From Lysobacter sp. K5869 (GTDB lineage Bacteria > Pseudomonadota > Gammaproteobacteria > Xanthomonadales > Xanthomonadaceae), in NCBI RefSeq assembly GCF_018847975.1, contig NZ_CP072597.1, positions 5,185,001-5,249,000 of the forward strand: DNA of 64,000 nucleotides. The letters are read 5' to 3'. The translations under genes were made by a program, and so were the position numbers. How positions within the stretch are numbered: the first letter of the stretch is position 1; each line of letters begins with the position of its first letter. This document shows, in pieces, positions 1 through 64,000 of this stretch. The notes under the pieces were generated by a model. It ran no database searches. It worked only from the letters and a program-made list of their open reading frames with translations, and had not been told where the DNA came from.

Positions 1-228
1 AATCACCGGCCCGCACGGCAGCGCGGCGAAATCCAACGGAACAGGAAGTTCTGCATGCATCGCATCGAAATCGAACTCGTCGCGCACTCCGCCCGGAACG
101 AAACGGCTTCGCGGACGCCCACGCAATCGGGTGCCGGAGCCAGCGCGAGCTTCCTCCCGCCCGTGTCGCACCGCCCCATCGCGCCGGAGCGCGAATGCGA
201 ACCCGGCACCTCGGAGCCCCGCTTATGA
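1..228 (+). CDS. Possible 3' end of an upstream gene (partial)
   Basis: The first reading frame is open from the window edge to a TGA at 226-228. That stop overlaps the start of the next gene in an ATGA arrangement, which is typical of translationally coupled genes in this genome. The visible ~75 residues are rich in Arg, Pro and Ser and show no motif I recognise. By position in a VirB locus the upstream gene could be virB4 or another VirB gene, but nothing in the residues shows this. High GC keeps all frames open here, so the call is weak. Confidence 0.28.
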   Translation, partial: NHRPARQRGEIQRNRKFCMHRIEIELVAHSARNETASRTPTQSGAGASASFLPPVSHRPIAPERECEPGTSEPRL

Positions 229-1010
229 AGACCGTCGCCCGGCTCGCCGCCGTTCTCGTCGCCGCCGCGCTCTGCGGCCCCGCGCTGGCCCAAAACGCCT
301 GGGAAGTGCACGACCAGCACGCCAACGATCATCTGGCCGAAATCGAAAAGCGCATCGGCAGCGACGGCACCGTCAACGGCAACCTCAAGAAACTGACCAA
401 GATCGGCGGCGCCAAAAAAAGCGGCGACGACGCCAAGGAGCCTGAGGAAAAGCTCGATGCGAAAGAGCCGAGCGCGCAGGTCAAGAAGAGCGTGGACGAT
501 CGCTGCCCGAACCCCGGCGGCGCGGCCGGCGCCGCGCAGCAGCAGTGGCAGCTGTGCCAGGAAATCGTCAAGACCGAACTGGCCCAATACAAGTACTCGA
601 TGACGATGTACGAACTGGCGCGCAAACGCCAAGAGCGCCTGCAAGAGATCGAGAACGACCGCTCCAACCTCGGCGGCGAAGACCAGGGCAAGCTCCAGGA
701 CAACACCAACAAGCTGCTGGCGCTGCTCTCGCGCATGGAAGTGGACCGTCAGCAGAGCCGCGCCTACATGGACGCCTACAGCGCGCGCCTGACGTATCTG
801 CGCGCGGTGCGCGACATGCTCAGCAACGAGGTGCTGCGCGGCAAGGACAGCGGAGGCGGGGCCGGCGGCGCCGGCGGAGTGCCCAAGAAGATCGTCGCCG
901 CGGTCGTCGGCATGGCGGCGATGAAGACGGCGTTGAAGAGCGCGGAATCGGTGCGCTTGTGCAGTCCCTGGATCCCGCTCGCCGCTGGCGAAACCTGCGT
1001 GAATCCCTAA
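225..1010 (+). CDS. VirB5-like type IV secretion component
   Basis: 261-residue exported protein if translated from the ATG at 225. I prefer this start to the ATG at 195 because it puts a signal peptide (MKTVARLAAVL... ending at ALAQ, about residues 1-22) at the N terminus and overlaps the upstream stop. The mature part is charged and predicted helical, with long stretches of coiled-coil character around residues 120-200 and a Gly-rich patch before the C terminus. Minor pilus proteins of the VirB5 group are helical periplasmic proteins encoded directly before VirB6, and VirB6 follows here after 11 bases. The family assignment therefore rests mainly on position and architecture; sequence identity to VirB5 is not obvious by eye. 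Confidence 0.55.
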   Translation: MKTVARLAAVLVAAALCGPALAQNAWEVHDQHANDHLAEIEKRIGSDGTVNGNLKKLTKIGGAKKSGDDAKEPEEKLDAKEPSAQVKKSVDDRCPNPGGAAGAAQQQWQLCQEIVKTELAQYKYSMTMYELARKRQERLQEIENDRSNLGGEDQGKLQDNTNKLLALLSRMEVDRQQSRAYMDAYSARLTYLRAVRDMLSNEVLRGKDSGGGAGGAGGVPKKIVAAVVGMAAMKTALKSAESVRLCSPWIPLAAGETCVNP

Positions 1011-1021
1011 GGAGACAGCGC

Positions 1022-2326
1022 ATGTCCGAACTCTGCGTGGCGGCCTGCTCACTGTTCGATCTGCTCGATGGCCTGAGCGCCCAGTTCGAGAGCCTGGGGC
1101 AATGGATCTTCTTCAAGACCATCTTCGACCACCTCGATCACGAGATCCTGGTGTTCCGCGAGAACATGATGCACCGGATGACCAGCGTCATCGGCGCCGT
1201 CGCGGCCACCTTGGCGACGATGTGGATCGTCGCCCAGGGCTACCGGATCATGACCGGCCAGTCGCGCGAGCCGCTGATGGGGCTGGTGGTCGGCTCCTTG
1301 CGCGCCTTTCTCATCGTGACCGCCGCCGGCTCGGCGACCTTCGTCAGCGGAAACATCTACACGACCCTGGGGCACGACCTGCCGCGATCCATCGCCGTGG
1401 TGGTGACCGGCCGCGACGAAGACCCGGCCGAAACCATCGACGACGGCCTGACCAAGATGCAGTTGGCGATGGCCGCCATCGACGCGCTGCCCGCGCTCGA
1501 CAACGCCGCCATCAAGGAAGACAAGGACCGCGCCCTGCTCATGACCGGCATCGGCGTGGCCGGCCCGGCGGTGATGGGCGGCGCGCTGTTGATGATGTAC
1601 AAGTTCGCCGTCGCGCTGTTCATCGGCTTGAGCCCGCTGTTCATCCTCAGCCTGTTGTTCGAACGGACCAAGCCCATGTTCGGGCGCTGGCTCCAGTACG
1701 GCATCGGCACGATGTTCTCGATGGCGGTGCTGAGCTTCACCGTCACCGTCGCGATGAAGATGGTCGCCGCGGTCGCCGCGAACTTCGCGGCGCAATACCT
1801 GACGATGATGGCGCTGGGCGCGGGCGACTCGCCGGGCGTGAATACGATGGCGTTGCAGCAGGGCGGGCTGGGGATCTTCTTGACGGTGTTGATTCTTTCG
1901 GTGCCGCCGATGGCGTCCAGTTTCTTCCAAGGGGCGTTGGGGAATTTCACGCCGCAGTCGATTTTTGGAGCTAATGCTGCGGCCAACTCGTCCAGTCAGT
2001 CAGGCACGTCACCTCCGCCAATTCCGGGAACTCAATCGTCGGGCACACCCGCCAGCAACGGTCCCAGAGGCGCTCAACCGCCGATGAGTTCCGATACGAG
2101 CACCCGATACAAGCCAGACAACGTTCTACCCAATTCACATGCCAACGGTTCAGCCAGAAACACCATTCTTCCGCAGGACGCGATCAAAAAAGCGCATGAA
2201 ACGGAAGGGAGTGCCAACACGTCTCCGTCCAACCAGAAATCCGACGTTCCTTCATCTCAATCACATCACGTGTCGCCATACCCAACGGATACGACGCCGA
2301 ATCCGACAGGCAAGGGGCGCAGCTAA
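1022..2326 (+). CDS. virB6: VirB6-family inner-membrane protein of the type IV secretion system
   Basis: 434-residue polytopic membrane protein. The ATG at 1022 follows an AAGGAGA ribosome-binding site at 1009-1015. Hydrophobic segments are visible near residues 54-74 and 86-108, then a cluster from about 180 to 225, and more near 240-270 and 290-315. This matches the TrbL/VirB6 channel component that sits in the inner membrane at the base of the secretion apparatus. The last ~110 residues form a hydrophilic Ser/Pro/Asn/Thr-rich tail ending in GKGRS. The tail codons are clearly less GC-rich than the membrane part, so the tail may have a different history or evolve under weak constraint. Confidence 0.8.
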   Translation: MSELCVAACSLFDLLDGLSAQFESLGQWIFFKTIFDHLDHEILVFRENMMHRMTSVIGAVAATLATMWIVAQGYRIMTGQSREPLMGLVVGSLRAFLIVTAAGSATFVSGNIYTTLGHDLPRSIAVVVTGRDEDPAETIDDGLTKMQLAMAAIDALPALDNAAIKEDKDRALLMTGIGVAGPAVMGGALLMMYKFAVALFIGLSPLFILSLLFERTKPMFGRWLQYGIGTMFSMAVLSFTVTVAMKMVAAVAANFAAQYLTMMALGAGDSPGVNTMALQQGGLGIFLTVLILSVPPMASSFFQGALGNFTPQSIFGANAAANSSSQSGTSPPPIPGTQSSGTPASNGPRGAQPPMSSDTSTRYKPDNVLPNSHANGSARNTILPQDAIKKAHETEGSANTSPSNQKSDVPSSQSHHVSPYPTDTTPNPTGKGRS

Positions 2327-2343
2327 ATATTGAAGTGGAACAT

Positions 2344-2841
2344 ATGAAATTCTCCAAGCCAATCTTGGTCGCTTCGCTCTTGGGGCTTGCTATGAAGGCA
2401 AATGCCTGCCCTCCCGGCTCGACCTTGCAACAAGGAGTCGGTTGGCAAATGTGCGTACCAATACCTGGAATGTCCGGGGCCGCGCCCCAGCCTTCGCCCT
2501 CCGTCGCTCCGGCATGGGCGACTCGGTGGGGCGCGATCGCCATTGACATGGTCGGCGGCGGCGTTGGAATCGGTGCCGCTAGGGGAATGAGAAAAGAGCG
2601 GCAAGCCACAAACGCAGCCATCCGATCTTGCAAGCAAAAAGGCGGCACACGGTGCACCGTTCAAATCACCTACCGCGATCAATGCGCGGTGGTCATTTCC
2701 GGCGACAAGGGCTTTGTCGTCAGCAATGCTGCCTCGGTAGAAGAAGCAACTCGCATCGGGACGGATAGATGCAACACCGAGGGCAATACAAATTGCAGCC
2801 TGTATTTTTCCGATTGCAGCTTTCCAGAAAGAGTTCGGTAG
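2344..2841 (+). CDS. DUF4189-domain exported protein
   Basis: 165-residue protein with an N-terminal signal peptide (about residues 1-21, cleavage near ANA|CPPG). The C-terminal half carries the Cys-rich DUF4189 pattern: a Cys before KGGTRC, then QITYRDQCAVV, and later Cys residues in TEGNTNC and FSDC. These probably form disulfides in the periplasm. The start at ATG 2344 is preferred to GTG 2335. It lies 17 bases after virB6 and probably belongs to that transcript. DUF4189 proteins are small exported proteins of unknown function. Their link to secretion here is by position only. Base composition is lower in GC than the neighbours. Confidence 0.75.
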   Translation: MKFSKPILVASLLGLAMKANACPPGSTLQQGVGWQMCVPIPGMSGAAPQPSPSVAPAWATRWGAIAIDMVGGGVGIGAARGMRKERQATNAAIRSCKQKGGTRCTVQITYRDQCAVVISGDKGFVVSNAASVEEATRIGTDRCNTEGNTNCSLYFSDCSFPERVR

Positions 2842-2892
2842 CCTGCAAATGATGAGACGCCAAGACCACGAAATACGTGATTTAGCAGCGAC

Positions 2893-3015
2893 ATGAAGCA
2901 TTCGTCCTGGGCAGCATCGCTACTGCTTTTATCGACGCAAAACTTCGCCTGTCCTCCTGGCGATTGGCTGCAACAAGCCCCTCAGCGCCGCCGCAGCACT
3001 CCAAGGAAGAACCCC
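2893..3015 (+). pseudogene. Truncated DUF4189 paralog (N-terminal relic)
   Basis: From the ATG at 2893 the frame encodes a signal-peptide-like stretch followed by ACPPGDWLQQ. This closely mirrors ACPPGSTLQQ in the same position of the complete DUF4189 gene just upstream (2344-2841). After about 28 residues the similarity stops and the sequence becomes Arg/Pro-rich, running in frame into the next gene at 3016. I read it as the 5' remnant of a duplicated DUF4189 gene whose body was lost. It could instead be a short peptide or an N-terminal extension of the next protein. Confidence 0.5.
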
Positions 3016-3327
3016 ATGGCCCTACCTCGCCACGCCGCCATCCTATCGCTCGCGCTCCTCGCGCCTTCCGCCATCGCCCACCTACTCCCACCCGGCGTGT
3101 ACGCCACAGTCCCCTACAACAACAACCCCTTCCTGTTCTGCACGCTCGGCATGCCCCAGGACGGTTGGGTCGCGGTCGATTGGCGCACCGGCTCCTGGAA
3201 GCCGATCACGCAGTATCCGAACCTGCGTTGGGTTCCCACCTACGCATACATCTGCCCTGCCGCCAACCGACCGGCCGGTGGCGGGACGCCGTACCGGCCC
3301 TCCGATTCGGCGACGCAGTCCTCATGA
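3016..3327 (+). CDS. Small exported protein, unknown function
   Basis: 103 residues from the ATG at 3016, which has a good ribosome-binding site (AAGGAAG at 3003-3009). A signal peptide is clear (MALPRHAAILSLALLAPSAIA, about residues 1-21). The mature part contains two Cys residues (FLFC and YIC) that could pair, and several Trp and Tyr. I recognise no family. An in-frame upstream extension to 2893 exists but would bury the signal peptide. Its stop overlaps the start of the next gene (ATGA), so the two are probably co-expressed. Confidence 0.6.
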   Translation: MALPRHAAILSLALLAPSAIAHLLPPGVYATVPYNNNPFLFCTLGMPQDGWVAVDWRTGSWKPITQYPNLRWVPTYAYICPAANRPAGGGTPYRPSDSATQSS

Positions 3328-3875
3328 GCCTGCGCGATCCCGAGGTCGAATCCGGCGAGCCCAAACTCGAGGGCTTGCGCGCGAACCTCCGCGCCACGCA
3401 CGAGAGCGGCCGCGCCGGCGTCTTGTCCTTGGCGTTGGCGATCGCCACCGCATTCGCGGCCCCGCGATTGGGGTTGACTTGGCTTACACCCGTCGCCGCC
3501 GTCGCGATCGCGGTTTCGATCGCGTTCCATTGCCGCGCCGCTTGGCTGGCGACCCGCTTCGCCATGGCGAGCCTCGCCTGCTTGAGGAAACGCGAGGACG
3601 CCGCGCCGCTGCCCGAGCGGAACTGGCTGCGCCGGTTCGCTCGAACCCGCGCCACCGCCGCGATCGTCGCCTGGATTCTCGTCGGCTTAGTGACGCTGCT
3701 GATTTTTCCGCTCGCGATGGTCTACGCGGTCCCGGCGATCCTGAAAGCCTACGGCCTGGTCCTGCTCATGTCCGCCCTGCGCCTGGTCTACATGGCAATG
3801 GTCGACCGCCGGTTCCTGCGCGAGTTGAGCGAACGCTCGCGCGATGCCGAGGGGCCGGACGTGATCGCGATGTAA
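3324..3875 (+). CDS. Membrane protein of unknown function
   Basis: 183 residues starting at the ATG that overlaps the preceding TGA. A hydrophilic N terminus of about 30 residues is followed by two hydrophobic segments (about 31-50 and 52-70), an amphipathic Arg-rich loop, and two more segments (about 110-135 and 138-155), so four membrane passes are likely. The C terminus is charged and cytoplasmic by the positive-inside rule. No family is recognised. It ends the run of co-directional genes that begins with the secretion genes. Confidence 0.6.
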   Translation: MSLRDPEVESGEPKLEGLRANLRATHESGRAGVLSLALAIATAFAAPRLGLTWLTPVAAVAIAVSIAFHCRAAWLATRFAMASLACLRKREDAAPLPERNWLRRFARTRATAAIVAWILVGLVTLLIFPLAMVYAVPAILKAYGLVLLMSALRLVYMAMVDRRFLRELSERSRDAEGPDVIAM

Positions 3876-4394
3876 ACCGCGGCGTCGGCGGGTCGACCGA
3901 CTGCGCGTTCCGCGGTCTGGGCGATGAGACAGCATCCCCGCACCGCGCCGGTCGGGTCGCTCTCGCCGCAGCGCCCTGGTTGCCGCCGCATCGCGACGCC
4001 AGCCTGCCCTCGACCGCACGAGCGAACGGCCGCGTTCGCTACCGGATTCGCAGAATCCATCGAGCGACCGACTCGCGCCCAGCCCACCCTACGAAGCCCA
4101 CCGACTTCGCCGCCCCCACGAGCGCGGCTCGCGCAACCGCCGGTCCCCGGCCCTACCCACCCTCGGCCGCACCGACGCTCGGCATCGCCCGTCCTCGACA
4201 CCGCGCCGATTCGCCGCGCTCCCCCCCCCCCCCGCGCCCCGTTGCGCAAACTTCGCGCCCCCACCCCTGCCCATCCCGGTTTCGCTCCGCCTGAGCCCCG
4301 CTCGGTCGCGCTCCGCGGGCTTCCGTCGCGCCCCCGCTTCCCTTGCGGCCGCGGATCACTATCCTGCGCAACAAGCCACCGACGGACCGTCCGC
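3876..4394. other. Intergenic region with a C13 homopolymer
   Basis: 519 bases without a convincing gene. It contains an uninterrupted run of 13 C at 4221-4233, about 160 bases before the start chosen for the sensor kinase. The frame of the kinase stays open through this region only because stop codons are rare at this base composition; the upstream codons give a low-complexity Pro/Arg-rich product. Confidence 0.8.
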
Positions 4395-5654
4395 GTGATC
4401 CGCAACCTCCTCTTCGTCGCCCGACTCGCCGCTGCCTGGTTCGGCGCGTTCGTGTTGCTCGGGCTGATCGCCTCGGCCATGCCGGTCTTGGATCGCCTGG
4501 ATCAGGGGCCGTTGTTCATCGTCGCGATCCTGGTGTCGATCTACGTCGCCAGCAAGGCGTTCTCGCATCTGCGCCGGGTGCGCCTGATCGCCGGCCACGT
4601 CGATGCGACCACGCGCTCCAACCGCCAGCGCCGCCAGATCGAGGTGCCGTTCGAGGTCGAGGAGACCTTCGACCTGCTCGACGCCGCGATCCGCGAACTG
4701 CCGCGGGTGGAGGACGTGGAAAGCGCGCGCGACAGCCTGCAGATCCGGGCCAAGGTGCAGCGCTCCGATCAGGCCTGGTCGCTCGACGTGCAGGGCGCGG
4801 ACCCCAACAACTGGAAGTACGGCCGCGCCCGCAACCAGATTCAGGCCACGGTCGATTCCGGCGCCGACGGCAGCCGCATCACCCTGATCTGCGAACCCGA
4901 GATCGGCGCCTGGAGCGATTGGTTCTGCGTCGATCAGGGCACCAACCTGGAAAACGCCGAAGCCCTGCTGCGCGCCGTCGCCCGGCGCATGGCCGAGCGC
5001 CGCCGCGGCGAACGCGCCGACGCCGCGCGCACCGCCACCGAAAAGGAACTCGCGGTCGCCAAACTGAGCCTGCTGCACGCCCAGGTCGAACCGCACTTCC
5101 TCTACAACACCTTGGCCAGCGCGCAGTACCTGACCCGCCACGACCCGCCGCGCGCCGACGAAATGCTCGGCCACCTGATCGAATTCCTGCGCCGCTCGTT
5201 GCCGCGCACCGAGGACGCGCTGTCCACGCTCGGCGACGAACTGGAACGTTCGCGCGCTTACCTGGAAATCCTCAAGCTGCGCATGGGCCAGCGCCTGCAA
5301 ACGCAGATCGACGTGCCCGAGGAACTGCGCGCGCTGCCGCTGCCGCCGATGATCCTGCAGACCCTGGCCGAGAACGCGATCAAGCACGGCCTGGAACCCA
5401 AGCCCGGCGGCGGCACGGTGTGGATCCGCGCGCGCGGCGGCGAAGCCGGCGTGTCGATCACCGTCGCCGACGATGGCATGGGCCTGAACTCGCTCAATTC
5501 CGGCAGCGGCATCGGCCTGAGCAACGTGCGCGAACGCTTGCGGCTGGTCTACGGCGACCGCGCGCAGTTGTCGATCGTGGCCAATTTCCCCAGCGGCGTC
5601 GCCGCCACCATCGTCGTGCCGGCCGCGTCCGGCGAGGAGCGCGCCCGTGTCTGA
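4395..5654 (+). CDS. LytS/AlgZ-type sensor histidine kinase
   Basis: 419 residues from GTG 4395, which lies 8 bases after GACGGA and puts two membrane segments at the N terminus (about residues 5-28 and 38-53). The middle part (about 60-210) is a sensor region I do not recognise. The kinase core is of the His_kinase/LytS type: LHAQVEPHFLYN with the phosphorylatable His234, followed by an ATP-binding domain with LAENAIKHGL and a GIGLSNVRERL glycine-rich box. It phosphorylates a partner regulator at the inner membrane. The next gene, overlapping by 8 bases, encodes that LytTR regulator. An open upstream extension to 3924 is rejected as low-complexity sequence. Confidence 0.85.
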   Translation: MIRNLLFVARLAAAWFGAFVLLGLIASAMPVLDRLDQGPLFIVAILVSIYVASKAFSHLRRVRLIAGHVDATTRSNRQRRQIEVPFEVEETFDLLDAAIRELPRVEDVESARDSLQIRAKVQRSDQAWSLDVQGADPNNWKYGRARNQIQATVDSGADGSRITLICEPEIGAWSDWFCVDQGTNLENAEALLRAVARRMAERRRGERADAARTATEKELAVAKLSLLHAQVEPHFLYNTLASAQYLTRHDPPRADEMLGHLIEFLRRSLPRTEDALSTLGDELERSRAYLEILKLRMGQRLQTQIDVPEELRALPLPPMILQTLAENAIKHGLEPKPGGGTVWIRARGGEAGVSITVADDGMGLNSLNSGSGIGLSNVRERLRLVYGDRAQLSIVANFPSGVAATIVVPAASGEERARV

Positions 5655-6447
5655 GTCCACTACGCACGACGGCGCCGCGCCGACCGCGTTGATCGCCGAG
5701 GACGAAACGCTGCTGCGTCAGGCCTTGGTCGAAGCGCTGCGCGAAGCCTGGCCGGAGCTGCGCATCCTCGCCGAATGCGAGGACGGCGCGCAGGCGCTGG
5801 AAGCGCTGGCCGAACACCGTCCCGACGTCGCCTTCCTCGACATCCGCATGCCCGGCCTCACCGGCCTCGACCTCGCCGCGGCAGCGACCGAAGTCAGCCC
5901 CGCGACCCAGGTCGTGTTCGTCACCGCTTACGACCAGCACGCCATCGACGCGTTCGAGCACGGCGCGGTCGATTACCTGCTCAAGCCGGTCACCGTCGAC
6001 CGTCTCGCGGTGACCGTGCGTCGCCTGAGCGCGCGCCGCGCGCCCGGCAACGACCGTCAGGCCGCGCTGCGCGAGATCGCCAAGCAACTGGCCGCGCGCC
6101 GGCCGGCGCAGGAAGACAAGCCGGGCCTGACCTGGATCACCGCCAGCGCCGGCCGCGAGACCCGCCTGATCCTGGTCGACGATGTCGTCTATTTCCGCGC
6201 CGACAACAAGTACACCACGGTCGTCACCGCCGAAGGCGAAGCGCTGCTGCGCACGCCGATCCGCGAACTGCTCGACCGCCTCGACGGCGAACGCTTCAAG
6301 CAGATCCACCGTTCCACCATCGTCAACCTCAAGGCCATCGCGGGCATCGTCCGCGACGACAGCGGCAAGGGCACCGTGCGTCTGCGCGGACGGCCGGAGA
6401 CGCTGAGCGTGAGCCAGACCTTCATGACGCTGTTCAAGAGCATGTAG
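5647..6447 (+). CDS. LytTR-family response regulator (AlgR type)
   Basis: 266 residues. An N-terminal receiver domain (about 13-125) has acidic residues IAEDE and the phospho-acceptor Asp65 in FLDIRMPG. A C-terminal LytTR DNA-binding domain (about 158-262) contains FRADNKYTTVV and FKQIHRSTIVNL. Such regulators bind paired direct repeats upstream of target promoters once phosphorylated by a LytS-type kinase. The gene overlaps the end of the kinase gene, so the two are translationally coupled. Targets cannot be deduced from this window. Confidence 0.92.
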   Translation: MSESTTHDGAAPTALIAEDETLLRQALVEALREAWPELRILAECEDGAQALEALAEHRPDVAFLDIRMPGLTGLDLAAAATEVSPATQVVFVTAYDQHAIDAFEHGAVDYLLKPVTVDRLAVTVRRLSARRAPGNDRQAALREIAKQLAARRPAQEDKPGLTWITASAGRETRLILVDDVVYFRADNKYTTVVTAEGEALLRTPIRELLDRLDGERFKQIHRSTIVNLKAIAGIVRDDSGKGTVRLRGRPETLSVSQTFMTLFKSM

Positions 6448-6617
6448 CCGGGCCGAACCCGGCGCCTGCGAAAACCGCACCGCCCGAACCACCTGCCGGC
6501 GCCGCAAGCGCCGGCGCCCCGCCCGCGCCGCACCCCGGCGCGTGCGCCCGCGCGCGCGTTCGCGCCGGGCCGCCACCATCGCGCCGCCGCGGCGCGCCAC
6601 GCACCAAGGAGTCGGAC

Positions 6618-7004
6618 ATGCGTAACCTGATGGCCCTGCTGTACTACCTCTGCGCGCTGTTCGGCTGCAGCGTCGGCGGCACCAGCATCGAACACCACAC
6701 GGTCGTCGACGGCGTCGACATCGTCGACAGCCGGGTAAGGATCAGCGAGCGCATCGCGCGGTTCGAGTGCAGGAGCAGCCGCAGCGGACAGTGCCATTAC
6801 AGCCTGTTCCGCGGCGACTGCCCCGCGGCCGCGCCGGCGGCCGGCGCGGCGCGGGATCCGCGCTGCGCGCAGCCGCCGCAGGAAAGTTTCGCCCTCGACG
6901 CGGGCGCGACGCGCGAGATCGTCGGCGTCGCGCCCGGATTCAAGGTGTGCGTGAGCGACGACGAGGCCGCCGTGGGCGCGGATTGCAAGCCGCGCGGATC
7001 GTGA
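6618..7004 (+). CDS. Small Cys-rich exported protein or lipoprotein, unknown
   Basis: 128 residues from the ATG at 6618, which has a clear AAGGA site at 6606-6610. The N terminus (MRNLMALLYYLCALFGC) is a short signal sequence; LFGC could be an imperfect lipobox with Cys17 as the lipidated residue. Further Cys residues occur in FECRSS, GQCHYS, GDCPA, RCAQ, KVCVS and DCKP, which suggests disulfides outside the cytoplasm. No domain is recognised. It follows the regulator by about 170 bases that contain a GC-rich hairpin without a T tract, so it probably has its own transcript. Confidence 0.55.
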   Translation: MRNLMALLYYLCALFGCSVGGTSIEHHTVVDGVDIVDSRVRISERIARFECRSSRSGQCHYSLFRGDCPAAAPAAGAARDPRCAQPPQESFALDAGATREIVGVAPGFKVCVSDDEAAVGADCKPRGS

Positions 7005-7010
7005 CGCCGA

Positions 7011-7445
7011 TCAGCCGCTCGCGGCCCAGCGTTCGGCCAAGGGACGGGTATGTTTGCTGCAGCGCTCGGGATCGATGTCCCAACGGCCTTCGGCGTATTT
7101 GATCGGCCAGAACATACCGTGATCGAAAATCCACGAGCAGCGCGTGATCGGCGGATCGTACCAGCCGGCGATCCGGGTGGGTCTGATCTCCTGTGCCGCC
7201 ATATGCTCGTACAACGGTTGCATTCCGTCGTCGGGTTGCCAGTGGCGATTGGCGCGGGCCTGCTCGCGCAGGCAATGGCGCAACAGTTTGCCCGCGCGTT
7301 GCGCGGTCGCGGCGATCGCGTCGGGGCGTTCGTCGTCGTCCCAACTGCGCGCCAGCGCGCGCTTGCTGTCGTCGGACAATTCGTCCCACCAGCGGCGCGC
7401 GGCGGGGTCGGCGGAAACGGAATAAGGTGCGGGGATCGAGGTCAT
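7011..7445 (-). CDS. Unknown family, tandem paralog 1 (RWW motif)
   Basis: 144 residues from the ATG at 7445, preceded by AGGAGCG. The N terminus MTSIPAPYSVSADPAARRWWDELS and a following RSWDDDERPD block are nearly the same as in the next upstream gene (7501-7938), so the two are duplicates. A third relative follows at 7990-8349. The protein is hydrophilic, Trp- and Arg-rich, without signal peptide or membrane segment, and so is probably cytoplasmic. The C-terminal halves of the copies have diverged. I recognise no named family. Confidence 0.65.
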   Translation of the reverse strand: MTSIPAPYSVSADPAARRWWDELSDDSKRALARSWDDDERPDAIAATAQRAGKLLRHCLREQARANRHWQPDDGMQPLYEHMAAQEIRPTRIAGWYDPPITRCSWIFDHGMFWPIKYAEGRWDIDPERCSKHTRPLAERWAASG

Positions 7446-7500
7446 AACATCGCTCCTGTCGGAAGAGGAATCCAAACGGCATCGGCTCGAAGTCTTGAAC

Positions 7501-7938
7501 CTACAAGGCCCACCACGATCCCGACGCCAGAATTCCGGTCTCGGTCGGCTCACGCCCCATGCGCGTCTCGGGCAACGCGTTGTCCCAACAGTCGCCCTGA
7601 TCCAGTCTCCGGCCGGAAATGTCCGCATGTCCGACGTGGTACTCGTACAGATCCTGCATCCCCCAGCTCCAGCCCGCCGGTTCGACGCAAGGCAGGCACG
7701 CCGCCGCCCCGCGCCGCAGCAACTCCCGCGCGATCGGATCGCGCGGCTGTTCGTACTCCATCACCCAATCGTTCAAGTAATCGGCGGTCCTTCGCGCGAT
7801 CCGCCGCAACGGATCGGCGCGCTCGTCGTCGGCCCAACTGCGCATCAGCGCGTCGCGATTGCGCCCGGACAAGCTGACCCACCAGCGCTGGGCCAATGCG
7901 TCGGCGGTAACGGCATAAGGTGCGGGAATCGAAGTCAT
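7501..7938 (-). CDS. Unknown family, tandem paralog 2 (RWW motif)
   Basis: 145 residues beginning MTSIPAPYAVTADALAQRWW. It shares with paralog 1 the start, the RWW motif, an LS...R..L.RSWADDERAD block and a following Arg-rich helix. The ribosome-binding site region (AGGAGCGATG) is also duplicated. The C-terminal half (GWSWGMQDLYEYHVGHADIS) is different from paralog 1 apart from a shared LYE(H/Y) element. Conserved N-terminal and variable C-terminal halves suggest one scaffold with diversified partners. It is a soluble protein of unknown function. Confidence 0.65.
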   Translation of the reverse strand: MTSIPAPYAVTADALAQRWWVSLSGRNRDALMRSWADDERADPLRRIARRTADYLNDWVMEYEQPRDPIARELLRRGAAACLPCVEPAGWSWGMQDLYEYHVGHADISGRRLDQGDCWDNALPETRMGREPTETGILASGSWWAL

Positions 7939-7989
7939 CGTCGCTCCTGTCGTGTTGCGGAAAAAACGGGATCGCCGCCTCGCGTCTCA

Positions 7990-8349
7990 TCAATCGATAC
8001 CGTCCCAAGCGTCTGGAACGACAGCGAGAAGATTCGGCGCGGAGTGCCAGCATAAGCGGAGCCGGACATCGAACCGCCAGGAATGCCGCAGAGGCGGCGC
8101 TCGATCCAACCGATACTCGTAGTAATCGCGCTCGCTCCAATGGCGCGGGTCTTCGTCGCGTACGCGGGGTTCTCGGCGCGACGAACGCTGGATTTCGCGG
8201 GAAAGCGCGCGACCGGTTTCGATAGCTCGATCGCGCGCCTCATCGCGCACGCGGCTGCGCACCAGTTCCGACCGCTGCGTGCGCGACAGCGCCCGCCACC
8301 AACGACGCACTTCCAGCGAATACCCGAACTCGGACAAAACCGACGGCAT
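7990..8349 (-). CDS. Unknown family, tandem paralog 3 (diverged)
   Basis: 119 residues from the ATG at 8349, preceded by AAAGGAGCG. The more distant member of the tandem set: it starts MPSVLSEFGYSLEVRRWWRALSRTQRSEL and keeps RRWW, LSR, and an RDEARDRAIE block where the other two have DDER. It also keeps a DYYEYRLD element that corresponds to LYEYHVG in paralog 2. No signal peptide or membrane segment. Longer in-frame starts extend upstream to 8661 but give Arg/Pro-rich shadow sequence. Confidence 0.55.
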   Translation of the reverse strand: MPSVLSEFGYSLEVRRWWRALSRTQRSELVRSRVRDEARDRAIETGRALSREIQRSSRREPRVRDEDPRHWSERDYYEYRLDRAPPLRHSWRFDVRLRLCWHSAPNLLAVVPDAWDGID

Positions 8350-8608
8350 CGACGCTCCTTTCCGCGCGCCGCGCAACGGCGCCGGTATCGACGTGGATGG
8401 AAGAAAGACCGAAGCGGACCGCGGACCCGGCGGCCTCCCCAGGCGGCCGGTGCGAAAACGAGCCGGCATGGTACGCCTGCGCGGGCGGATCGGCGCATCG
8501 CCCCGCGCCGGCGCTTCAGCGCGGGTCGCGGCGGCCTGAGGTATGATGGCGTCGCTCTCGGAACAGAACTCGTGGGTTTGCGACCCGCCTACAGGCCGCT
8601 TCGGCCGC

Positions 8609-9151
8609 TTATTCCCAGGGTGCGGTCCGCTCCGCCAGCCAGCGCTCCAGCGCCGGCGCATCGCTCAGCGCGAACAGATGGCCCCAGGGCCAATCCACCA
8701 GCAACAACTCCCCGGACTTGGGCAACGCACGCAGCAACGCGGCGATGGCCGGCGCCTGCTCCGGCGCCCAGCGCTCGTGCGAGAGCCACAAGGCCTCGAT
8801 CCGCCCCTCGCGATGGTCGGCGAACAAGGCGAAATCGTGTTCGCCCCAGGCGCGCAACATCGGGCAAGGCGTGCGCGACGAGGAATAACCGGTCCAGACC
8901 TCGGCATAGGCGGGAAAACGCGCGGCCGCCGCCGCTTCGACCGGTTCCATCGCCAAGCCGAGATCGCCCAGCGATTGCGGCGCTTCGGGACGCACCATCA
9001 GATCGGTATAGCCCGAGCCGTCGAAGTGCGCTTCGGCGAAATCGTGCAGCTGCGCCAGCGTGCGCTCGCAATGTGCCCAGGCCGCGAGCGGCAGCAGCTC
9101 GATCTGGCTGTCGTCGTCTTCGTGGAAGTACAGCGAACGCGGGTCCGGCAT
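8609..9151 (-). CDS. Conserved-looking soluble protein of unknown function
   Basis: 180 residues from the ATG at 9151. The sequence is acidic and globular-looking (YFHEDDDSQIELLPLAAW near the start; LLLVDWPWGHLFAL near the end), without signal peptide or membrane segments. Codon use and amino acid composition are those of a real protein. I recognise no domain. It lies 35 bases downstream of the GFA-family gene on the same strand and could share its transcript. Confidence 0.6.
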   Translation of the reverse strand: MPDPRSLYFHEDDDSQIELLPLAAWAHCERTLAQLHDFAEAHFDGSGYTDLMVRPEAPQSLGDLGLAMEPVEAAAAARFPAYAEVWTGYSSSRTPCPMLRAWGEHDFALFADHREGRIEALWLSHERWAPEQAPAIAALLRALPKSGELLLVDWPWGHLFALSDAPALERWLAERTAPWE

Positions 9152-9186
9152 CTCGCAAACTCCAGTCGTTGGTCGCGACGGCGCGT

Positions 9187-9615
9187 TCAAGCGCCCTCGA
9201 CCAGTTCGACCTGGCCGATCCAGTTGCGCTGACGCCGCGCCAGCCGCGCGGATTCGGTCTCGCCGTGCAACGACGCGGGCGCGCGCCGGATCCGCGCCGG
9301 TTCCAGATTCTCGAAGGCGTTGACGTTGACCACCGCGTACAGCCGCCCTTCGATCCGGCTGACCACGGCCGGCACCGCGCCGCACGTCGCGCACACCAGG
9401 AAATCGGCCGTGTGCGTGCCGAACGCGTAGCGCGACACCCGCTGCGGGTCGCTCAGCCGCAAGCGCAGCGTCGCGCCGGCCTGCGCGGTCCACACCCCGC
9501 CGTGCTTGATGCAGAAGCTGCAGTCGCAAGCGCGCGCGGCGATGTCGTCGGCCTCGCCGCTCCACTCCAGGGCGAAGCGGATGTTGCCGCAGTGGCAGGC
9601 GCCGTCGATGAGCAT
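9187..9615 (-). CDS. GFA/CENP-V family zinc-binding protein
   Basis: 142 residues starting MLIDGACHCGNIRF. Cysteines are placed as in the glutathione-dependent formaldehyde-activating (GFA) fold: Cys7 and Cys9, then Cys30, Cys32 and Cys35 (CDCSFC), then Cys75 and Cys78 (CATCG). These bind two zinc ions in the family. Founding members help formaldehyde react with glutathione, but most homologs have no proven substrate. Start at 9615 gives the canonical N terminus; longer upstream frames are shadows. Confidence 0.85.
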   Translation of the reverse strand: MLIDGACHCGNIRFALEWSGEADDIAARACDCSFCIKHGGVWTAQAGATLRLRLSDPQRVSRYAFGTHTADFLVCATCGAVPAVVSRIEGRLYAVVNVNAFENLEPARIRRAPASLHGETESARLARRQRNWIGQVELVEGA

Positions 9616-9807
9616 GGGTGAGTTCCCGGGAGCGAAGGCGAACAGAGTACTCCGCGGCCGCGACGTTGGCCGGGCGCGGCGTCGCGGCGCGTTGAACCTG
9701 TTCGGCGCCCGCGGCTTGGGCGGCGCCGCGGCCTGTCCGCCTCCTCGCGGCGGCCGCGTTGTCATCAGCATGCAAGGACCAGCCGAGAGGACGGCGGGGA
9801 GGACGAC

Positions 9808-10131
9808 ATGGACGGGTTGAGCAATGGATATCGCGCCGATGGCGCAGCGCGGCTCTCGATCGAGCCGCCGATCGCGGAACGCAGCGCCCGGAGGCAGGGG
9901 CCGCAGGCGCAGACGTGGCCGCGGGCGCCTTCGCGCGATCCCAGTCGGCTGGATCGCTTGTACCGGCTCAAGCTGGCCGGACGCGATCCGGAGCGCAGGA
10001 GGCGCCGCCGGCGGTCCTTGCATGAATTGGCCTGTTGGTTCGCGCTGGCGCTGCTGGTCGCGGCCGCCTTGGCCTCGCCGGTGCGCGCGGCCGAACCCCG
10101 CGCCGGCACCGCCGCGCTCGCCGCCGCCTGA
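9808..10131 (+). CDS. Hypothetical small membrane-anchored protein
   Basis: 107 residues from ATG 9808 with GGAGGAC just upstream. The first two thirds are hydrophilic and Arg-rich (a DRLYRLKLAGRDPERRRRRRR stretch). A single hydrophobic segment follows (LACWFALALLVAAALASPV, about residues 74-93), suggesting a cytoplasmic N terminus with one C-terminal membrane pass. No family is recognised. It is convergent with the methyltransferase gene that ends 9 bases further on. Coding is plausible but not certain. Confidence 0.45.
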   Translation: MDGLSNGYRADGAARLSIEPPIAERSARRQGPQAQTWPRAPSRDPSRLDRLYRLKLAGRDPERRRRRRRSLHELACWFALALLVAAALASPVRAAEPRAGTAALAAA

Positions 10132-10140
10132 GCGCCGGCG

Positions 10141-10989
10141 CTAAACCGCGCCGGCGTCGAACACCGCGATCCGATCCGCCACGCACTCGGCGTCGCGCGC
10201 GCGCAGCCACGGCTGCGCCGCGAGCGCCGGCGTGCACGGCCCGAGACTGGCGATGCGCAGCGGCCGCCGCGCCGACAGCGCGCGCAAGCGTTCCAGCACC
10301 TGCGCGAGCAAGTCGCCGGTGAACGGCGTGTACAGGTAAAACACCGTTCCCGCCGACAGGTCCGCGGTGCGCGCATCGGCGTGCGCGAATTCGGCCCGCG
10401 CGAGCCCGAGCGCCCGCGCGCAGTCGTTCGCGCTGGCGACGTAAGCCGCTTCGTGTTCGATGCCGATGCAGCGCGCGGGCGTGCAGGCCGCGGCCAGCAG
10501 CGGCACGTGGCCGAGGCCCGAGCCCAAGTCGATCAGCACGTCGTCCGCGCGCAGTCCCAAGCGCGCCAACAGGTCGAGCAGGTGCCGCGCCGGCGTGGGT
10601 TGATAGAACACCGTCTGCGGCGCGGGCGCGGCGATTTCGCCTTGCGGTTCGGCCAGATCCAGCACCGCGGCGAGCATCGCATCGAACGGATCGTAGCCTT
10701 CGCCGTCGGCCTGCGGCGGCGATTCGCTGCGCCACTCGCGCAGCACCTGCGCGCCCTCGCCGGCGCGGATGCGCGCGCGCAGCGCGTGCGCCGACTCCGC
10801 GTCGGCCGCGTCCAATCGCGCCTGCGCGGCTTCGGCGCGTTCGCGCAGCGCCGCGTCGTCCGCGCCCAAGCGCAGGCTCAGGCGTTCGATCCGGTCTTGC
10901 AGCTGCGCGCGCTCGCGCCAGCGCCGCGGATGCCGCCATTGCGCATCGGCGTCGAGTTCGTCCAGCAGGGATCGCAAAGCGTCGCTCAT
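10141..10989 (-). CDS. Class I SAM-dependent methyltransferase
   Basis: 282 residues from the ATG at 10989 (MSDALRSLLDELDADAQW). An N-terminal helical, Arg- and Ala-rich region of about 120 residues precedes a Rossmann methyltransferase domain. SAM motif I is DVLIDLGSGLGHVPLLAA, followed by an acidic residue in IGIEHE and a TVFYLYTPFTG strand that resembles DOT1-like or protein methyltransferases. The substrate is unknown. The in-frame upstream extension to 11280 crosses the divergent promoter region and is rejected. Confidence 0.75.
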   Translation of the reverse strand: MSDALRSLLDELDADAQWRHPRRWRERAQLQDRIERLSLRLGADDAALRERAEAAQARLDAADAESAHALRARIRAGEGAQVLREWRSESPPQADGEGYDPFDAMLAAVLDLAEPQGEIAAPAPQTVFYQPTPARHLLDLLARLGLRADDVLIDLGSGLGHVPLLAAACTPARCIGIEHEAAYVASANDCARALGLARAEFAHADARTADLSAGTVFYLYTPFTGDLLAQVLERLRALSARRPLRIASLGPCTPALAAQPWLRARDAECVADRIAVFDAGAV

Positions 10990-11270
10990 CGGCGTGGCGG
11001 TATCCGCAGGGAAACAGGCCGGCCGAGGTTCGGCGGCCAAGACGGGCGGCGATGTTCGCACGAACCGCCGCCGGGCGAGGTTTCGCGCATTCCGAGGCGT
11101 GCGGCGCATCAGTCGGCCCGGGATTTTCGCTGCAGTGCAGCATGAAAGACAGGGGATTTCTCGCCAAAACCGCGCGCCGGGCTCCGCTCGTCGGGCCGAT
11201 CTTGACTCAATCGAAACTAAATTTTCTGATTCGGAAAATTTCGTTTCAGCGATTTTCAACGAGGCCGCCC

Positions 11271-12344
11271 ATGCCCCCACGCCCCCGCCTGCGGATGTCG
11301 CTGGCGATCGAACCGCTGCCGCTGAAGGCGCCGTTCGCCATCGCCGGCCGCCGCTTCGAGGCGATGCCCGCCCTGGTCGCGACGCTGACCGACGCCGACG
11401 GCCATCGCGGCCGCGGCGAGGCCAGCGGCGTGTACTACCTCGACGACGAACCCGAGTCGATGCGCGCCGCGCTCGAAGCGCGACGCGACCTCATCGAGGC
11501 CGGCCTCGACCGCGACGCGCTGCGCGCGCTGCTGCCGCCCGGCGGCGCACGCAACGCGGTGGACTGCGCGCTGTGGGAACTGCAGGCGCAGCGCGAACGC
11601 CGGCCGGTGTGGGCAGTGGCCGGCCTGCGCGGCGTGCGTCCGCTGCTCACCGCTTTCACCCTCGGCGCCGACGCGCCGGAGCGCGTCGCGGCCGGCGCGC
11701 TCGCGCTGACGCAAGCGCGCTTGATCAAGCTCAAGCTCGACGGCGATACCGAACTCGACATCGCCCGCATCCGCGCCGCGCGGCGCGCGCGCACAGACGT
11801 CCGCCTGATCGTCGACGCCAACCAAGGCTATGCGCCGGAACGCATCGCGCCGTTGCTTGCGGCATTGGCCGATCACGGCGTCGAACTGCTGGAACAGCCG
11901 TTCCCGCGCGGCCACGAAGCCGCGCTCGACGGATTCGACTGCCCCATCGCCGTCGCCGCCGACGAAAGCGTGCAAGGCCTGGACGAACTCGACGCGCTGG
12001 CCGGCCGCTACGACGTGGTCAACCTCAAGCTCGACAAATGCGGCGGCCTGACCGAAGCGCTGGCGATGGCCGAACGCGCGCGCGAGCTCGGCCTGCGCTG
12101 CATGGTCGGCAACATGCTCGGCACCAGTTGGGCGGCCGCGCCCGCGTTCGTGCTCGGGCAACGCTGCGATCTGGTCGATCTCGACGGCCCCACCTTCATC
12201 GCCGCCGACCGCGCCGTGGCGGTCGGCTACCGCGACGGTTTCGTGGATTGCCCCGACGAGGTCTGGGGCGGCGCCGCGCCGCTCGCCGACGCCGCGTCCG
12301 AAACCGCGCCTTCCTCACTCACGACACAGGCACCGCACCCATGA
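11271..12344 (+). CDS. Enolase-superfamily dipeptide epimerase / N-acetyl-D-glutamate racemase (DgcA-like)
   Basis: 357 residues from ATG 11271 (ATG 11295 is also possible). The muconate-lactonizing subgroup pattern is present: a KLKLDG element with the catalytic Lys pair, metal ligands in VDANQGY, LEQPF and AADESV, and the second catalytic Lys in NLKLDKCGG. Family members epimerise L-Ala-D/L-Glu dipeptides or, in the D-glutamate pathway, racemise N-acetyl-D-glutamate (DgcA). Its neighbours include a DgcN-like protein (15990-17048), which makes the DgcA role attractive, while the adjacent dipeptidase-like gene fits the dipeptide role. First gene of the run; its stop overlaps the next start. 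Confidence 0.82.
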   Translation: MPPRPRLRMSLAIEPLPLKAPFAIAGRRFEAMPALVATLTDADGHRGRGEASGVYYLDDEPESMRAALEARRDLIEAGLDRDALRALLPPGGARNAVDCALWELQAQRERRPVWAVAGLRGVRPLLTAFTLGADAPERVAAGALALTQARLIKLKLDGDTELDIARIRAARRARTDVRLIVDANQGYAPERIAPLLAALADHGVELLEQPFPRGHEAALDGFDCPIAVAADESVQGLDELDALAGRYDVVNLKLDKCGGLTEALAMAERARELGLRCMVGNMLGTSWAAAPAFVLGQRCDLVDLDGPTFIAADRAVAVGYRDGFVDCPDEVWGGAAPLADAASETAPSSLTTQAPHP

Positions 12345-13495
12345 CGACTTCCTCCGTCCGCCTCAGCCGTCGCCGTCTGCTGCAAGCCTCCGCGGCCGCC
12401 GCCGCGCTCGCCCTGCCCCTCGCCGCCGCTGGCGCCGCGCCGATGCGGCCCGCGCGCGACACGCTCAAGCGCTACTCGCCGCGCGCCCGCGCCATCGTCG
12501 AACGCGCGCTGGTGATCGACATGCTCGCGCCGCTGCGGCTGGACATGCGCGAAGACATCTACGCGCACGACTTCGATCAGCGCCGCATCGAGGATTTCCG
12601 CCTCAGCGGCATCGGCGTCTTCCACAACTCTTGGGGCCTGACCGGCGCCGACGCGCGCGAGCGCGTGGCCGAGTATCTGGCCGGCTGGCACGGCCTGCTC
12701 GCGCGCCGCAGCGACGTGTTCGCCCTGGTCGGACGCGCCGAGGACCTCGACCGGGCCAAGCGCGAGGGCAAGATCGCGGTGATCTCCGGCGTGCAGAACG
12801 CCGAGCACTTCCGCGCCAAGAGCGACGTGAAGTTCTTCCACGGCCTGGGCCTGCGCTGCGCGCAGCTGACCTACAACAGTCAGACCGTGATCGGCTCGGG
12901 CAGCACCGAGCGCGAGGACGGCGGGCTCAGCGACTACGGCGTGGAGATCGTCGCCGAGATGGAACGCGTCGGCATGCTGATCGACGTTTCGCACTGCGGC
13001 GACCGCACCACCCTGGACGCGATCGAACTGGCCAAGGGGCCGATCGCGATCACCCACTCCAACTGCCGCGCGCTCAACGATCATCCGCGGCTGAAGACCG
13101 ACGAGGCGATCCGCAAGCTCGCCGCCAAGGGCGGCGTGATGGGCATCACCGGCGTGCGCATGTTCGTCGGCGCCAAGGAGCCGACCACGCTGGAGACGAT
13201 GGTCGATCACATCGATCACGTCGCCAAGCTGGTGGGCATCGAACACGTCGGCATCGGCTCGGACGCCGATCTGTACGGCTACGACGCCATGCCCGCCGAT
13301 CAGCTCAAGGCGCTCAAGGCGTCGTACAAGGCCAGCTACGGCTTTCGCGAGCGCATCGACATCGAAGGCTTCGACCGGCCGACCAAGATGTTCGAACTGA
13401 CCGAAGCGCTGATCCGCCGCGGTTACAGCGACGCCGACATCGAGGCCGTGCTCGGCGGCAATTTCCGCCGGTTGCTGGGGCAAGTCTGGCGTTGA
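12341..13495 (+). CDS. M19 membrane dipeptidase-like protein, Tat-exported, altered metal site
   Basis: 384 residues overlapping the epimerase gene by 4 bases. The N terminus has a twin-arginine signal (LSRRRLLQ, residues 8-15, then a hydrophobic Ala/Leu stretch). The TIM-barrel renal-dipeptidase fold is indicated by IDVSHCG (His218), ITHSNCRALNDHPR (His239, Arg250) and GIGSDAD (Asp308). The usual N-terminal metal motif HxD is missing: the matching strand reads ALVIDMLAPL (57-65). The bridging Glu position reads GVQNAEH (150-156). It may therefore bind one metal or act differently from classical dipeptidases that cleave dipeptides with a D- or L-residue at the C terminus. Confidence 0.82.
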   Translation: MTTSSVRLSRRRLLQASAAAAALALPLAAAGAAPMRPARDTLKRYSPRARAIVERALVIDMLAPLRLDMREDIYAHDFDQRRIEDFRLSGIGVFHNSWGLTGADARERVAEYLAGWHGLLARRSDVFALVGRAEDLDRAKREGKIAVISGVQNAEHFRAKSDVKFFHGLGLRCAQLTYNSQTVIGSGSTEREDGGLSDYGVEIVAEMERVGMLIDVSHCGDRTTLDAIELAKGPIAITHSNCRALNDHPRLKTDEAIRKLAAKGGVMGITGVRMFVGAKEPTTLETMVDHIDHVAKLVGIEHVGIGSDADLYGYDAMPADQLKALKASYKASYGFRERIDIEGFDRPTKMFELTEALIRRGYSDADIEAVLGGNFRRLLGQVWR

Positions 13496-13587
13496 GTCGC
13501 GCCCCATCGAGGCGTCGAAACGCTCGCCCACAACGCTATCGCATCCGTCGCTCCATCCACGCCATCCGCAGTCCGGGGAGAATCACC

Positions 13588-15837
13588 ATGCCGCGCGCCG
13601 TCCTCCATCGCCATCCTCGCCGCGCGTTGACGCTGGCCATCGCCCTGACCTTGACCGCGGTGAGCTGCGTCGCCGCGGCGCAGGCGGCATCCGACGAGGA
13701 CGCATCCGCCGCGCAAAGCCCAGCGCGCCCCGCACCGTCGGCGACGCTGGACACCGTCACCGTGACCGCGCAGAAGCGCATCGAGAACGCGCGCAAAGTG
13801 CCGTCCTCGATCAGCGTCGTCAACGAACAGCAACTGGAGAACCAGCACGTCACCCAGTTGTCCGACCTCAACGGCTACCTGCCGGCGATGACCATCAGCA
13901 ACGGCGGCTCGCCGGGCCAGACCTCGGTGTCGCTGCGCGGCATTCCGACCATCGGCGCCGGCGCGGTGGTCGGCACCTACCTCGACGACACGCCGCTGGG
14001 TTCGAGCAGCAACTTCGCCCGCTCCAGCCGCTTCGTGCTCGACCTGCTGCCCTACGACATCCAGCGCGTGGAAGTGCTGCGCGGCCCGCAGGGCACGCTG
14101 TACGGCGCCGGCGCGATGGGCGGCTTGCTGAAGTACGTGCTCAAGGATCCCGATTTGCAGACCTTCGAAGGCCGCGTCGGCGCCGGCGTTTCGAGCGTCG
14201 CGGGCGCCGGCGGCAACGGCTGGAACGCGCGCGCCGGCCTCAACGCGCCGCTGATCGAGGGCAAGCTCGCGATCCGCGCCTCGTTCGCCGACGAACGCAC
14301 GCCGGGCTGGATCGACAACGCGCTCACCGGCCGCAAGGACATCAACGACACCCGCCAGCACAGCGGGCACCTGTCGCTGCTGTGGCAACCCAGCGAGGAC
14401 GTCGGCCTGAAACTGACGGGATTGCATCAAACCGTGGATTCCGACGACAACAGCCTGGGCACGCTCGACGCCGCTCGCCGTCCGGTGTACGGCCGCGACG
14501 GCGTCGCCAAACTCGCGCCGGAACGCTTCGAGAAGAAGATCGACTTCTTCGCCGCGACGCTCGACTGGAATCTGCATTGGGCCGATTTCGTCTCGGCCAC
14601 CGGCTACTCCAAGACCAAGACCGATCAGATCACCGACGAAAGCCGCATCTATGGCCCCGTGTTTCCGCTGTTCGGCGCCGCGCCCGGGCTGTCGAAATTC
14701 TCGCTGGGACTGGAACTGGAGAAATGGACCCAGGAACTGCGTCTGGTCTCGAAATCCGACGACCGACTGGAATGGATGATCGGCGGTTTCTACACCCGCG
14801 AAACCTCGGACAACCACCAAGAAGCCGGCGCCGCGACGTTGACCGGCGCGTCGATCCCGGGACTGAGTTCGCTGGCCGTCGCCGAAATCCCCTCGACCTA
14901 CACCGAGCGCGCGCTGTTCGGCAACGCGACCTACAAGTTCAGCGACAGGTTCGACATCACCGTCGGCCTGCGCCACGCCCGCAACGAACAGGACTTCAAG
15001 CAGATCGTCACCGAGGGCGTTTTGCTCGCTCCGGGAACCTCGTCCGGGCGCTCCTCGGAAAACGTCACCACCTATCTGCTCGGTTCGCGCTGGCATCTCG
15101 ACCGCGACAGCATGCTCTACGCGCGCATCGCCAGCGGCTATCGCCCCGGCGGCCCCAACTTCGCCGTGCCGGGCGTGCCGCCGACGGTCGATTCCGACAG
15201 CCTGGTGAACTACGAAATCGGCTGGAAATCGCTGTTCTTCGACCAGCGCGCCTCGATCGACCTGGCGGCGTTCCTGATCGACTGGAAAGACATCCAGTTG
15301 TCCGAATCCACCCGCGACGGCATCAGCTACGCGGCCAACGGCGGCAAGGCGCGCAGCCGCGGCGTGGAGCTGACTTCGGCGTTCAAGCTGACGCCCGACT
15401 TGCGGATCGGCCTCAACGGCTCGTTCACCGATGCGTATCTGGTCGACGCGGCGCCTTCGCTGCGCGGCTTGCCGGGCGACACGCTGCCGGGCATCCCGCG
15501 CTGGACGTTCGCGCTGAGCGCCGACTACGACTTCGAGTGGAGCGCGGGCTACAACGGCCGCATCGGCGCGAGCTATCAGTGGATCGGCAAGCGCAAGACC
15601 AACGTCGACAGCAATCCCAACGTCGCGCCGCTGCCCGCCAGCGGCCAGTTGAATCTCAACGCCGATGTCTCGCGCGACGACTGGACCGTGCGCGCCTACG
15701 TCCGCAACTTGACCAACGAACGCGACGTCAACGGACTGTCGCCGGTCAGAAGCGCGGCGACCGGCGATGTCGTGGAATGGCGCGTCAACCGGGTGCAGCC
15801 GCGCACGGTCGGCCTGGAGTTCGACTTGCGGTTCTGA
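13588..15837 (+). CDS. TonB-dependent outer-membrane receptor
   Basis: 749 residues with a signal peptide (about 1-34), a TonB-box-like DTVTVTAQKR at 55-64, a plug domain (about 65-190 with RVEVLRGPQGTLYGAGAMGG) and a beta-barrel ending in the aromatic EFDLRF typical of outer-membrane barrels. It uses proton-motive energy passed by TonB to import a ligand too large for porins. Its placement between a dipeptidase-like gene and a DgcN-like gene suggests a peptide or muropeptide ligand rather than a siderophore; this is inference. Start ATG 13588 follows GGGGAG. Confidence 0.93.
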   Translation: MPRAVLHRHPRRALTLAIALTLTAVSCVAAAQAASDEDASAAQSPARPAPSATLDTVTVTAQKRIENARKVPSSISVVNEQQLENQHVTQLSDLNGYLPAMTISNGGSPGQTSVSLRGIPTIGAGAVVGTYLDDTPLGSSSNFARSSRFVLDLLPYDIQRVEVLRGPQGTLYGAGAMGGLLKYVLKDPDLQTFEGRVGAGVSSVAGAGGNGWNARAGLNAPLIEGKLAIRASFADERTPGWIDNALTGRKDINDTRQHSGHLSLLWQPSEDVGLKLTGLHQTVDSDDNSLGTLDAARRPVYGRDGVAKLAPERFEKKIDFFAATLDWNLHWADFVSATGYSKTKTDQITDESRIYGPVFPLFGAAPGLSKFSLGLELEKWTQELRLVSKSDDRLEWMIGGFYTRETSDNHQEAGAATLTGASIPGLSSLAVAEIPSTYTERALFGNATYKFSDRFDITVGLRHARNEQDFKQIVTEGVLLAPGTSSGRSSENVTTYLLGSRWHLDRDSMLYARIASGYRPGGPNFAVPGVPPTVDSDSLVNYEIGWKSLFFDQRASIDLAAFLIDWKDIQLSESTRDGISYAANGGKARSRGVELTSAFKLTPDLRIGLNGSFTDAYLVDAAPSLRGLPGDTLPGIPRWTFALSADYDFEWSAGYNGRIGASYQWIGKRKTNVDSNPNVAPLPASGQLNLNADVSRDDWTVRAYVRNLTNERDVNGLSPVRSAATGDVVEWRVNRVQPRTVGLEFDLRF

Positions 15838-15989
15838 TCCGCCGCTCCATCCGCTTCGATACCGGTTCTCGATCCATCCATGGGCCGGCCGCGACGCGCT
15901 TCGCCCGCCACCGATTCCGATCGAAACCTCCCCTCGCGCCCCAACGGTCGCCGCCTAGCGCCGACCGGCCCCCACAACGGAATGTCCGC

Positions 15990-17048
15990 ATGCCGAATCC
16001 CGCCGAAACCGCTACGCCCGCCGCTCTCGCCTCGCTCGACCTGCCTCAGCCTTATCTGCTGTTCCTCGGCGACGTAGAACACCCCGCGTTCGCCAAGACC
16101 GCGCTGGGCCTGCGCGACTGGGCGCGCGAGCTCTGCGTGGGCGAGTTCGCCCTGCCCGGCGCGGGCGTGTCCTTGAACTTGCCGGCGATGACGCCCGCGC
16201 AAGCGCATGCGTCGGGCGCGCGCGCGATGGTCGTCGGCGTGGCCAACGTCGGTGGCGTGATTCCGCCGGCGTGGCTGCCCTCGCTGCTGCAAGCGCTCGA
16301 CGCCGGATTGGACTTGATCGGCGGCTTGCATCAGCGCTTGAACGACATTCCCGAACTGCGCGAGGCCGCCGCGCGCCACGGCCGGCGTCTGATCGATGTG
16401 CGCCAACCGCCGCCGGGACTGCCGGTCGCCAACGGCCGCAAGCGCGGCGGCAAGCGCCTGCTCACCGTCGGCACGGATTGCGCGCTGGGCAAGAAATACA
16501 CCGCCTTGAGCCTGACCGGCGAACTGCGCGCGCTCGGCGTGGACGCGACGTTCCGCGCCAGCGGCCAGACCGGCGTGCTGATCGCCGGACGCGGCCTGCC
16601 GCTGGACGCGGTGGTCGCCGACTTCGCCGCGGGCGCCGCGGAGTGGTTGAGCCCGGACAACCGCGCCGAGCATTGGGACGTGATCGAAGGCCAAGGCTCG
16701 CTGTCGCACCCGGCCTATGCCGGCGTGTCGCTGGCGCTGCTGCACGGCAGCCAGCCCGACGCCATCGTCGTCTGCCATCGGCCGGGGCGCGAGCGCATGC
16801 TCGGCTATCCCGATTACCCGCTGCCGAGCATCGAAGAAACCATCGCGCTCAATCTCGCGTTGGGCCGGCGCACCAATCCGGCGATCCGCTGCGCGGGCGT
16901 CAGCCTCGACACCTCGCACCTCGATGCCGGGCAAGCGCAGGCCTTGATCGAAAGCGAACGCGCGCGCCTGCGCTTGCCGGTGGCCGACCCGATCCGCGGC
17001 GGCGCGGCGCTGCGCGCGTTGGCCCTGTCTTGCGTGGCCGGGTCATGA
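15990..17048 (+). CDS. DUF1611 family protein, D-glutamate N-acetyltransferase DgcN-like
   Basis: 352 residues. An N-terminal Rossmann-like domain (about 20-140) precedes a P-loop domain whose signature is GTDCALGKKYTALSL (about 164-178). Later conserved stretches are FRASGQTGVL, IEGQGSLSHPAY and CHRPGR. This is the DUF1611 architecture. One group, DgcN, was shown to acetylate D-glutamate before racemisation by DgcA. A DgcA-like gene opens this same run, supporting a D-glutamate salvage role. The start at 15990 gives the expected N terminus. The stop overlaps the next gene by ATGA. Confidence 0.8.
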   Translation: MPNPAETATPAALASLDLPQPYLLFLGDVEHPAFAKTALGLRDWARELCVGEFALPGAGVSLNLPAMTPAQAHASGARAMVVGVANVGGVIPPAWLPSLLQALDAGLDLIGGLHQRLNDIPELREAAARHGRRLIDVRQPPPGLPVANGRKRGGKRLLTVGTDCALGKKYTALSLTGELRALGVDATFRASGQTGVLIAGRGLPLDAVVADFAAGAAEWLSPDNRAEHWDVIEGQGSLSHPAYAGVSLALLHGSQPDAIVVCHRPGRERMLGYPDYPLPSIEETIALNLALGRRTNPAIRCAGVSLDTSHLDAGQAQALIESERARLRLPVADPIRGGAALRALALSCVAGS

Positions 17049-18205
17049 CCGCGACGGGCGCGACGGCGTCGCGCTTCCAGCGCTTTTGGCTGCCCGGGCT
17101 CGCGTTCAAAGCGGTGGTGATCGGCGGCGGCTACGCCACCGGACGCGAGCTGGCCGAGTTCTTCCTGCCCTCGGGCCCGTGGGGCGGCGTGTACGCGATC
17201 GCCGTCGCGACCGCGCTGTGGAGCGCGGTGTGCGTGGTCACCTTCGCCCTCGCGCAAACCTTGCGCGCGTTCGACTACCGCAGCTTCTTCCGGCGCTTGC
17301 TCGGGCCGCTGTGGTGGACCTTCGAGTGGGCCTATCTGGCCTTGCTGATGGTGTTGTTGGCGGTGTTCGGCGCCGCCGCGGGCGCGATCGGGCAATCGCT
17401 GCTGGGCTGGCCGCCGCTGGCCGGCACCTGGTGTCTGGTCGCGGCGATCGCCGCGGCGGTTTGTTTCGGCAACGAATCGGTCGAGCGCTTGTTCAAGTGG
17501 GTGTCGTTCTTCCTCTACGGCGTGTACGCATTGTTCGCGGTGTTGGCGCTGTCGGCGTTCGGCGACCGCATCGCGGCCGCATTCGCCGCCTCGCCGGCGC
17601 CGGCCGGCGCGCGCTGGTTCACCGACGGACTGACCTATGCCGGCTACAACCTCGTCGGCGCGGTGGTGATCCTGCCGGTGGCGCGGCATTTCCTGCGCCG
17701 CCGCGACGCCGTGATCGCCGGCCTGATCGCCGGCCCGCTGGCGATGCTGCCGGCGCTGGCCTTCTTCGTCTGCATGACCGCGTTCTATCCCGCCATCGCC
17801 GCGCAGACGCTGCCGTCGGACTATCTGCTGCAACGCTTGAACCTGCCGTGGTTCCACGCCCTGTTCCAGCTGATGGTGTTCAGCGCGTTGCTGGAAAGCG
17901 GCGCCGGCGCCGTGCACGCGATCAACGAACGCGCCGCCGCGGCATGGCGCGCGCGGCGCGGCGACGAATTGCCGGCGCGCGCGCGTCTGGCCCTGGCCGC
18001 CGCCTTGCTGCTGGGTTCGATCTTCCTGGCCGACCGGATCGGGCTGATCGCCTTGATCGCCAGCGGTTATCGCTGGCTGTCGTACGGTTTGTTGACCGTG
18101 TATGTCGCGCCGCTGCTGACTTGGGGCGTGTGGCTGTTGTCGCGCGCTCCCGCGCCCGCCGCGTCCTTCCACCCATCCACCGCCGATTCGCCGAGGATGC
18201 CATGA
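17045..18205 (+). CDS. YkvI-like membrane transporter
   Basis: 386 residues with 10 or more hydrophobic segments and a short cytoplasmic N terminus. It begins GLAFKAVVIGGGYATGRELAEFF, the conserved first-helix signature of YkvI-type proteins, which are related in fold to amino-acid/sodium symporters. The substrate is not known. Tight coupling to the DgcN-like gene (4-base overlap) and the following serine hydrolase (4-base overlap) suggests it carries an amino acid or small peptide product of the cluster across the inner membrane. Confidence 0.75.
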   Translation: MTATGATASRFQRFWLPGLAFKAVVIGGGYATGRELAEFFLPSGPWGGVYAIAVATALWSAVCVVTFALAQTLRAFDYRSFFRRLLGPLWWTFEWAYLALLMVLLAVFGAAAGAIGQSLLGWPPLAGTWCLVAAIAAAVCFGNESVERLFKWVSFFLYGVYALFAVLALSAFGDRIAAAFAASPAPAGARWFTDGLTYAGYNLVGAVVILPVARHFLRRRDAVIAGLIAGPLAMLPALAFFVCMTAFYPAIAAQTLPSDYLLQRLNLPWFHALFQLMVFSALLESGAGAVHAINERAAAAWRARRGDELPARARLALAAALLLGSIFLADRIGLIALIASGYRWLSYGLLTVYVAPLLTWGVWLLSRAPAPAASFHPSTADSPRMP

Positions 18206-20163
18206 GCTTGTCCCGTCTCCGCTGTTCCCTGCTGTTGGCCGCGACGCTCGTCTGCGCGGCCGCCGTCGCGCAACCTGCGCCGACCGCAGCGACGCCGGCG
18301 CCCGCCGCCGCGCCCGCGCAACGCCTGGATCCCGCCGAACTGGGCGCCTACGTCGACGGCGTCGTCGACGCCTACCGCCGCCGCTACGGCATCGCCGGCG
18401 TCACCGTCGCCGTGGTCGATGCGCAAGGCCCGTTGTTGCTGCGCGGCTACGGTTCGGCCTCGCAACAGCCGCAACGCGCGGTAACGCCCGATGCCACCTT
18501 GTTCCGCATCGGCTCGGTGTCCAAGACCTTCACCTATCTGGAAACGCTGAAGCTGATCGACGCGGGCAAGCTCCAACTCGATACGCCGGTCAACGACTAC
18601 CTGCCCGCCGCGCTCAAGCTGCCCGACGACGGCTATCCGCCGGTGTTGCTGCGGCACCTGCTCACCCACACCGCCGGTTACGAGGATTCCGCATTCGGCC
18701 ATTTGTTCGCGCAAGATCCGCGTCGCGCGCTGACTCTGGCCGATTACCTGCAGCGCCACCGCCCCGCGCGCGTGCGCGCGCCGGGGACGCATGCGGTCTA
18801 CTCCAACTACAGCGTCGCCCTGCTCGGCGAAGTGCTGGCGCAAGTCGCCGGCGCGCCGTTCGAGACGCTGATCGAACGCGACCTGTTCCAGCCGATGGGC
18901 ATGCGGCGCACCACCTTCCGCGAACCGCTCGGCCAGCACGATCCGCGCGACAGCGGCGCCGCGTTCGCCGGGCTGTGGTCGCAGGGCTACGAACGTAAGA
19001 GCGGCGGCTTCGCTAAGCGCGGGTTCGAGTACATCGCCCAGCTCGCGCCGGCCGGTTCGGTGTCGAGCGACGCGGCCGACATGGCGCGTTATCTGCGCAT
19101 GCTGTTGGGCCGCGGCCAACTCGACGGCCGCGCGATCGTGCCGCCGTCCGCGTTCGCCAAGCTCGAAGGCGCGCCGCTGTTCGCCACCGCGCCGGACGCG
19201 ACCGGCCTGTCTTACGGTTTCTTCCGCCACCGTTACGGGCAGGTGCTGAGCCTGGAGCACGGCGGCGCGACGCTGTACTTCCACTCGAATCTGGTCGCGG
19301 TGCCGGAACTGGGCTTCGGCGTGTTCGTGTCCACCAACACCGACAGCGGCCGGCGCTTGGCCGCGGAGTTGCCGGGATTGCTGTTGCAGCATTACTTCCA
19401 ACGCGCGCGGCCTTCCGCGGCGCCGGTGCCCGGCCCCGATGCGGCCGCGGCGGCGAAACCGTATCTGGGGCGCTACCTCGGCGAGCGGCGCAACTATCGC
19501 CGCTTCGAGAAGTTGCTGACCGCGAGCAACGCCGAAGTCGGCGTCGCCGCCGACGGCTATCTGACCTTGTCCGCGGGCGAGGACACCACGCGCTGGGTCG
19601 CGGAAAAGCCCGACGTGTTCCGCGCGGTGGAAGGCCCGGACCGGCTGGTGTTTCTGCGCGAGAACGGCCAGGTGACCGGCTTCGTCTCGCCGTACGGCCA
19701 CGACGTGTTCGACCGCGCCGGCCCGCTCGACAGTGCGAACGCGCTGTACGCGCTGCTGGCGCTGAGCGCGCTGGTCTCGCTCGGCGTGTTGACCGGGCAG
19801 TGGCTGCGCCGTCGCCAGCCGCGCGGTCAGGACGCGGGCGCGCGCCGCAGCAGTTTCTGGCTCGGGGCCAGCGCGGCGGCGTGGCTCGCGTTCGCGGCGA
19901 TGTTCGCCACCGCGTTCCTGCAATTGGCCGGCGCCGGCAGCGCCGCGGTGTTCAGCTACCCGGGCACGTTGCTGCGTCTGGCGATCTGGTTCGGCACGCT
20001 GCCGCTGGCGTTGACCGTGGCCGACATCGCGCTGCTGTGGCCGGCGCTGCGCACGCGCGAGTTCGGTTTCTGGCGCAAGTCGCGCCACTTCGCCGCGGTC
20101 GCCGCGTTCGCGCTGGCGGCGGTGGCGATGTGGCATTGGAACGTGCTCGGCTGGCGGGTCTGA
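18202..20163 (+). CDS. Serine hydrolase of the beta-lactamase/DD-peptidase family with C-terminal membrane domain
   Basis: 653 residues. Signal peptide about 1-23 and an Ala/Pro linker, then a class C beta-lactamase-like domain (about 43-400) with the SxxK nucleophile GSVSK (Ser105, Lys108), a YSN motif within HAVYSNYS, and EHGGA in place of KTG. A middle lipocalin-like or linker part follows, then four hydrophobic segments near 512-530, 556-578, 590-612 and 625-648. Family members cleave D-amino-acid peptides or esters in the periplasm. In this run it probably releases D-residues from peptides. Last gene of the six-gene cluster. Confidence 0.82.
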   Translation: MSLSRLRCSLLLAATLVCAAAVAQPAPTAATPAPAAAPAQRLDPAELGAYVDGVVDAYRRRYGIAGVTVAVVDAQGPLLLRGYGSASQQPQRAVTPDATLFRIGSVSKTFTYLETLKLIDAGKLQLDTPVNDYLPAALKLPDDGYPPVLLRHLLTHTAGYEDSAFGHLFAQDPRRALTLADYLQRHRPARVRAPGTHAVYSNYSVALLGEVLAQVAGAPFETLIERDLFQPMGMRRTTFREPLGQHDPRDSGAAFAGLWSQGYERKSGGFAKRGFEYIAQLAPAGSVSSDAADMARYLRMLLGRGQLDGRAIVPPSAFAKLEGAPLFATAPDATGLSYGFFRHRYGQVLSLEHGGATLYFHSNLVAVPELGFGVFVSTNTDSGRRLAAELPGLLLQHYFQRARPSAAPVPGPDAAAAAKPYLGRYLGERRNYRRFEKLLTASNAEVGVAADGYLTLSAGEDTTRWVAEKPDVFRAVEGPDRLVFLRENGQVTGFVSPYGHDVFDRAGPLDSANALYALLALSALVSLGVLTGQWLRRRQPRGQDAGARRSSFWLGASAAAWLAFAAMFATAFLQLAGAGSAAVFSYPGTLLRLAIWFGTLPLALTVADIALLWPALRTREFGFWRKSRHFAAVAAFALAAVAMWHWNVLGWRV

Positions 20164-20271
20164 GCCGGGCTCGGCGCAAGCGGCGAACGTCGCGCGCGTC
20201 CCTCGCCGCAACGACGCGGCGCTCGCCGCGCACCGCGCCGCCACGACGGCGGCGCGGTGCGTGGGTCGCGC

Positions 20272-20556
20272 TCAGGGGTACTGGCAGCGGATCGCCACCG
20301 TCACGCCCCAATTGGGGTGGATGTATTGCGCGCTGACCACGGTGTAGCCGAACAGCACGCTGCCGCCGGACTGCTGGCAAACCGTGATGGCCTGATTGAT
20401 GGCGATGACGGTGGCCGTGGTCTGGTCGGCCCAAGCGCCGCTGCCGTAGACGAAATTGGTGTGCGGTTCGGCCGAGGCGGTCGGCGCGAACACCGCGGCG
20501 GCGAGCAACAACGCGGCCGCGCCGCTCTTCAAGCTGTGCTTCATGCGCGAAATCAT
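20272..20556 (-). CDS. Small exported protein, unknown
   Basis: 94 residues from the ATG at 20556, which has a strong AGGAGGA site 7 bases upstream. An internal Met at residue 5 is an alternative but lacks such a site. Signal peptide to about residue 29 (TASA|EP). The ~65-residue mature part has two Cys (VCQQSG, IRCQYP) that may pair, plus several aromatic residues. No family is recognised. It is transcribed against the serine hydrolase and so is outside that cluster. Confidence 0.6.
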   Translation of the reverse strand: MISRMKHSLKSGAAALLLAAAVFAPTASAEPHTNFVYGSGAWADQTTATVIAINQAITVCQQSGGSVLFGYTVVSAQYIHPNWGVTVAIRCQYP

Positions 20557-20953
20557 GGGGCTGTCCTCCTGACGCCGCCGGATCGACGGCCCCCCACGCT
20601 AGCCAAGCGCCGCGGCGGCGAAGTTTGACCGCGCGCACGCGCGGCGCGGCGGTTGCGCGATCCGCGACCGCGGTGGACATCGGCGCCGCGCTTCGTGACT
20701 TGCGCGCTGAACCCGGGCCATCGCGGTCGCGCCCGCACCGGCGTCGCGATCACCTGCGCTTTCCGGCCGCGGTCACGCCCGGTGCCGCCGCGCTCTGCGA
20801 CGGCCGCCGACTGCGCGAAGGCCGCGCCGCGGCCGCTGTCTCGGGATTGTCACGGAACAGCCATAAATTGCGCGGAGCCGCGCGGTGGCGGTTCTACCAC
20901 CGGACCTGTCCACCCGCGCCCCTTCTCTCCCAGCGATTTCCAGGCGATCCCCC

Positions 20954-21478
20954 ATGCGTCCGCTCAAGCTCGCGTCCCTGCTGTTGCTCCTGCTCGCGCT
21001 GTCCTTCGCCGCCCAGGCGCGCAAACCCTATGTCGAGATCGAGCGCAAGCTGAGCGCGCAGCAGTTGCAGGAGGTCGGCCTCAGCGACGAACAACTGGCC
21101 AAGCTCAACCGCATGCTGCGCGAAGCCGAGGACGGCGCGTCGCGCGGCGCCGATGCGACCGCCGCGGCCGACGCCGAAGACGCCGGCCCGCAGGTCGGCG
21201 CCGGCGCTCCGCGCGAACGCGCGCCGGGCGCGGGCCAATTCATCGGCCTCAACGACGAGCCGATCAAGAGTCGGCTCAAGCACGACGTGGCGGGCTGGGA
21301 GCCCGGCACCGTGTTCGAGCTGGAGAACGGCCAGCAGTGGAAGGTGCTCAAGGGCCGCATGAGCCTGAAGAAGCCGATGGTCAAGCCCGAGATCGTGGTG
21401 GTGCCGGGCGTGGCCGGCCGCTGGTTCTTGCAGGTCGACGAAGACATGCCGAAGGCGCGCGTCTACCGCATCGATTGA
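20954..21478 (+). CDS. Exported protein of unknown function
   Basis: 174 residues from ATG 20954. Signal peptide 1-21 (LLLLLLALSFAAQA). Then a Lys/Glu-rich helical region (YVEIERKLSAQQLQEVGLSDEQLAKLNRML), an Ala-rich linker, and a C-terminal globular part with FELENGQQWKVLKGRM and RWFLQVDEDMPKARVYRID. The latter resembles the small beta-barrel tail common in Xanthomonadaceae exported proteins in which xLENGQxWxx is a recurring motif. Probably periplasmic. No biochemical role is known to me. Confidence 0.7.
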   Translation: MRPLKLASLLLLLLALSFAAQARKPYVEIERKLSAQQLQEVGLSDEQLAKLNRMLREAEDGASRGADATAAADAEDAGPQVGAGAPRERAPGAGQFIGLNDEPIKSRLKHDVAGWEPGTVFELENGQQWKVLKGRMSLKKPMVKPEIVVVPGVAGRWFLQVDEDMPKARVYRID

Positions 21479-21496
21479 TTCCGCGGCGGCGCGGCG

Positions 21497-22513
21497 CTAT
21501 GGCGCCGTCGCCGCGGCGTAGGCGCCCTGCACCACCTGCGCCATGCGCGCGTAGTCCAAGGTCTCGTAGGTGTCGTCGGGCTGGTGATAGCGCCGGCTGC
21601 GCAGAAACGCGGTGTCGCCGATCATCAGCGCCGGAAAGCCTTCGCGCCAGTACGAGAGGTGATCGGAGAAATCCACGCCCTGCACCAGCAGCGGCGGCGC
21701 GTTGATCGAATGCACCGGCAGCGGCGTGGCGCCGGCCATCGCCGCCTTGATCTTGCGGGTCAGGCCGAAGTCGCCCATCCGCCCGACCACGACGACGAAG
21801 TCGCCGCGGTCCGAATACAAGCGGTGCATGCCGGGCACCGGATAAGTCTGGCTGCCGGGCCGGTCGCTGAAGCGGCCGATCATTTCCAGCGACAGCATGA
21901 ATTCGACCTCGCGCCCTTGCGCGCGCAAGGCCCGCGCATGCCACGCGCTGCCCATGTGTTCGCTGCGGAAATGCGGCGGCTCTTCCAAGGTGTAGGCGAC
22001 CAGCTCGACCGGCCGCGACGGCGGCGCGCGGCCGAGCATGCGCGCCAGTTCCAATAAGCCGGCCACGCCGCTGGCGTTGTCGTCGGCGCCGGGCGTGTGC
22101 GTGCGCGGCGAGTAACCGCGCGGGTCGCCGCTGTCGACGCCGGTGTCGGCGTAGGAATCGTAGTGCGCGCCGATCACCCGCAGCGGGCCGGTGTCGGGGC
22201 CGAAGCGGGCGACGACGTTGCGATAGGTCTGGCCTTCCACGATCACCGGCTGATCGCCGACGCGCGCGCCGGCCCGTTCGAATTCGGCGCGCAGATAGGT
22301 CGCGACGCGTTCGAGATTCTCCGGCCGGTCGTAGCTGCGCGGATAGAAATCCACCGACAGCCGCTTCACGTCCTCGCGCAGGCGCTGCGCGTCGGCGGCC
22401 GGCGGCGTCGAAGGCCGCGGCGTCACGCCGGGCTGGACCACCACGAACAACGTCGCAGCGGCCAGCGCCGCCAGCGTGAACAGCATCAGCGCGAGCCGGC
22501 GCAGTCGTTTCAT
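21497..22513 (-). CDS. M28-family zinc aminopeptidase, membrane-anchored
   Basis: 338 residues from the ATG at 22513. One N-terminal hydrophobic segment (about 8-28) acts as signal anchor. The peptidase domain shows the M28 co-catalytic zinc ligands in order: GAHYDS, PGADDNASG, the catalytic Glu pair in YTLEEPPHF, and the late HQPDDTYE His. Members remove N-terminal residues from peptides outside the cytoplasm. The neighbour on the opposite strand is the DUF2252 gene, divergent with 159 bases between. Convergent with the 20954-21478 gene. Confidence 0.85.
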   Translation of the reverse strand: MKRLRRLALMLFTLAALAAATLFVVVQPGVTPRPSTPPAADAQRLREDVKRLSVDFYPRSYDRPENLERVATYLRAEFERAGARVGDQPVIVEGQTYRNVVARFGPDTGPLRVIGAHYDSYADTGVDSGDPRGYSPRTHTPGADDNASGVAGLLELARMLGRAPPSRPVELVAYTLEEPPHFRSEHMGSAWHARALRAQGREVEFMLSLEMIGRFSDRPGSQTYPVPGMHRLYSDRGDFVVVVGRMGDFGLTRKIKAAMAGATPLPVHSINAPPLLVQGVDFSDHLSYWREGFPALMIGDTAFLRSRRYHQPDDTYETLDYARMAQVVQGAYAAATAP

Positions 22514-22672
22514 CCGAGCATCCTTGTTCCGTACGGGTCCAGACCGCCATGCAAGCGCATTTCGCGCCGCCGCGCCAGTCTCGGCCTCGGCCGGGTCATG
22601 CGCCTGACACATGCCGATGCTCGACTCGGCTGCGCCGCCGTGCCCGCGCGGCCCCTCGTTCAAGGATCGCGC

Positions 22673-24043
22673 ATGCCCTCGCCCCGCACCTCGCTGCTCG
22701 CTTTCGCCCTCGTCCTGGCCGCCTGCGCCCAGGTTCCCGCCGACGCCGCCAGCGCGCGCAAGAGCTGGGTCGTGCAGCAGATCCACGACCACAACCATCC
22801 CTACGCCGCCACCGCCAGCGGCGAGCTCGACACCAAGCTGGCGACCATGGCCGGCGGCGCGTTCGCGTTCTACCGCGGCAGCGCGCACCTGTTCTTCCAG
22901 GACATGAAGACCCTGCCGGCCTCGGCCTACGCGACGACCCAAACCGGCTACACCTGGATCGGCGGCGACGCCCATCTGGGCAACTTCGACGCCTCGCGCG
23001 ACAGCAGCGGCAAGGCGGTGTTCAAGGTCGCCGACTTCGACGAAGGTTACCTGGGCCAATACGTGTGGGATCTGCGCCGGCTCGCCGCGAGTCTGGTGTT
23101 GGCCGGCCACGACAACGGCCTGAGCGACAGCGACATCGGCGCGGCCGTCGACACCCTGGTCGGCGCCTACGTCGATCAGATGAACGACTTCAAAGGCACC
23201 AGCGGCGAGAGCACGTTCCGCCTGACCAAGGACACCACCACCGGCGTCGTCGACGACACCATCGGCGCCGCCGACGGCAAGACCCGCGACAAACTGCTGT
23301 CGAAGTACACCGCGGTCAGCGGCGGCGCGCGCAAGTTCCAGGCGCTGTCGAACCTGATCGCGGTGCCGGCGGCGACCTACAGCGGCGTGACGTCGGCGAT
23401 GGCCGGGTACGTGTCGTCGATCGCTTCGTCCAAGCGCTATCCGGCCGCGTTCTACACGGTCAAGGACGTGCGCCAGAAGCTCGGCTCCGGCGTCGGCAGC
23501 CTCGGCCGCGCGCGCTATTACGTGTTGGTCGAAGGCGCGAGCGCGTCGACCTCCGACGATGTGATTCTGGAATTCAAGCAAGAAGCCGTCAGCGCCGTCG
23601 CCGCGGCCGCGCCGGGCCGCTTGCCGGCCAGCGCTTACGACAGTCACGAAGGCCTGCGCGTGGCGCGCACGGCCAAGGCGCAGGTGAGCAACGCCGAGGT
23701 GCTGATCGGCCACGCCAGCGTCGGCGGGCTGCCGTTCTACGTGCACGAGAAGTCGCCGTTCCAAGAAGACTTCGACCCGGCCAAGCTCGACAGCGCGGGC
23801 AAGTTGAACACCGCGGCCGGCTATCTGGGCCAAGCGCTGGCCAGCGCGCACGCCTTGGCCGATCAGGATTACGACAGCGCGGTGGTGAGCTACAGCATCG
23901 ACAAGCAAGTCAGCGATGCGGTCGTCAGCAAGAGCGGGCTGAAGTCGGAGATCCGCGCGTTCGCGTTTTCGTACGCCGATCAGGTGGAACTGGATTGGGA
24001 GGCGTTCGTGGAGGCCTACAACGCGGGGACGCCGTTGTACTGA
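22673..24043 (+). CDS. DUF2252-family lipoprotein, kinase-like fold
   Basis: 456 residues. A lipoprotein signal is clear (LVLAAC, Cys about residue 18). The DUF2252 core shows GDAHLGNF, which resembles a catalytic-loop HxGN, followed by VADFDEGYLGQYVWDLRRLAASL, which resembles the metal-binding DFD and the helix after it in aminoglycoside-kinase-like proteins. Most DUF2252 proteins are cytoplasmic, so an exported lipidated version, where ATP is scarce, is unusual. The function is unknown. A hairpin just after the stop probably ends its transcript. Confidence 0.8.
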   Translation: MPSPRTSLLAFALVLAACAQVPADAASARKSWVVQQIHDHNHPYAATASGELDTKLATMAGGAFAFYRGSAHLFFQDMKTLPASAYATTQTGYTWIGGDAHLGNFDASRDSSGKAVFKVADFDEGYLGQYVWDLRRLAASLVLAGHDNGLSDSDIGAAVDTLVGAYVDQMNDFKGTSGESTFRLTKDTTTGVVDDTIGAADGKTRDKLLSKYTAVSGGARKFQALSNLIAVPAATYSGVTSAMAGYVSSIASSKRYPAAFYTVKDVRQKLGSGVGSLGRARYYVLVEGASASTSDDVILEFKQEAVSAVAAAAPGRLPASAYDSHEGLRVARTAKAQVSNAEVLIGHASVGGLPFYVHEKSPFQEDFDPAKLDSAGKLNTAAGYLGQALASAHALADQDYDSAVVSYSIDKQVSDAVVSKSGLKSEIRAFAFSYADQVELDWEAFVEAYNAGTPLY

Positions 24044-24054
24044 GGTCGGATCCC

Positions 24055-24124
24055 AGGAACGAGCGAAGAGGAACGAGTGAGGGCCGGGGAACTACTCGTT
24101 CCTCGCTTCTCTTCGCTCGTTCCT
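24055..24124. terminator. Imperfect inverted repeat between convergent genes
   Basis: The arms 24055-24078 and 24094-24124 are reverse complements except for a 7-base insertion in the right arm. They can form a long hairpin on either strand between the DUF2252 gene and the convergent MipA gene. There is no T tract, so it may be a bidirectional terminator of the GC/AG-rich type or a small dispersed repeat. Short internal repeats (GGAACGAG) also occur. Confidence 0.5.
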
Positions 24125-24173
24125 TCGCTCAAATCCCAGCGCGCGCCCTACTCGGGCGCGCGCCGGCCGGCCG

Positions 24174-24977
24174 TCAGAAACTGCGCACCACGCCGAAGAA
24201 CGCCTGCGCCACGCCGTCGGTGTCCTCGGCGATCAGCGGGCTGTCGCTGATCTCGTCCGGCAACACCTGATAGCCGACGTTGGCCATGAACCGCCACTTC
24301 TGCGCGAACGGCCGCGCCACGGTCAGGCCGACGTACGGGATCGTCGCGCTGCCCGGGCGATAGTCGACCACGCCGCGGCGCACTTCCTTGTCCAAGGTGC
24401 CGTAGTAGTAGTTGGCCAGATCCTTGGACAGCACGGTCACGCCGACCGCCGGCGTCAGCAGCCATTGGCCGGCCTGCATCGGGTAGCGGTAGCTCGCGTC
24501 GGCTTGGAAGCCGCCGCTGACGTCGAGGATGTCGGCCTTCACTTCCAACTGCACTTCGCCGGCGCTGCCGCGCCAGCTCACCGAGGCGCCGGCGTCGACG
24601 CTGTCGTCGCGGTCCGACAGCAAGTCGCGGTTGATGCCGCGCTTGAGCAGCTCGCGCCGGCCGAAGTCCTTGGCGTCCATCGCGTCGAGACGGCCGCCGA
24701 GGAACACGTCGACCACCACGTCCTCGCGCTTGATCAGGTGATAGCCGGCGCTGATGCCGCGGAAATAGAAGCGGTCGCCCTCGTAGCCGACGAACGGGAT
24801 CACCCGGGTGTGGTTGCCTTCGCCCGCGTACAACTCGTTGCGGGTGCCGGCGGCGATGCCGACGCTCCAGTTCGACGGCGCCATGTCGGCGCGCTCCTCG
24901 CCTTCTTTGCGGACTTGGGCCGATACCGCGACGGGAAGCGAAAGCAACAACAAGGGAACGATGCGGGCGATGCGCAT
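24174..24977 (-). CDS. MipA/OmpV-family outer-membrane protein
   Basis: 267 residues with a signal peptide (MRIARIVPLLLLSLPVAVSAQ). The mature part has the alternating hydrophobic pattern of an outer-membrane beta-barrel and ends in VVRSF with a C-terminal Phe. Family features seen are WSVGIAAGTRNELYAGEGNHTRVIPFVGYEGDRFYFRG near the start and LAKPF-like ARPFAQKWRFMANVGYQVLPDEISDSPL near the end. MipA was described as a scaffold between peptidoglycan synthases and lytic enzymes; most homologs have no tested role. Confidence 0.85.
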   Translation of the reverse strand: MRIARIVPLLLLSLPVAVSAQVRKEGEERADMAPSNWSVGIAAGTRNELYAGEGNHTRVIPFVGYEGDRFYFRGISAGYHLIKREDVVVDVFLGGRLDAMDAKDFGRRELLKRGINRDLLSDRDDSVDAGASVSWRGSAGEVQLEVKADILDVSGGFQADASYRYPMQAGQWLLTPAVGVTVLSKDLANYYYGTLDKEVRRGVVDYRPGSATIPYVGLTVARPFAQKWRFMANVGYQVLPDEISDSPLIAEDTDGVAQAFFGVVRSF

Positions 24978-25335
24978 GGAGGAGTGTCCTGAGGGTGGGG
25001 AAGAAATACAGCGGAAGACCGACGCGGCGCGCGAACGCGCGCCACGACGCTAACGGCGGGGTTTTAAGAGTTGTTTAAAGCGCGGCGCCGGCGCGCGCGG
25101 CGACGGCGATGCATGGATACGACGACTGCGGGAGTGCGGTTGCGGTTCGCGCGGCGCGACGCGAACGTGCGCATGCGTATCGCGCGGACGCGTCCACGAC
25201 GATGCGCGAGCGCGCCGGCGCCGCGAGCCTTCGCGGCCCGCTGACCAAATACCCGATGCGCTGTGCCGACGGGCGCGCGACTTGTAATCGTGATACTCAG
25301 CGCACGGTTTTTCGCGCGAGACGGATAACTGCCGC

Positions 25336-26235
25336 TCAGCTTTCGCCGCTGAGCGTATCGATCAAGGCGCGCGACGCCGCCGACAAGCGCCGGTGCGGCG
25401 CGTAGATCAACGAGAACGGCCGCGAGCGGCCGCGCAGATCCGACAAGATTTCGGTCAAGCGTCCGCCGCGCACGCGGCCTTCGACGACGAAGTCGTAGCT
25501 CTGGCAGACGCCGAGCCCGTGTTCGGCCAGCGACACCGCGCCGAGCACGTCGTCGCTCACCCGCAGCGGCGATTCGGGCGTCCAGTCGACATCGCGCCCG
25601 CCGTCGCGGAATTGCCACTGGGCGATGCGGCCGGTGCTGGGCATCTCGAACGGCAGCACGGTGTGCGCGGCCAGTTCGTCGAGCGTGCGCGGCTCGCCGC
25701 GCCGGCTCAGGTAATCGGGCGAGGCGACCACGCACAGCGCGGCGTCTTCGAGCTTGCGCGCGGCCAGACCGCTGTCGGGCAACTGGCCCAGACGCACCGC
25801 CAGATCGAAGCCTTCGGCGACCAGATCGACGTTGCGGTTGGCGATGTTGAGTTCGACCCGCACCCGCGGGTAGCGCTCGGCGAAGCGCCGCAACAGCGGC
25901 GGCAGACGGTAGTGGCCGTAGGTGGTCGGCACGCTCAGGCGCACCCGGCCGCTGAGTTCGCCGCCCTGCCCCTGGATCGCGCGCTCGGCCTCGTCGATCT
26001 GCGCGAACGCGGCGCGCGCCTGTTCCAGATACAGCCGGCCGGCTTCGGTCAGACCCTGGCGGCGCGTGGTCCGGCGCAGCAGTTGCGCGCCGAGGCGGTT
26101 CTCCAGCCGCGCCACCGCGCGGCTGACCACCGAGGGCGTGGTCGCCAGCGCTACCGCGGCGGCGCTGAGCGAGCCGTGCTCGACCACGGCGATGAAGGTT
26201 TCCACGTCGCCGAGATGATCGAAGCGCCGGCCCAT
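25336..26235 (-). CDS. LysR-family transcriptional regulator
   Basis: 299 residues from the ATG at 26235. The N-terminal winged helix-turn-helix (about 8-66) reads [40 protein letters not shown]. The C-terminal substrate-binding domain (about 93-295) begins [21 protein letters not shown]. Divergent from the DJ-1/PfpI gene, with 98 bases between starts, the usual layout in which the LysR protein controls both its own gene and the divergent one. The effector is unknown. Confidence 0.92.
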
Positions 26236-26333
26236 CTTTGCTCCTGGAGAACAAATCAATTCCCGTCGCGGGATTTTATCGCCGCGCAAGAGCGCAATAC
26301 AGTGCCGGCCATCGTCCCCTCAGGAGTTTTGCG

Positions 26334-27176
26334 ATGAAACGTTTCGGCCTCATCGGCGCCGCCCTGGCGCTGGCCCTGTCCTTCGGCAACGCCCAGGCCG
26401 CCCGCGTGCTGGTGGTGCTGTCCGACTCCGACCGTCTGGACCTGAAGGACGGCAAGACCTTCAGCACCGGCTTCTACCTCAACGAACTGATGCAGCCGGT
26501 CAAGGCGCTGCTCGACGCCGGCCACGAGGTCAGCTTCGCCACCCCGCAAGGCCGCGCGCCGACCCTGGACCGCGGCTCGCTCGATCCGATGTACTTCGGC
26601 GGCGACGCGCAGGCGCTGCGCGCGCATGAAGCCTTGTTGGAGAAATTGGCGCTGACCGCGCCGGACAAATCGCCGGTGCTGAGCCTGGAGCGGGTCGCGC
26701 AGATCGGCTACGACCGCTACGATGCGGTCTACGTCCCCGGCGGCCACGCGCCGATGCAGGACTTGCTGCGCAGCCCGGCGCTGGGCCGGCTGCTGAGCGA
26801 TTTCCACGCCAAGGGCAAGACCACCGCGCTGGTCTGCCACGGCCCGATCGCGCTGCTGTCCACCCTGCCCGACGCCGCCGGCTTCGCGACGGCGCTGGCC
26901 GCGGGGCGCGCGCCGTCGGCGCCGCCGCAGTGGATCTATCGCGGCTACCAAGTCACGGTCATCAGCAATCGGGAAGAAGAGATCGCCAAACCGCAACTCG
27001 GCGGCGGCGCGATGAAGTTCTATCCGCAGACCGCGCTGCAGGCGGCCGGCGCGCAGTATCGGAGCAACACCGCACCGTGGGCGTCCAACGTGGTGGTGGA
27101 TCGCGAACTCATCACCGGCCAGAACCCGGCGTCGGCGGCGGATGTGGCGAAGGCGTTGTTGCAGCGGTTGAAGTGA
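26334..27176 (+). CDS. Exported DJ-1/PfpI-family protein
   Basis: 280 residues, start ATG 26334 after AGGAG. An N-terminal signal peptide (1-22, NAQA|AR) directs it out of the cytoplasm. The DJ-1/PfpI domain carries the nucleophile elbow [12 protein letters not shown] with Cys168, and VYVPGGHAP before it. Relatives are glyoxalases, proteases or chaperone-like stress proteins. An exported member is less common. The divergent LysR gene is the likely regulator. Confidence 0.85.
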
Positions 27177-27320
27177 TGCGTGGACGACCGCCGCGCGCCG
27201 TGCGGCGAAAACCGCGACGGCGCACGATGCCCGGCGCGATCGCGTCGCCGCGAGGATCGAAGCGCTTCGCAAGCCGCGGACCCGAACGGGCCCGCGGCTT
27301 CGCCGCGAACGAACGGGCGC

Positions 27321-28241
27321 TTACAGCCATTCGATCCGCATCGCCGCCAGCCGCGACGGATCGGCGACGATCTCGATCCCCGCGATCCGCCCCTGCGCCC
27401 ACGCGAACACGAACACCGCACGCGCCTCGCCGCCCGGCGCCCAGGCCGCGCCCATCGCGCCGTCGATGCGCGCCGGCCGAGCCGCGTGCGCGCGGCCCTT
27501 GAAGATGTCGGCCACGTCGTGCGCGCCGCGCACCTGCGCGGGCAAGCGCGGCGCGCCTTGCGCGCGGGCGACGGCGCTGGCGCTCACCGCCGCGTCGTCG
27601 GCGCGCAGTTCCACTTGCGGATCGAGCAGATTCACCAGCGCGGCGAAATCGCCGTTGCGCGAGGCCGCCAGGAACGCATCCACCATCCGCCGCCGGCGCG
27701 CGCTTTCGATCGACGCCGGTTGCGCCGCTTGCGCGCGCTCGGCGGCCGCGCCCTGCACGCGCCGGCGCGCGCGGCTGGCGAGCTGGCGCGCATTGACCGT
27801 GCTGTGGCCGAGCACCGCGCCGACCTCCTCGAACGGCATGCCGAACAGATCGTGCAGCACGAACGCCAAGCGTTCGGCCGGCGCCAGCGTGTCGAGGATC
27901 AGCAGCAAGGCCGAGCCCAGCGAATCGGCGAGCAAGGCTTCGTACTCCGGGCCGCCGGCGTGGTCGGCGACGCTGTCGCGTTCGTCTTGCGCCGGCTCCA
28001 GCGGTTCCTCGCCGCGGCCCTTGCGCGCGCGCAGCGCGTCCAGGCAGACCCGCGCGACCACCGTGGTCAACCAGCCGCCGAGGTTCTCCACCTGCACCGC
28101 ATCGCTGCGCGCCAGCCGCAGCCACGCTTCCTGCACCGCGTCGTCGGCCTCGCTGCGCGAGCCGAGCATGCGCACGGCCACGCCGCGCAGGTGGCCGCGA
28201 TGGTGCTCGAACTGTTCGGCCAGCCAATCGGAAGGGCGCAT
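27321..28241 (-). CDS. ECF sigma factor of the SigJ type with SnoaL-like C-terminal domain
   Basis: 306 residues from the ATG at 28241. Region 2 (about 8-75; DDAVQEAWLRLARSD), region 4 (about 115-165; FGMPFEEVGAVLGHSTVNARQLASRARRRV) and a C-terminal NTF2/SnoaL-like domain (about 190-306). This is the ECF41/SigJ layout, in which the C-terminal domain regulates the sigma factor and no separate anti-sigma gene is needed. Such factors are usually paired with a carboxymuconolactone-decarboxylase or oxidoreductase gene as target. An AhpD-like gene starts divergently 188 bases away. Confidence 0.9.
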   Translation of the reverse strand: MRPSDWLAEQFEHHRGHLRGVAVRMLGSRSEADDAVQEAWLRLARSDAVQVENLGGWLTTVVARVCLDALRARKGRGEEPLEPAQDERDSVADHAGGPEYEALLADSLGSALLLILDTLAPAERLAFVLHDLFGMPFEEVGAVLGHSTVNARQLASRARRRVQGAAAERAQAAQPASIESARRRRMVDAFLAASRNGDFAALVNLLDPQVELRADDAAVSASAVARAQGAPRLPAQVRGAHDVADIFKGRAHAARPARIDGAMGAAWAPGGEARAVFVFAWAQGRIAGIEIVADPSRLAAMRIEWL

Positions 28242-28428
28242 GCGGGTGTCTCGGCGATGGGGTCGCCAGTCTGACGAAGCAGGGCCATGAAACGTGACAC
28301 GCCCGCGTTCGCGCCGCGCTGTCACGTTTCGCGATCCCGGTTCGTCAGACCGATACGAGCCGGCGCTGCGCGAACGGTGCGCGCCGCCGGATCGCTTCCC
28401 TGTCCACTGCCCTCAACGGAGATCCGCC

Positions 28429-28893
28429 ATGCCCCTGCAAGCCCGCATGCCCCACCCCGTCCACCAGCTGCCCGACGCGATGAAGGCGCTGTGGGCGCTC
28501 AAGTCCTCGCTCGAACATCAGGGCGTGAGCGCAAGCACCTTCGCCTTGGTCGAGTTGCGCGCCAGTCAGGTCAACGGCTGCGGCGCCTGCGTCGACATGC
28601 ATTCGCGCGACGCGCTCAAGGCCGGCGAAACCGCCGAGCGCCTGTTCGCGGTCGCGGCCTGGCGCGAAGCGCCGTACTTCAACGAGGCCGAACGCGCCGC
28701 GCTGGCGCTGACCGAAGCCTTGACCCGCATCAGCGACCGGCCCGAATCGGTGTCCGACGACATCTGGAGCGAGGCCGCGCGCCACTACGACGAGAAGGCG
28801 CTGTCGGCGCTGGTGCTGGCGATCGCCAACATCAATGTGTGGAACCGGCTCAACGTGGCCGTGCGTCAGCCGGCCGGCCCCTGGAAGGGCTGA
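28429..28893 (+). CDS. AhpD-like carboxymuconolactone decarboxylase family protein
   Basis: 154 residues from ATG 28429 with GGAGA upstream. The core has the redox CxxCxxxH motif NGCGACVDMH (Cys51, Cys54, His58) within an all-helical fold, as in AhpD and related alkylhydroperoxidase-core proteins. These reduce peroxides with thiols or act on cyclic substrates. Divergent from an ECF41-type sigma gene, a pairing known to reflect direct control of the decarboxylase gene by the sigma factor. Confidence 0.88.
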   Translation: MPLQARMPHPVHQLPDAMKALWALKSSLEHQGVSASTFALVELRASQVNGCGACVDMHSRDALKAGETAERLFAVAAWREAPYFNEAERAALALTEALTRISDRPESVSDDIWSEAARHYDEKALSALVLAIANINVWNRLNVAVRQPAGPWKG

Positions 28894-29019
28894 AACGCAA
28901 GCGGGAGGGCTTCGGCGCCGATGCGCGCGGCCTAGCGGCGACGCGCCGCGAAACCGGAAACATCAAGCCCGAACGCCCTCCCACCGGTTCGCCGCGGCCA
29001 GCCGCCGCGGCGCACTCGC

Positions 29020-30195
29020 TCAGCTCAACACCGCGCGCTTGGCTTCCTGCGCCGGCGCCGTTTCCGCGGGCGCCGCCGTCATCGCGGCCGGATCCGGCGG
29101 CGACTGCGTGCGCTGCTGATCGACGAACACGCGGCGATGCCCCGGATCGTCCAACCCGCCTTCGACCGCGAAGAACCCGCGCCCGTCGCGGCCGGCGATG
29201 ACGTGGTCGATCGCGCGCATGCCCTGCCCGTTCGCGTCCACCGTCGCGTGCGCGGCGGCGTTGCGGTAGCCCTGCTCGCCGCCGAATTCCATCGCGCCCG
29301 CGGGCAGCCCGCGCAGGCCGTGCAGCGCTTGCTGGTACATGCCGTGCTGCGGATGCGCGGGATCGGCCACGCCGGCGCCCGCGCCGTCGTGCTGCGCGCC
29401 GGCGCGGCCGGGATCGTGCCCGCGCGGGCCCGGCGTCGCCTGCTCCTGCGCCTTGATCACCGCCTCGATGTAATGGATGTCGATGCCGTGCTTGATGCCG
29501 CTGCCGGGAATCAGCTTCTGCCAGAACGATTGCGGATCCGGGTCGGGCAATTCGATCTTGTGGCCGACCGCGTCGGGCATGGCCCACTTCAGCGGGATGC
29601 TGTGCTCCTGCAAGTCGGTCAGGATTTCGTTCTTGACCGCGTAACGGCGGATCTGGCCGTTGTCGGCGACCTCGCGCTTGGCCGCGTCGGCGTCGATGCC
29701 GATGCGCTCCAGCGTCTTGTCGTGCACGCCCGAAGCGTTGAAGGTCACCGCCGGAATGCCGCTGGCGATCGACGCCGCACCGGCGAGACCGCCGCCGAGC
29801 GAATGCCCGGTGATGACCACTTCGTCGCCGAACGCGACCTTGGCCTCGCGCGCCAGCGCGATCGCCTGGTTGTACTGCGCGTCCTCGAAACCCAGGCCCT
29901 GGCGGAAGTTGGTCAGCCAGTCCTTGCCTTCGTCGGTGCCCGAATAGGCGACCACGTAATGGCCGTGCTCGTCGCCGTACACCCGCGCGAGGAAGCCCGA
30001 ATCCTTGTTTTCCAGGCCGGCCGGGTCGATGCCCTTGCTCAGCAATTGGTCGGCGGTGAGCGGCTTGAAGCCGTCGATGCCGGGGCCTTGGTCGTACAGA
30101 TCGTCCATCAGCCGCGACAAGGTCTTGTCGATCGGCTTGGCCTGCGTGCCGCGCACTTCGTCGGCGAAGGACTGCGGCGGGGTCTGCTGGCTCAT
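29020..30195 (-). CDS. Lipase-fold type IV secretion effector with XVIPCD domain (X-Tfe candidate)
   Basis: 391 residues from the ATG at 30195. The N-terminal part (about 60-250) is a class 3 lipase-like alpha/beta-hydrolase with the nucleophile elbow TGHSLGGG (Ser132) and VVAYSGTDEGKDW before it. The C-terminal ~100 residues match the XVIPCD pattern: HPQHGMYQQALHGL (281-294), NAAAHATVDANGQGM, AIDHVIAGRDGRGFFAVEGG (328-347), DPGHRRVFVD. This domain docks effectors to the VirD4 coupling protein in Xanthomonadaceae. The protein would attack membrane lipids in rival cells after transfer. No signal peptide, as expected. An ankyrin protein gene lies directly upstream and may encode immunity. A T4SS locus ends at the window start. 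Confidence 0.85.
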   Translation of the reverse strand: MSQQTPPQSFADEVRGTQAKPIDKTLSRLMDDLYDQGPGIDGFKPLTADQLLSKGIDPAGLENKDSGFLARVYGDEHGHYVVAYSGTDEGKDWLTNFRQGLGFEDAQYNQAIALAREAKVAFGDEVVITGHSLGGGLAGAASIASGIPAVTFNASGVHDKTLERIGIDADAAKREVADNGQIRRYAVKNEILTDLQEHSIPLKWAMPDAVGHKIELPDPDPQSFWQKLIPGSGIKHGIDIHYIEAVIKAQEQATPGPRGHDPGRAGAQHDGAGAGVADPAHPQHGMYQQALHGLRGLPAGAMEFGGEQGYRNAAAHATVDANGQGMRAIDHVIAGRDGRGFFAVEGGLDDPGHRRVFVDQQRTQSPPDPAAMTAAPAETAPAQEAKRAVLS

Positions 30196-30283
30196 CCTGC
30201 GGTCTCCTGAATTCCTTGGCGTGCCTGATTCCTGATGCGCATGCTGCATGCGCGGGGTCGCGAAAACGCGGGAACGGCGCGGA

Positions 30284-30961
30284 TCAGCCCTGTTCCAGGG
30301 CGATGCCGTGTTCGCGCATCCACGCGGCCAGCGCGTCGCGGTCGCCGCGCGCCTTGGCGCTGAGCAGGCTCGGCGGGGTCATGAAGGCGTAGCGTTGGAA
30401 GGTCACGTTCTGCGCGTTGCGCGCCAGCGGATCGGTGCCGGCCTTGAGCAGTTCCAGCGCCAGATCGGGCTGGTTGACCTTGCCGGCGACGTGCAGCGCG
30501 GTGTTGCCGAGGCGGTCGAGGTGGCGCGGATCGGCGCCGGCGACGAGCAGGCGGCGGAACTGGATCGCGCGTTCGCCCATCAGCGCCGCGGCCAGCGGCG
30601 CGGCGCCGGTGTGCGCGTGTTCGACGTTGGGATCGGCGCCGCGCGTGAGCAGCGTTTCCAGATAGACCGGATCGCGCGCCATCGCCGCCAGATGCACGAC
30701 GGTGGAACCGTCCACGCCCGGCTGCGAAGAATCGGCGCCGAGCGCCAGCAATTCGTCCAGGCCGTCGGGGCTTTGGTTGAACACCGCCCACTCCAGCAGG
30801 GTGACGTTCTTGTCGCCGCGCGCGGCCAGCGCGGCGGGCGCTTGCGCGGCCAAACGGCGGATGTGCGCGCGGTCGCCGGCGGCGACGGCGTCGGCCAGTT
30901 CGGCCACGAGCGGATCGGCGAATACTTGGGCGGCCAACGACGGCGCCTGCACTGCGGACAT
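30284..30961 (-). CDS. Ankyrin-repeat protein, candidate immunity protein for the adjacent effector
   Basis: 225 residues with about four ankyrin repeats between residues 35 and 190, for example GSTVVHLAAMARDPVYLETLLTRGADPN and GNTALHVAGKVNQPDLALELLKAGTDPL by pattern. No signal peptide is visible, so it is probably cytoplasmic. It lies 88 bases upstream of the lipase-type effector on the same strand. Ankyrin proteins serve as immunity proteins for several bacterial lipase toxins, so neutralisation of the neighbour is a reasonable guess. Other described immunity proteins for this secretion system carry exported signals, which argues for caution. Confidence 0.8.
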   Translation of the reverse strand: MSAVQAPSLAAQVFADPLVAELADAVAAGDRAHIRRLAAQAPAALAARGDKNVTLLEWAVFNQSPDGLDELLALGADSSQPGVDGSTVVHLAAMARDPVYLETLLTRGADPNVEHAHTGAAPLAAALMGERAIQFRRLLVAGADPRHLDRLGNTALHVAGKVNQPDLALELLKAGTDPLARNAQNVTFQRYAFMTPPSLLSAKARGDRDALAAWMREHGIALEQG

Positions 30962-31456
30962 AGCGACTCCTCCTGAGTACCTGACGGACTTTCCCCGAGG
31001 CCCGCCGAGCGGGCGGGAGTGCTGCGGCGCGACGGTACTCCCCTACCGTTGCGCGAGACGACATACGGCCACGTACCGTGGCAGGGGGCAGCCTAACAAG
31101 AACCGGGTGGGCTTGTAGTCGGAATCAGGTCACAGTTTTGGCGTTAAAACTGAACAAAACGGCCTCCGAGGGCTGGATTCGCCGTTTTGACGGCCCGGCC
31201 CGGCCGGTGCCGGCCGGCGTGTCGGCCTGTTCGCCGGCACGCTCGTTGGCTGACCGCGGGTCCATGCGCGGGCGCTTGCATCAACACCCGCGGCGGCACC
31301 CGCAACCGCGTACGGACCAGCCCGCGCATACGAACGCGCGAGCGCCCGCACCGACACTCGCGGCAGCACCCGCAACCGCGCGCGCATACGAAAACGGCGA
31401 AGCTCGCGCTCCGCCGTTTCGCATCGAATCGCACCGCATCGCCGCGGTGCGCGGCC
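30962..31456. other. Intergenic region with hairpins and short direct repeats
   Basis: 495 bases without a gene. It holds two adjacent hairpins: CAGTTTT/AAAACTG (31133-31152) and AAAACGGC/GCCGTTTT (31156-31188). Read on the minus strand the latter is followed by TTGTTC and could end transcription from the DUF11 gene. At 31287-31392 two similar blocks containing GCACCCGCAACCGCG are spaced about 70 bases apart, each followed by GCGCATACGAA. Confidence 0.55.
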
Positions 31457-33361
31457 TCAGTAAGCGCTCGGATTGGCCGCGAAACTCACCGGCACCGTGA
31501 TCTCCACGCACGCGCCGACCGGCAACTGCAACCCCGGCACCGCGACGTTGGTATCGCCCGCGGCGCCGCCGCCGGCCGGGCAGGTGCCGCCGCCGGAGAT
31601 GGTGCGGCACGACCACGGCGCGCGCAGGCTCACGCCGCGCGGCAAGGCGTCGGCGACGCTGGCGCCGGCGGCCGCGTCCGGCCCGTTGGCGTTGCACGCG
31701 CGCAGCAGGTAATCGGCCGGATTGCCGGGCGTGTAGGTCGCGCTGCCGTCGCTCTTGGTCAACGACAGCGACACGCACGGCGGGTCGACCGACGCGCTGG
31801 CGCTGTTGTTGGCGCTGCCGCCCGGCGCCGGGGTGAGGAAACCCGATTGCGCCGAGGTGCCCTCGGCGACCGGCGCGTTGGCCTGGATCGTCGAGGTGTT
31901 GGCGACCGCCGAACACTGGCTCGCGCCGACCTTGGCGTCGATGAGGTAGGTCAACCCGCCGCCGGCCGCGCCGGTGCCCGCCGGCAAGGTCGTGCCGGCC
32001 GAAATCGCGCCGCTGCCGCTGGCCGCCGGACAGGTCGCGCCGCCGCTCGCCGTGCACGTCCACGAGGTGAACGTGAGCCCGGCCGGCACCGCGTCGGCGA
32101 GGCTGACCGCGGCGTCGTGCATGGTCGTATCGCCCACGGTCGGCTTGGCCGTGTTGTTGCGGAAGGTCACGGTGAACCGCACCGTGCCGCCCGGCGCGGG
32201 CGCGGCGTTGTCGACCTGCTTGGTGGTGAGCACGTCGACGTCGTTGTCGAGGATGGTCAGCGTCGCCGTGCTCTGCACCGCCGCGTTGGTCGAGCAGGTG
32301 GTGGTCGAGGTCAGCGTATAGGCGCTGCTGTTGGTCTGCGCCTGGAACGTCACGGTTTCGTTGTCTTCGATCACGGTGTCGTTGACTACCGCGATCGGCA
32401 GATCGAAGGTCGCGTTGTCGTAGGTGCCGGCCGGAATCGACACGTTGACCGTGGTGCCGCTGCCGCTGGAGACGGTGTAGTCGCTGCCTTGGGTCGCGGT
32501 GCCGCCGGTGATCGTCACCGGCACGACGATGCCGCCGCTGGGCACGGTGCCGATCACGCGCAAGCGCGGCACGCCGGCGGTCTGTCCTTCGCGCACGGTG
32601 TAGTTCGCCGCGTCGAACTCGACGTAGGGACGCAGCGTGATCTGGATTTCGTCGAGGAAATTGCCCAGCGAAATGCCGCCGCTGCTGCTGACCGCGGCGA
32701 AGCCGACCTGCTGCACGGCGGTGGTGCCGCTGTAGGTGAAGCTGCCGCTGTAATCGCGCCAGCCGTTGACCGTGCCGCCGATGGTCATCGTGCCCTGCGT
32801 CGCCGACGACGGCGTACCGTTCGGTGCGACCCGGTCGGTGCCGTCGTTGGTGGTGCCGATGCGCGCGATCTCGCTGGTCACCGCGGTGGTGGTGCTGCCG
32901 GAGGCGTTGATGCCGAAGCTCATCACATCGGGCACGTTGGACGAATTGCGGCCACGATGGCTGAGCCGCCAACCGATCACCTCGCCGTTGGTCAGGCAGA
33001 TGTTCTGATAGACGCGCGAGGCTTCCGACGCGTTGAGTTCGGCGTGCTGCTTGCCGGCGCGCGCGGGCGTGGCGTTGAAGCTGTTGGCCCACAGCTCCAG
33101 GATCGGGCCGGTGAGCGGATTGGCGATGACGCCGCAACCGCCGGCGCCCTGCGACGAATGGGTGGTGTTCCACCCGGTCACCTGTTGCGGGCCGACGAAG
33201 AAGCCGACGCAGGCGTTGGTGCCCAGGTCGGGCTGCTCGAAGCCCAGATTGACGAAGGTGCGCTGGACCTGAGCGTGCGCCGGCAACGCCGCCGCCCACG
33301 CCAACGCCGCCGCTAACGCGATGCGCGACCCTCGCGGGCCGCGCTTGCAGAACTTCTTCAT
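31457..33361 (-). CDS. Exported Calx-beta / DUF11-repeat surface protein
   Basis: 634 residues from the ATG at 33361. Signal peptide about 1-29 (ALPAHAQ). An N-terminal beta-rich domain (about 30-230, NLGFEQPDLGTNACVGF) is followed by a Calx-beta-like domain (about 235-365, YTVREGQTAGVP ... VVNDTVIEDNETVTF) and DUF11-type repeats (about 370-634, DNAAPAPGGTVRFTVTFRN; KSDGSATYTPGNPADYLL). Such proteins are adhesin-like and sit outside the cell. The stop falls at FAANPSAY, where DUF11 repeats normally continue with a final strand, so the last repeat looks cut short. The longer start at 33541 would hide the signal peptide. Confidence 0.82.
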   Translation of the reverse strand: MKKFCKRGPRGSRIALAAALAWAAALPAHAQVQRTFVNLGFEQPDLGTNACVGFFVGPQQVTGWNTTHSSQGAGGCGVIANPLTGPILELWANSFNATPARAGKQHAELNASEASRVYQNICLTNGEVIGWRLSHRGRNSSNVPDVMSFGINASGSTTTAVTSEIARIGTTNDGTDRVAPNGTPSSATQGTMTIGGTVNGWRDYSGSFTYSGTTAVQQVGFAAVSSSGGISLGNFLDEIQITLRPYVEFDAANYTVREGQTAGVPRLRVIGTVPSGGIVVPVTITGGTATQGSDYTVSSGSGTTVNVSIPAGTYDNATFDLPIAVVNDTVIEDNETVTFQAQTNSSAYTLTSTTTCSTNAAVQSTATLTILDNDVDVLTTKQVDNAAPAPGGTVRFTVTFRNNTAKPTVGDTTMHDAAVSLADAVPAGLTFTSWTCTASGGATCPAASGSGAISAGTTLPAGTGAAGGGLTYLIDAKVGASQCSAVANTSTIQANAPVAEGTSAQSGFLTPAPGGSANNSASASVDPPCVSLSLTKSDGSATYTPGNPADYLLRACNANGPDAAAGASVADALPRGVSLRAPWSCRTISGGGTCPAGGGAAGDTNVAVPGLQLPVGACVEITVPVSFAANPSAY

Positions 33362-33595
33362 AGCCGTCGAACTCCCCCTGTACGCCGCGGCGCTCGACCG
33401 GAGTCCCGCTACGGCGGGAGGCACGGCGCGCCCCGGGGGCGCGGCGTCCGGCTGCGAGCGGCGAGTTACCGCCTGAACGAACTGAACAGAAATGTGACGA
33501 ACAGCACAATTATTTTGTGCCAGTAAGCACGCTTCCGCCATACGTTCAGACGGCTTCGACGTTCAGGTACCTGTCCTTTGCGGCTCGGAGCGGGT

Positions 33596-34399
33596 TCAGG
33601 CGGCCGCGACGGCCGGCGCCAGATGCAAGGCGAAACCGCGCTCGCCGCCCGCCTCGCGGCCGGGCTTGAGCTCCAGCGACGGCAGCTCGTAATCGCCGCC
33701 GTTCTGGCGGCGGAAAGGAATCGGCGCGTCGGTCCACAGCCCGTCCAGACGCCGCAGCAAGGCCGCGCGGGTCTCCTCGAACTGCTCCGGGGCGACCCGG
33801 TCGCTGCGGTAGGCGACGAACGACGGCAGCACCTCGAAGCCCGGGTAATGCAGCACGCCGTGATTGATCGGGAACAGCAGATCGTCCATCGGCCCGTTGA
33901 TCCCGCGCGGCGAGTAATGCGGCTGCCAGCCGCCGACGGTGACCGAGACCAGCGCGCGCTTGCCGGCCAGGGTGCCCTCGCCGTAGCGATCGCCCCAATG
34001 GGTGTCGGAATGCTCGCCCACGCCGTAACCGAAACCGTAGGAATAGACCCGGTCGAACCAGCCCTTGAGGATCGCCGGCATCGAATACCACCACAGCGGG
34101 AATTGCAGGATCAGCGCGTCGGCGCGGCGCAGTTTCTCCTGCTCGGCGCGCACGTCGTCGGTGAGCGCGTCGCCGGCGAACGCGGTGTGCGAATCCTTCG
34201 GCACCCGCAACCGCGCCGACGCGTCGCGCTGCGGAAAATCGGCCGCGTCCACCGCAGCTTTCCAACCCATCGCATACAGATCGCTGACTTCGACCGCGTG
34301 CCCTTGCGCGAGCAGATGCTCGCGCATCGCGTCCTTGAGCGCGCCGTTGAGCGAGGCCGGTTCGGGGTGGGCGTAGACGATGAGGATGTTCTTTTTCAT
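33596..34399 (-). CDS. Flavodoxin-fold NAD(P)H:quinone oxidoreductase
   Basis: 267 residues. The flavodoxin-like fold of the NQO1/MdaB/KefF group is shown by ILIVYAHPEPASLNGAL at the start (phosphate-binding loop), LILQFPLWWYSMPAILKGWFDRVY (flavin contact, about 96-119), and SVTVGG. It would reduce quinones with two electrons using bound FAD, protecting from redox cycling. Longer than minimal members because of a C-terminal extension of about 40 residues. Monocistronic by layout. Confidence 0.88.
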   Translation of the reverse strand: MKKNILIVYAHPEPASLNGALKDAMREHLLAQGHAVEVSDLYAMGWKAAVDAADFPQRDASARLRVPKDSHTAFAGDALTDDVRAEQEKLRRADALILQFPLWWYSMPAILKGWFDRVYSYGFGYGVGEHSDTHWGDRYGEGTLAGKRALVSVTVGGWQPHYSPRGINGPMDDLLFPINHGVLHYPGFEVLPSFVAYRSDRVAPEQFEETRAALLRRLDGLWTDAPIPFRRQNGGDYELPSLELKPGREAGGERGFALHLAPAVAAA

Positions 34400-34599
34400 G
34401 GCGGGGAATCGGCTGATCGGGGGAGCTCAGGATAGGCAGTCGCCCACGCCCGCTGGGCGCGGGGTGGCGGTTTCAATGTGGACGGGTTGGAACCAATCCG
34501 CGGCGGCATGGCGCCGTAATGGCGGGCGGTGGGGAACGGCGGTTGACAGTGCGCGGCGTGGGGGGATTCACAGCGGTCAACCGCGCTACGCCCGATGCG

Positions 34600-35000
34600 A
34601 AAGGACGCCCGACCGATGCCTGGAACGCTTCGACGGGATCGGATTCCGCTCGCGCATCCTGCGGCTGTCCAAGGGCCGCAAAGCGGTCGCGCAGCGTTGG
34701 ATCCAACAGATCGACCAACGCATACCCGACGGCGCCTATCAAGAACGCCCGTGGGTGACCTGCTCGGGCGGCGCCGCCGAGATCGAACTTCGTTTCATAG
34801 ACCGCAACAACGGCACCGTGGCGGGCTCGCTGAGAGTGATGTTCACCCTTCACTCCGACGGAACGCTGGATTTCCGCGACTGGCGATCCATTTCCACGGC
34901 GTGGACGGCTCGAACATCGCCAACCCGCGAACGTCGCGAATGGTCGCGAATCGTCGCGCCGCGCGAATCGCCGAACGCCGCGGCCGTTCGCACGCCGCGC
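34600..35000 (+). pseudogene. Possible gene remnant
   Basis: In the frame that passes through 34620 the sequence reads like a real protein for about 100 residues (RFDGIGFRSRILRLSKGRK, then WVTCSGGAAEIELRFIDRNN, then VMFTLHSDGTLDFRDW). Before this it has low-complexity codons and after it the frame loses character, with a more protein-like continuation in another frame. I read it as a decayed or frameshifted gene without clear start. No family is recognised. It lies between the oxidoreductase gene and the purA terminator in a 654-base gap that otherwise shows no gene. Confidence 0.3.
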
Positions 35001-35004
35001 AAAA

Positions 35005-35033
35005 GAAAAGCCCCGCTTTCGCGGGGCTTTTCT
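35005..35033 (-). terminator. Intrinsic terminator of purA
   Basis: Perfect hairpin AAAAGCCCCGC / GCGGGGCTTTT with a TTTC (minus strand GAAA) tetraloop. On the minus strand it is followed by TTTTC, 20 bases past the purA stop. The A tract on the other side makes it potentially bidirectional. Confidence 0.9.
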
Positions 35034-35053
35034 CATCGCTTACCGATTAGCGC

Positions 35054-36367
<1,314 letters not shown>

Positions 36368-36447
36368 TTAGCTGTGAAGGCGGCTTTCGCCGCAAGGTCC
36401 GCCCGCGCCCAGTCGCAGCCGATGCCGCGCCACAGGGCCATGAACGG

Positions 36448-36482
36448 AAAAAAGCCGGCGGGGATGGCCCCGGCCGGCTTTT
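36448..36482 (-). terminator. Intrinsic terminator-like hairpin upstream of purA
   Basis: AAAAGCCGGC / GCCGGCTTTT arms with inner GGGG/CCCC pairing. On the minus strand it is followed by a run of six T. It lies 100 bases before the purA start and would shield purA from upstream transcription. Confidence 0.8.
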
Positions 36483-36745
36483 GTGCATTATCCGGGTTTC
36501 GGGGGGCCAAGGCCACCCCAAAACGGTCCGATTCTGGCGGAATCCTGGGACGGGGCGGCGGCGTTCATCTGCCAGCCCGGCCGGGAGGCCGCGCTACGGG
36601 GTTCAAAGCGGCCGTCGTGGCCGCTCTGGGTGCTTGGCGCCGCCCGACTCGACCCGACTCTCGACCCGACCCGACTCGATCCAATCCAGGCCGCTCGCCC
36701 CACCCTCCCCGGCCGCGCTCCGCGCCGGGACATCCCACCCATCGA

Positions 36746-36779
36746 TAAAAACGCGGGCCCGGCCTTGCGCCGGGCCCGC
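36746..36779 (-). terminator. Intrinsic terminator-like hairpin, no adjacent gene
   Basis: Perfect 11-bp stem GCGGGCCCGGC / GCCGGGCCCGC with a 5-base loop. On the minus strand it is followed by GTTTTTATCG. The nearest minus-strand gene ends about 510 bases upstream (DUF2065 gene), so it either ends that operon's long 3' leader or an unannotated RNA. Confidence 0.75.
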
Positions 36780-37131
36780 AGCGGCGCCGCGGTCCGACGC
36801 GCGGCGCGCCCTTGAAGCGATGCGATTCTCACTGCGGCAGCGACACCGCGGCGGCCCCGACGAACGACGCACGGCACGGGGCTCTGCGCCGCGCGACCGC
36901 GCAGACGCCGGCGCTTCGAGATTTCTAGACGGTATGCGGCGCGCGGAACAGCGCGAAGGCGGGAACGAATTGGGACGCCGCGGGAAGGATTCGCGGCGCG
37001 CGCGGACATATCCGCATTCGGGTGATCGGCATCGCGGCGCGCGCTTGAAGACGGTCAAGCGGCGGGAGATTGGGTGAGCGAGGCGCTGGGCGGTTTGGGC
37101 GATGGACGCCACACCGTTTAGCGCTCACTTC

Positions 37132-37241
37132 ACCGTCATTCCAGCGAAAGCCGGAATCCATTTTGCTTTCGCCTGCGTCGAGTGGCTGCGCAAGGTCGGA
37201 GCAAGATCAAAATGGATTCCGGCTTTCGCCGGAATGACGGT
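37132..37241. repeat. REPIN: two REP hairpins in inverted orientation
   Basis: The 34-base arms 37132-37165 and 37208-37241 are reverse complements with one mismatch. Within each arm ATTCCGGC-GAAA-GCCGGAAT (left arm with one change) forms its own hairpin with a GAAA loop. This nested layout is that of REP doublets mobilised by RAYT transposases. No RAYT gene is in the window. Confidence 0.85.
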
Positions 37242-37292
37242 ATCGAGGTATCGAGGTACCGGAGGCGAGCGGGCATCGCGCCCGCCCCTCGC

Positions 37293-37484
37293 TCACCCGC
37301 TGCGCAAACACCACAGCGCGGTCACCGCCATCGCCACCACGATCCCCCCGACCGCGCGCAGATGCGGGTCGGGCAAAGAACGCAGTTGCTCGGCGGCGCG
37401 TTTCCAACCGCCGGGGGACACGAACAGCACCAGTCCCTCGAACACCGCCACCAGGCACAAGGCCCGCCACACCTCGCCGGCCAT
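37293..37484 (-). CDS. DUF2065 small membrane protein
   Basis: 63 residues with two hydrophobic segments (about 6-22 and 43-59) and the LVFVSPGGWK-like turn LFVSPGGWKR between them, the hallmark of DUF2065. These small proteins are encoded directly after hflC in many Gammaproteobacteria, as here (9 bases after). The function is unknown; a link to the HflKC complex is inferred from conserved neighbourhood. Confidence 0.88.
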   Translation of the reverse strand: MAGEVWRALCLVAVFEGLVLFVSPGGWKRAAEQLRSLPDPHLRAVGGIVVAMAVTALWCLRSG

Positions 37485-37493
37485 CGGCCGGCC

Positions 37494-38357
37494 TCAGCGA
37501 TCGGACTTGAGGTACTGCAGGTACGGATCGTCGCGGTCGAGCACGATCACGCTCTGGCCGTCGGCGAACGCCTTGCGGTAGGAATCCAGGCTGCGCTGGA
37601 AGGCGAAGAACGAGGGGTCCTTCGACGCCGCCTCGCCGTACAGACGCGCGGCCTCGGCGTCGCCCTCGCCGCGCAGGCGCTGCGCGTCGCGCTCGGCCTC
37701 GGCCAGGATCACGGTCTTGTCGCGGTCGGCCGCGGCGCGGATCGCCTGCGACTGCTCGAAACCTTCCGCGCGCAACTGGCTCGCCACCTGCAGGCGCTGC
37801 GAACGCATCTGGTTGTAGACCGACTGCAGCACGTTGCTGTCCTGCGGCAGGTCGATGCGCTTGATCCGGATGTCGAGGATCTTCACGCCCAAGGTCGAGG
37901 CGCCGCGGTTGATCGCTTCCAACTGCTTGCCGACCACGGCCTCGCGATCGCCCTTGACCACGTCGAGCAGCTTGAGCGAGTTGATCTCGTTGCGCAGCGA
38001 ATCGCGGATGATCGGCGCCAGCCGCTCGGCCGCGACGTCTTCGTTGCCGCCGGTGGCCTGGAAGAAGCGGCGCATGTCCTCGATCCGGCCGAGCGCGAAG
38101 AAGTCGACGCTGACGTCGAGCTTGTCGGCGGTGAGGTAACGCTCGGGTTCGGCCGGCAGCACCTTGAGGCGGCGGTCGAAGGTGCGCGCGGTTTCGATCA
38201 GCGGCCACTTGAAGCGCAGGCCCGGGCCGACGTCCTCGCGCACCACGGTGCCGAGGCGGAACACGATCGCGCTGTGGCCTTCGTTGACCACGAACACCGA
38301 ACCCAGCAGGGCCAGCAGCAGGGCCACGCCCGCTGCGATCAGGGCAGGAACTCTCAT
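37494..38357 (-). CDS. hflC: HflC, FtsH-associated SPFH/Band-7 protein
   Basis: 287 residues. One N-terminal membrane segment (about 5-22), then the SPFH/Band-7 domain in the periplasm (VVREDVGPGLRFKWPLIE) and a long helical region (about 170-260) rich in Ala, Arg and Glu that drives ring assembly. With HflK it forms a large cage around FtsH and modulates membrane protein degradation. It overlaps hflK by 4 bases, so the two are coupled. Confidence 0.95.
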   Translation of the reverse strand: MRVPALIAAGVALLLALLGSVFVVNEGHSAIVFRLGTVVREDVGPGLRFKWPLIETARTFDRRLKVLPAEPERYLTADKLDVSVDFFALGRIEDMRRFFQATGGNEDVAAERLAPIIRDSLRNEINSLKLLDVVKGDREAVVGKQLEAINRGASTLGVKILDIRIKRIDLPQDSNVLQSVYNQMRSQRLQVASQLRAEGFEQSQAIRAAADRDKTVILAEAERDAQRLRGEGDAEAARLYGEAASKDPSFFAFQRSLDSYRKAFADGQSVIVLDRDDPYLQYLKSDR

Positions 38358-39463
38358 CGCATCACCTCATCGCGGGTCTTCGGGCGCGTGGGGCGGCCGA
38401 TGTTGGGCACGGTCGAATCGGTCGCGGTCACCGACGGCAGCAGCTCGGGCTGGTTCAGCGGCACGCTGACCGGGCCCGGGGTCACCGGCACGCCGTTGCG
38501 GTCGCTCATCGGCACGTACAGGATCTGCTTGGAATCGCCGCCGACGATCTTGCGGTTCTGGCTCAGCACGTCCTGCACGGCGTCCAGCCACAGGCGCTTG
38601 CGGGTGACGTCCGGCGCGCCCTTGTACTGCTCGACCAAGAGGCTGAAGCGCGCCGCGTCGCCTTGCGCGCGGGCCACGTTCGAGGTCTTGTAGCCCTCGG
38701 CGGTGGTGCGGATGCGCTGCGCGTCGCCGCGCGCTTCCGGCACGATCTTCTTGGCGTAGGCCTGGGCCTCGTTGATCGCGGTGGATTTGTCGGCGTTGGC
38801 GCGCTGGGCTTCGTCGAAGGCGTCCTTGACGTCGTCCGGCGGGCGCGCGTTGGGCAGATTGAGCTCGGTGACGGTCAGGCCGGTCTCGTAGTCCTTCAGC
38901 GAGGCCTGCAGGCGCTGGCGCACCTGGGTGGTCAGCACGCTGCGCGAGCCGAGCACGGTGTCCAGGTCGGAGCGTCCGATCTGCTCGCGCACCGCGCTCT
39001 GCGCGGCCTGCTTGAGCACTTCCTCGGGTTCGCGCGAACCGAACAGGAACTGGCGCGGCGACTCGATCCGGTACTGCACGTTGATCTCGACGTTGACCAT
39101 GTTGCCGTCGCGGGTCAGGACCGGAACGTTTTCGCTGTAGGCCTTGCTCTGGGTCGCGTTGACCTTCTTCACGCTCTCCACCGGCCACGGCAGCTTGAAG
39201 TGCGGGCCGGGCTGGAGCACGCGCGAGAACGTGCCGAAGCGCAGGACCACGCCGCGCTCCTGCTCGGTCACCAGCACGAAGCAGTTGAACACCAGCCACA
39301 GGGCCACCAGCAGGCCGACCCAGCGCAGGATCCCGCCGCCGCCGTTGCCGAACAGGCCGCGCGCGGAATCGATCAGGGAGTCCAGGCCGCGGCCTTGGGG
39401 TTTGCGTTGCCGCGACGGTCGGTTGTCGCCGGAATTGTCACTGCCGGGGGTGTTCCAGGCCAT
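38354..39463 (-). CDS. hflK: HflK, FtsH-associated SPFH/Band-7 protein
   Basis: 369 residues from the ATG at 39463 (MAWNTPGSDNSG, the family N terminus). A hydrophilic N-terminal part with Gly-rich FGNGGGGI is followed by one membrane segment (about 46-65), the SPFH domain (VVLRFGTFSRVLQPGPHFKLPWP) and the assembly helix. Partner of HflC in the FtsH-regulating complex. The C-terminal ~40 residues are Pro/Thr-rich. The upstream in-frame stretch to 39595 is shadow sequence. Confidence 0.95.
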   Translation of the reverse strand: MAWNTPGSDNSGDNRPSRQRKPQGRGLDSLIDSARGLFGNGGGGILRWVGLLVALWLVFNCFVLVTEQERGVVLRFGTFSRVLQPGPHFKLPWPVESVKKVNATQSKAYSENVPVLTRDGNMVNVEINVQYRIESPRQFLFGSREPEEVLKQAAQSAVREQIGRSDLDTVLGSRSVLTTQVRQRLQASLKDYETGLTVTELNLPNARPPDDVKDAFDEAQRANADKSTAINEAQAYAKKIVPEARGDAQRIRTTAEGYKTSNVARAQGDAARFSLLVEQYKGAPDVTRKRLWLDAVQDVLSQNRKIVGGDSKQILYVPMSDRNGVPVTPGPVSVPLNQPELLPSVTATDSTVPNIGRPTRPKTRDEVMR

Positions 39464-39620
39464 GCCTGCTCCTAAGAAAGTGGACGCCGGACGAAGCGCG
39501 CGCCCAAGGCGGCGGTTCCGTCCGAGCACCGGCCCGCGGCAGGGCCGGCGCCGGTCCGCGGACGCTGGGACGTCCGCGGCGGCTCGCGCGCGCATTCAGG
39601 CGCGCGCGAACCTGTCGATT

Positions 39621-40919
39621 CTAGGTGGGGGTCTCCACCGTCTCAAGCAAGGGCCGCAACGGCTCGCCATGGGCCTGGGCGAACAGGCGCTGGGCGTCGG
39701 CCACGGCCATGTCGACTTCGACCAGCCAACCGTGCTCGTCGGCCTGCTCGGAACGCACCGCGCCGAGCTCGTGCAAGCGCGCGCGCAGGCGCGCGTCGCG
39801 CGGCGCGATCCGCACGCCGCCCTGAACGCGGCGCAACTGCAGCGCTTGCGCGAGCGACTCGCGCAGCAGGTCCAGGCCCTCGCCGGCGCGCGCCGACAGC
39901 CACACCCGGTGGCGCTCCTCGCCCGGCCGGTCCACGCGCGGGGCGACGCCGTCGAGCCGGTCGATCTTGTTGAACACCAGCAGCTGCGGCAGATCGCCGG
40001 CGCCGACTTCGGCCAGCACCGCGTCGACCTGGGCGATGCGCTCGTCGCGGTGCGGGTCGGCGGCGTCGATGACGTGCAGCAGCAGGTCGGCTTCGCGCGC
40101 TTCCGACAAGGTCGAACGGAACGCGGCGACCAGCTCGTGCGGCAGATCGCGGACGAAGCCGACGGTGTCGGCCAGGACCACGCCGCCGCCCGGCAGCTCG
40201 ATCCGGCGCACGGTCGGGTCGAGGGTGGCGAACAGTTGGTCGGCGGCGTAGGCGTCGGCGCCGGTCAGCGCGTTGAACAGCGTGGATTTGCCGGCGTTGG
40301 TGTAGCCCACCAGCGCCACCCGCGGCAGTTCGCTGCGCAGGCGCGCGCGGCGCATCTGGGTGCGCTGCACTTCGACCTTGTCCAGGCGCTTCTGCAATTG
40401 CTCCAGGCGCTTCTGCAACAGGCGGCGGTCGGTTTCCAGCTGGGTTTCGCCGGGGCCGCGCAGGCCGATGGAGCCGCCGCGCTGGCGCTCCAAGTGGGTC
40501 CAGCCGCGCACCAGCCGCGTGGCCATGTGCTTGAGCTGGGCCAGTTCGACCTGCAGCTTGCCCTCGGCGCTGCGCGCGCGCTGGGAAAAGATGTCCAGGA
40601 TCAGGCCGGTGCGGTCGACCACGCGGCGTTCGAGGAAGCGCTCGAGGTTGCGCTCCTGGCCCGGGCTGAGCGGATGGTTGACCAGGATCAGGTCGGCGCC
40701 GGTGGCCTCGGCCGCGGCCTTGACCTCGTCGAGCTTGCCGCTGCCGATCAACGTGGCCGCATTGGGACGGTCGATCCGCGCGGTCAGCACCGCGGCCACG
40801 GACGCGCCGGCCGAGCGCGCCAGATCGGCGAACTCTTCCAGCAGGTCCTCCTCCGGCGCGCCGCCGGAGTGAGGCTGGATCAGCAGGGCGTGCTCGCCCT
40901 TCTTGGAACGTTCGAACAT
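39621..40919 (-). CDS. hflX: GTPase HflX
   Basis: 432 residues. N-terminal HflX domain with HPLSPGQERNLE and SIGLRGPGETQLE (150-162), a coiled-coil linker, then the G domain: GYTNAGKST (205-213), DTVGFVRDLP and NKID. A C-terminal domain completes it. HflX binds 50S and 70S ribosomes and rescues or splits stalled ribosomes after stress. It sits in the conserved miaA-hfq-hflX-hflK-hflC order, 97 bases downstream of hfq. Confidence 0.96.
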   Translation of the reverse strand: MFERSKKGEHALLIQPHSGGAPEEDLLEEFADLARSAGASVAAVLTARIDRPNAATLIGSGKLDEVKAAAEATGADLILVNHPLSPGQERNLERFLERRVVDRTGLILDIFSQRARSAEGKLQVELAQLKHMATRLVRGWTHLERQRGGSIGLRGPGETQLETDRRLLQKRLEQLQKRLDKVEVQRTQMRRARLRSELPRVALVGYTNAGKSTLFNALTGADAYAADQLFATLDPTVRRIELPGGGVVLADTVGFVRDLPHELVAAFRSTLSEAREADLLLHVIDAADPHRDERIAQVDAVLAEVGAGDLPQLLVFNKIDRLDGVAPRVDRPGEERHRVWLSARAGEGLDLLRESLAQALQLRRVQGGVRIAPRDARLRARLHELGAVRSEQADEHGWLVEVDMAVADAQRLFAQAHGEPLRPLLETVETPT

Positions 40920-41016
40920 CGATTAGGAAGAAAGCTGGCGGGCCGGACCCGGGGACGAACCCTGGCAGATGGAGGCGCCGCGCCGGTTTCTCAATTCTCC
41001 CGACCGAGTCCGGCGC

Positions 41017-41289
41017 TTATTCGTTCTCGTCGCCGCCGTCGCTGCCGTCCGCGGACTGCACGTAGCCGCCGCCCGGGCCGACGCGGACGTTGCGCGCGGG
41101 GACCACGGTGGAAATGGCGTGCTTGTAAACCATCTGGCTGACGGTGTTGCGCAACAGCACCACGAATTGGTCGAAAGATTCGATCGTGCCCTGCAGCTTG
41201 ATGCCGTTGACCAGGTAGACCGAAACCGGCACACGTTCGCGACGCAGCGCATTCAGGAAAGGATCCTGCAGGGATTGCCCCTTAGACAT
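41017..41289 (-). CDS. hfq: RNA chaperone Hfq
   Basis: 90 residues. The Sm1 part shows [14 protein letters not shown] and [13 protein letters not shown]; Sm2 shows VVLLRN and YKHAIST, whose Lys-His lies at the RNA-binding proximal face. Hfq is a hexamer that pairs small RNAs with mRNAs. The C-terminal tail ([20 protein letters not shown], about 71-90) is short and acidic. Between miaA and hflX, the usual place. Confidence 0.97.
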
Positions 41290-41492
41290 CTTCTAATTCC
41301 CCAGCATGTTCTAGTTATTAGGACGGCGCGCCCCATCGCGGGAGCCCGGGCGGCTTGGCCCGGAGCCCGGGTCACGAGCGCTTCCGTATCGCCGGCTGTT
41401 GTCCCCACAGGGGCGACCCGCCCGATGTTAACGCAAGTGCGAGCAAACATTGCGACCCGGGTCCGGGTTTGCGCGCCCCACTCCGGGCGGCG

Positions 41493-42482
41493 CTAAGCGC
41501 TCTGGACCGGCGCGCGCGCGGGGGCATCGGCGAACAGCCTCAAGGCATGCTCGAGTTCGGCCGCGTCGCGCAAAGGATCGAACCAGCGCGCGTCAAGTTC
41601 GCCGCGCAGCCAGGTCAACTGGCGCTTGGCCAGTTGCCGGGTGGCGTAGATGCCGCGGTCGCGCAGCTCGGCCGCGTCGAACGCGCCGTCGAGGTGTTCC
41701 CAGGCCTGGCGGTAGCCGACCGCGCGGATCGCCGGCAGCTCCAGCGGGCTCGGATGCCCGGCCAGACCCGGCCAGGCGCGCAGCGCGCGGACTTCGTCGA
41801 GGAAGCCGGCGGCCAGCATCGCGTCGAAGCGCCGCTCGATCCGCGCGTGCAGCACCGCGCGGTCGGCCGGCGCCAGCACCAGCTTGAGCACCCGGAACGG
41901 CAGCCGCGGCCGCCCGGCCGAGGCGCGGCGCCACTCGCTGATGGTGCGTCCCGACAGACGCCAAACTTCGAGCGCGCGCTGGATGCGCTGAGCGTCGGTG
42001 GCGTGGATGCGCGCGGCGGCCTCCGGGTCGAGCGCGGCCAGTTCGGCGTGCAGCGCGGCCCAGCCGCGTTCGGCCGCCTCCGCGGTCAGCGCGGCGCGGG
42101 TGGCCGGATCGGCCTCGGGCATGTCCGACAGGCCGCGCAGCAAGGCGTGGAAGTACAGCCCGGTGCCGCCAGCGAGGATCGGGACGCGGCCGCGCGCGGC
42201 GATCTGCTCCATCGCCCGGCGCGCGTCGGCGGCGAACTCGGCCGCCGAATACGCCTGCCACGGCTCGCGCACGTCGATCAGATGGTGCGGCACCGCCGCC
42301 TGCTCGGCCGCGCTGGGCTTGGCCGCGCCGATGTCCAGGCCGCGGTAGACCAGGGCCGAATCGACGCTGACGATCTCCGCGTCCAGGCGCTGGGCCCACT
42401 CCAGGGCGAGCGCGGTCTTGCCCGAAGCGGTCGGGCCCATCAGGGCGATGGCGAGCGGGCGCGGGTCGTGGGAAGCGCTCAT
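41493..42482 (-). CDS. miaA: tRNA dimethylallyltransferase
   Basis: 329 residues from the ATG at 42482. It adds dimethylallyl to A37 of tRNAs reading U-starting codons. The P-loop GPTASGKT lies at 16-23, followed by [17 protein letters not shown], a variant of the family DSAxxYRxxxIGTAKP. Later signatures are [14 protein letters not shown] and [19 protein letters not shown]. The start gives the standard N terminus; the in-frame extension to 42602 is shadow. Downstream neighbour is hfq. Its upstream side abuts the repeat array. Confidence 0.95.
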
Positions 42483-42681
42483 GCGGATGCGGCGGGGCGA
42501 AGCGGACGCGACGCGCAGCCTCGCACAGGCGCGCGGCCCGCGAAAGCCGGCCCGCCGTCGCCGCGGCGCCGCCCCGACCGGTGCGCAAGCGCGCTGCGGC
42601 AAGCCTTTGCGCCGGCCGCCCCCGCTCTCATCGGACCCGACTTAAGCAGAATTTGCACATTTCTTGACCAGTCCGTTGCAG

Positions 42682-43837
42682 TTGTCCACATCCCCTGTGG
42701 ACAAGCCTGCGGACAGTTTTTCGATTGCACGCGCGAAGCCTTGCGGCATAAGCATTGCAAGAGAGTTGGCGAGAAATTGACCAGTGAATTTCCTTGACAT
42801 TGCCGCGGGCATCGGCATCCCGGCCCGGCGCACGCGACGCTGTCCGCAGCGCCCGTGGACAAGCGTGCGGACACGCGGGCGCGAATCGGGTTTCACGCCT
42901 TATGCGGCGGGGCTTTGGGGAGATTGGCGATTTTTTGTCCGCGCGCCGCGGCGCTTGCCGTGGGCGGTGCGCGATGCGCGCCTTCAGCGCCGCCGGCGTG
43001 TTGCGGCGCACCAGGGCACGCTGGAAATTTTCGCCGCCCTGCCCCGTCCGCAGGCACGCGAGGCGCCGCGGGCGCTCGCTTCTGCGGGAACGCCCGCTGT
43101 TCGGCGCTGACGCTATCCACACAGCCTGTGGACAAGCATTGGGACACACGCGTTGGAATCGGGTTTCACGCCTTGCGCCGCAAGGCCTCGGCGAGATTGG
43201 CTATTTTTTGTCCAGATCGGATTTTCGCCGCGACGACGCTCGGCGACGACGCGCCGCGACGCCGCGGCCTTGCGTTTTCCCATGTTTTTCCCTAGACGCC
43301 TCTCCTCGATGCGGCGTCGCTATCCACACAGCCTGTGGACAAGCACTGGGATACACGCAGTGGAATCGGGTTTCACGCCTTACGCCGCAAGGCTTCGGCA
43401 AGATTGGCTGTTTTTTGTCCACTGTGGATTTCCGCGCCGTCCATGCTCGACGACGAGGCGTCGCGAGGCCGAAGCCTTGCGTTTTTCGGCATGTCCTCTT
43501 AGCCGCCCCGCATCGAAAGCGCGTCGCTATCCACACAGCCTGTGGACAAGCACTGGGATACACGCGTTGGAATCGGGTTTCACGCCTTACGCCGCAAGGG
43601 TTCGGCGAGATTGGCTATATTTTGTCCATCGCGGATTTTCGCGTCGGCCATGCTCGGCGACGAAGCGCCGCAACGTCGTGGCCTTGCGTTTTTTGGCATT
43701 TCCTCTTAGCCGCCCCGCATCGAAAGCGCGTCGCTATCCACACAGCCTGTGGACAAGCACTGGGATACACGCAGTGGAATCGGGTTTCACGCCTGCAACG
43801 CCAAGGCTTTCGGGAAACTGGCGAAAATTTCGCCAGT
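42682..43837. repeat. Six-unit repeat array with paired DnaA-box-like motifs
   Basis: Six units are visible. Paired inverted 9-mers mark them. Unit 1 has TTGTCCACA (42682-42690) and TGTGGACAA (42696-42704). Unit 2 is degenerate (CGTGGACAA at 42854-42862). Units 3-6 each have CTATCCACA, a CAGCC spacer and TGTGGACAA; the second box starts at 43127, 43334, 43541 and 43748, an exact 207-base period. After the boxes most units continue with GGAATCGGGTTTCACGCC, a GCCTT/AAGGC mini-hairpin, and GATTGGCTATTTTTTGTCC. The 9-mers fit the relaxed DnaA-box form known from high-GC bacteria. Confidence 0.88.
43817..43837 (-). terminator. Hairpin at the end of folP
   Basis: Perfect 9-bp stem ACTGGCGAA / TTCGCCAGT with a 3-base loop, 44 bases past the folP stop at the edge of the repeat array. 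On the minus strand it is followed by TTCCCG, a weak T tract, so terminator function is likely but not certain. Confidence 0.55.
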
Positions 43838-43880
43838 GCGTGCGTAGCGATGCATGCCGGCGACGAAGCGCCGCGTCGCT

Positions 43881-44780
43881 TCAATCCTCGTCGGGCCACT
43901 TGGGCATCGCCGGCGCCGCCGCGCGGCGCGGCTGGGCCTGCGCGGCCACCGCATCCCACACCTTCAAGGCGTCGACCGTGGCGGCGACGTCGTGCGCGCG
44001 CAGCAGGCGCGCGCCGCGCTGGGCCGCGATCAGATGCGCGGCGACCGAGCCGTACACGCGCTCGGCGGGCGCGTCGCGGCCGGTCAGCTCGCCGATGCTG
44101 CGCTTGCGCGACAGCCCGGCCAGCACCGGCACGCCGAGTTCGGCGAAGCGCTCCAATTGCGCGAGCAGCGTGAGGTTGTGCGCCAGGGTCTTGCCGAAGC
44201 CGAAGCCCGGATCGACCAGGATGCGCTTCTTGGCGATGCCGGCCATCTCGGCGGCGAAGATGCGCTCGGCCAGGAAGCGGTGCACCTCGGCGACGACATC
44301 GTCGTAGCGCGGCTCGTGCTGCATCGAGCGCGGCTCGCCCTGCATGTGCATCAGCACGACCGGCACGCCGAGCTCGGCGGCGGCGTCGAGCGCGCCCTCG
44401 CGGCGCAGGCCGTAGACGTCGTTGATCAGCCCGGCGCCGGCGGCGACCGCGGCGCGCATGACCTCGGGCTTGGACGTGTCGATACTCAGCGGCAGCGCGG
44501 TCTCGCGCGCGAGGCGTTCGATCACCGGAATCGTGCGGCGCAGTTCTTCCTCGACGGACACCTCGGCGGCGCCGGGACGGGTCGATTCGCCGCCGATGTC
44601 GAGGATGTCCGCACCCTCCGCCGCGAGCCGCAAGCCGTGCGCGACCGCGGCCTCGAGCGTGTCGTGGGCGCCGCCGTCGGAGAACGAATCGGGGGTGACG
44701 TTGACGATGCCCATCACCCGCGGGCGGTCGAGCTTGAGGACGCGGCCGTTGCAGTCCAGGACGGGGCTCAGATCGAACAT
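43881..44780 (-). CDS. folP: Dihydropteroate synthase
   Basis: 299 residues. It condenses p-aminobenzoate with dihydropterin pyrophosphate in folate synthesis and is the sulfonamide target. Signatures are VMGIVNVTPDSFSDGG (about 22-37), DILDIGGESTRPGA (about 59-72) and the late LAGLSRKRSIGEL loop; an internal DPGFGFGKTLAHN element is also present. The Lys-Arg-rich end is slightly longer than usual. The start at 44780 gives the normal N terminus. It is 58 bases after the NTF2-like gene and may share its transcript. Confidence 0.95.
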   Translation of the reverse strand: MFDLSPVLDCNGRVLKLDRPRVMGIVNVTPDSFSDGGAHDTLEAAVAHGLRLAAEGADILDIGGESTRPGAAEVSVEEELRRTIPVIERLARETALPLSIDTSKPEVMRAAVAAGAGLINDVYGLRREGALDAAAELGVPVVLMHMQGEPRSMQHEPRYDDVVAEVHRFLAERIFAAEMAGIAKKRILVDPGFGFGKTLAHNLTLLAQLERFAELGVPVLAGLSRKRSIGELTGRDAPAERVYGSVAAHLIAAQRGARLLRAHDVAATVDALKVWDAVAAQAQPRRAAAPAMPKWPDED

Positions 44781-44838
44781 GGCGGGCCTGCGGCGAAAAG
44801 AGACCGGTAGGCTAGCGCACTCTCCGCGCGGGCGCCGC

Positions 44839-45270
44839 TCAGTCGATCAGGCCGCCCTCGCGCATGGTCCGGCGTTCGTCCTCATGGGAAACGTAGAACG
44901 CCACTTTCGGCCCGTCGCCGGGATCGAACAGCACGTAGCTGATGTCGAACTCGAACACGCGCGGCGGCGCATCAGGCGTTGGCCGCGGCGGATCGAACGC
45001 CATGCGCCAACGCACCTTCGCCAAGGTGTAGCGCTCGTCCAGCGCGGTCGGCTCGATGCCCAGCACCCGCGCCGAACGGAAACCGATCTCGCCGAAAAAG
45101 GCCCGGCGCTCGTCGATCGCCTCGCGGAACGTGGCGTCGTTGCCGATGCAGGCCACGCCGTTGGGATCGGCGCCCATGAACTGCGCGGTGAACTGCGCGG
45201 CGACCTGATCCGGGTCGAAGGTGTTGGCCCCTCGTTCGTAGCGGGCGAAGAACTCCTCGATCTTGCGCAT
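44839..45270 (-). CDS. NTF2/SnoaL-like protein of unknown function
   Basis: 143 residues (MRKIEEFFARYERGANTFDPDQVAAQF). The opening helix, the central sheet (YTLAKVRWRMAF; FEFDISYVLFD) and the overall length are those of the NTF2-like fold used by SnoaL/DUF4440 proteins. No signal peptide, so it is cytoplasmic. The ligand or reaction is unknown. It lies between ftsH and folP on the same strand, an insertion relative to the usual close spacing of these genes. Confidence 0.65.
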   Translation of the reverse strand: MRKIEEFFARYERGANTFDPDQVAAQFTAQFMGADPNGVACIGNDATFREAIDERRAFFGEIGFRSARVLGIEPTALDERYTLAKVRWRMAFDPPRPTPDAPPRVFEFDISYVLFDPGDGPKVAFYVSHEDERRTMREGGLID

Positions 45271-45314
45271 GCGCGGCCTCCCGTGCGTTCGCCGTCGTCG
45301 CGGCCGCGGCCAAA

Positions 45315-45344
45315 GAAAAAGGCGGCCGAAGCCGCCTTTTTTAT
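45315..45344 (-). terminator. Intrinsic terminator of ftsH
   Basis: AAAAAGGCGGC / GCCGCCTTTTTT stem with a CGAA (minus strand TTCG) tetraloop, 20 bases beyond the ftsH stop. T tracts lie on both strands after the stem. Confidence 0.92.
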
Positions 45345-45363
45345 AACCGACGCGAAGTAAGCC

Positions 45364-47259
<1,896 letters not shown>

Positions 47260-47432
47260 TTGTTTCCTACCCTGCGGCCCCGCGGGGCCCGTGGCCGCGA
47301 ACGCCTCGTGCGCCCGCGGTAACCGCCAGATTGTCACACCCACCGCCCCGGTACATCTGTCGTACGGGGCGCCGTTCACGAACCGGCTCGTTCAGCAAGC
47401 CGGCCGTCGCGGCCTGTCCGGGGCGGCCCCGG

Positions 47433-48080
47433 TCAGGTCGGCGTCGCCCGTTTGCCCTGGGCCAGCGCATAGACCTCCGGCGACCGCTTGCGCGAGGCCG
47501 CCGGCTTGCGGATCGAGACCTTGGCGTAGCGACGGCGCAGTTCGCGCACGTAATCGTCGAAGCCCACGCCCTGGAACAGCTTGATCAGGAAGGTGCCCTC
47601 GACCCTCAGGTGCCGGTCGGCGAAGTCCATCGCCAGCTCCGAGAGGTGCATCGCCCGCGGCAGGTCCACCGCGTCCACCCCGCTCATATTGGGGGCCATA
47701 TCGGACAGGACAAGGTCCACGGCCTGACCGCCCAGGGTGCCTTCCAGCTGGGCCAGGACGGCATCTTCGCGGAAGTCGCCGTGAATGAACTCGACCCCGG
47801 CCAGGCCGGGCATGTCCAGGATGTCCAGGGCCACGATCCGGCCCGGCTGCTTGGGCCACAGCCGTTCCATTTCCTGGCGGACCCACTGCGACCAGCCGCC
47901 GGGGGCGGCGCCGAGGTCGACCACGACCATGCCGGGCTTGAGCAGGCGGTCGCGTTCGACCAGTTCCTCGAGCTTGTAGGCCGCGCGCGAGCGCAGCCCC
48001 TCGGACTTGGCCTTCTTCACGAAGGGGTCGGAGAAGTGTTCTTTGAGCCAGCGTTGGCTGGACTTGCTGCGGGTCGCCAT
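47433..48080 (-). CDS. rlmE: 23S rRNA 2'-O-methyltransferase RlmE (FtsJ)
   Basis: 215 residues from the ATG at 48080. It methylates U2552 in the peptidyl-transferase A loop late in 50S assembly. The N terminus has [10 protein letters not shown] with the first catalytic Lys; SAM motif I is [14 protein letters not shown] (52-65), then [10 protein letters not shown] with the catalytic Asp, and [12 protein letters not shown] with the second Lys. Upstream of ftsH, as in most Gammaproteobacteria, and divergent from yhbY with 81 bases between. Confidence 0.96.
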
Positions 48081-48161
48081 GGGCGCGGGCGGCCGTTCCG
48101 GGTGGGGGTTAGGGAGGCCATGATACCCTGAGCGCCCTTTCCGCTTAGTTCGTGTGTCCCG

Positions 48162-48467
48162 ATGCCGACCCTGCTGACCTCCGCCCAGACCCGTTTCCTG
48201 CGCGGACAGGCCCATGATCTCAAGGCCATGCTGCAGGTGGGCGGTAAAGGGGTGACCGACGCCCTGATCGCCGAAATCGACCTCGCCCTGGAGCACCACG
48301 AGCTGATCAAGGTCAAGGTCGGCGCCGAGGACCGCGACGCCCGCGACGCCCTGATCGACTCCATCGCCGAGCGCACCGGCGCCGCCCTGGTCCAGCGCAT
48401 CGGCCACACCGCGGTGCTGTACCGGGCGAGCAAGGACAAGCGCCAGATCGTGCTGCCGCGGGCCTAA
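48162..48467 (+). CDS. yhbY: YhbY, CRM-domain ribosome assembly RNA-binding protein
   Basis: 101 residues made of a single CRM domain. It shows [24 protein letters not shown], then HELIKVKV and a final GHTAVLYR strand with the family GxxxxLYR. YhbY associates with pre-50S particles. Divergent gene pair with rlmE, both late 50S assembly factors; this arrangement is conserved. Confidence 0.93.
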
Positions 48468-48470
48468 GGG

Positions 48471-48558
48471 CCGGGAGTGGGGAATCGGGAATAGAGAATC
48501 GGCCAACGCCGCCCCTCCCCGCTCCCGCCATTCCCGATTCCCCATTCCCGATTCCCGC
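48471..48558. repeat. Inverted GGGAATCGGGAAT-type repeat
   Basis: The left part (about 48477-48503) carries GGGAATCGGGAAT and GAGAATCGG; the right part (48528-48558) carries their complements ATTCCCGATTCCC twice. Together they form a large imperfect hairpin filling the gap between yhbY and the next gene. Repeats of this type are scattered through Xanthomonadaceae genomes. The right arm ends 3 bases before the next start codon, so it overlaps that gene's ribosome-binding region. Confidence 0.75.
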
Positions 48559-48561
48559 CCT

Positions 48562-48936
48562 ATGCAACTGACTCTCGAACGCCCCGACCACGAGTTCTTC
48601 CTGCGCGGCGCCGACGGCCGCGCGGCCCTGGTCAACGACCGCCGGATCGAGCGCAGCTTCATCCTGGCGCCGAACGCGCTGATCGAAGACTGGGCGGTGA
48701 CCGACGTGCGCAGCCTGCGCATCGAGGACCTGGAACCGCTGTTCGCGCTGCAGCCGGAGCTGATCGTGCTCGGCTGCGGCGCCGTCCAGGCGTTCCCGCC
48801 GACGGCGACCCTGGCCGCCAGCCTGCAGCGCAAGGTCGGCCTGGAATCGATGACCAACGCCGCCGCCGCGCGCACCTTCAACGTGCTCGCCGGCGAAGGC
48901 CGGCGCGTGGTCGCCGGGTTCGTGCTGGGCGGTTGA
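48562..48936 (+). CDS. Mth938/DUF498-family protein
   Basis: 124 residues. The Mth938-like fold is indicated by [20 protein letters not shown] (about 25-44), [13 protein letters not shown] (about 70-82) and [29 protein letters not shown] near the end. Family members are small soluble proteins; a human relative (NDUFAF3) helps assemble respiratory complex I. The bacterial role is not known. The ribosome-binding site is obscured by the repeat directly upstream. Confidence 0.85.
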
Positions 48937-49135
48937 TCCGCGCGGCGACGGCTCGCCCGTCGATCGACCTCGGCTCGGCGGCGCTTCGCACGCGCATCGC
49001 GCCCGCGCACGGCCGCGGCGACGAACACAGCCGCGAAATCCCGCCTGGGACGAACCCGGGTTGGCGCCGGCGCCGCACGGCGTTATAACGGCGCCGACGC
49101 ATCGGACCGCCGCGATCCCCCGCGCAAGGTGGCGC

Positions 49136-49717
49136 ATGACCCAAGACAGCCCGGCCGCCGTTCCCGCGGCGCCGCCCGCCCCCGCGGACAGCGCGCCGCT
49201 GGATCAGCGCGAGCGCGACTTTCTGCGCGCCAAACAATCGCGCGGCGCGCCGTGGCTGCTGTGGACGACCACCGCGATCGCGGTGGCGTGCTTCGTGCCG
49301 GCGATTTACTTCGAGCCCGAGATGCGCGGCTTCTGGCCGATCGCCGGGATCGCGCTGGCGATCGGGTTCCTGGCCTTGCTCGCGCTCAGCGAATCCTTCG
49401 ACCACTCCAACCTGCGCGACGATCTCGCCGCCGGCGTCAAACTGTGGCGCGAAGGCACGCTCACCGGCGTGATGAAGCGCGACGACGGCGAAAGCTGGCC
49501 GCCGATCTACTGCATCTACGTCGCCCTCGACGGCGACGACCCCACGCTGCCGACGCGCTTCTCGGTGCCGTGGAGCTGCTATGAAGCCGTTTCGACCGAC
49601 CGGCGCGTGCGCATCGCCTATGCGCCCCAGTCGCTGCGGCTGCTGTACCTGAGCGAGGGCGATTACGAATACGTCGCCGTGGATCGCCAGTTCGATCCGC
49701 ATCCGCCGCCGCCATGA
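49136..49717 (+). CDS. Membrane protein, paralog A of an unknown family
   Basis: 193 residues from the ATG at 49136. An N-terminal Ala/Pro-rich part and LDQRERDFLRAKQ precede two hydrophobic segments (about 41-60 and 65-85). Then comes DDLAAGVKLWREGTLTGVMKRDDGESWPP and a C-terminal beta-rich part ending YEYVAVDRQFDPHPPPP. The next gene shares all of these elements, so the two are duplicates. The C-terminal part reads like a small soluble domain in the cytoplasm. Overlaps the next gene by 4 bases. Confidence 0.7.
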   Translation: MTQDSPAAVPAAPPAPADSAPLDQRERDFLRAKQSRGAPWLLWTTTAIAVACFVPAIYFEPEMRGFWPIAGIALAIGFLALLALSESFDHSNLRDDLAAGVKLWREGTLTGVMKRDDGESWPPIYCIYVALDGDDPTLPTRFSVPWSCYEAVSTDRRVRIAYAPQSLRLLYLSEGDYEYVAVDRQFDPHPPPP

Positions 49718-50277
49718 ACGCGCACGAATCGCCGCGCGCGGATGCGCCGCTGGACGCGCGCGAACGCGAGTATCTGCGTTCGAAACAAATCGAGGTCTGG
49801 CCGCAGGCGAGCTTCGCGATCAACGCGGCGCTGTTCGTCTCGATGCTGGTGGTGCTGATCCGCTCCGACGAAGCGTTCTCGCCGTGGGCCTGGTTCGGCT
49901 TCGGCGCGCTGATGCTGATCGCGCTGGGCTTGTCGTACACGATCTGCCGCGACCAACTGGACCTGCGCGCCGACCTCGCCGCTGGCGTCAAGCGCTGGCG
50001 CGAAGGCACGGTCGCGCGCATGTGGAGCCACGACGACGGCGAGAGCTGGCCGCCGGGGTATCGCATCGAAATCGCGTTCGACCCCGGCGACGATCCGAAC
50101 GCGAATCCGCCGCCGGGTTTCTCGGTGTACTGGCATTGCTATGAAACGGTGCGGCTCGGCGACCGCGTGCGCGTGGCGTATTCGCCCAAATCGCACTATC
50201 TGTTGAATCTGATCGACGGCGAGTACGAGTACGCCGCGCCGCAGCGGCGGCTCGATCCGCATCCGCCGAAGGCTTGA
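49714..50277 (+). CDS. Membrane protein, paralog B of an unknown family
   Basis: 187 residues, starting within the end of paralog A. It shares LDAREREYLRSKQ, two hydrophobic segments (about 34-50 and 56-75), DLAAGVKRWREGTVARMWSHDDGESWPP, the WHCYETV block and the YEYA...RRLDPHPP ending with its neighbour. Tandem duplication is clear. No catalytic motif or known domain is seen. Expressed with paralog A by translational coupling. Confidence 0.7.
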   Translation: MNAHESPRADAPLDAREREYLRSKQIEVWPQASFAINAALFVSMLVVLIRSDEAFSPWAWFGFGALMLIALGLSYTICRDQLDLRADLAAGVKRWREGTVARMWSHDDGESWPPGYRIEIAFDPGDDPNANPPPGFSVYWHCYETVRLGDRVRVAYSPKSHYLLNLIDGEYEYAAPQRRLDPHPPKA

Positions 50278-50330
50278 GCGCGGCCGCCGCGAAAGCCGCT
50301 CGCTGGCGCCGCGGCCGTCGCAGAGCGCGA

Positions 50331-50936
50331 TCAATCCGACTTTCGACGCAGCGAATAGCTAAAGGAGTCGGTTCGCAGACGCAGCAGGGTGTTGCTGAGC
50401 GGAACGTAGGCGATGCGCACGGAATCTTTCGGCTTGAGCCGCAGGTACAATCGCTTTTCCACGAAAAACCGCAGCTCCCGCGGCGGCGTTTCGTCGCTGA
50501 GCACGCGGACGAAGCCGGGGCCGTCGCCCTCCTCGGAATCCATATCGCCGATGCGGCCCGACACGATCAGCTGGATGCCGGCATCGAGATCGCGGCGCAG
50601 CCTGGCGTCTTGTCTCGACATCATCAAAGCCACCGCGGCCAGAACGCCGACGACGCTCACGACGATGGCCGCGACCACGCGAACGTCGAGCCGGTACATC
50701 CCGACCAGACCGAATACGATCGCGACGATGAGGGCGATCGCGCCCAGAAACCCTATGATTCCGCTGGCGCCCGACCGGGCCGAGACCAATGCCTCGCGGT
50801 CTCGCGCGTTGAGCGGCCGGGTCCGGATTTCCCCCAGCGCGAGGCCGCTGCCGTCCTCGAGTTCCCAGCGGTCGTCGTCATCGTCGTGCGGGTCGGGCAG
50901 CGTCTGGACCCGCGTTTCATCCGGCGATGACGGCAT
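50331..50936 (-). CDS. Membrane protein, distant relative of the paralog pair
   Basis: 201 residues with an acidic N terminus (DPHDDDDDRWELEDG), LNARDREALVSARSG, two hydrophobic segments (about 58-78 and 84-104), LRRDLDAGIQLIVSGRIGDM and a beta-rich C-terminal part (VRIAYVPLSNTLLRLR). The order of elements is the same as in the two plus-strand neighbours (acidic or polar head, RE(R) helix, two membrane segments, DLxAG helix, sheet), so it is probably a diverged copy in opposite orientation. It lies 29 bases before nlpD ends on the same strand side. Confidence 0.65.
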   Translation of the reverse strand: MPSSPDETRVQTLPDPHDDDDDRWELEDGSGLALGEIRTRPLNARDREALVSARSGASGIIGFLGAIALIVAIVFGLVGMYRLDVRVVAAIVVSVVGVLAAVALMMSRQDARLRRDLDAGIQLIVSGRIGDMDSEEGDGPGFVRVLSDETPPRELRFFVEKRLYLRLKPKDSVRIAYVPLSNTLLRLRTDSFSYSLRRKSD

Positions 50937-50965
50937 ACCGATCCTTCAGACGGTTCGCGGGCCGG

Positions 50966-51760
50966 TTACTTCGCCGGCAAATACAACAGCGGATCGACCG
51001 GCTTGGCGTTGTAGCGCACCTCGAAGTGCAGCTGATCGCGCGCCGCGCCGCTGCGGCCCATCTCGGCGATCTGCTCGCCGGACTTGACCAGTTGGCCTTC
51101 GTTGACCAGCCGCTTGCGGTTGTGGCCGTACGCCGACAGCCACTGCTCGTTGTGCTTGACGATGATGAGCTCGCCATAGCCGACCAAGCCCGTGCCCGAG
51201 TACACCACCACGCCGTCGGCGGCCGCGCGCACCGGGGTGCCGGGGGCGCCGCCGATGTCGACGCCCTGCTTGGTCGGTTCGTTGGCGACGAAGCGGCCCA
51301 GCAGCGGGCCGTCGGCCGGCCAGCGCCAGCGGATGCCGCTGTCGATCGGCGCGGCCGGCGCCGGCGCGGGCGCGCTCGGACGGGTCGCGGTCGAGCCGCC
51401 CGACGACGAGGAACCCGACGACGAGGACGAGCCGCCGCGACCGGGCGGATACAGCTTCAGGCGCTGGCCCGGATACAGGCTGTACGGCGGCGACAGGCCG
51501 TTCCACGCGGCCAGATCGGCCAGTTGGATGCCGTTGTTGACCGCGATGCGGTACAGGCCTTCGCCGCGCTGCACGACCACGGTCGCGCCGGGCTTGGCCA
51601 CCGAGGGCCGCTGCGCCGGGGTCGAGGGCCGGCTGCCGCCGCCGCGCGAGCCGCCGCGGGAAGGTTCGCGGACGACCGTGCTCGAACATCCGATCAGGGC
51701 GAGCGTGGCCAGCAGGCAGGCGGCCATCGCCAGGGTCGGGGTTCGGGTCGTCTCGCTCAT
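50966..51760 (-). CDS. nlpD: NlpD-like LysM/LytM lipoprotein (amidase activator)
   Basis: 264 residues from the ATG at 51760. Lipoprotein signal with lipobox LIGC (Cys25), a LysM peptidoglycan-binding domain (about 58-102, VVQRGEGLYRIAVNNGI), a Ser/Gly linker and a LytM domain (about 150-262). The LytM metal motif is degenerate: KQGVDIGG where active enzymes have HxGxD. This is typical of NlpD/EnvC factors, which activate cell-division amidases and do not cut peptidoglycan themselves. Follows yqaA, pcm and surE in the conserved order. Confidence 0.9.
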   Translation of the reverse strand: MSETTRTPTLAMAACLLATLALIGCSSTVVREPSRGGSRGGGSRPSTPAQRPSVAKPGATVVVQRGEGLYRIAVNNGIQLADLAAWNGLSPPYSLYPGQRLKLYPPGRGGSSSSSGSSSSGGSTATRPSAPAPAPAAPIDSGIRWRWPADGPLLGRFVANEPTKQGVDIGGAPGTPVRAAADGVVVYSGTGLVGYGELIIVKHNEQWLSAYGHNRKRLVNEGQLVKSGEQIAEMGRSGAARDQLHFEVRYNAKPVDPLLYLPAK

Positions 51761-51845
51761 GTTCGTCCTCTTGCCGCGCCGCTCGCCGGGCGCGTGGTGT
51801 CTCGAATGTCCAATGCCGCCGCGCGAGTGTGGCCGGACCCGCGCC

Positions 51846-52463
51846 TCAGCGCTGTGAATGCCAGACCAGCACCGCGATGCCGACCACGACCACCGCGGTC
51901 GCGATCCAGCCGATCGGCTCGATGTAGCGCCGCAGCGCCGCTTCGGCGCGTTCACCGCCGATGCGGATCGCCAGCGCCAGCAGGTACACCCGCTTGGCCC
52001 GGCCGATGAACATGCTGGGGAGGTATTGCAGCATAGGCACGCCGACGATGCCCGACGCCCAGGTGAACACCTTCATCGGAATCGGCATGAAGCCGCCGAG
52101 CACCAGGAAGGTGAACACCGCCCACGGCGACTCGACCATCTTGGCCTGCACCGTGGCGATGCCGGCTTCGATCGAGGGCAGCATGCCGAGCGCGGCGAAT
52201 ACCGGCTTGAGCGCCTCGAACGCGTAGTGGCCGAGCGCGTAGCCGACCAGCGCGCCGAGCATCGAGCCGATGATGCTCAAGGTCGCGAACCAGAACGCGC
52301 GCTTGGGCTGGGCCACCGACATCGGCGCCAGCATCACCTCGGGCATGATCGGGAAGATGATCGCCTCGACGAAGCTCAGCCCGGTCAGATAGGCCGGAGC
52401 GTGGCGATGTCGGGCCCAGGTGATGGTGCGCTCGTAGAGCGGTCCGAAGATTTTCAATGCCAT
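51846..52463 (-). CDS. yqaA: YqaA-type SNARE-associated (VTT) membrane protein
   Basis: 205 residues with about five hydrophobic segments and the DedA/VTT-like re-entrant pattern, for example FVEAIIFPIMPEVMLAPM (about 31-48) and FLVLGGFMPIPMKVFTWASGIVG (about 118-140). Such proteins are thought to move lipids across the inner membrane. It lies between pcm and nlpD, the usual place in this family. The start at 52463 is well placed; no alternative is nearby. Confidence 0.85.
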   Translation of the reverse strand: MALKIFGPLYERTITWARHRHAPAYLTGLSFVEAIIFPIMPEVMLAPMSVAQPKRAFWFATLSIIGSMLGALVGYALGHYAFEALKPVFAALGMLPSIEAGIATVQAKMVESPWAVFTFLVLGGFMPIPMKVFTWASGIVGVPMLQYLPSMFIGRAKRVYLLALAIRIGGERAEAALRRYIEPIGWIATAVVVVGIAVLVWHSQR

Positions 52464-52521
52464 GCGGAAGGTCGGCTCTCGGAGAGTCGTCGGCTGCGGC
52501 CGCGAGGCCGCCCGGGGAAAG

Positions 52522-53202
52522 TCAGTCGATCATGCCCGACAGCAGCGGCACGAACACCACCGGCGCCAGCGTGGTTTGGCTGATGTTGCCGTCCGCGTCC
52601 TTGCGCAGCTTGAGCAGCGATTGCGAGGAGGCCGCGCCGACCGGCGCGATCAAGGTGCCGTTGGGCGCGAGTTGATCGGTCAGCGCATCGACCAGCGCCG
52701 GCGCGGCGGCGGTGACGATGATCGCGTCGAACGGGCCGTTCTCGGGCCAGCCGATGCGGCCGTCGTCGTGCTTGCTGCGCACGTTGAGGCCGAGCTGGCG
52801 GAAGCGCTTGCGCGCGGTGCGCAGCAGTTCGCCGATGCGTTCGACGGTGTGCACTTCCAGCCCCAGCGCGGCCAGGATCGCGGCCTGATAGCCCGAGCCG
52901 GTGCCGATCTCCAGCACCTTGCCCGGCACGCCGTCCTCGAACAGCGCCTCGGTCATGCGCGCCACCACCCACGGCTGGGAAATGGTCTGGCCGTGGCCGA
53001 TCGGCAGCGCGGTGTCTTCGTAGGCGCGCATCGCCAGCGCTTCGTCGACGAACAAATGGCGCGGCACGGTGCGGATCGCGTTGAGCACGCGCTCGTCGCG
53101 GATGCCGGCCTCGCGCAGGCGCTCGACCAGGCGGTCGCGCACGCGCTGCGAGGTCAGGCCGCTGCCGATGGCTTCGGGTTGCAGACGCATGCGTTGGATC
53201 AT
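52522..53202 (-). CDS. pcm: Protein-L-isoaspartate O-methyltransferase
   Basis: 226 residues from the ATG at 53202, overlapping the surE stop by 4 bases. It methylates isoaspartyl residues in aged proteins so they can revert to aspartate. Signatures are [20 protein letters not shown] (about 66-85), [16 protein letters not shown] (SAM motif I) and [17 protein letters not shown]. Co-occurrence with surE is conserved across Proteobacteria and points to survival in stationary phase. Confidence 0.96.
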
Positions 53203-53993
53203 GCGGCGCTCCCCGAAGCCGGCGCGTCGAGCGAGGCGGCCAGTCCGCCGACCCAACTGGCGACCTGCTCCAGCGCCTGATAGCGGGTCAGATCGACATG
53301 AATCGGCGTGATCGAAATATTGCCGGTGCGCACGGCATGGAAATCGGTGCCCGGGCCGGCGTCGGCCTCGGCGCCGGCGGGGCCGATCCACCACCAGTCG
53401 CGGCCGCGCGGATCGGTCTGCGGAATGCAGGCCTCGGCGCGGTGGCGGTTGCCCAGGCGGGTGACCTCGAAGCCGGCCACCTCGTCCCACGCCAGATCGG
53501 GCACGTTGACGTTGAGGATGGTGTCGGCCGGCAGCGGATCGGTGCGTAGGCGGGCGATGATCTCCACCGCCGCGCGCGCCGCGGTTTGGTAATGGCGGCC
53601 GTCGTGATCGGCCGCGGCCAGCGACATCGCCACCGCCGGCAGACCGAGGAAGCGGCCTTCCATCGCCGCGGCGACCGTGCCCGAATAGATCACGTCGTCG
53701 CCCATGTTGGCGGTGGTGTTGATGCCGGAGACGACGATGTCGGGCTCCACGTCCAGCATCCCGCTCAGCGCCACGTGCACGCAGTCCGTCGGCGTGCCGT
53801 GGACCCGCCAGGTGGTCTCGTCGAGGCGGGCGACCCGCACCGGCATGTCCAGGGTCAGCGAGTTGCTCGCGCCGGAACGGTCGCGGTCGGGAGCGACCAC
53901 CAGCACCTCGTGACCGGCTTCGCGCAGCCCTTGGGCGAGGATGCGGATGCCGGGCGCGTCGACGCCGTCGTCGTTGCTGACCAATACGCGCAT
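53199..53993 (-). CDS. surE: 5'/3'-nucleotidase SurE
   Basis: 264 residues. It removes phosphate from nucleoside monophosphates in the cytoplasm. The metal site is [10 protein letters not shown] (6-15), with Asp8 and Asp9; [10 protein letters not shown] and [21 protein letters not shown] complete the active site. The start at 53993 gives the exact family N terminus [10 protein letters not shown]. Overlaps pcm. Divergent from the LuxR-type gene with 136 bases between. Confidence 0.96.
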
Positions 53994-54129
53994 GAGACTC
54001 CGCTGACGGAAAGACTGAGCTGGGGGAGCCCCGGATGATACCCGATAGGGCGGCGCCCTTCCCGCGCGGCGCCCGGCCGCCGCGGCGCGGCGAGCGTATG
54101 TATGATGACTGCGACCCGCCGGAACGCAG

Positions 54130-54885
54130 GTGTTCGACTCACACATGGAGTATTGGGACCATATCGACCGGGTGATGCGCGCCGCTTCGCTGGACGAGGT
54201 CAAATCCGCGACCGGCGCCTACTCCCGCGCCGTGGGCTTCCACAATCACGGTTACGCGACCAAGCTGCGCGAACCGCTGCCCGGCGGCTCGGATTTCGTG
54301 TTCTTCGAGGACTTCGACAGCGATTGGTCGAAGACCTACCCGGCTCTGGCCGCGCCCAACGCCGAGCGCAGCGACCCGCGCATCACCCTCTCGCGCGAAG
54401 GCCTGCCCGCCGTGGCGTGGAATTCGCGCGGGCGCACCACCTGGGAACCGCGTCCGCAGCTCTACCAGATCGGCCGCCGCACGCTGATGCAGGCCGGCGA
54501 ATTCGGCCTGCACGGCGGCATCACCGTGCCGAGTTGGTCGCCGGGCACGCAGTGGTCGTTCACCACCTTCACCGTCAACGCGTTGGCCGATCCGCGCGAT
54601 CTGGTGCCGACCTTGGGCGAGGCGGTGTACTTCGTCAGTTGCATGCACGCGGCGATGGACCGGCTGCTGCGCCGCCCGCGCCACGCGCCCAAGCTCAGCG
54701 AGCGCGAATGCGAGGTGCTGCGCTGGTCGGCGATCGGCAAGACCTCGTGGGAGATCTCGATGATCCTGCAGATCAGCGAGCGCACGGTGAACTTCCACCT
54801 GCAGCAGGTGGCGCGCAAGCTCGGGGTCAAGGGCCGGCGCGCGGCCTGCGCGCGCGCGGTGGCGTTGGGGTTGATCGCGCTGTAA
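54130..54885 (+). CDS. LuxR-family solo regulator with autoinducer-binding-like domain
   Basis: 251 residues from GTG 54130; ATG 54145 (giving 246) is an equally good start. The N-terminal domain (about 10-165) is of the autoinducer-binding type ([55 protein letters not shown]). The C-terminal HTH (about 184-250) reads [37 protein letters not shown]. No luxI-type synthase gene is in the window, so it is a solo candidate. Lysobacter has such a solo (LesR), but I cannot show orthology. Confidence 0.88.
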
Positions 54886-55512
54886 GCGGCGCGTGAGCGG
54901 TCGCGGCGCACGCGCGGCGCCCGGCACGACGCGCTGCAAGCGTCGAAGCAGCGGGCCCGGCGGTGGCGGCGCTTTGCTTAATCTGCCGATTCGATCGTGC
55001 GCGGCTCGCCGCGTCGCCAACGCGTGCGGCGCGCGTTCGCCGCTGTCGTCGCGGCAACCTTCGGAATCCGGCACGTACCGTCGCCGCGGCGAAAACCGCC
55101 GCGCACCCGACTCGTACCCACCCCACCCGTCTTCCACCCCACCCGTCATTCCGGCGAAAGCCGGAACCCACTGCCGTTCGCCCTACCCCACCCTACGACG
55201 CGCCCCACCGCCCGAAGCGCCCTGTCAGTTTTGACAGGCCCACCCTCGCCCACCGCGAGAAGCGTGATGAACTAGACGTTCGCGGCACCCTCGAATGCGC
55301 GCCGACGGCGCGAGGGGACATCGCAGCGCGTGCCGCGCTTTTCGATCCGTGGCGATCGAACCCACCGTGTTTCCCCGGTGACGGCCCGATACCGACGGGC
55401 CGCAGGTCCCAAGGATGGGCCGGGGCTTTCTATTCCACCGCCCCGCGTTCGCCGCGCCGCCTTTGCGGCGAGCGCGGCGGCGCCGGGCGCGCGCGGCGAT
55501 TATCCTGTCGCC
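54886..55512. other. Intergenic region with one REP element
   Basis: 627 bases without a convincing gene between the LuxR-type gene and the Smr gene. It contains a single REP-like hairpin at 55143-55170. The rest shows nothing I can name apart from promoter space for the Smr gene. Confidence 0.7.
55143..55170. repeat. Single REP element
   Basis: Hairpin TTCCGGC-GAAA-GCCGGAA flanked by CCGTCA on the left and CCCA on the right. It is the same 28-base unit as in the arms of the REPIN at 37132-37241, with one base changed near the end. Confidence 0.8.
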
Positions 55513-56094
55513 ATGACGTCCCAGCCCGACCGCCCCGACGACGCCGGCGACGACGACGCGGCCCTGTTCCGCGCCGCCGTCGGCGAAGTCCGCCGCCTGC
55601 CCGAAGCCGCGCTGCCGCCGGCCGCGCCGAAGCCGAAGCCGCGTCCGCGCATGGCCGAGCGCGACGAGGCGCAGGCGCGCGACGAATTCCGCCACGCGCT
55701 CGAAGAGCAATTGCTGGAAGCCGGCGACGCGCTGAGCTACCGCCGCGACGAACTGCCGCCGAACGTGTTCGCGCGGCTGCGCCGCGGCGAGATTTCGGCG
55801 CAAGAGGAACTGGACCTGCACGGCAGCCCCGTGCGCGAGGCCGAAGCGCTGCTGCGCGCCTTCCTCAACGACGCGCGCCAGCACGAAGTCGGCTGCGTGC
55901 GCGTCATCCACGGCAAGGGCCGCGGCGGCGGCAACGATTTCCTCGACAGCCGCGGCCTGCCGGTGCTCAAGAATCTGGTCGACCGCATGCTGCGCCAGCG
56001 CGCGGACGTGCTGGCGTTCCACTCCGCGCCGAGCGCGCAAGGCGGCACCGGCGCGGTGCTGGTGTTGCTGGCGCGGCCGCAGCGGCGGCGTTGA
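55513..56094 (+). CDS. Smr-domain protein
   Basis: 193 residues from ATG 55513. An acidic, Pro-rich N terminus (1-50) and a helical region precede the C-terminal Smr domain with LDLHG (100-104), VIHGKGRGGG (131-140) and a final LVLLARP strand. Stand-alone Smr proteins (YdaL/SmrA/SmrB type) are RNA endonucleases; SmrB cuts mRNA at collided ribosomes. The DLHG and HGKG motifs are intact, so nuclease activity is plausible. Confidence 0.88.
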   Translation: MTSQPDRPDDAGDDDAALFRAAVGEVRRLPEAALPPAAPKPKPRPRMAERDEAQARDEFRHALEEQLLEAGDALSYRRDELPPNVFARLRRGEISAQEELDLHGSPVREAEALLRAFLNDARQHEVGCVRVIHGKGRGGGNDFLDSRGLPVLKNLVDRMLRQRADVLAFHSAPSAQGGTGAVLVLLARPQRRR

Positions 56095-56128
56095 GCTCGG
56101 CGCCCGACGCCCCGCCCGCGCGCTTCGA

Positions 56129-56389
56129 TCAACGCTGCTCGGTATCGGCCAGACGGCGCCGATCCGGCGGATTGACCCACTTCACTTCGATGCCGCGGCG
56201 CAAGGCCAGGCGTTCGACCGCCGACACGTAGGCGGCGTCGCGGCTCATGCCGTCCACTTGGTGCTTGGACAGCGTCGCCGGTTGCGACGGATCGGACGGT
56301 GCGGCGTAAGCGCTCTTGGTCTGCTGCCCGGCGCAGGCGGCGAGGACGCAGACGGACAACGACAGGACGGCGGTGCGCAAAGCGTTCAT
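56129..56389 (-). CDS. Small lipoprotein, unknown
   Basis: 86 residues from the ATG at 56389. Lipoprotein signal with lipobox LAAC (Cys19). The mature part is polar with SKHQVDGMSRDAAYVSAVERLALRRGIEVKWVNPP, which forms one helix and one strand by eye. Short lipoproteins with this ending are common in Xanthomonadaceae; I cannot name a function. It probably sits in the periplasm on the inner leaflet of the outer membrane. Confidence 0.65.
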   Translation of the reverse strand: MNALRTAVLSLSVCVLAACAGQQTKSAYAAPSDPSQPATLSKHQVDGMSRDAAYVSAVERLALRRGIEVKWVNPPDRRRLADTEQR

Positions 56390-56718
56390 GACTTCGGCTC
56401 CCTGACGTGATGGCCCGCGGCGAGGCGGGCGCAGCCGGCCCCTGCCGGCTGTCGCTTCCGGCTTATACGCCGGCGGCGGCGGCGGGCCAGTGCCGCGGCT
56501 TGCCAACCGACGAGCGGTCGCGCGGGGGGAGCCAATCGTGCGCTCGCGGGGACGGGCGCCGGCGCGGCTGCGCGCGGCGGCGGAATCGCGCTGGAATCGC
56601 GCTGGAATCGCGCTGGAATCGCGCTGGGTTCGAGCCGGATTGGCGCCGGATTGGCGCCGGATTCGCGGCGGGGACGCACGGCCCAGCGAGGCGCCGCGCG
56701 CGAAGCGAACGCGCGCCG
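56390..56718. other. Intergenic region downstream of truD with tandem repeats
   Basis: 329 bases between truD and the small lipoprotein gene. It contains the 11-bp tandem repeat (56582-56669). I see no gene and no clear T-tract terminator. The open frames across it exist because stop codons are rare at this base composition. Confidence 0.7.
56582..56669. repeat. 11-bp tandem repeat, eight units
   Basis: Four exact copies of GGAATCGCGCT are followed by four diverged copies (GGGTTCGAGCC, two GGATTGGCGCC, GGATTCGCGGC), all in an unbroken 11-base period. It starts about 50 bases past the truD stop. Eleven is not a multiple of three, so copy-number change would shift any frame crossing it. Confidence 0.9.
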
Positions 56719-57780
56719 TCAGCGCGCGCCGTCGATCCGGCCGATCTCGGCCAGCACGACCGTGGCGTAAGCGCCGGCCGGCAGCACGAAACCGACTTCG
56801 AGCGCGCCGTCGTCGAGCCAGCGCCATTGCAGTTGCTCGGCGCGCAAGCGCAGCGCGCGGCGTTCTTGGTCCATGCCGGCCGCTTCCAGACCGGCGCGCA
56901 AAGCCAGCGCTTCCTCGCCGTCCAGCGCGGCCAGTTCCAGCGCGCGCACCGCGCCGTCGCTGCGCAATTCGCCGCGGCCCCACAACGGGCCGCTGGGATG
57001 GATGTCCGAGCGCGCCAGACGCTCGGCCAAGGCCTCGCTCCACGGCTCCGGCCCGAACACGCTGCGGCTGCCCGACAGCGACCACACTTCGCCGTCGAGC
57101 CCGGCGCCGTCGCGCAGACCGCTCCAGCTGCCGTCGCGCACGCGCGCGGCCAGGGCGCGGTTGAACAATTCCGAACGCGCCGCCGACAGCAGCAGGCTGC
57201 GCTGTTCGCGACGCACGCGGCGGCCGGCGAACATCGCCCGCGCATTGGCGACGTTGTCGCCGTCGCGGCCGAAGCGCTGCTCGCCGAAGTAGTTGGGCAC
57301 GCCCTGCGCGGCGATCGCTTGCAGCCGCGCCTCGATCGCGTCGCGCTCGCCTTCGACCTCGCGCAGGCGCAGGACGAAGCGATTGCCGGCCAGCGCGCCG
57401 CGCGGCAGTTTCTTCGCGTGCCAATGGTGTTCGAGCACGCGCAAGTCGTCGCTTTCCAGCGCAGCCAAGTCCGGCGCCACGCGCTTGGGCAGATGCACGG
57501 TGAAGCGCTGCACGGTCACCGCGTGGCGGTCCTTGAGCCCGGCGTAGCCGATCGCGACCTCGCCCACGCCGGCCCATTGCGCCAGACGCTTGGCCGCGAA
57601 GGCGGTGTTCATGCCGCGCTTTTCCACGGTCAGCAGCAGATGCTCGCCGCTGCCGCTGGCGGCGAAGGACGGCAGTTCCTCGACCCGGAAATCCTCCGGC
57701 GCGCTGCGGATGCGCGCGCTCAGCGCCGGCGCGCCGTGCGCGCGCGGCAGCTCGCCGGCGCCGTTCGGATCGCCGCTCAT
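56719..57780 (-). CDS. truD: tRNA pseudouridine-13 synthase TruD
   Basis: 353 residues from the ATG at 57780. It makes pseudouridine at position 13 of tRNA-Glu and others. The catalytic Asp is Asp84 in [14 protein letters not shown]. Other signatures are NRFVLRLR and [16 protein letters not shown]. The TRUD insertion domain occupies about 160-310. It overlaps ispF by 4 bases, the conserved coupling ispD-ispF-truD. Confidence 0.95.
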
Positions 57781-58256
57781 GCGCCGACCAACAGGCACAC
57801 GGCCATCGCCGCGATGCCCTCGCCGCGGCCGGTGAAGCCGAGCTTCTCCGACGTGGTCGCCTTGACGCTGACCGCATCGACCGCGATGCCGAGATCCGCG
57901 GCGATGCATTCGCGCATCGCCGGCGCATGCGGGCCGACCTTGGGCCGCTCGCACACCACGGTGACGTCGCAATTGCCGACTTTGTAGCCGCGCTGGGCGA
58001 TCAGTTCGTTGCAATGGCGCACGAACGCGCGGCTGTCCGCGCCGCGCCAACGCTCGTCGCTGGGCGGGAAATGCTGGCCGATGTCGCCCATCGCCAACGC
58101 GCCGAGCATCGCGTCGCACAGCGCGTGCAACACCACGTCGCCGTCGGAATGCGCGATCACGCCGCGTTCGTGCGGCACGCGCACGCCGCCGAGGACGACG
58201 TGGTCGCCGGGGCCGAATGCGTGGACGTCGTAGCCCTGGCCTATGCGGATGTTCAT
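57777..58256 (-). CDS. ispF: 2-C-methyl-D-erythritol 2,4-cyclodiphosphate synthase
   Basis: 159 residues. It cyclises CDP-ME-2-phosphate in the non-mevalonate isoprenoid pathway. Zinc ligands lie in GYDVHAFG (Asp10, His12) and in the helix [18 protein letters not shown]. The hydrophobic-cavity end [12 protein letters not shown] is present. Next to ispD, which makes the precursor of its substrate; the kinase step IspE is not in the window. Confidence 0.96.
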
Positions 58257-58277
58257 GGGGTCCGGTGTTGGTCGAAG

Positions 58278-58339
58278 CGGGGAATGAGGGGCGGGAACTA
58301 GACGCGGGAACGGAGGAGCGGGAACTGGGAGTGATGGGC
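58278..58339. repeat. Short GCGGGAAC direct repeats
   Basis: Three copies of GCGGGAAC and related GGGGAATG and GGGAGTG words lie between ispF and ispD. They resemble half of the GGGAATCGGGAAT repeat family seen at 48471-48558. They make the ispD-ispF spacer unusually long (99 bases) for this gene pair. Confidence 0.55.
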
Positions 58340-58355
58340 GGAGCGGGTTCGTTCT

Positions 58356-59036
58356 TCAGCCCTTGCCGATCAAATACTCCGCCAGCGCCAAATCCGCCGG
58401 CGTGGTGACCTTGAGATTGTCCTCGCGGCCTTCGACCAGCCACGGTTGGACGCCGAGGCGTTCCATCGCCGAGGCTTCGTCGGTGACGCTCACGCCGGCG
58501 CGGGCGGCGTCGGCGAGCGCAGCGGTCAGCGCGCCGCGGCGGAAGGCTTGCGGGGTGAACGCGCGCCACAGGCCGTCGCGCGGTTCGGTGCCGACGATGC
58601 GGCCGCGGCCGGCGCGCTTGAGCGTGTCGCGCAGCGGCGCGCCGAGGATGGCGCCGTCGGGCGCGGCCTCGGCGGCGGCGATCAGGCGGCCGATGTCCTC
58701 GCCGCGCAGGTTCGGGCGGGCGGCGTCGTGGACCAGCACCAGGGCGTCGTCGCCGACCTGCGCCGGCAGCGCGCGCAGCGCCGCCAGCACCGAGTCGGCG
58801 CGTTCGCCGCCGCCGATGCAACGCAGCACCGGCTTGCCGAGCAGTTCGTTCCAGCCCGGCCACAGTTCGTCGCCGGCCGACAGCGCGACCATCGCCCCGG
58901 CCACGCGCGGATGCGCGAGCAGCGCGGTCAGCGCGTGCTCGATCAGCGGCTTGCCGGCGATGCCGAGGTATTGCTTCGGAATGTCGCCGCCGAAGCGTTG
59001 GCCGCGGCCGGCGGCGGGGAGTACGGCCCAGATCAT
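58356..59036 (-). CDS. ispD: 2-C-methyl-D-erythritol 4-phosphate cytidylyltransferase
   Basis: 226 residues. It joins CTP and methylerythritol phosphate. The nucleotide loop is [18 protein letters not shown] (6-23), with the conserved Arg and Lys; further signatures are [12 protein letters not shown] (about 99-110), and [11 protein letters not shown] (about 187-197). It is followed by ispF and truD on the same strand. Start at 59036 is the normal N terminus ([12 protein letters not shown]). Confidence 0.96.
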
Positions 59037-59111
59037 GGAATGGCGTCGGTCTTGGCGCGGGAGTCGGGGCGCGTATCGTCGCCGACGGCGGGCGCTACGG
59101 CAAAAGCAACT

Positions 59112-59139
59112 TGGGTTCCGACGTTCGCCGGAACGACGG
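59112..59139. repeat. Single REP element, opposite orientation
   Basis: Twenty-eight bases that match the reverse complement of the REP unit at 55143-55170 with a few changes (GTTCCG...CGGAAC stem around GTTC). It lies between ispD and ftsB in the 190-base spacer. Confidence 0.65.
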
Positions 59140-59226
59140 CGTTTTCGCTATTAACGCGGCCGCGAGCGGCGCGGACAAGAACGCCGCCGCCCCGCGCGGT
59201 CGAACCACGCGGCGACGCGGCGGCGC

Positions 59227-59709
59227 TCAATGCTGCACCGGCGCCGGCATCGGATGCGGCTCCGGCGCCGACGGCGGCACCTCGGTCGGCGGTTCGTCGA
59301 CCTGCTCTTCCAGCGAAGACTCGTCGTCGCCCGGGTTCTGCCCGGCGGCGGTGCCGTTCTGCACCGCGCTGACCGCGGCCGCGGCGTTCGGCCCCGGCGC
59401 CTGCGGCTTGGCTTCGACCACGCGGTAGAAGGTCTCGCCGGGCTTGATCATGCCCAGCTCGCTGCGCGCGCGCTCTTCCACCGCGGCCTCGCCGGACTTG
59501 AGGTCCTCGACCTCGGCGGCGAGCGCGGCGTTGCGCTGGTGCAGACCCTGGTTCTCGCGGGTCTGCCCGTCGACCTGGGCCTGCAGCGCGGCGACGCTGC
59601 CGCCCCCGCCGCCGCCGGCCCACCACAGCCGATACTGCAGGAACGCGAGCAGCGCCAGCAGCGCCAGCGCCACCACGCCCAGCCACGCCTTGCGCGAGGT
59701 CTCCGCCAT
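59227..59709 (-). CDS. ftsB: Cell division protein FtsB
   Basis: 160 residues. One N-terminal membrane segment (about 9-30), a Gly-rich joint, then a coiled coil (about 38-78; AALQAQVDGQTRENQGLHQRN) that pairs with FtsL in the divisome, and the KPGETFYRVVE element. The C-terminal ~55 residues are an acidic, Pro-rich extension absent from the ~100-residue enterobacterial protein. It lies 21 bases after eno, the conserved order eno-ftsB-ispD. Confidence 0.93.
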   Translation of the reverse strand: MAETSRKAWLGVVALALLALLAFLQYRLWWAGGGGGGSVAALQAQVDGQTRENQGLHQRNAALAAEVEDLKSGEAAVEERARSELGMIKPGETFYRVVEAKPQAPGPNAAAAVSAVQNGTAAGQNPGDDESSLEEQVDEPPTEVPPSAPEPHPMPAPVQH

Positions 59710-59730
59710 GCCGGATGCGTCGGCCGCGCC

Positions 59731-61286
<1,556 letters not shown>

Positions 61287-61397
61287 CGCCGCCGGCTCAG
61301 GCGCGAAGCCGCGCGCGGCGGCGGCGGGAAAAACCGGACGATTCGGCCCCGGCGCGAACCGGGGCCGTGGCGGGCTCGGGCCGCGCCGGGTCGGGCA

Positions 61398-62231
61398 TCA
61401 GAAGTCTTGCTCCAAGAACCCGTTCTTCTTGGTGATCCGGTCGAGCTCGACCAGGGTCTCCAGCAGGCCGCGCATCTTCGGCAGCGGCACCGCGTTGGGG
61501 CCGTCGGACAGCGCTTCCTCGGGCTTGGGGTGGGTTTCCATGAACACGCCCGACACGCCGACCGCGATCGCCGCGCGCGCCAGCACCGGCACGAACTCGC
61601 GCTGGCCGCCGGACTTGCCGTCCATGCCGCCGGGCAGCTGCACCGAATGGGTGGCGTCGAACACGACCGGGCAACCGGTGTCGCGCATCACGCTCAGCGA
61701 GCGCATGTCGCTGACGAGGTTGTTGTAGCCGAAGCTGGCGCCGCGCTCGCAGGCCATGATCTGCTCGTTGCCGGTGGCCTTGGCCTTGGCGGTGACGTGC
61801 TTCATCTCCCAGGGCGAAAGGAACTGGCCCTTCTTGATGTTCACCGGCTTGCCGGCGCGCGCCACGTTCTGGATGAAGTCGGTCTGCCGGCACAGGAAGG
61901 CCGGGGTCTGCAGCACGTCGACGACGGCGGCGACTTCGTTCATCGGGGTGTATTCGTGCACGTCGGTCAGCACCGGCACGCCGATCTGGCGCTTGACCTC
62001 GGCCAGCACCTTCAAGCCCTCTTCCAGGCCCGGGCCGCGGAAGCTCGTCGCCGAGGTGCGGTTGGCCTTGTCGAAGCTGGACTTGAAGATGAAGGGGATG
62101 CCCAGCGCCGAGGTGATTTCCTTGAGCTGGCCGGCGACATCGAGCTGCAACTGCATCGATTCGATCACGCAGGGGCCGGCGATCAGGAAAAACGGTCGGT
62201 CCAGACCGACCTCAAAGCCGCAGAGTTTCAT
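61398..62231 (-). CDS. kdsA: 3-deoxy-D-manno-octulosonate 8-phosphate synthase
   Basis: 277 residues. It condenses arabinose 5-phosphate with phosphoenolpyruvate, the first KDO-specific step of lipopolysaccharide synthesis. Seen are [12 protein letters not shown] (14-25), [17 protein letters not shown] (52-68), TDVHE, and [12 protein letters not shown]. The start at 62231 is the family start. It lies between pyrG and eno, the same order as in many Gammaproteobacteria. Confidence 0.97.
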
Positions 62232-62336
62232 CGCTCGCTTCCTAAGTTCATGAGTGCGCGGTCGTGCCTGCGCGGGGACGTCTTCGTCTGACAGCCATGC
62301 AATGGGCGCCGGCGGCGGCCGTTACAAGCGCGCGGC

Positions 62337-64000
<1,664 letters not shown>

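Follow-up and report, generated by a model that had tools for sequence, protein, structure and literature searches.

The window analysed here, 64,000 nucleotides at positions 5,185,001-5,249,000 of the single 5,968,034-bp contig of the soil bacterium Lysobacter sp. K5869, contains two housekeeping genes on the minus strand, miaA (41493..42482; TIGR00174 306.7 bits, cut-off 148.65; Pfam IPPT) and folP (43881..44780; TIGR01496 DHPS 329.3 bits, cut-off 162.6), which flank an array of six tandem units of DnaA-box-like sequence (42682-43834, ~1.15 kb); hfq (41017-41289; Pfam Hfq) is the next gene after miaA. Every unit is composed of a box I, a 5-bp spacer, an inverted box II, a further 3 bp and a box III oriented like box II, and includes a 15-bp Fis-type element at +86 from the start of box I. 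The unit-to-unit distance is 158 bp between units 1 and 2, 273 bp between units 2 and 3, and exactly 207 bp throughout units 3-6.

All six units lie on the plus strand. Unit 1 (42682..42782) has boxes I, II and III at 42682-42690, 42696-42704 and 42708-42716, its boxes I and II reading TTGTCCACA-TCCCC-TGTGGACAA, and the Fis-like GGCGAGAAATTGACC, one base off, at 42768-42782. In unit 2 (42840..42940) boxes I (42840-42848) and II (42854-42862) are degenerate, CTGTCCGCA-GCGCC-CGTGGACAA, and are followed by box III at 42866-42874 and GGCGATTTTTTGTCC at 42926-42940. The remaining four units share CTATCCACA-CAGCC-TGTGGACAA as boxes I and II: unit 3 (43113..43213; boxes at 43113-43121, 43127-43135 and 43139-43147; GGCTATTTTTTGTCC at 43199-43213), unit 4 (43320..43420; boxes at 43320-43328, 43334-43342 and 43346-43354; GGCTGTTTTTTGTCC, one base off, at 43406-43420), unit 5 (43527..43627; boxes at 43527-43535, 43541-43549 and 43553-43561; GGCTATATTTTGTCC at 43613-43627) and unit 6 (43734..43834; boxes at 43734-43742, 43748-43756 and 43760-43768; GGCGAAAATTTCGCC at 43820-43834). 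Box III was found in all six units and is weak in units 4-6 (CTGGGATAC). The array thus drawn agrees with the first-pass annotation, which had described six tandem units between miaA and folP, the inverted pair with TCCCC in unit 1, the CAGCC spacer and 207-base repeat of units 3-6, and about ten DnaA-like sites; exact copies of the 9-mers TTATCCACA, TTGTCCACA and CTATCCACA number 10 in the window, every one inside the array, and with weak boxes counted the array holds 18.

On the miaA side, a further Fis-like element (GCACATTTCTTGACC, 42655..42669, plus strand, one base off) starts 27 bp ahead of unit 1, with its DnaA boxes gone. In many relatives the first two miaA-side units stand exactly 114 bp apart; since 27 bp matches this 114-bp spacing with a Fis offset of 87, as in other Lysobacter, the element is read as the remnant of a lost proto-unit. 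A separate sequence, GGGTTTCACGCC, is identical across units 2-6 (at 42888, 43161, 43368, 43575 and 43782) and is missing in unit 1 and in the solo unit L010. Elsewhere in the window, at 56577-56671, an 11-bp unit, GGAATCGCGCT, is repeated in tandem 7.8 times.

A genome-wide scan for the inverted pair (5-bp spacer, at most two mismatches) returned 13 places, against 0 for a reversed-pattern control; six belong to this array, five to a second array, and two are solo. The array is therefore neither a product of chance nor a dispersed repeat with hundreds of copies, the case that the first-pass annotation had set against a DnaA role. The second array (G000:C1:5297102-5297877, minus strand; 5125-5878 of locus L009) comprises five DARS-type units, adds 15 boxes, and lies ~68 kb from the first; second arrays also occur in G009 (four units), G015 (five), and G002 and G004 (four each, with one flank covered). 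The solo unit L010 (G000:C1:3580234) lies 0.85 of the way to the terminus. A single DARS-type element of canonical composition (L146/L207, G000:C1:456233-456653) lies near priA, a gene named by profile match; 115 bp separate its pair from the priA start.

Among 369 gammaproteobacterial genomes, perfect pairs were most numerous here (7; 0-5 in the others), and a perfect pair occurred somewhere in 184 of them, so that the single element is not specific to the folP-miaA locus; across a 79-genome sample of the family, the most pairs were again counted here (12), followed by G455 (6), with one or two in 58. When one mismatch was allowed in eight other genomes, G046 showed three pairs within 0.5 kb, and G240 and G347 two within 0.6 kb. 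Paraburkholderia bannensis (a betaproteobacterium in the older sense) has one DARS-like core (L066, position 4501), which closely precedes a gene identified by eye as gyrB/parE-like, and no Fis-type site at +86.

Within the genus the array is conserved in place and variable in size, the two properties for which the first-pass annotation had pointed to related genomes. In a search of 60 genomes, this one included, the unit query matched all 19 other genomes of the genus, five of them only over 25-27 bp, and beyond the genus 2 of 40 relatives (G046, G056), for no more than 25-28 bp. Counting this one, 19 of the 20 genomes of the genus have folP and miaA on either side of the array; in the remaining genome (G014, L045) it lies beside folP, and the sequence examined did not reach miaA. 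Copy number ranges from 4 to 11 units by the chosen threshold, which gives a floor (G003 has five units by threshold vs. nine BLAST matches). In L. enzymogenes ATCC 29487 (L072), hflX, hfq, miaA and folP are 91-98% identical to their counterparts here, which suggests a close relationship to that species; hflX, like ftsH and rlmE, was named by eye.

In the family survey, which covered 60 regions of up to 5 kb upstream of miaA, folP was visible in 44; 18 of these 44 folP-miaA intervals contain at least one pair (by a threshold that allows two mismatches over 17 positions) and 26 contain none, folP abuts miaA in 12, and none of these 12 has a pair. Three of the 18 pair-bearing intervals (L155, L158, L201) have Lysobacter-like units. 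Altogether, 35 pairs were found in 56,199 bp of folP-miaA intervals vs. 0 in the 158,191 bp made up of folP and the sequence past it, a comparison stretch that is mostly coding. G455 (L159), of another genus, has its own array in the folP-miaA interval, with four TTGTGCACA-N5-TGTGGACAA pairs at 119-bp spacing; Fis-like elements are present, and box III is not at its usual place. No description of a tandem DARS-type array was found in the top-ranked open-licence titles and abstract openings, which is weak evidence of absence, and no open-licence paper was found that treats DARS1, DARS2 and Xanthomonas together.

In E. coli, the DnaA-reactivating DARS are described as at least two solitary loci, and a 2009 paper by Fujimitsu is reportedly the founding one. 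E. coli K-12 DARS1 reads TTATCCACT-ATTCC-TGTGGATAA-CCA-TGTGTATTA, which is the 9-5-9-3-9 arrangement of the array units; DARS2 likewise has a 5-bp spacer, with box III listed 2 bp on in Table 1 of PMC11317965. The head-to-head boxes I and II are termed essential and characteristic for DARS in a passage of PMC10380432, which also reports sequences resembling DARS1 and DARS2 in many proteobacterial species; single DARS-type elements are therefore already known. In the array, the core of three DnaA boxes recurs in all six units (in degenerate form in unit 2, and with a weak box III in units 4-6), the 5-bp spacing of boxes I and II, as in DARS1 and DARS2, in 6/6, and a box III in the same orientation as box II, within the 2-3 bp typical of DARS, in 6/6, always at 3 bp.

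The same geometry extends across the class. A search of 114 gammaproteobacterial genomes for TATCCACA, 0-16 bases and TGTGGATAA found head-to-head pairs at 78 places in 51 genomes (taking the larger of forward and reverse count per genome), against 2 for the reversed-pattern control, and the spacer was exactly 5 bp in 74 of the 78. Among 20 hand-picked elements that were fetched (19 from 16 other genomes and one solo element of this genome), box III followed 3 bp past box II, with at least 6/9 matches, in 19, and at any other gap from 0 to 30 bp in never more than 3; the count used the orientation with the better box III, the opposite orientation scoring 0-4/9. By sequence, the 5-bp spacer and the box III at 3 bp thus assign the array units to a class-wide DARS-type element. 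As a point against a DARS reading, the array boxes deviate from the TTATCCACA of oriC and of L146, box I being CTATCCACA or TTGTCCACA, with the weak box III of units 4-6 and the degenerate unit 2 as further deviations.

Beyond the boxes, the Fis-type element holds a fixed offset. The exact pattern GNNNAWWWWWTNNNC stands at +86 in units 2, 3, 5 and 6, with a single-base deviation in units 1 and 4; it recurs at +85 to +87 in 124 of 177 sequence-distinct units from related genomes (200 shuffles: mean 0.67, maximum 4), a set that includes three opposite-strand readings of one pair (L025, L047, L066). The stricter E. coli Fis consensus GNNYANNNNNTRNNC is matched by only 63/177 units (shuffle mean 9.9, maximum 18), and position 4 of the element is G in 49% of units. 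The first-pass annotation had seen a mini-hairpin and a T6 tract in each unit; that place is taken by the Fis-type site. A Fis-like score of at least 5, which tolerates a G in position 5 and a C in position 11, was reached at +86 by 14 of the 18 elements from other gammaproteobacteria (the exact pattern by 4/18), a count that leaves out L010 and L146 of this genome and L130, which has no box III; the next-best offset reached it in 2 of 20 elements. Neither E. coli DARS1 nor DARS2 attains this score at +86 (3.6 each), and the array site at +85-87 is not at the place of E. coli FBS2-3.

An IHF motif scoring at least 8/9 is present in 15 of 20 gammaproteobacterial rows, at +119 (3), +120 (8) or +121 (4), in a count that includes L146 and both E. 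coli DARS and leaves out L130 and L132 (too short); vs. none of the 177 array-type units at +117-123, no more than in shuffles. Scanning offsets up to +115 revealed no enriched offset for this motif, and a few single units score 8 or more there.

The gene dnaA is found at 1.06 Mb, and the interval separating it from dnaN holds an ordinary oriC with two perfect inverted TTATCCACA boxes; the array, which the first-pass annotation had already placed far from the dnaA-dnaN origin, is 1.80 Mb away, or 0.60 of half the chromosome. In nine of the ten genomes compared, two of which are not in one piece, the array lies at 0.56-0.68 of half the chromosome from dnaA; the exception, G005 at 0.20, is not mid-replichore and speaks against a DARS. 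The corresponding E. coli values are 0.66 for DARS1, 0.41 for DARS2 and 0.20 for datA, measured from the E. coli oriC coordinate to the DARS and datA places, where DARS and datA boxes were found. The machinery is at hand: the DnaA protein is 55% identical to E. coli DnaA, with ARPRQ and GRDHTTVLHACR, which we take to be the box-reading motifs, both intact; Hda is present (225.2 vs. a curated cut-off of 194.8), as is Fis (G000:C1:104279-104500, 50% identity, E 2e-19).

Taken together, the array is probably a tandem battery of DARS-type, i.e. DnaA-reactivating, elements, a reading to which we assign a probability of roughly 0.6 on sequence grounds. The first-pass annotation had proposed a datA- or DARS-like locus; the DARS-like half of that proposal is supported on architecture, because box geometry, a Fis-type site at a shared offset, and a conserved folP/miaA position with varying copies all point the same way, and the datA half is weaker, as no IHF motif is found at its usual place and the array is not near oriC. 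The units are termed DARS-type rather than DARS2 since they are DARS cores by architecture, lack the IHF motif that DARS2 requires, and are predicted to release ADP from DnaA. Binding of DnaA and Fis, release of ADP and an effect on initiation would be expected from this anatomy and from E. coli biochemistry, as described in the parts of PMC10380432, PMC4245941 and PMC4585315 drawn upon here. Each unit of ~100 bp would hold a head-to-head pair of DnaA molecules on boxes I and II, across the 5-bp spacer; a further DnaA on box III, 3 bp beyond, may stabilise the complex, and a dimer of Fis type, 86 bp from box I, would introduce a bend and aid assembly. As E. coli DARS1 and DARS2 are described to do, this head-to-head contact would drive ADP out of DnaA, and the apo-DnaA released could rebind ATP and become able to start replication. 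With 4-11 units at mid-replichore, reactivation capacity would be higher, and with no IHF site it would presumably follow Fis, and thus growth, instead of the timing set by IHF.

Because a DARS core doubles as a cluster of strong binding, the main rival is a titration sink, in which the array would soak up DnaA and delay initiation, the head-to-head geometry merely strengthening binding. Many boxes are packed into 1.1 kb; DnaA is reported to favour double boxes 2-3 bp apart (in a passage of PMC11317965), and boxes II and III form such a pair; DARS1, DARS2 and datA are all listed as ChIP peaks in E. coli (PMC11317965, in part), and titration is presented as a live model in that organism (PMC12371093, in part). 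A sink, however, needs neither the fixed 5-bp and 3-bp spacings nor the Fis-type site at +86, which are kept here and in the single elements of other families, and it would be expected near oriC, where duplication is early, rather than 0.60 of the way to the terminus. We regard it as unlikely, though worth serious attention.

A DnaA-controlled regulatory region of miaA-hfq (or folP), switching the operon with the cell cycle, is quite improbable. The first unit lies upstream of miaA, ~80 bp from the gene's start in several relatives and 200 bp from it here, and DnaA is noted to double as a transcription factor (PMC11317965, in part); yet several other genera have pairs 1.6-3.1 kb from miaA, beside folP, and a promoter needs fewer than 4-11 copies. 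The second array, moreover, sits between a hemJ-like gene (Pfam UPF0093 above its cut-off, below the NCBIfam HemJ cut-off) and an alkaline-phosphatase gene named by profile, and the solo unit L064 has a PAS histidine kinase on one side and a response regulator of LuxR type on the other, both also named by profile. A sigma-70 scan, which misses other promoter types, returned 0 promoter-like sites (shuffles 0.1).

Very improbable is a datA-like site that inactivates ATP-DnaA, with E. coli datA and the array as possible positional relatives. The two are alike in being clusters of DnaA boxes in a miaA-hfq neighbourhood: the datA-region boxes of E. coli K-12 (4392677-4392918) lie 6.3 kb upstream of miaA-hfq, with miaA at 4399252. 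They differ in that datA requires IHF, according to the part of PMC10380432 consulted, whereas the IHF motif (at least 8/9, +117-123) occurs in 0/177 units; in that the datA boxes are not in a 9-5-9-3-9 arrangement; and in that datA is near oriC, at 0.20 vs. 0.60 of the way to the terminus for the array, G005 at 0.20 being the exception. Membership in datA was rejected on the missing IHF motif and the distance from oriC. Since tblastn (1e-6) with nnr, tsaE, amiB and mutL of E. coli gave no match within up to 5 kb upstream of miaA at 60 family loci (two of them shorter), the closeness of datA to miaA is treated as coincidental, though worth a look.

A tandem series of small structured RNAs with their ends at T6 tracts or spacer terminators, the alternative of the first-pass annotation, is the least credible explanation and was rejected on covariation, pairing and Rfam evidence. 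The near-identical units do adjoin hfq, and T-runs of five or longer occur at +84 to +104 in 54/177 units, but runs of four or more A are about as common at the same place (59/177). Of four terminator-like sites on the plus strand (2.6 +/- 1.6 expected), three fall in the spacers after units 3-5; in the +86 element the outer positions pair (at 171, 134 and 156 of 171 sites), but since the inner positions 3/13 and 4/12 do so at only 56 and 53 of 171, it is not a terminator stem. Folding is better than in shuffled sequence for units 1 and 6 (z -2.83 and -2.14), whereas for units 2-5 it is not (z 0.24 to -1.18). For 116 non-redundant units, RNAalifold recovered the box I/II hairpin only, with an energy below all 60 column-shuffled energies and no covariation gain; box I position 2 pairs with box II in 108/177 units vs. 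83 expected, as inverted DNA sites may too, position 0 is uncompensated (41 paired, 44 expected), and only one position pair exceeds expectation. No Rfam match was obtained, even at E<=1.

If the array is a DARS-type battery, its copy number may tune the start of chromosome replication. The natural series of 2-11 units per array, sometimes in two arrays, would make the relation of DARS dosage to initiation timing testable, and likewise whether the arrays recharge DnaA or only titrate it; the fixed offsets of the Fis-type site (+86) and of the IHF motif (~+120) could serve as a motif for annotating DARS candidates across the Gammaproteobacteria. A wider proposal, to which we would give even odds, is that initiation in Lysobacter and its kin is controlled by a multi-copy, IHF-free, Fis-linked tandem DARS battery, whose unit number (2-11, with one clade adding a second array) evolves as an ATP-DnaA rheostat. 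Such a battery would trace back to a DARS-type element of the folP-miaA interval, with a parallel amplification in G455; and the 9-5-9-3-9 core, with Fis-type site at +86 and IHF at ~+120, would be the general gammaproteobacterial DARS layout, with DARS1 and DARS2 of E. coli as separate departures from it.

Among the known systems, E. coli DARS1, upstream of uvrB, shares with the array units the 9-5-9-3-9 order of three boxes with box II inverted, as well as a G at +86 and a C at +100 within a TTGGCG...GGC flank, and a similar position, 0.66 of the way to the terminus; it differs in being single-copy, vs. the 6+5 tandem copies with diverged boxes in Lysobacter, and its +86 stretch is without the A5/T11 of the Fis consensus (score 3.6). 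According to PMC4585315, DARS1 requires no protein factor, and IHF is needed by DARS2 and not by DARS1. DARS2, upstream of mutH, has the head-to-head core and the 5-bp spacer in common with the array, and Fis is described as involved in its action (PMC4245941, in part); its IHF sites (a 9/9 motif at +119), extra boxes, box III at 2 bp and lack of a Fis-like site at +86 distinguish it from the array units, which have the Fis-type site at +86, no IHF motif and a tandem arrangement. The canonical single element of this genome, L146, shares the core (box III 6/9) and the exact Fis-type site at +86 with the array, and differs from it in its TTATCCACA boxes, its IHF motif (8/9 at +121) and its single copy.
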